From: Candidatus Rokuibacteriota bacterium
Lineage (GTDB): Bacteria > Methylomirabilota > Methylomirabilia > Rokubacteriales > JACPHL01
Length of the DNA stretch: 16,796 bases
Direction of reading: 5' to 3'
NCBI GenBank assembly: GCA_016188625.1
Contig: JACPHL010000020.1
Span: forward strand, 1-16,796
Shown: piece by piece, positions 1 through 16,796 of the stretch
Position numbering within the stretch: position 1 is the first letter of the stretch
How the letters are laid out: each line of letters begins with the position of its first letter
The notes under the pieces: generated by a model
The model's input: the letters and a program-made list of their open reading frames with translations, nothing else
The model's database searches: none
What the model was told of the DNA's origin: nothing
Made by a program: the position numbers and the translations under genes

Positions 1-387
1 CTCGCCCTTGCCAGCCTGGGGGCTACTCCGGCCTCGGCGTGCTGCGACTGGACCCCCCAGGACCGGGAGTTCTGGGACAAGATGTCCGAGAACCCGCAGA
101 AATTCAGCTACGACATGGGGGCCCGGCTGACCCACTTCAAGCTCGGGACCGGGGGCGAAGAGGCGATCGTGACCCCGGAGTCGGCCCAGAAGGACGACCT
201 CTGGCGCCATGTCTTCCAGCACCTCCATGACGGCCCGGCCCACGGCCACGGGCACGACGCCGCCTCGCCCTCATCTCCCCGGGGAGTCCGGCAGTCGCTG
301 AAGCGACCCTCATGGGTCGTCCCACCCCCGGCGTCTCGTCCGCCCCGATTGCGCGGCCCGCCTTCGGGCGGGTCGTCCTCCTGTTGA
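1..387 (+). CDS. Exported protein with His-rich segment, 5' end outside window
   Basis: The reading frame is open from the first base, so the start codon lies upstream. The visible N-terminus looks like the end of a signal peptide (LALASLGATPASA) followed by CCDW, so either signal peptidase I cleavage or lipid attachment at the first Cys is possible. About 75 residues of ordinary charged and aromatic sequence follow, ending in a His-rich stretch (HDGPAHGHGHD) that could bind a metal. The last 40 residues are rich in Pro, Arg and Ser and overlap the following TPR gene by 76 nt. That is long for a natural overlap, so the true C-terminus may be earlier if there is a frameshift; a frame-2 TGA sits at 299-301. 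I do not recognise the family. Its position just before the TPR gene on the same strand suggests co-transcription. Confidence 0.55.
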   Translation, partial: LALASLGATPASACCDWTPQDREFWDKMSENPQKFSYDMGARLTHFKLGTGGEEAIVTPESAQKDDLWRHVFQHLHDGPAHGHGHDAASPSSPRGVRQSLKRPSWVVPPPASRPPRLRGPPSGGSSSC

Positions 388-1460
388 GCGTCCTCCTCCT
401 GACCGCGGGGTTCCACGCCGGGCCCCAGCTCGACCCGGGCGCCAACCCCCTGGAGGCGGTCATCGCGACCTTGGAGACGGACCTCCAGAAGGACGCGAAG
501 AACCCCGACCTCTGGACGACGCTGGGGGTGGCCTATGTGGCCAGGGGGCTCCCGGAGGAGGCCGAGAAGGCCCTCCTGACCGCCCTCGGGATCAAGCCGG
601 ATCACTTCGGGGCCCGCTACAACCTGGGCGTGCTCTACGCGGATCAGGGGAAGGACCCGGAGGCCATCGAGCAGTACCGGAAGGCCATCGCCCTCCGGCC
701 CCAGGACCCCGAGGCGCACAACAATCTCGGCGTCCTCCTCTGGCGGGAAGGGGACTTCGACGGCGCGCTCCGCCACTACGAGGAGGCGACCGCGCTCAGG
801 CCGCACTACTCCCAGGCGCTCTACAACATGGGGGTGATCTACCTCAGCAAGTCCCGGTACGACCGGGCGATCGAGGTGTGGGGTCGGGTCCGGGATCTGG
901 AGCCGCGATCTCCCCTCGTCCACTACAGCCTGGCCGTGGCCTACGGGTTCAACGGGCAGTTCGAGGAGGCCCTCGCGGCATATCGCCGGGTGGCGGAGCT
1001 GGACCCGACCAACCACGAGGCCTACACCAACCTCGGGCTCCTGTACGAGAAGAAGGCGATGGTCCGGGAGGCCCTTCAGGCGTACGACCGGGCCCAGGCC
1101 TTGAAGGCCGACGACATCAGGACGCTCAACGCCCGGGCGCATCTCCTCCGGAAGTTCGGGCGTCTGCCGGAGGCCCTCCGAGATTACGAGACCCTCGTCC
1201 GGCTCAACCCCGAGGACGCGGAGTCCCTCAAGCTCATCGGCCAGATCCACGCGCGGCGGGGGGAGCTCGACCTGGCCATCGACGCCCTCAAGCGGGCGAT
1301 CCAGATGCGGGCGGACTACCCCCAGCTCCACTACGACCTCTCCCTGGTGTACCGGCAGAAGGGGCTCGAGGACGAGGCCCGCCAGGAGTACGCCGTCTAC
1401 CGCCTGAAGTCCCTCTCCTTCGACTCGACCTTCCCGGCGGACGACTACTCCCCCAAGTAG
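312..1460 (+). CDS. Exported or membrane-anchored nine-repeat TPR protein
   Basis: This 382-residue protein has a short basic N-terminus, a hydrophobic segment at about residues 20-33 (VVLLLSVLLLTAGF) acting as signal peptide or anchor, and then about nine consecutive 34-residue tetratricopeptide repeats from about residue 64 to 372. The repeats show the usual W/Y-LG-Y-G-A-Y-A-P pattern, for example ARYNLGVLYADQG and AHNNLGVLLWREG. TPR arrays are protein-binding scaffolds, so a role in assembling or docking an extracytoplasmic complex is likely; no enzymatic domain is visible. ATG 312 is the only good start before the hydrophobic segment. It has only a weak ribosome-binding site (GAAGCG) and lies inside the preceding reading frame. 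The gene is convergent with the cytochrome gene, 33 nt away. Confidence 0.9.
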   Translation: MGRPTPGVSSAPIARPAFGRVVLLLSVLLLTAGFHAGPQLDPGANPLEAVIATLETDLQKDAKNPDLWTTLGVAYVARGLPEEAEKALLTALGIKPDHFGARYNLGVLYADQGKDPEAIEQYRKAIALRPQDPEAHNNLGVLLWREGDFDGALRHYEEATALRPHYSQALYNMGVIYLSKSRYDRAIEVWGRVRDLEPRSPLVHYSLAVAYGFNGQFEEALAAYRRVAELDPTNHEAYTNLGLLYEKKAMVREALQAYDRAQALKADDIRTLNARAHLLRKFGRLPEALRDYETLVRLNPEDAESLKLIGQIHARRGELDLAIDALKRAIQMRADYPQLHYDLSLVYRQKGLEDEARQEYAVYRLKSLSFDSTFPADDYSPK

Positions 1461-1493
1461 CCCGCCGTCCCCGCCAGGCCCCCCGCTCGGTCC

Positions 1494-2009
1494 TCACTGG
1501 GGCGGGACTCCGGCCTCGGGGACCTGGTTCTTCACCGGGGGGAGCGACCGCAGGTAGGCCCAGATGGCGCGGATGTCCTCGTCGCCGAAGGCCTTGAGGA
1601 ACCGCTTCCAGGGCATGGGGTGGCGCAGCGGCCGGCCCTCCCGGTTCACCCCCTCCTTGAGCGTTCGGCGGAACTCCTCCTCGCTCCACGCCCCCAGCCC
1701 GGTCTCGGGGTCGGGGGTGAGGTTCCTGGCGTAGGTGACCGCGCCGCTCCCCTTGAGGTCCTTGAAGGCGCTATTGGTGGGCACGGGCAGGCCGGCCACG
1801 TGCCCGGCCAGGTGGTACCGCTCATCGGGCTCGCCCGTGGCGGTGAGAGGGGTGTGGCACTCCCCGCAGTCGGCGACGTCCTCCACCAGGCGCCTTCCCT
1901 TGGCGACGAGATCGGGGTCCTGGGCGGTCAGCGGCCCCGGAAGCGAGCCGATGCCGAGGGCCAGCAGTCCCCCCAGGGCGACCCACGCCAGGCGCGCTCG
2001 AGCCGACAC
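1494..2009 (-). CDS. Mono-heme c-type cytochrome, exported
   Basis: This is a 171-residue periplasmic electron carrier. A signal peptide covers about residues 1-30 (hydrophobic WVALGGLLALGIGSLPGPLTA). The single heme-binding site is CGECH (Cys48, Cys51, His52), and Met132 in HPMPW is the probable sixth heme ligand. The C-terminal DEDIRAIWAYLRSLPP is the typical last helix of class I cytochromes, like those associated with alcohol dehydrogenases. I chose the GTG at 2009 because a GGAGGGG Shine-Dalgarno sequence lies just upstream and a signal peptide follows directly. The longer open frame further upstream overlaps the neighbouring gene in another frame and is not coding. It is the second gene of a two-gene minus-strand unit, 17 nt after the 150-residue protein. 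Its partner is unknown; the molybdoenzyme complex downstream is one candidate. Confidence 0.9.
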   Translation of the reverse strand: MSARARLAWVALGGLLALGIGSLPGPLTAQDPDLVAKGRRLVEDVADCGECHTPLTATGEPDERYHLAGHVAGLPVPTNSAFKDLKGSGAVTYARNLTPDPETGLGAWSEEEFRRTLKEGVNREGRPLRHPMPWKRFLKAFGDEDIRAIWAYLRSLPPVKNQVPEAGVPPQ

Positions 2010-2026
2010 GTTGCCCCTCCAGCCCG

Positions 2027-2479
2027 CTACTCGATCCGGAACGGCAGGACCTTGCGGTCCTGCGCGGCCCCCAGGAAGAACCTCACGATGGGGTTGATGT
2101 CGGACTGGATCAGGGCGATGGCGCGGTACTGCCCCACCGGGAGGGGCTGCCCATCCCCCCGGTCCTCCAGCCAGGGGAGGGCCTCGACCGAGTAGGTGAG
2201 GGTCTTCCAGTCGTTCGGCCTCATGGTCAGCGGCTGACAGGCCCGGCGGGTGATCGGGGTGTACCGGTTGTCCCGATGGCGCTCCAGCCAGAAGCAGATC
2301 CGGAGCGGCTCGTCCGGGTTCGCCTGGCCCGCGAGGATCTCGTAGTGCAGGCGGAGGTGAAAGGAGCGCCCGGGCTCCGCGGCGGTGAGCTGGGAGGCGA
2401 TGCTCCAGTGGCCCCAGGCCACACCCGGCAGGGCGACCAGGGTGAGGAGGACCATCTTCGCCACCAGCCGCGCCCGCAT
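2027..2479 (-). CDS. Exported 150-residue protein of unknown function
   Basis: The protein begins with a clear signal peptide (basic MRARLVAK, hydrophobic MVLLTLVALPGV, likely cleavage after AWG at about residue 23). The mature part, about 127 residues, looks like a small beta-rich domain, with alternating stretches such as SFHLRLHYEIL and QYRAIALIQSDI. It has two cysteines (62 and 81) that could form a disulfide. I do not recognise the family. The gene leads a unit with the c-type cytochrome, so it may be a cytochrome partner, chaperone or periplasmic subunit; this is inference from position. ATG 2479 is preceded by a G-rich stretch but no textbook ribosome-binding site. Confidence 0.8.
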   Translation of the reverse strand: MRARLVAKMVLLTLVALPGVAWGHWSIASQLTAAEPGRSFHLRLHYEILAGQANPDEPLRICFWLERHRDNRYTPITRRACQPLTMRPNDWKTLTYSVEALPWLEDRGDGQPLPVGQYRAIALIQSDINPIVRFFLGAAQDRKVLPFRIE

Positions 2480-2512
2480 CCCCCCACCCCATACATCACG
2501 GAAGAGTTGTCT

Positions 2513-2529
2513 GGAGGGGGTGTCCCTCC
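2513..2529. repeat. Short inverted repeat in divergent intergenic region
   Basis: GGAGGG and CCCTCC form a perfect 6-bp stem around a 5-nt loop. It lies between the divergent starts of the exported 150-residue protein and the FG-GAP operon, about 30 bp upstream of the latter's -35 hexamer. It could be an operator or a hairpin, but G/C-rich repeats of this size arise easily by chance here. Confidence 0.25.
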
Positions 2530-2560
2530 CGTTGTCCGCGAACGCTCGGCGCCTCCAGGC

Positions 2561-2590
2561 TTGAATCTCCCCCGGGACGCATTCTATGAT
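2561..2590 (+). promoter_or_regulatory. Sigma70-like promoter of the FG-GAP/molybdoenzyme operon
   Basis: TTGAAT at 2561-2566 and TATGAT at 2585-2590 match 4 of 6 and 5 of 6 consensus positions, with an 18-bp spacer, in an A/T-enriched island within GC-rich DNA. Transcription would start near 2597, leaving a leader of about 80 nt before ATG 2680. No other promoter-like site is evident before the four co-directional genes that end at 7906. Confidence 0.6.
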
Positions 2591-2679
2591 ACAGATGACC
2601 TACCCGGAATGCGAATGGGGTTCTGCGTTCGACCTCGGCCGAGGTACCAGGGGGCCAACCATTGACGAGGGGGGGAACG

Positions 2680-4182
2680 ATGAGTCGGGGGCCGTTCATC
2701 CTGCTGGTCGTCCTCGTGAGCGTCGGGGTGCTGGGCTGCGGCCTGGGGGAGGAGAAGAAGGCGGCGCGGAAAGGAGGCTCAGAGATCCCGCTGTTCGAGG
2801 ACCACTTCGGCCATGCGGTGGCGGCGGCCGGCGATGTCAACAAGGACGGGTTCATGGACGTCATCGTCGGGGCCTGGGGGGCCGACACCACCGGGGAGGA
2901 CGCGGGCGCGGCCTACATCTTCCTCGGCGGGCCCCAGGGGATCAAGGGTCGCGGCGCCAAGGAGGCGGCCATCGCCCTGAAGGGGGAGGCCGCGATCAAC
3001 TACTTCGGGTCCTCCGTGGGCGGGAACTGCGACCTGAACGGCGACGGCTTCGCCGACGTCTTCGTGGGCGCGCCGCTGAACGGCAGGGCGGCGAAGGACG
3101 CGGGGGCGGTCTACATCTACTACGGCGGGCCCCAGGGCCCCTCGCCCACGCCGAGTCACGTCATCGCGGGGATCGGCGAGGGCGATCAGTTCGGGCTCGA
3201 GGTCGCGTGTGGCGGCGATCTCAACAAGGACGGCGTGGACGACCTGGCCGTGGGGGCGCCGCTCGTGGACTTGAATATCCCCGGGGACGTGAGCGGGCCT
3301 GACACCGGCGCCGTCTACCTCTTCTTCGGGTCGAAGAACGGGATCAAGGCGGCGTCGGCGAAGGAGGCGGACCGGACCATCCACGGGATCGGCGCGGGGG
3401 ACTGGTTCGGGAACGCGATCGCCCGCGTCGGGGACGTCAACAAGGACGGGGTGGAGGACCTGCTCGTCGCGGCCTACCGGAACGCCCCCGGCCCGCCGCA
3501 GTTGTTCCGGAACGCCGGGGCCGCGTACGTCTTCTTCGGGGTCCCGAAGGAAGGGGTCAAGCAGGAGCGCGCCAGCAAGGCGGATGCGATCCTGCCGGGC
3601 GCGGCCCGGTGGGACCAGTTCGGGGTCTCCCTCGCCGGGGCGGGGGACGTCAACGGGGATGGCATCCCCGACATCATCGTCGGGGCCGACGAGAACGACC
3701 GGCCCGGCAAGATCAACACCGGGGCCGCGTACGTCTACTACGGGAGCCGCCGGGGGATCGGCGGCCTCGTGGACGCCTACCTCTACGGCGACGCGGGCGG
3801 GGACTACCTCGGGACCTCCGTGGCGGGCGGGGACCTGAACAAGGACGGCTTCGGCGATGTCGTCATCGGGGCCCGCGAGAGCGGGGCCGGCGTCGAGAAG
3901 GGCGGCGCGGTCTTCATCTTTCACGGGGGCAAGGAGGGGATCGAGGGAGGTCCCGCTGCCTCCGCCAAGACGATCCTGACCGGCACCGAGACCGGCAGCC
4001 ACTTCGGCTTCTCAGTGGCCGTGCTCGGAGACGTCAACGGGGACGGGCACGCCGACCTGATCGTCGGGGCGCCGGTCCACGAGAAGGCCGGGGCCGCCTT
4101 CGTCTTCTACGGGTCGAAGGACGGCATCAAGAGCCGCAAGGCCACCGAGGCCGATGTGATCCTGCTCGGCGGCTCGAAGTAG
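2680..4182 (+). CDS. FG-GAP (integrin-alpha-like) seven-blade beta-propeller lipoprotein
   Basis: This is a 500-residue lipoprotein. The signal peptide ends in a lipobox VLGC with Cys20 as the lipid site, so the mature protein is membrane-tethered outside the cytoplasm. It contains seven FG-GAP repeats, each with a calcium-binding loop of the D-x-[ND]-x-DG-x-x-D type (GDVNKDGFMD, CDLNGDGFAD, GDLNKDGVDD, GDVNKDGVED, GDVNGDGIPD, GDLNKDGFGD, GDVNGDGHAD) and a following GAAY/GAVY-[IV]-[FY]-x-G strand. Seven blades fit one complete propeller, as in integrin alpha heads. ATG 2680 has a strong GAGGGGGG ribosome-binding site; the upstream in-frame TTG at 2662 is less likely. Such propellers usually serve binding or adhesion. 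This one is the first gene of the operon, 16 nt before the ferredoxin gene, suggesting a structural or docking role with the redox complex. Confidence 0.9.
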   Translation: MSRGPFILLVVLVSVGVLGCGLGEEKKAARKGGSEIPLFEDHFGHAVAAAGDVNKDGFMDVIVGAWGADTTGEDAGAAYIFLGGPQGIKGRGAKEAAIALKGEAAINYFGSSVGGNCDLNGDGFADVFVGAPLNGRAAKDAGAVYIYYGGPQGPSPTPSHVIAGIGEGDQFGLEVACGGDLNKDGVDDLAVGAPLVDLNIPGDVSGPDTGAVYLFFGSKNGIKAASAKEADRTIHGIGAGDWFGNAIARVGDVNKDGVEDLLVAAYRNAPGPPQLFRNAGAAYVFFGVPKEGVKQERASKADAILPGAARWDQFGVSLAGAGDVNGDGIPDIIVGADENDRPGKINTGAAYVYYGSRRGIGGLVDAYLYGDAGGDYLGTSVAGGDLNKDGFGDVVIGARESGAGVEKGGAVFIFHGGKEGIEGGPAASAKTILTGTETGSHFGFSVAVLGDVNGDGHADLIVGAPVHEKAGAAFVFYGSKDGIKSRKATEADVILLGGSK

Positions 4183-4198
4183 GGCCTGGTCGAGGGGC

Positions 4199-4747
4199 AT
4201 GCCGCAGCTGGCGTTGATGATCGACCTGGCGCGCTGCATCGGGTGCGGCTCCTGTGAGGCGGCGTGCAAGCTGGAGCACCGCCTGGGGCCCGACCAGTTC
4301 CGCACCCGGATCCTCACCCTCCCCCGGCCCGATGCGCCCCGGCGGCTCGAGTTCCTCAAGGCCGTCTGCCAGCAGTGCGAGCGGCCGGCCTGCATGCGGG
4401 CGTGCGGGGCCAACGCCATCACCAAGCGCGAGTCCGACGGCGTCGTGGTGGTGGACCCGGAGCGCTGCACCGGCTGCCAGGAGTGCGTCCGCGCCTGCCC
4501 GTACGGGGTGATGAGCTTCGACCCCCGGTACCAGCACGCCGACAAGTGCACCCTCTGCGTCGAGCGCCGGGAGGTCGGGCTCGGCCCCGCGTGCGCCGCC
4601 GTCTGCCCCGGCTACGCCATCAGCTGGGGCCCGGTGGAGGAGCTCCGCGCCCTGGCCCTGGATCGGTCGGCGCGCGACGCGGACCACTTCGGGCTCTCCC
4701 CCTCGACGATCTACCTCGAGCACGTGCCGGCGAGGGTCCCCGCATGA
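4199..4747 (+). CDS. Four-cluster [4Fe-4S] electron-transfer subunit (DmsB/NrfC/PsrB type)
   Basis: This 182-residue iron-sulfur subunit passes electrons between a molybdopterin catalytic subunit and the membrane. Sixteen cysteines fall in four groups: Cys13/16/19/23 (CIGCGSCEAAC), Cys57/60/65/69, Cys90/93/96/100 (CTGCQECVRAC followed by Pro) and Cys117/120/132/136. This is the ferredoxin layout of the complex iron-sulfur molybdoenzyme family, holding four [4Fe-4S] clusters. There is no signal peptide, so it should sit in the cytoplasm unless exported with a partner. Its stop overlaps the start of the catalytic subunit gene (ATGA at 4744-4747), indicating translational coupling. ATG 4199 has GAGGGG only 1 nt upstream, which is too close to be ideal; ATG 4217, just before IDLARC, is an alternative start. 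Confidence 0.93.
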   Translation: MPQLALMIDLARCIGCGSCEAACKLEHRLGPDQFRTRILTLPRPDAPRRLEFLKAVCQQCERPACMRACGANAITKRESDGVVVVDPERCTGCQECVRACPYGVMSFDPRYQHADKCTLCVERREVGLGPACAAVCPGYAISWGPVEELRALALDRSARDADHFGLSPSTIYLEHVPARVPA

Positions 4748-7128
4748 GGACCCCGACCGGGCCGGGCCAGCGGACCGACGAGGGGGTCCTCAGGGCCGCC
4801 TGGCGGGCGCTCCGCCGGGACCTGACCGGGAGCCGGGTCGAGACCTTCCCCTACTCGGCGCCGCGGGAGGGGGTGCTGGGCCCGGAGGAGATCCGCTCCG
4901 GGTGCAACATCTGCTTCAACAGCTGCACCACCCGCGTCTACCGTCGGGACGGCAAGGCCGTGACCATGACCGGCAACCCCGACGACCCGGTGACCGGCGG
5001 GCACCTCTGCCCGAAGAGCCAGTTCCTCATGCAGATGTACTCCAGCGAGCACCGCCTCCTCTTCCCCCAGCGGCGGAGGGGCCGCCGGGGGGAGGGGAGG
5101 TTCGAGCGGGTGAGCTGGGACGAGGCCCTGGACGAGCTGGCCGCGCGGCTTTCTCTCGTGCGCGACCGCGACGGCCCCGAGGCCCTCGCCGTCTTCACGG
5201 GGAGCCGCTCCGGGCTCCTGGCCCTGGACGGGGCCGCGGAGCTCTTCTGTCAGCTCTGGGGGACCCCCAACCATTCGGGGACCAACCCCTTCTGCGGCAC
5301 CGGGCCGGACCTCGCCTTTCAGATGACCCAGGGGGTCGAGGCGGGCGGCAGCGGCAACATCTTCGCCGAGGACGATCTCTGGGCGGCGGACCTCTACCTC
5401 TTCGTCGGGGACAACATGGCCGAGACCCGGCCGGTCAACTTCGGCCAGCTCAACGACCGCCGCCTCCGGCGGGGGGCGCGGCTTTTGGTCATCGACCCCC
5501 GCGAGACCGCCACCGCGCAGAAGGCCGACGAGTGGATCCCCATCCGTCCGGGCACCGACCTGGCCCTGGCCCTGGCGTGGCTCCACCACCTGTTCGCGCG
5601 CGAGCTGGTGGACCGGGAGTTCCTGGCGAGCTGGGTGGAGGGGCACGAGGCGGTCCGGGAGTTCGTCCTGGCCCGGGGCTACTCCCCGGAGTGGGCGGAG
5701 CCGATCACGGAGATCCCGGCCGCGACGATCCGGCGGCTCGGCGAGGAGTACGCCCGGACGCCGCGGGCGGTGATCTTCGCCAACCGGGGGCTCTCCCAGC
5801 ACTCCAACAGCCTCCAGACCTTCCGGGCCCTGCTCATGGTGGCCGCGGCGACCGGCCACTGGGGGCGGAAGGCCGCCGGCGTGATGGCCATCACCAGCGA
5901 CCTCCCCATCAAGGCCGAGGCCCCGCCCGAGCGCCGCCCCGCCACGCGCCCGCGCATCCGCCGCTCGCCCGCGGGCTGGATCGAGGCGATGCGGAGCGGG
6001 CGCCCGTACCCGATCAAGGCCCTGATCATGACCGGCAACCCCCTCTCCCTCTGGCCCGACCAGGCCGCCCTGCGGGAGGGGCTGGCGAGCCTCGACGCGA
6101 TCGCCCACATCGAGCTGTTCCCGAGCGAATCCTCGGCCTGGGCCGACTATCTGCTCCCCGCCGCGACCGGGATCGAGGTCGGGGAGATCAACCGCTACGC
6201 CGAGGACCGCCGGATCGTCTGGATCGAGAAGGTGATCGACCCCCCGGGGGAGGCCCGGCCCGACTACTGGATCTGGATCGAGCTGGGGAAGCGTCTCGGC
6301 TTCGCCGACGTCCTCAAGGAGGAGCACAAGGACCCCGTCCGGCTCTGGGACGAGGCGATGCGCCGGGACCCCCGGATGCGGGGGCTCTCCGCGGCCCGGC
6401 TTCGGGCGTCACCGACCGGGTGGCTCCGCTGGCCGATCCTCACCGAGGACGGGCCCGGCGCCGAGACCCTCTTCCTGCCGGGGTCGGTCTATCCGGGGGA
6501 TCCCGCGGGGCGGCGCTTCCCCACCCCTTCCGGCAAGCTGGAGCTCTGGACCCCGGCCCTCGAGGAGACCTTCCGGCGCTACGGCCTCTCCGCCCTGCCG
6601 GAGTTCTACACCGAGCCCGAGCAGCTCCTCCCCCTGCCCACGATCGAGTACGTGGCGGGGGACGGCGAGGAAGGGGTGCTCTCGCCGGTGTGGGAGACCC
6701 CCTGCCTGGCGGGGGTGGTGCGGATCGTGGCGGAGCCGCCGGCCGTGGACCGGCAGCGCTACGACATGGAGCTGATCACCGGCCGCCCGCCCACCCCGCA
6801 CTTCCACTCCTGGACCCACTGGCTCTGGCAGGCCCAGGAGCAGTGCGCGGACCTCTTCGCCCACCTCCACCCGGACCGGGCGGCCGCGCTGGGGATCCGG
6901 ACCGGGGACCGCGTGCGGATCGAGAGCCCGCGCGGGGCGATCGAGGCCGTGGCCTGGGTGGCCCCGGGGATCCGCCCCTCGGCCGTGTACGTCCCCCTGG
7001 GGTGGGACGAGCGCCAGCCCTATCACCCCTGGCGGCCGGTGAACTGGCTCATGCCCCGGGAGCCGCGCTGTCCGGTCTCCGACCAGGCCAACTTCAAGAT
7101 GAGCCTGTGCCGGGTGTCCCGGGTCTGA
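4744..7128 (+). CDS. Molybdopterin-bis-PGD oxidoreductase, catalytic subunit (DMSO reductase superfamily)
   Basis: This 794-residue enzyme carries a molybdenum (or tungsten) bis-pterin cofactor and one [4Fe-4S] cluster. The N-terminal cluster motif is Cys54-x2-Cys57-x3-Cys61 with the fourth Cys89 in GHLCPK; Lys91 is the conserved residue that often bridges cluster and pterin. A cofactor-binding stretch follows at about 247-275 (LLVIDPRETATAQKAD, then RPGTD), and the molydopterin-binding C-terminal domain covers about 680-790. Cys184 in NPFCGTGPD is a candidate molybdenum ligand, by analogy with periplasmic nitrate and polysulfide reductases; this is inference. I see no twin-arginine signal, so the enzyme should be cytoplasmic. 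It is close in style to the polysulfide/thiosulfate reductase and formate dehydrogenase groups, but I cannot name a substrate. It forms an operon with the ferredoxin and membrane subunits, the latter starting 7 nt after its stop. Confidence 0.92.
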   Translation: MRTPTGPGQRTDEGVLRAAWRALRRDLTGSRVETFPYSAPREGVLGPEEIRSGCNICFNSCTTRVYRRDGKAVTMTGNPDDPVTGGHLCPKSQFLMQMYSSEHRLLFPQRRRGRRGEGRFERVSWDEALDELAARLSLVRDRDGPEALAVFTGSRSGLLALDGAAELFCQLWGTPNHSGTNPFCGTGPDLAFQMTQGVEAGGSGNIFAEDDLWAADLYLFVGDNMAETRPVNFGQLNDRRLRRGARLLVIDPRETATAQKADEWIPIRPGTDLALALAWLHHLFARELVDREFLASWVEGHEAVREFVLARGYSPEWAEPITEIPAATIRRLGEEYARTPRAVIFANRGLSQHSNSLQTFRALLMVAAATGHWGRKAAGVMAITSDLPIKAEAPPERRPATRPRIRRSPAGWIEAMRSGRPYPIKALIMTGNPLSLWPDQAALREGLASLDAIAHIELFPSESSAWADYLLPAATGIEVGEINRYAEDRRIVWIEKVIDPPGEARPDYWIWIELGKRLGFADVLKEEHKDPVRLWDEAMRRDPRMRGLSAARLRASPTGWLRWPILTEDGPGAETLFLPGSVYPGDPAGRRFPTPSGKLELWTPALEETFRRYGLSALPEFYTEPEQLLPLPTIEYVAGDGEEGVLSPVWETPCLAGVVRIVAEPPAVDRQRYDMELITGRPPTPHFHSWTHWLWQAQEQCADLFAHLHPDRAAALGIRTGDRVRIESPRGAIEAVAWVAPGIRPSAVYVPLGWDERQPYHPWRPVNWLMPREPRCPVSDQANFKMSLCRVSRV

Positions 7129-7135
7129 CCCCGGA

Positions 7136-7906
7136 ATGCCCCGGCCCCTCCTCGCGCTGGTCCTGGCCGCCCTGGTCGGGGGGACCGTCTACGCCGCCGC
7201 CACCTCGCGCCTCTTCCCCTACGACGCCCGCCCCGGCGCCCCGGTGGGGCAGACCCTGGGTGTGATCGCGGGCTGCCTCATGATCGCCAGCCTCCTCTAC
7301 CTCCCCGCGAAGCGGGGCGAACCCCTCGCGACCCCGAACCGCCGCCTGGTCCTCATCCATGTGGTCCTGGGCTCGGCGGGCGCCGCCGTCGCCCTGGCCC
7401 ACTCCCGGTTCGTGGTCACCCAGCCGCCGATCCTGGTCCTCCTCGCCTTCCTCGGCCTGCTGGGGACCGGGCTCTACGGCCGGGTGGTCGCGAGCCAGCG
7501 GATGGGCCCGACCTTCGGGCGGGGCGGGAACCCGTTCCAGCCCGGAACCGGGATGCCCGAGGAGCTGCGGGCCTTCATCGCCAGAAAGCGCGCCCTCCTG
7601 GCCCGGCTCGACCCCGACGCCCGGGAGGCCACCTTCACCCTCGGCCTCGGCCACTGGGCCCGGCACCCCCTGAGCTCGGGCCGCTACTACGCGTTGAGCC
7701 TGAGGGAGCGGCAACGCATGCGGGCGCTGGCGGCGGCCGGGTACCAGGAGCGCATGGGGGTCCTTGAGCGGTTCTGGCGGGTGGGGCACCTCGTGCTCGC
7801 CTGGTTCGCGATCCTGGGGCTCCTCGCCCACGTGGTGACCACGCTCTTCTTCGCCGAGTGGGCGGCGGGCGGGCGGGAGATCTACTGGTGGCACATTCGG
7901 AGGTGA
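7136..7906 (+). CDS. Five-helix membrane subunit, probable di-heme b cytochrome
   Basis: This is a 256-residue membrane protein with helices at about 4-22, 38-56, 70-88, 96-114 and 216-238. Positive charges place the N-terminus and a long loop (about 116-212, rich in Arg) in the cytoplasm and the C-terminus outside. Two helices carry histidines exactly 14 positions apart: His75 and His89 on helix 3, His218 and His232 on helix 5. H-x13-H pairs on two parallel helices are the ligand pattern for two stacked b hemes in bc1 cytochrome b, and nearly so in ferric reductase/NOX proteins. The likely role is the membrane anchor and quinone-linked electron conduit for the molybdoenzyme encoded just upstream, with the cytoplasmic loop as docking site. 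It is not an NrfD/PsrC-type anchor (8-9 helices) and not obviously NarI. The ATG lies 7 nt after the catalytic gene. The heme role is inferred from spacing alone. Confidence 0.8.
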   Translation: MPRPLLALVLAALVGGTVYAAATSRLFPYDARPGAPVGQTLGVIAGCLMIASLLYLPAKRGEPLATPNRRLVLIHVVLGSAGAAVALAHSRFVVTQPPILVLLAFLGLLGTGLYGRVVASQRMGPTFGRGGNPFQPGTGMPEELRAFIARKRALLARLDPDAREATFTLGLGHWARHPLSSGRYYALSLRERQRMRALAAAGYQERMGVLERFWRVGHLVLAWFAILGLLAHVVTTLFFAEWAAGGREIYWWHIRR

Positions 7907-7907
7907 G

Positions 7908-7930
7908 GCGCGGCCGCGTCCCGGCCGCGC
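7908..7930. terminator. Strong GC hairpin between convergent genes, possible bidirectional terminator
   Basis: GCGCGGCCG (7908-7916) and CGGCCGCGC (7922-7930) form a perfect 9-bp stem around a 5-nt loop (CGTCC). It begins 2 nt after the stop codon of the membrane subunit and lies upstream of the end of the convergent HupE-type gene. No T-tract follows on either strand, so it is not a classical intrinsic terminator. It may still pause polymerase or protect 3' ends. Confidence 0.45.
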
Positions 7931-7983
7931 GCCCCGCTTCGACGGAAGGTCGGGTTCACCCGCTCCGGCCGCTTCGCTCGCGT

Positions 7984-9093
7984 TCAGAGGCCGAGGAGCG
8001 CGCGCTCGGTGAACCAGAGCATCCCCATCAGGAAGATGGCGGCCGACGCGCCCCGGACGAGGATCCGCTGGTGGGCCCCCCGGCTCGCCGCGTAGATGAG
8101 GGGGACGCAGGCCGCGACGACGACGAGCTGCCCGATCTCCACCCCCACGTTGAAGGAGAGCAACGATAGGATGAGCCCCTGGGAGGGCAGGCCCATCTCC
8201 CGGAGGATCTCGGCAAACCCGAAGCCGTGGACCAGGCCGAAGACGAACGCGACGAGCCAGCGCCTGCGGATCTCCTTCACGACCAGGTTCTCGATCCCCA
8301 CGTACGCGATGCTGAGGGCGATCACCGACTCCACGAGCCGGGTGGGGAGGGTCACGACGCTCAGGGCGGCCAGGATCAGCGTGATGCTGTGGGCGACGGT
8401 GAACGACGTCACGATCTTGACGATGTTCAGCGAGCCCCGCCAGATCACCATGAGCCCGATCAGGAACAGGATGTGATCGTAGCCCGTGAAGATGTGCTCC
8501 ACCCCCAACAGCAGGAAGCCCCCGGCCTGGGCCCAGAGCCGCGGGCTCCAGCGGAAGTCGGTCCGCCTCTGGGTGAAGACGAACTCCTTGACGGCCTGGC
8601 CTCGTCGGATCGTCGCCAGCGTGGAGTGGTTGGGGCCGAACTCGTTGAAGAAGTAGAGGTAGATGCCGACGTCGTCGCCCACCGGCGTCTCGCACGCGAA
8701 GGCGAACTCGACGCGGATGCGGCCGGGATCGTCATCCGGTTGGAGGGCCGGGGGCGAGGGCGCGCACGCCCGGTCCTCGTTGATGATCTCCACCTTGCCG
8801 GGGAAGAAGGCCGCGAGCGCGTCGCCGCCGACCGCCAGGACCTCGGCGCCGGTGGGCGGCTCCCCCTCAACCGGCAGCTCGAAGTGCTCCGCGAGGCCCT
8901 TCGTCGGAACCCTCAGGGTCACCCTCGCCGCGCGCTCCTCAAGGGTAATGTCGGCGTAGCTCAGGCCGACGACGTGGGCCTCTGCCGGGGTCGGCCACAC
9001 GCTCCAGGCCAGGAGCGCCACCAGCAGGCCCAGGGACGGGGCGGGGGGCGGCTCCGGGGGGGGACAGGCGGGGCGCGGGTCCCGGGCCTTCAC
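7984..9093 (-). CDS. HupE/UreJ-family membrane protein with extracytoplasmic N-terminal domain
   Basis: This 369-residue protein has a signal sequence (hydrophobic LGLLVALLAW, likely cleavage at AEA/H near residue 39). An extracytoplasmic domain of about 145 residues follows, then a C-terminal membrane domain from about 188. The membrane part carries the His-rich motifs of the HupE/UreJ family: GVEHIFTGYDHILF (197-210), FTVAHSITL (231-239), GLVHGFGFAE (286-295) and NVGVEIGQ (315-322). Family members are linked to nickel/cobalt uptake in hydrogenase and urease clusters, but this long-domain subgroup is widespread and poorly characterised, so metal transport is only suggested. The GTG start at 9093 overlaps the stop of the thioredoxin gene (GTGA), implying translational coupling. 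Neither hydrogenase nor urease genes are in the window. Confidence 0.85.
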   Translation of the reverse strand: MKARDPRPACPPPEPPPAPSLGLLVALLAWSVWPTPAEAHVVGLSYADITLEERAARVTLRVPTKGLAEHFELPVEGEPPTGAEVLAVGGDALAAFFPGKVEIINEDRACAPSPPALQPDDDPGRIRVEFAFACETPVGDDVGIYLYFFNEFGPNHSTLATIRRGQAVKEFVFTQRRTDFRWSPRLWAQAGGFLLLGVEHIFTGYDHILFLIGLMVIWRGSLNIVKIVTSFTVAHSITLILAALSVVTLPTRLVESVIALSIAYVGIENLVVKEIRRRWLVAFVFGLVHGFGFAEILREMGLPSQGLILSLLSFNVGVEIGQLVVVAACVPLIYAASRGAHQRILVRGASAAIFLMGMLWFTERALLGL

Positions 9094-9650
9094 CGGGGCT
9101 TGCCTCCGCGATTCGCCTCGAGGAGCAGGTCCTTGAAGATCGCGCGGGCCTTCTCCCCGTGCCAGTCGCGGGGTCCCAGGATCCGCGCGATGATCTCCCC
9201 CTCGGGGCTGATCAGGAAAGAGGCGGGCAGGACGCGGACCCCGTATCGGGTCGCCACCTCGCCGGAGGTGTCCAGGAGCGAGGGGAAGGTGAGCCCGGTC
9301 TTCTCCCAGAAGGGGGCCACCACCTTCTTGCCCTGGGTGTCGATGGAGACCGCCACGATGACGAACCCCTCCGCCTTGAACTCGCGGTAGAGCCGCTCCA
9401 GGTCGGGCATCTCGGCCACGCACGGCGGACACCAAGTCGCCCAGAAGTTGAGCAGCACGAGCTTTCCCCGGAACTCCGTCAGCGTGACCGGTTGGTCGGC
9501 GAGGTTCGGGAGGGCGAAGACGGGGGCGACCAGGGTCTCCCTGAGCTCCTGGATCCCGAGGGCGGACAGGTGGCGTCCCTCCGCCGGACCGGAGAGGGTC
9601 AGGACGAGCGACAGCCCGAGGAGCAGTCGTCGAGGACAGGATCTCATCAT
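9090..9650 (-). CDS. TlpA/ResA-family thiol-disulfide oxidoreductase, exported
   Basis: This is a 186-residue periplasmic thioredoxin-fold protein. A signal peptide covers about residues 1-25 (LLLGLSLVLTLSGPAEG). The AhpC/TSA-Redoxin-like domain includes LVLLNFWATWCPPC, with active-site Cys74 and Cys77, the acidic EMPDL after it, and the conserved cis-Pro142 in VRVLPASF. WCPPC is typical of TlpA/ResA reductants that keep apocytochrome c thiols or copper-site cysteines reduced; the c-type cytochrome at 1494-2009 is a possible client. The first gene of a pair with the HupE-type gene, it overlaps that gene by 4 nt. Start at 9650 (MM) or 9647 cannot be decided; neither has a clear ribosome-binding site. 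Confidence 0.9.
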   Translation of the reverse strand: MMRSCPRRLLLGLSLVLTLSGPAEGRHLSALGIQELRETLVAPVFALPNLADQPVTLTEFRGKLVLLNFWATWCPPCVAEMPDLERLYREFKAEGFVIVAVSIDTQGKKVVAPFWEKTGLTFPSLLDTSGEVATRYGVRVLPASFLISPEGEIIARILGPRDWHGEKARAIFKDLLLEANRGGKPR

Positions 9651-9700
9651 CAGTTGCGTGGAGGCATCGTCGGAGCGGGCGCCATTCAGCAGGTTCTTCT

Positions 9701-9711
9701 TGTATCATAGA
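9701..9711 (-). promoter_or_regulatory. -10-like element in the divergent thioredoxin/FG-GAP intergenic region
   Basis: Minus-strand TCTATGATACA contains a TATGAT hexamer (9709-9704) about 55 nt before the thioredoxin start. The plus strand reads TATCAT (9703-9708) toward the FG-GAP gene. Neither direction has a good -35 at 16-18 bp, so this may be an activator-dependent or bidirectional promoter. The same 11 bases occur at the promoter of the first FG-GAP gene (2583-2593). Confidence 0.4.
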
Positions 9712-9801
9712 CCCCTCGCGGCGCGCAAGGGCCACGAGCGTGAAGGACCGCACACCCCTTCAGCGCCTGGGAGGCTGCCGGAGGGAAGGTCTCGAGCGCC
9801 A

Positions 9802-11520
9802 ATGCGGGGGCAGATCGCGCTTCTGCTGCTGCTCTTCTTCTCCCTCTCGTGCTCGCGGGCCCGGGAGGATGGCCCCACGGGTTCCCCCCTCTCCATCCGG
9901 GTCGTGGCGCGGGGGGAGATCGAGGTCACCTGGACCCCCCCTCGGCCCGCGGGGGAGGCCGAGGGCCAGGTCCCCGACGTCCGGTACTCCACCGCGCCCT
10001 TGACCGCCGAGACCTGGGGTCAGGCCCCGGCGGTCACGCCCTGGCTCCCCGTCACCGTCGAGGGCGCCCCTAAGCTGAGGAGCGTGCTCCCGGGGCTCGC
10101 GCCCGTCCTCCACTACGTGGCCGCGGCGTCCCCCGGGACGGGGCCCGGGATCTCCCCGGTCGCCACCGTGCTCCCCCTGCGGGAGACCGTCCTCCACGGC
10201 AGGCTGGGCGGGTACTACTTCGGTCACGCCGTGGCCCTGGTCGGCGACGTCAACGGGGACGGCTACGGCGATCTCCTCGTGGGCGCCCCGTGGAGCGACG
10301 AGGGGATGGAGGCGCGGCGGCCTCGCTACGCGCGGTGGGCGCGGGCCCTCCTGCGCCGCGTCGGGATCCCCCTGCACGGGGCCAGGGTGGGGGCGGCGTA
10401 TCTCTACCCGGGAGGCGCCGGGGGTCCGGCCCTGCACCCTGCCTGGACGCTGCTGGGGAAGGCCGAGGGGGCCGATCTGGGGGGCGCGGTGGCGGGGGTC
10501 GGGGACCTGAACGGCGACGGCTACGCCGACTTCGCGGTCGGGATTCCGGGCCACGACACCGAGCTCCGGAACGAGGGCGCCGTGGCCGTCTACTTCGGGC
10601 GGCCGGGGCCGCTTCCCTCCGAGCCGGACCTCTTCCTGGTGGGCCGGTTCCGGGACGAGTCGTTCGGCAGCGCCATCACCGGCGGGGACTTCAACGGGGA
10701 CGGCTACGCCGACCTGGTGATCGGGGCCCCGGGCTCCTACCTGGGCGAGGTCAACGCCGGGGCGGTCTTCGTCTTCTACGGGGGGCCCACCGGGCCCTCA
10801 TCGCGGCCGGGCTCGGTCCTGCTCGGCAAGACCTTCGACGGCCTCTTCGGCAGCGCCGTGGCGGCCGTGGGGGATGTCAACGGCGACGGGTACGAAGACC
10901 TCCTGGTGGGGGCCTATGAGGGGGTGGCGGACCCGAGGGCGACGGGCGCGGCCTACCTCTACTACGGCGGGCCGCAGGGGCTGGCCCCTGCCCCCGCGCT
11001 CACGCTCCGGGGGCACGCCTGGGGCGACCAGTTCGGGGCCGCGCTGGCGGCGCTGGGCGACGTGGACGGTGACGGCTTCGCGGACTTCGCCGTGGGGGCG
11101 CCGAAGAACGACGAGGGGGGCGAGGACGCGGGGGCGGTGTCTGTCTACCACGGCGGGCCCCGCGGACCCCTGCCGGAGCCGAGGACGATCCTGATCGGGC
11201 CGGGTCCGGGGAGCCAGTTCGGGGCGGCCCTGACGGGGGTCGGTGACCTGGACGGTGACGGCCACGCCGGCCTCCTCGTCGGCGCCTTCGCCGCGGGCGG
11301 GGCGGAGGAGGGGGCGGTCTTCCTCTATCGGGGCGGCGCGGCGGGGATCGAGCGCCGGCCCGCCCTGACGCTTCACGGCCGCCATCCCGGCGCCCATCTC
11401 GGGCGGGGCCTCGCCGGGGGCGGAGATCTCGACGGCGACGGGCGCCCCGACCTCGCCGTCGGGGCCGAGGGGGACCCCTCGCGCGGCCCCCAGGCCGGGG
11501 CCGTCTTCCTCCGCTACTGA
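9802..11520 (+). CDS. Second FG-GAP beta-propeller lipoprotein, with N-terminal Fn3-like domain
   Basis: This is a 572-residue lipoprotein (signal LLLLLFFSLSC, lipid site Cys17). Residues about 28-125 look like a fibronectin type III-type beta-sandwich (IEVTWTPP near the start, SVLPGLAPVLHYVAAAS later). Seven FG-GAP blades follow, with loops DVNGDGYGD, DLNGDGYAD, DFNGDGYAD, DVNGDGYED, DVDGDGFAD, DLDGDGHAG and DLDGDGRPD. The first blade has an Arg-rich insertion (RRPRYARWARALLRR region), and the sixth loop has Gly in place of its last Asp. It is related to the protein at 2680-4182 but clearly diverged, so it is a paralog rather than a recent duplicate. ATG 9802 follows GAGGGAAGG at a long 12-nt distance; the open frame extends further upstream, but the lipoprotein signal fixes this start. 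It is divergent from the thioredoxin gene and convergent with the ABC operon. Confidence 0.88.
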   Translation: MRGQIALLLLLFFSLSCSRAREDGPTGSPLSIRVVARGEIEVTWTPPRPAGEAEGQVPDVRYSTAPLTAETWGQAPAVTPWLPVTVEGAPKLRSVLPGLAPVLHYVAAASPGTGPGISPVATVLPLRETVLHGRLGGYYFGHAVALVGDVNGDGYGDLLVGAPWSDEGMEARRPRYARWARALLRRVGIPLHGARVGAAYLYPGGAGGPALHPAWTLLGKAEGADLGGAVAGVGDLNGDGYADFAVGIPGHDTELRNEGAVAVYFGRPGPLPSEPDLFLVGRFRDESFGSAITGGDFNGDGYADLVIGAPGSYLGEVNAGAVFVFYGGPTGPSSRPGSVLLGKTFDGLFGSAVAAVGDVNGDGYEDLLVGAYEGVADPRATGAAYLYYGGPQGLAPAPALTLRGHAWGDQFGAALAALGDVDGDGFADFAVGAPKNDEGGEDAGAVSVYHGGPRGPLPEPRTILIGPGPGSQFGAALTGVGDLDGDGHAGLLVGAFAAGGAEEGAVFLYRGGAAGIERRPALTLHGRHPGAHLGRGLAGGGDLDGDGRPDLAVGAEGDPSRGPQAGAVFLRY

Positions 11521-11548
11521 GCGGCCGCCGGCGGTCGGGCGGCGTCGC

Positions 11549-12568
11549 TCAGTACTTCCAGAGGGCGAACCGCTTGTCCACCTGGCGAAGGCCGAGGTCC
11601 ATGAGGAAGGCCGCGGCGCAGATCGTCATGAGTCCCGCCATCATGACGGGGGTGTCCAGCCAGGTCTGCGCGATCAGGATCAGCCAGCCCAGCCCGGCCT
11701 GGGGCAGGGTCGCGGCGTTCTCGGCGGCCAGGAGGACGATCCAGCCGATCCCGAGGCCGATGCGGGTCCCGGTGAGGATCTCCGGGGCGGCCGAGGGGAG
11801 GGTCACCTGCCACATCACGTCCCAGCGGCTCCCGCCGAAGGTGAGCACCGTCTCGACCTGGGCCGGTTCGATGCGCTGGACCGCGGCGAGGGTGTTGATG
11901 AGGATCGGGAAGAAGATCCCCATCCAGGTGATGAAGATGGCGGAGGCGTTCCCGAGCCCGAACCAGAGGATCGAGAGCGGGAGCCAGGCCGGGGCGGGGA
12001 TCACCCGGAGGAGGTGGATCACGGGCTCGAGGAAGTGGGCGCACCAGGGGAGGTGCCCCATGAGGATCCCGAGGGGGACGGCCGAGGCGAACGCGAGGAG
12101 GAAGGAGAGGGCGAGCCGCCAGAGGGTCGCCAGGGCGTGGGCCTGGAGCCACCCCAGCTGCCAGTAGACGGCCAGCTTGGTCAGGACGAGGGTGGGGGGT
12201 GGGAGCAGGACGGGGTTCACCAGGCCCAGCGCCGAGACCGCTTCCCATCCCATGAGCACGATGCCGCCCGAGATCGTCCCCCGGACGAGGGGGAGCGGCA
12301 CCCGCCGGGGGAGGAGGCGGCGGGCCCCCGAGAGGGCGGCCATGGCGAGGAGGGTCGTCCCTATCAGGGCCGTGGGGTCCAGGGTGCGCTCCGGGTGGAA
12401 GTACCGGTACATGGGGGGGTGCGGACCGGAGGGGGCGGTCCGTTGCAGCCGCTCCTGGGGCGCGGCGGGCCGGAGCGGCGCGGTCAGCAGGAGGGGCAGG
12501 ACCAGCAGCGCGAGACCGATGGGGGCGAGGCGGCGGAACGGGGGAGCAGGCTTCAGGGCCGGGGACAC
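11549..12568 (-). CDS. ABC importer permease, nitrate/sulfonate/taurine type, copy 1
   Basis: This is a 339-residue inner-membrane permease of the BPD_transp_1 family. The ATPase-contacting EAA loop is at about 237-263 (VETVLTFGGSRWDVMWQVTLPS region), and the core has the family hallmarks PAWLPLSILWFGLG (193-206) and FFPILINT (219-226). Ahead of the core are about 95 extra residues: a first hydrophobic segment (14-30), a Pro-rich extracytoplasmic stretch and another helix (about 66-80). It is the last gene of the operon, 22 nt after the ATPase stop. The GTG at 12568 is chosen because it directly precedes the first hydrophobic segment; the ribosome-binding site is poor. It aligns over its whole length with the permease at 13419-14477, including the N-terminal extension. 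The substrate is unknown. Confidence 0.9.
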   Translation of the reverse strand: MSPALKPAPPFRRLAPIGLALLVLPLLLTAPLRPAAPQERLQRTAPSGPHPPMYRYFHPERTLDPTALIGTTLLAMAALSGARRLLPRRVPLPLVRGTISGGIVLMGWEAVSALGLVNPVLLPPPTLVLTKLAVYWQLGWLQAHALATLWRLALSFLLAFASAVPLGILMGHLPWCAHFLEPVIHLLRVIPAPAWLPLSILWFGLGNASAIFITWMGIFFPILINTLAAVQRIEPAQVETVLTFGGSRWDVMWQVTLPSAAPEILTGTRIGLGIGWIVLLAAENAATLPQAGLGWLILIAQTWLDTPVMMAGLMTICAAAFLMDLGLRQVDKRFALWKY

Positions 12569-12590
12569 GCACCGCCCGATCTGGGGTGGT

Positions 12591-13415
12591 CTAGTCCCCC
12601 AGGAGGTCGGCCACCTTCCGGCGGGCCTCGACGAAGGCGGAGTCGGTGCGGCTCCGGGGGTGGGACAGGGTGACCGGGACCACCCCTTTGATCCGTCCGG
12701 GCCGGGGGTGCATGATCACGATCCGGGTCGCGAGGTAGGTGGCCTCCTCGATGTCGTGGGTGACGAAGACGATGGTCTGGCGGGTCTCCTGCCAGATCCG
12801 GATCAGGTGATCCTGGAGGGCGTTGCGGGTGATGGCGTCCAGCGCCCCGAAGGGCTCGTCCATGAGGAGGACCTCCGGCCGGTTGATCAGGGCCCGGCCC
12901 ACGGCGACCCGCTGGAGCATGCCCCCCGAGAGGGTCGCGGGGTACGCCGTGTTGAACCCGTTGAGCTGGATCAGCTCGATGATCCTCCGCACCCGCTCCT
13001 CGCGCTCGGCCCGGGGGACCCCCTGGAGCTTGGGGCCCAGCTCGATGTTCTTCTCCACCGTGAGCCAGGGGAAGACGGCCCGCTCGCTCTGGAAGACCAT
13101 CGCCCGCTGGGGATCGGGGTCCTTGATCTCCTGGTCCTTGAAGGCGACCCGCCCGCTGGTGGGGCGCTCCAGCCCCGCGAAGATCCGGAGCAGGGTGCTC
13201 TTCCCGCACCCGCTCGGGCCGAGCAGGGCCACCAGCTCGTTCGGGTAGACCTCGAGGGAGATGTCGTCCAGGGCGAGCAGCTCGTAGATGCTCCTCCGCC
13301 TCCAGAGGTTCAGGCTGAACTGCTTCTTCGAGGAGACCACGGTCGTCCCCGCCGGGTCGGTGTAGACGTAGAAGATCTTCCGGACGTTGTCAGCGCGGAG
13401 TACGCTCTGGGCCAT
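12591..13415 (-). CDS. ABC importer ATPase, NrtD/SsuB/TauB type
   Basis: This is a 274-residue ATPase that powers the flanking permeases. Motifs are complete: Walker A GPSGCGKST (66-74), Q-loop Gln109 in VFQSE, signature LSGGMLQR (162-169), Walker B VLLMDEPFGALD (182-193, catalytic Glu187) and switch His220 in FVTHD. Between the first strand and ALDDISLEV there is an insertion of about 20 residues (near 22-43, Ser/Lys/Arg-rich) not usual in SsuB/TauB. The gene starts 3 nt after the stop of the first permease, with GAGGTGGTGA as ribosome-binding site inside that gene's end, so expression is coupled. One ATPase gene serves two different permease genes, so a heteromeric importer with an ATPase homodimer is the simple reading. 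Confidence 0.93.
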   Translation of the reverse strand: MAQSVLRADNVRKIFYVYTDPAGTTVVSSKKQFSLNLWRRRSIYELLALDDISLEVYPNELVALLGPSGCGKSTLLRIFAGLERPTSGRVAFKDQEIKDPDPQRAMVFQSERAVFPWLTVEKNIELGPKLQGVPRAEREERVRRIIELIQLNGFNTAYPATLSGGMLQRVAVGRALINRPEVLLMDEPFGALDAITRNALQDHLIRIWQETRQTIVFVTHDIEEATYLATRIVIMHPRPGRIKGVVPVTLSHPRSRTDSAFVEARRKVADLLGD

Positions 13416-13418
13416 AGA

Positions 13419-14477
13419 TCACCACCTCACGATGGCCGCTTCGCCCTTCCGAAGCAGGACGTCGAAGATGATCCCGAGGGCCGAGATGAGGACCATCCCC
13501 CCCAGCACGGTGGGGGTGTCCAGGAGCGTGCGGGCGTCGTCGATCATCCACCCCAGCCCGGCGTCCACGGCGACCAGCTCGGCCGTGACGAGGCAGATCC
13601 AGCCGATCCCGAATCCCACCCGCACCCCCGTCACGATGGTGGGAAAGGCCGAGGGGAGCATAACCCGCCGGAACACGTCCAGCCGGTTCCCCCCGAGGTT
13701 CAGGATCGACTCCACGTGGATCTGCTGCGTGTTCTTCACGCCCCGGATCGTGTTCAGCAGGATGGGGAAGAAGGCCCCCAGCCAGATGATGTAGATCGAG
13801 GGCGGGTCCCCGATCCCGAACCAGAGGATGGCGAGGGGGAGCCAGGCCGGCGGGGGCACCACCCGGATCAGGTTGAAGAGGGGATCGATGTAGTCGGCGA
13901 AGCGCCGGAAGTTGGCGATGAGGAACCCGAGCGGGATGCCGGTGCCGATCGCGATGAGGAAGGCCGTCAGGAGCCGCCGGACGCTGTAGTAGACGTGGAT
14001 CTGGATGTAGCCCCGCTCCCACTGGGCGATGAGCTTCGCGAAGACCGCGGTCGGGCCGGGCAGGAGCACGCTGGTCACCAACCCCAGGTAGGTGATCAGC
14101 TCCCACCCGATGAGGATGACCCCGATGGAGGTCAGGGCGCGGACCAGGGCCACGTTGAAGACCTTGGGGAACCAGGCCCCTAATCCGTTCAGCAGGACGG
14201 TCCACACGGCGATCCCGACCATGAAGAAGCGCGAATCCAGCTTCCCCTCGACCTCGACGTAGCCGCCGATGGGGCGATCCCAGGTGGCGATGGGCTTGGC
14301 CTCCCCGGGTCTCCCCATCTGCTTGAAGAACTCTCCTGTCTCCTGCTGCGGTTTGAAGAACTCCTCCAGGTGTTGGGCGGCGGAGGCAACCGGCGGATCG
14401 GCGATCCCGACCACACTCCAGAGAACCATGCCAAGGACGCTCAGGGCCAACAGCGCCGGACGACTGACCCACTTCAT
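13419..14477 (-). CDS. ABC importer permease, nitrate/sulfonate/taurine type, copy 2
   Basis: This is a 352-residue permease and the first gene of the operon. The EAA loop is at about 254-277 (HVESILNLGGNRLDVFRRV region), and PPAWLPLAILWFGIG (209-223) and FFPILLNTIRG match the paralog at 11549-12568. The N-terminus has a signal-like hydrophobic segment (8-27, ending near ASA), then about 50 charged extracytoplasmic residues with two EFFK repeats, then an extra helix (84-103) before the six-helix core. I chose ATG 14477 rather than upstream in-frame codons because GGAGGAAGGGA lies just before it and the promoter at 14568-14596 gives a leader of about 84 nt. No substrate-binding protein gene follows or precedes, although this importer class needs one, so it must be encoded elsewhere or supplied by another system. 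Confidence 0.9.
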   Translation of the reverse strand: MKWVSRPALLALSVLGMVLWSVVGIADPPVASAAQHLEEFFKPQQETGEFFKQMGRPGEAKPIATWDRPIGGYVEVEGKLDSRFFMVGIAVWTVLLNGLGAWFPKVFNVALVRALTSIGVILIGWELITYLGLVTSVLLPGPTAVFAKLIAQWERGYIQIHVYYSVRRLLTAFLIAIGTGIPLGFLIANFRRFADYIDPLFNLIRVVPPPAWLPLAILWFGIGDPPSIYIIWLGAFFPILLNTIRGVKNTQQIHVESILNLGGNRLDVFRRVMLPSAFPTIVTGVRVGFGIGWICLVTAELVAVDAGLGWMIDDARTLLDTPTVLGGMVLISALGIIFDVLLRKGEAAIVRW

Positions 14478-14567
14478 TGGTCCCTTCCTCCGCCCGTCGA
14501 TGGGAGCCAGCCACCGGCTCCCGACGGGGTCCAGGGGACTCGGGAGACGGGAGATGTACGGGAACAT

Positions 14568-14596
14568 CTTATAATGGCGCCGGCGTTTCGCGTCAA
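14568..14596 (-). promoter_or_regulatory. Near-consensus sigma70 promoter of the ABC importer operon
   Basis: On the minus strand TTGACG (14596-14591) and TATAAG (14573-14568) each match 5 of 6 consensus positions, with an optimal 17-bp spacer. Transcription would start near 14561, about 84 nt before the permease ATG at 14477. This is the best promoter in the window and sits in the only A/T-rich patch of the 173-nt gap. Confidence 0.75.
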
Positions 14597-14650
14597 GCCC
14601 TTTTCCCCGCCCCCCTCCCCGCGGGAGGCGAGACCCAGCCGGCTTTCCTC

Positions 14651-15781
14651 CTAGGCCGAATCGGCGGGCCCGGCCGCGCCCAGGGGTCGGCGGGCCCGGG
14701 CACGGCCGGGATCGTAGAAGGGAAGCGCCGCGACGGCCGCCGGACGCGCTTGACCCTCCACGACGACCCCCGCGGCCTGCCCGACTTCCGCCGCCCCCCG
14801 GGCCGCATAGCCGAGGGCCAACCCGCGGCGAAACACGGGCGAGTAGCAGGCGCTGGTCACCTCGCCGATCTGCGCCCGGGCGGGGTCGCGGAGGATCGGG
14901 GCGCCCCGGTCGGGGACCAACCCGTCGGGGAGGGCGACCCCGATGAGCTCGAGGGGGACCCCGCGCTCCCGGATGGTCAGGAGGGCCGCCCGCCCGCGGA
15001 ACTCGCCCTTCTCAAACCGGACCAACCGTTCCAGCCCCGCGTCCAGGGGGGTCCGGGTCCGATCGAAGTCGCGGCCGGCCAGGAGGTAGCCCGCCTCGAT
15101 GCGCAGGGTGTCCAGCGCGAGCGCCCCGCAGGGGGTCAGCCCCTCCTCCCGTCCCGCCTCCAGCAGCCGCCCCCAGAGCCGGCCGGCACTCGCCTTGGCG
15201 ATCGCCAGCTCGTAGCCGAGCTCGCCGGTGTAGCCGATCCGGGAGAGCAGGACGGGGATCCCCTCGATCGCGGTCTCCGTCGAGCGGTAGTACGGGAGGA
15301 ACCGATCCCCGACCCCGAGCCGGGCGAGGATCTCCGGAGCCCGCGGACCCTGCAGGGCGAGGACCGCGACCTCCTCGGAGCGATCGGTCACCGTGACCGG
15401 CGCGGGCCCGCCCAGGGACCGGAGCTCGTCGGCCGTGGTCCGGAGGCTCGTGTAGACGGTGAAATGCTCGGCACCCAGCCGGTACACGGTGCAATCGTTC
15501 ACGAACCCGCCGGCCTCGTCGCAGATCGGGGAGTAGAGGATCTGACCGGGACCGAGGCGGGAGGCGTCGTGGGTGATCAGGCGCTGGATGAGGGCGAGGG
15601 CGCCGGGGCCCTCGATGGCGTACTGGCCCATGAAGCTCAGGTCGAACAGACCGGCCCGCTCCCTGACGGCCAGGTGTTCCCGGGTCGGGTCGGTGAAGGC
15701 TCGAGGGTAGAGGTGACCCATGAAGGGCCCGAGGGTGGGCCGCGAGGCCGCGTAGGCGGGGAGGAGCGGCGTGCCCTTCAC
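14651..15781 (-). CDS. GcvT-family folate-dependent aminomethyltransferase/demethylase-like protein
   Basis: This 376-residue protein has the GcvT fold. Landmarks are RAGLFDLSFMGQYAIEGPGA (42-61), the folate-site pair Asn95-Asp96 (GGFVNDCTVYRL), LALQGPRAPEIL (141-152), IGYTGELGYEL (182-192) and TLRIEAGYLLAGRDF (225-239), with a C-terminal barrel ending in LPFYDPGR. The family moves a one-carbon unit from an aminomethyl or methyl substrate to tetrahydrofolate. True T-protein usually has Asp-Asp at the first site and an Asn in the VVNA segment; here these read Asn-Asp and VYTS, and no other glycine-cleavage genes are nearby. A demethylase for a methylated amine or sulfur compound, or a GcvT-like tetrahydrofolate-binding protein, is therefore as likely as glycine cleavage. 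The start is GTG 15781, 52 nt after the upstream gene. Confidence 0.85.
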   Translation of the reverse strand: MKGTPLLPAYAASRPTLGPFMGHLYPRAFTDPTREHLAVRERAGLFDLSFMGQYAIEGPGALALIQRLITHDASRLGPGQILYSPICDEAGGFVNDCTVYRLGAEHFTVYTSLRTTADELRSLGGPAPVTVTDRSEEVAVLALQGPRAPEILARLGVGDRFLPYYRSTETAIEGIPVLLSRIGYTGELGYELAIAKASAGRLWGRLLEAGREEGLTPCGALALDTLRIEAGYLLAGRDFDRTRTPLDAGLERLVRFEKGEFRGRAALLTIRERGVPLELIGVALPDGLVPDRGAPILRDPARAQIGEVTSACYSPVFRRGLALGYAARGAAEVGQAAGVVVEGQARPAAVAALPFYDPGRARARRPLGAAGPADSA

Positions 15782-15833
15782 GCCGGATCCGAGGGGGGGA
15801 GCGGAGGAGCGGCGGGGGTGGGGTCGCTCGGCC

Positions 15834-16466
15834 TCAAGGAGGGCTGACGCCCGGGGCCGCCGCCTCGGTCAGCGCTTCGAGGCGGTGCCACTCGATCGGC
15901 GCGTGGGCCATCTGGGCCATCGCCGTCAGGCAGGCGTGGGGGCAGGCGCAGAGGCGCTCGGCCGGGGACACGCCCAGGGTCTCGGACTCGAAGAACCCGA
16001 AGAACCTGGTTCGGTCCTCCACGGCCTGGCCGATGCAGATGCGGACGGGCCGGCACGTCTGGGCGATCTCCCGCCCGTGCTCGAGTAGCCGCTGGCGGAA
16101 GGCCGCCTCCGCCCCGGGCCGGCTCTGAAAGAGCCCGAGCATGGTGACGCCCCTGCTGGGGGTGTCGAAGGCCTCCTCCAGGAGGACATCCGAGGTGTAG
16201 ACGCGGGAGGGGCGGGCCTGGAGCTCGACCATGCTCGCGATCCTCCGCGCCCAGTGCTTGGACTGGAGGGACCGGTCCCGGGCCTCCAGGTTCCGCCAGG
16301 CGGCCCAGGTGCAGAACTGGGCAGGCTCGTCGACCAACTCGAAGGCCCGGGCATCTTGAACCTCGGGGAATTGGCGCAGCCAGGTCACCAGTCCGATCAG
16401 CAGCTCCCGGAAGTCGCGCTCGCGGCCCGGGAGGACCTCATACAACCGGAGGATAGGGATCAGCAT
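15834..16466 (-). CDS. Tandem ferredoxin-like-barrel (ABM-like) protein with C-terminal Cys/His cluster
   Basis: This 210-residue protein seems built of two similar halves, about 1-95 and 107-197. The first reads like an antibiotic-biosynthesis-monooxygenase (dimeric alpha/beta barrel) domain: PILRLYEVLPGRERDFRELL, then FCTWAAWRNLEARD. The second begins VTMLGLFQSRPGAEAAFRQRLL and ends in a similar FFGFFESE strand. Folding and relation to ABM are inferred from pattern only, not a firm family match. The second half contains CACPHAC (Cys173, Cys175, His177, Cys179), a possible metal or heme site, plus Cys138 and Cys144. There is no signal peptide. ATG 16466 is preferred over ATG 16487 because the promoter at 16489-16515 would start transcription near 16482, downstream of the latter; neither has a clear ribosome-binding site. 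It precedes the GcvT-like gene by 52 nt on the same strand and probably shares its transcript. Confidence 0.75.
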   Translation of the reverse strand: MLIPILRLYEVLPGRERDFRELLIGLVTWLRQFPEVQDARAFELVDEPAQFCTWAAWRNLEARDRSLQSKHWARRIASMVELQARPSRVYTSDVLLEEAFDTPSRGVTMLGLFQSRPGAEAAFRQRLLEHGREIAQTCRPVRICIGQAVEDRTRFFGFFESETLGVSPAERLCACPHACLTAMAQMAHAPIEWHRLEALTEAAAPGVSPP

Positions 16467-16488
16467 GGGGACCCGGCCACGCCTCATA

Positions 16489-16515
16489 ACTATCCAACCC
16501 GCCGCAGATTGTCAA
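16489..16515 (-). promoter_or_regulatory. Sigma70-like promoter of the barrel-protein/GcvT-like pair
   Basis: On the minus strand a perfect TTGACA (16515-16510) is followed by GATAGT (16494-16489, 4 of 6 matches) with a 15-bp spacer, shorter than ideal. Transcription would start near 16482, leaving a 15-20 nt leader before ATG 16466. Confidence 0.45.
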
Positions 16516-16651
16516 GCTCGGCCCCCTCCGCTGGTCCCGGTCGGCCCCCTCGAGGCGGCCGGCCGAGGCCCCCCGGGGAAGCCGACCGAGCCCGAAGGCG
16601 AGCCCCCCGGCCGCCGCCCCCCAGCGCCCGTCCCCCTCCCCTTCGCTCGAC

Positions 16652-16680
16652 TTGCCTCCCGGAAGGCCTTCGCCTATCAT
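16652..16680 (+). promoter_or_regulatory. Sigma70-like promoter of the truncated rightmost gene
   Basis: TTGCCT (16652-16657, 4 of 6) and TATCAT (16675-16680, 5 of 6) are separated by 17 bp. Transcription would start near 16687, which coincides with an in-frame GTG. It is divergent to the barrel-protein promoter, with the intervening 16516-16651 holding no other feature I can support. Confidence 0.45.
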
Positions 16681-16686
16681 CAGAGC

Positions 16687-16796
16687 GTGACCTCCTCCGG
16701 GGAGCCTCATGCCGGTGGATCGGGCGTCCGCGCGGCCCAGTTTGGCTACCGGCCGCCGGGCTCCCCCGGGGCTCCCTTGGAGAAGAGGCCCTTGTC
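16687..16796 (+). CDS. Start of an unidentified gene cut by the window end
   Basis: From GTG 16687 a frame stays open to the last base (VTSSGEPHAGG..., then FGYRPPGSPGAPLEKRPL). It starts at the position expected for the transcription start of the promoter just upstream, so the message could be leaderless. A competing choice is ATG 16709 in another frame, preceded by GGGGAG, which is also open to the end. With only about 35 codons I cannot decide between them or name a product. Confidence 0.3.
   Translation, partial: MTSSGEPHAGGSGVRAAQFGYRPPGSPGAPLEKRPL

Follow-up and report, generated by a model that had tools for sequence, protein, structure and literature searches.

The genes at positions 4199-7906 of the window (the whole stretch of DNA analysed here, one complete 16.8-kb contig from a genome bin of 2.6 Mb, 344 contigs and 84% completeness) code for a ferredoxin, a molybdopterin catalytic subunit and a membrane anchor, which on balance we regard as a cytoplasm-facing, membrane-bound complex most likely oxidising sulfite to sulfate. 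The architecture of this complex (subunits, cofactors and membrane side) was read from sequence and conservation; its substrate and the direction of the reaction were deduced from genome context. According to the proposed mechanism, sulfite would be oxidised to sulfate at the molybdopterin centre on the cytoplasmic side, and the electrons would pass from this centre to its [4Fe-4S] cluster, then through the four ferredoxin clusters and the di-haem cytochrome-b anchor to the quinone pool. The role of the complex would be to clear toxic cytoplasmic sulfite originating from sulfonate breakdown (Xsc) or from reverse Dsr.

Gene organisation and the conserved unit

Four genes follow one another on the + strand downstream of a sigma-70-like promoter, TTGAAT-18-TATGAT (2561..2590, +), which was called on 9/12 consensus matches and on no other basis; 2 promoter-like sites were observed in the region compared to 0.1 expected from shuffled sequence. 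The first gene (2680..4182) codes for a seven-bladed FG-GAP propeller lipoprotein (seven Pfam FG-GAP matches, lipobox LG|C), the second (4199..4747) for a four-[4Fe-4S] ferredoxin akin to the electron-transfer subunits NrfC, DmsB and TtrB (Pfam, NCBIfam, 16 Cys), the third (4744..7128) for a catalytic subunit of the MopB/DMSO-reductase superfamily (Pfam Molybdopterin, Molydop_binding and Molybdop_Fe4S4) and the fourth (7136..7906) for a membrane anchor with five transmembrane (TM) helices, probably a di-haem cytochrome b according to an alignment of 30 sequences. The coordinates confirm the gene order and the spacings of 16, -4 and 7 nt reported in the initial annotation, and the promoter that it placed ahead of the FG-GAP gene corresponds to the consensus match at 2561-2590. 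A search for intrinsic terminators returned none between the four genes; its single terminator-like match (7831-7843) falls within the coding sequence of the anchor, at a level no higher than expected by chance. Given the tight spacing and the common promoter-like site, co-transcription of the four genes in the window organism is likely. Divergent from the operon, the segment 1494-2479 (- strand) contains a cytochrome c gene and a gene coding for a 150-aa secreted protein that matches no known family.

Using the catalytic subunit as a query against approximately 85,000 species genomes, we recovered 36 related loci (43-59% identity). Their comparison revealed that the conserved unit is composed of the ferredoxin, the molybdopterin subunit and the anchor, without the FG-GAP protein. 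Ferredoxin and catalytic subunit are fused into one polypeptide in 32/34 testable loci, the catalytic domain following the ferredoxin domain within the single chain; the exceptions are L043, which is frameshift-like and belongs to a draft genome, and the Chloroflexi locus L016. In every proteobacterial locus whose contig extends far enough, the anchor gene lies directly upstream of the fusion gene (at approximately -3 to +22 nt, judged from hit positions). The ferredoxin is recognisable wherever the contig extends far enough upstream, except on the Chloroflexi contig L015, and the module is kept across Alpha-, Beta- and Gammaproteobacteria. In the Chloroflexi bin, window-type catalytic genes are present as three pieces, each on its own contig (L015, L016 and L076), and no anchor gene was found beside any of them.

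The FG-GAP gene was not detected at any of the 36 related loci (554 kb searched by tblastn and with a profile built from the window's own repeats), including the Chloroflexi relative, which is the closest sequence to the window and in which a divergent ABC transporter occupies the place of the FG-GAP gene. Searches of about 94 other genomes of the phylum yielded no close homologue of the FG-GAP or catalytic protein, and no anchor homologue was found among 58 order-mates. The window contig could be foreign to its genome bin; a search for GcvT-like proteins across the phylum returned ordinary GcvT at about 40% identity, which is not informative on contig binning. A second FG-GAP lipoprotein gene (9802-11520, + strand, lipobox LS|C) is located near unrelated genes.

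The adjacency of the FG-GAP gene to the enzyme genes is thus real and was seen in the window genome only, which is the outcome of the survey of four-family adjacency suggested by the initial annotation and the result that this annotation had named as refuting its proposal. The latter was that the complex has four subunits and that one of them, the FG-GAP lipoprotein, is obligatory and acts as an external scaffold or sensor. Despite the shared strand, the 16-nt gap, the single promoter-like site and the presence of both FG-GAP genes of the genome bin (2680-4182 and 9802-11520) on the window contig, such a scaffold is very improbable, as 0/36 related loci encode an FG-GAP protein, the second FG-GAP gene sits among unrelated genes and only short external loops are predicted for the anchor (approximately 16 residues for loop 1-2 and 7 for loop 3-4), which would offer little docking surface for a propeller. 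The survey of the 36 loci led us to reject the propeller as a subunit. A lineage-specific accessory, co-transcribed with the enzyme genes and involved for example in surface attachment or metal binding with no enzyme contact, would agree with the operon-like spacing and common promoter-like site and would be compatible with the sulfite reading of the other three genes, but is unlikely for an arrangement present in one genome only. We conclude that the FG-GAP lipoprotein is probably an incidental local neighbour and not a part of the complex.

Cofactors and membrane anchor

The ferredoxin (Pfam Fer4_11 and others; nearest NCBIfam relatives TtrB/DmsB) is approximately 47-67% identical to the ferredoxin domain of its relatives, and its 16 Cys residues are all invariant in 30 aligned family sequences. 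The catalytic subunit carries Cys54/57/61/89 for a [4Fe-4S] cluster as well as Cys184 at the Mo-ligand position, all five being invariant among 36 clade sequences, and Cys184 is the putative Mo ligand. Inspection of the N-termini of both proteins revealed no export signal, Tat signals included, in agreement with the initial annotation. All features of a complex iron-sulfur molybdoenzyme were found, namely MopB domains, an N-terminal [4Fe-4S] motif, a partner ferredoxin and a membrane anchor. The window catalytic clade is separate in the tree (support 100/99-100); the best solved relative of the subunit is the Thermus thiosulfate/polysulfide reductase 2vpw, followed by formate dehydrogenases.

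Alignment of the 30 anchor sequences revealed five invariant histidines, H75, H89, H173, H218 and H232, among which the pairs H75/H89 and H218/H232 are each 14 residues apart within one helix. A 14-residue spacing is the classical bis-haem-b pattern, as in cytochrome b of bc1 complexes. The "di-heme-type" anchor, a guess in the initial annotation, is thereby backed by four invariant histidines in two pairs, and judging from its sequence the anchor likely binds two b haems. The topology predicted from the K+R count assigns the N-terminus, loop 2-3 and a large Arg-rich loop (117-208) to the cytoplasmic side of the membrane, where the signal-less ferredoxin and catalytic subunit would also be. 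The earlier description of a cytoplasm-facing, probably quinone-coupled molybdoenzyme is supported for the ferredoxin, the catalytic subunit and the haem-b anchor. Pfam matches of the anchor were marginal (DUF4405 and Ni_hydr_CYTB); none of the 30 anchors matched NrfD or DmsC in Pfam, the window anchor did not match Pfam NarI, it belongs to no NCBIfam family, and its sequence profile retrieved nothing from the PDB. A structural model of the anchor (pLDDT 79) gave no Foldseek match at E<0.5 and matched cytochrome b561/Dcytb at Z 7.7-8.2, below the trusted level for helical bundles, and VIA-align ranked talin bundles above cytochrome b561, so that the fold comparison was not taken as proof.

Genome context and candidate substrates

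In the degradation of sulfonates such as taurine, Xsc frees sulfite from sulfoacetaldehyde; both Xsc and reverse Dsr release sulfite in the cytoplasm. The gene xsc (TIGR03457) was found in 27/35 carrier genomes compared to 7/143 class-mates of one carrier (Fisher P ~1e-18, the carriers being related to one another and not phylogenetically independent), as well as in all nine searched proteobacterial carriers that do not belong to the large cluster of sulfur oxidisers (G095-G100, G102, G105 and G106). In four genomes, those of Spiribacter, Halomonas, Vreelandella and a betaproteobacterium, xsc and the module are 4-16 kb apart; in Halomonas elongata, which yielded no SoeA, the distance is 10.5 kb. 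On the betaproteobacterial contig the module is followed by genes coding for an NMT1-type ABC binding protein, an ATPase and a permease, then by pta and xsc. TauE/SafE family exporters are encoded at 9 loci, and YeiH-type exporters in Halomonas and Pseudohalocynthiibacter. The reverse-type dsrA gene scored above cut-off in 19/35 carrier genomes, and 32 of the 33 proteobacterial carriers possess xsc or dsrA, one of them by a dsrA fragment. Strain PBA (L048) was dropped as a sulfonate degrader, the corresponding paper naming its partner as the main degrader.

The known cytoplasmic sulfite-oxidising system is unevenly distributed among the carriers. SoeA is present in 18/33 proteobacterial carriers and missing from the other 15, nine of which are dsrA-positive, many of these genomes being incomplete bins in which single absences are weak evidence, so that the weight lies on the overall pattern; the SoeA-less carriers include three halomonad isolate genomes, all with xsc. 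Full conservation of soeABC among dsr-positive sulfur oxidisers has been reported (PMC6397845), and an independent report did not find SoeABC in Halomonas titanicae (PMC9237845).

In the window, a taurine/sulfonate/nitrate-type ABC transporter comprising two permeases and one ATPase (11549..14567, - strand; family matches) lies 3.6 kb downstream of the module, and transporters of this type also occur near the module at L016 and L018. Neither xsc, dsrA above cut-off nor SoeA was found in the window's genome bin (84% complete) or in the Chloroflexi relative, and the transporter provides a hint, the only local one in the window bin, of a link to sulfite. Genes coding for a GcvT-family protein and an ABM-domain protein (14651-16487, - strand) adjoin the transporter genes.

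Enrichment and proximity of xsc, sulfite exporters, co-occurrence with dsrA and the SoeA gaps in carriers together point to sulfite as the substrate. The reading has to be weighed against a complex acting on another substrate (polysulfide or thiosulfate, arsenite or thioarsenate, formate, or an organosulfur intermediate), which may run as a quinol-dependent reductase, with a shared sulfur lifestyle explaining the link to sulfite producers. The catalytic subunit falls outside the SoeA clade and has 2vpw, then the formate dehydrogenases, as its best solved relatives; the nearest Streptomyces outgroup member lies within an ars island; and an uncharacterised Soe-like enzyme was proposed to act on arsenite in Thioalkalivibrio (PMC6620896). 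Furthermore, about half of the carriers already possess SoeA (18/33), so that a second function is possible, and the absence of xsc, dsrA and SoeA from the window bin and the Chloroflexi relative, together with the absence of an anchor beside the Chloroflexi genes, also weighs against sulfite. However, the association with xsc, sulfite exporters and dsrA speaks against another substrate, and no ars or formate genes were recognised among the recurring neighbour clusters. We therefore consider a different substrate rather unlikely, though a serious contender, and retain sulfite oxidation as the preferred activity.

Comparison with known systems

PsrABC/PhsABC-type polysulfide and thiosulfate reductases resemble the window complex in that they include its best solved sequence relative (2vpw), have a Mo centre ligated by Cys, as is predicted for the window subunit, and are anchored, in the case of PhsC, by a b-type cytochrome. 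The catalytic subunits of PsrABC/PhsABC are exported by Tat, unlike the window subunit, which lacks a Tat signal. These catalytic subunits are described as periplasmic (PMC10100899). MopB proteins of the Nostoc pC052_A and Streptomyces NBC_01708 plasmids (34-35% and 31-32% identity, respectively) form the outgroup closest to the catalytic clade; in contrast to the window protein, they carry an RR (Tat) export signal and have no adjoining ferredoxin or anchor gene. The Streptomyces plasmid gene (L014:5797-8322), located inside an arsenic resistance island, possibly codes for an arsenic-related enzyme. In NarGHI, a five-helix di-haem b anchor carries Mo and FeS subunits that face the cytoplasm, a layout that resembles the window complex; however, the similarity of the catalytic subunits is marginal (40 bits), and the window anchor lacks a match to Pfam NarI.

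SoeABC, known from Allochromatium vinosum and Aquifex aeolicus, is composed like the window complex of a Mo subunit with one [4Fe-4S] cluster, a four-cluster ferredoxin and a membrane anchor, and like window-type complexes it lacks a Tat signal, faces the cytoplasm and is encoded beside xsc or in dsr-positive organisms. For comparison we used four SoeA-like proteins, labelled by their neighbours (SoeB, DmsC-type SoeC, xsc and an ackA-like gene) or by similarity and with no validated reference among them. They form their own clade (100/100), joined to the window clade at 88/82 only, and score 113-150 bits against the window subunit, whereas other MopB proteins reach 186. The two types of catalytic subunit thus belong to separate clades, and the ferredoxin-catalytic fusion of proteobacterial window-type complexes is likewise unlike SoeABC. 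The SoeABC anchor is of the haem-free, 8-10-helix NrfD/DmsC type, while that of the window is a five-helix protein, probably a di-haem cytochrome b. Spiribacter SoeC matches DmsC at 5e-25; since SoeC is nearer to DmsC, a search of the carrier genomes for NrfD (PF03916) was uninformative. In Spiribacter salilacus, the genes for SoeABC (986-aa SoeA, SoeB and DmsC-type SoeC) adjoin xsc, and about 7 kb past xsc the same contig carries the cytochrome-b module; a stretch of approximately 16 kb contains all three (L041, L081). Tritonibacter carries two SoeA genes in addition to the module. Both the tree and the type of anchor rule out plain membership in SoeABC.

In the open-access literature covered by our search, no account of a complex of this kind was found. 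Whether the module represents a second type of cytoplasmic sulfite:quinone oxidoreductase, of separate evolutionary origin and using a di-haem cytochrome b, present in halomonads, in symbiotic and free-living sulfur oxidisers and in two non-proteobacterial phyla, and explaining sulfite disposal in dsr- or xsc-containing organisms devoid of SoeABC, is in our estimate evenly balanced. Surveys score genomes that release cytoplasmic sulfite but lack SoeABC as incomplete; if the proposal is true, this gap would be filled in the taurine-using halomonads and in marine sulfur oxidisers, among them a worm symbiont. The complex of the window may thus resemble SoeABC in function while belonging to a separate lineage, in which case the link from sulfite oxidation to quinone would run through a haem-b anchor and differ from that made by the NrfD/DmsC-type anchor of SoeABC, making the energetics of the two directly comparable.
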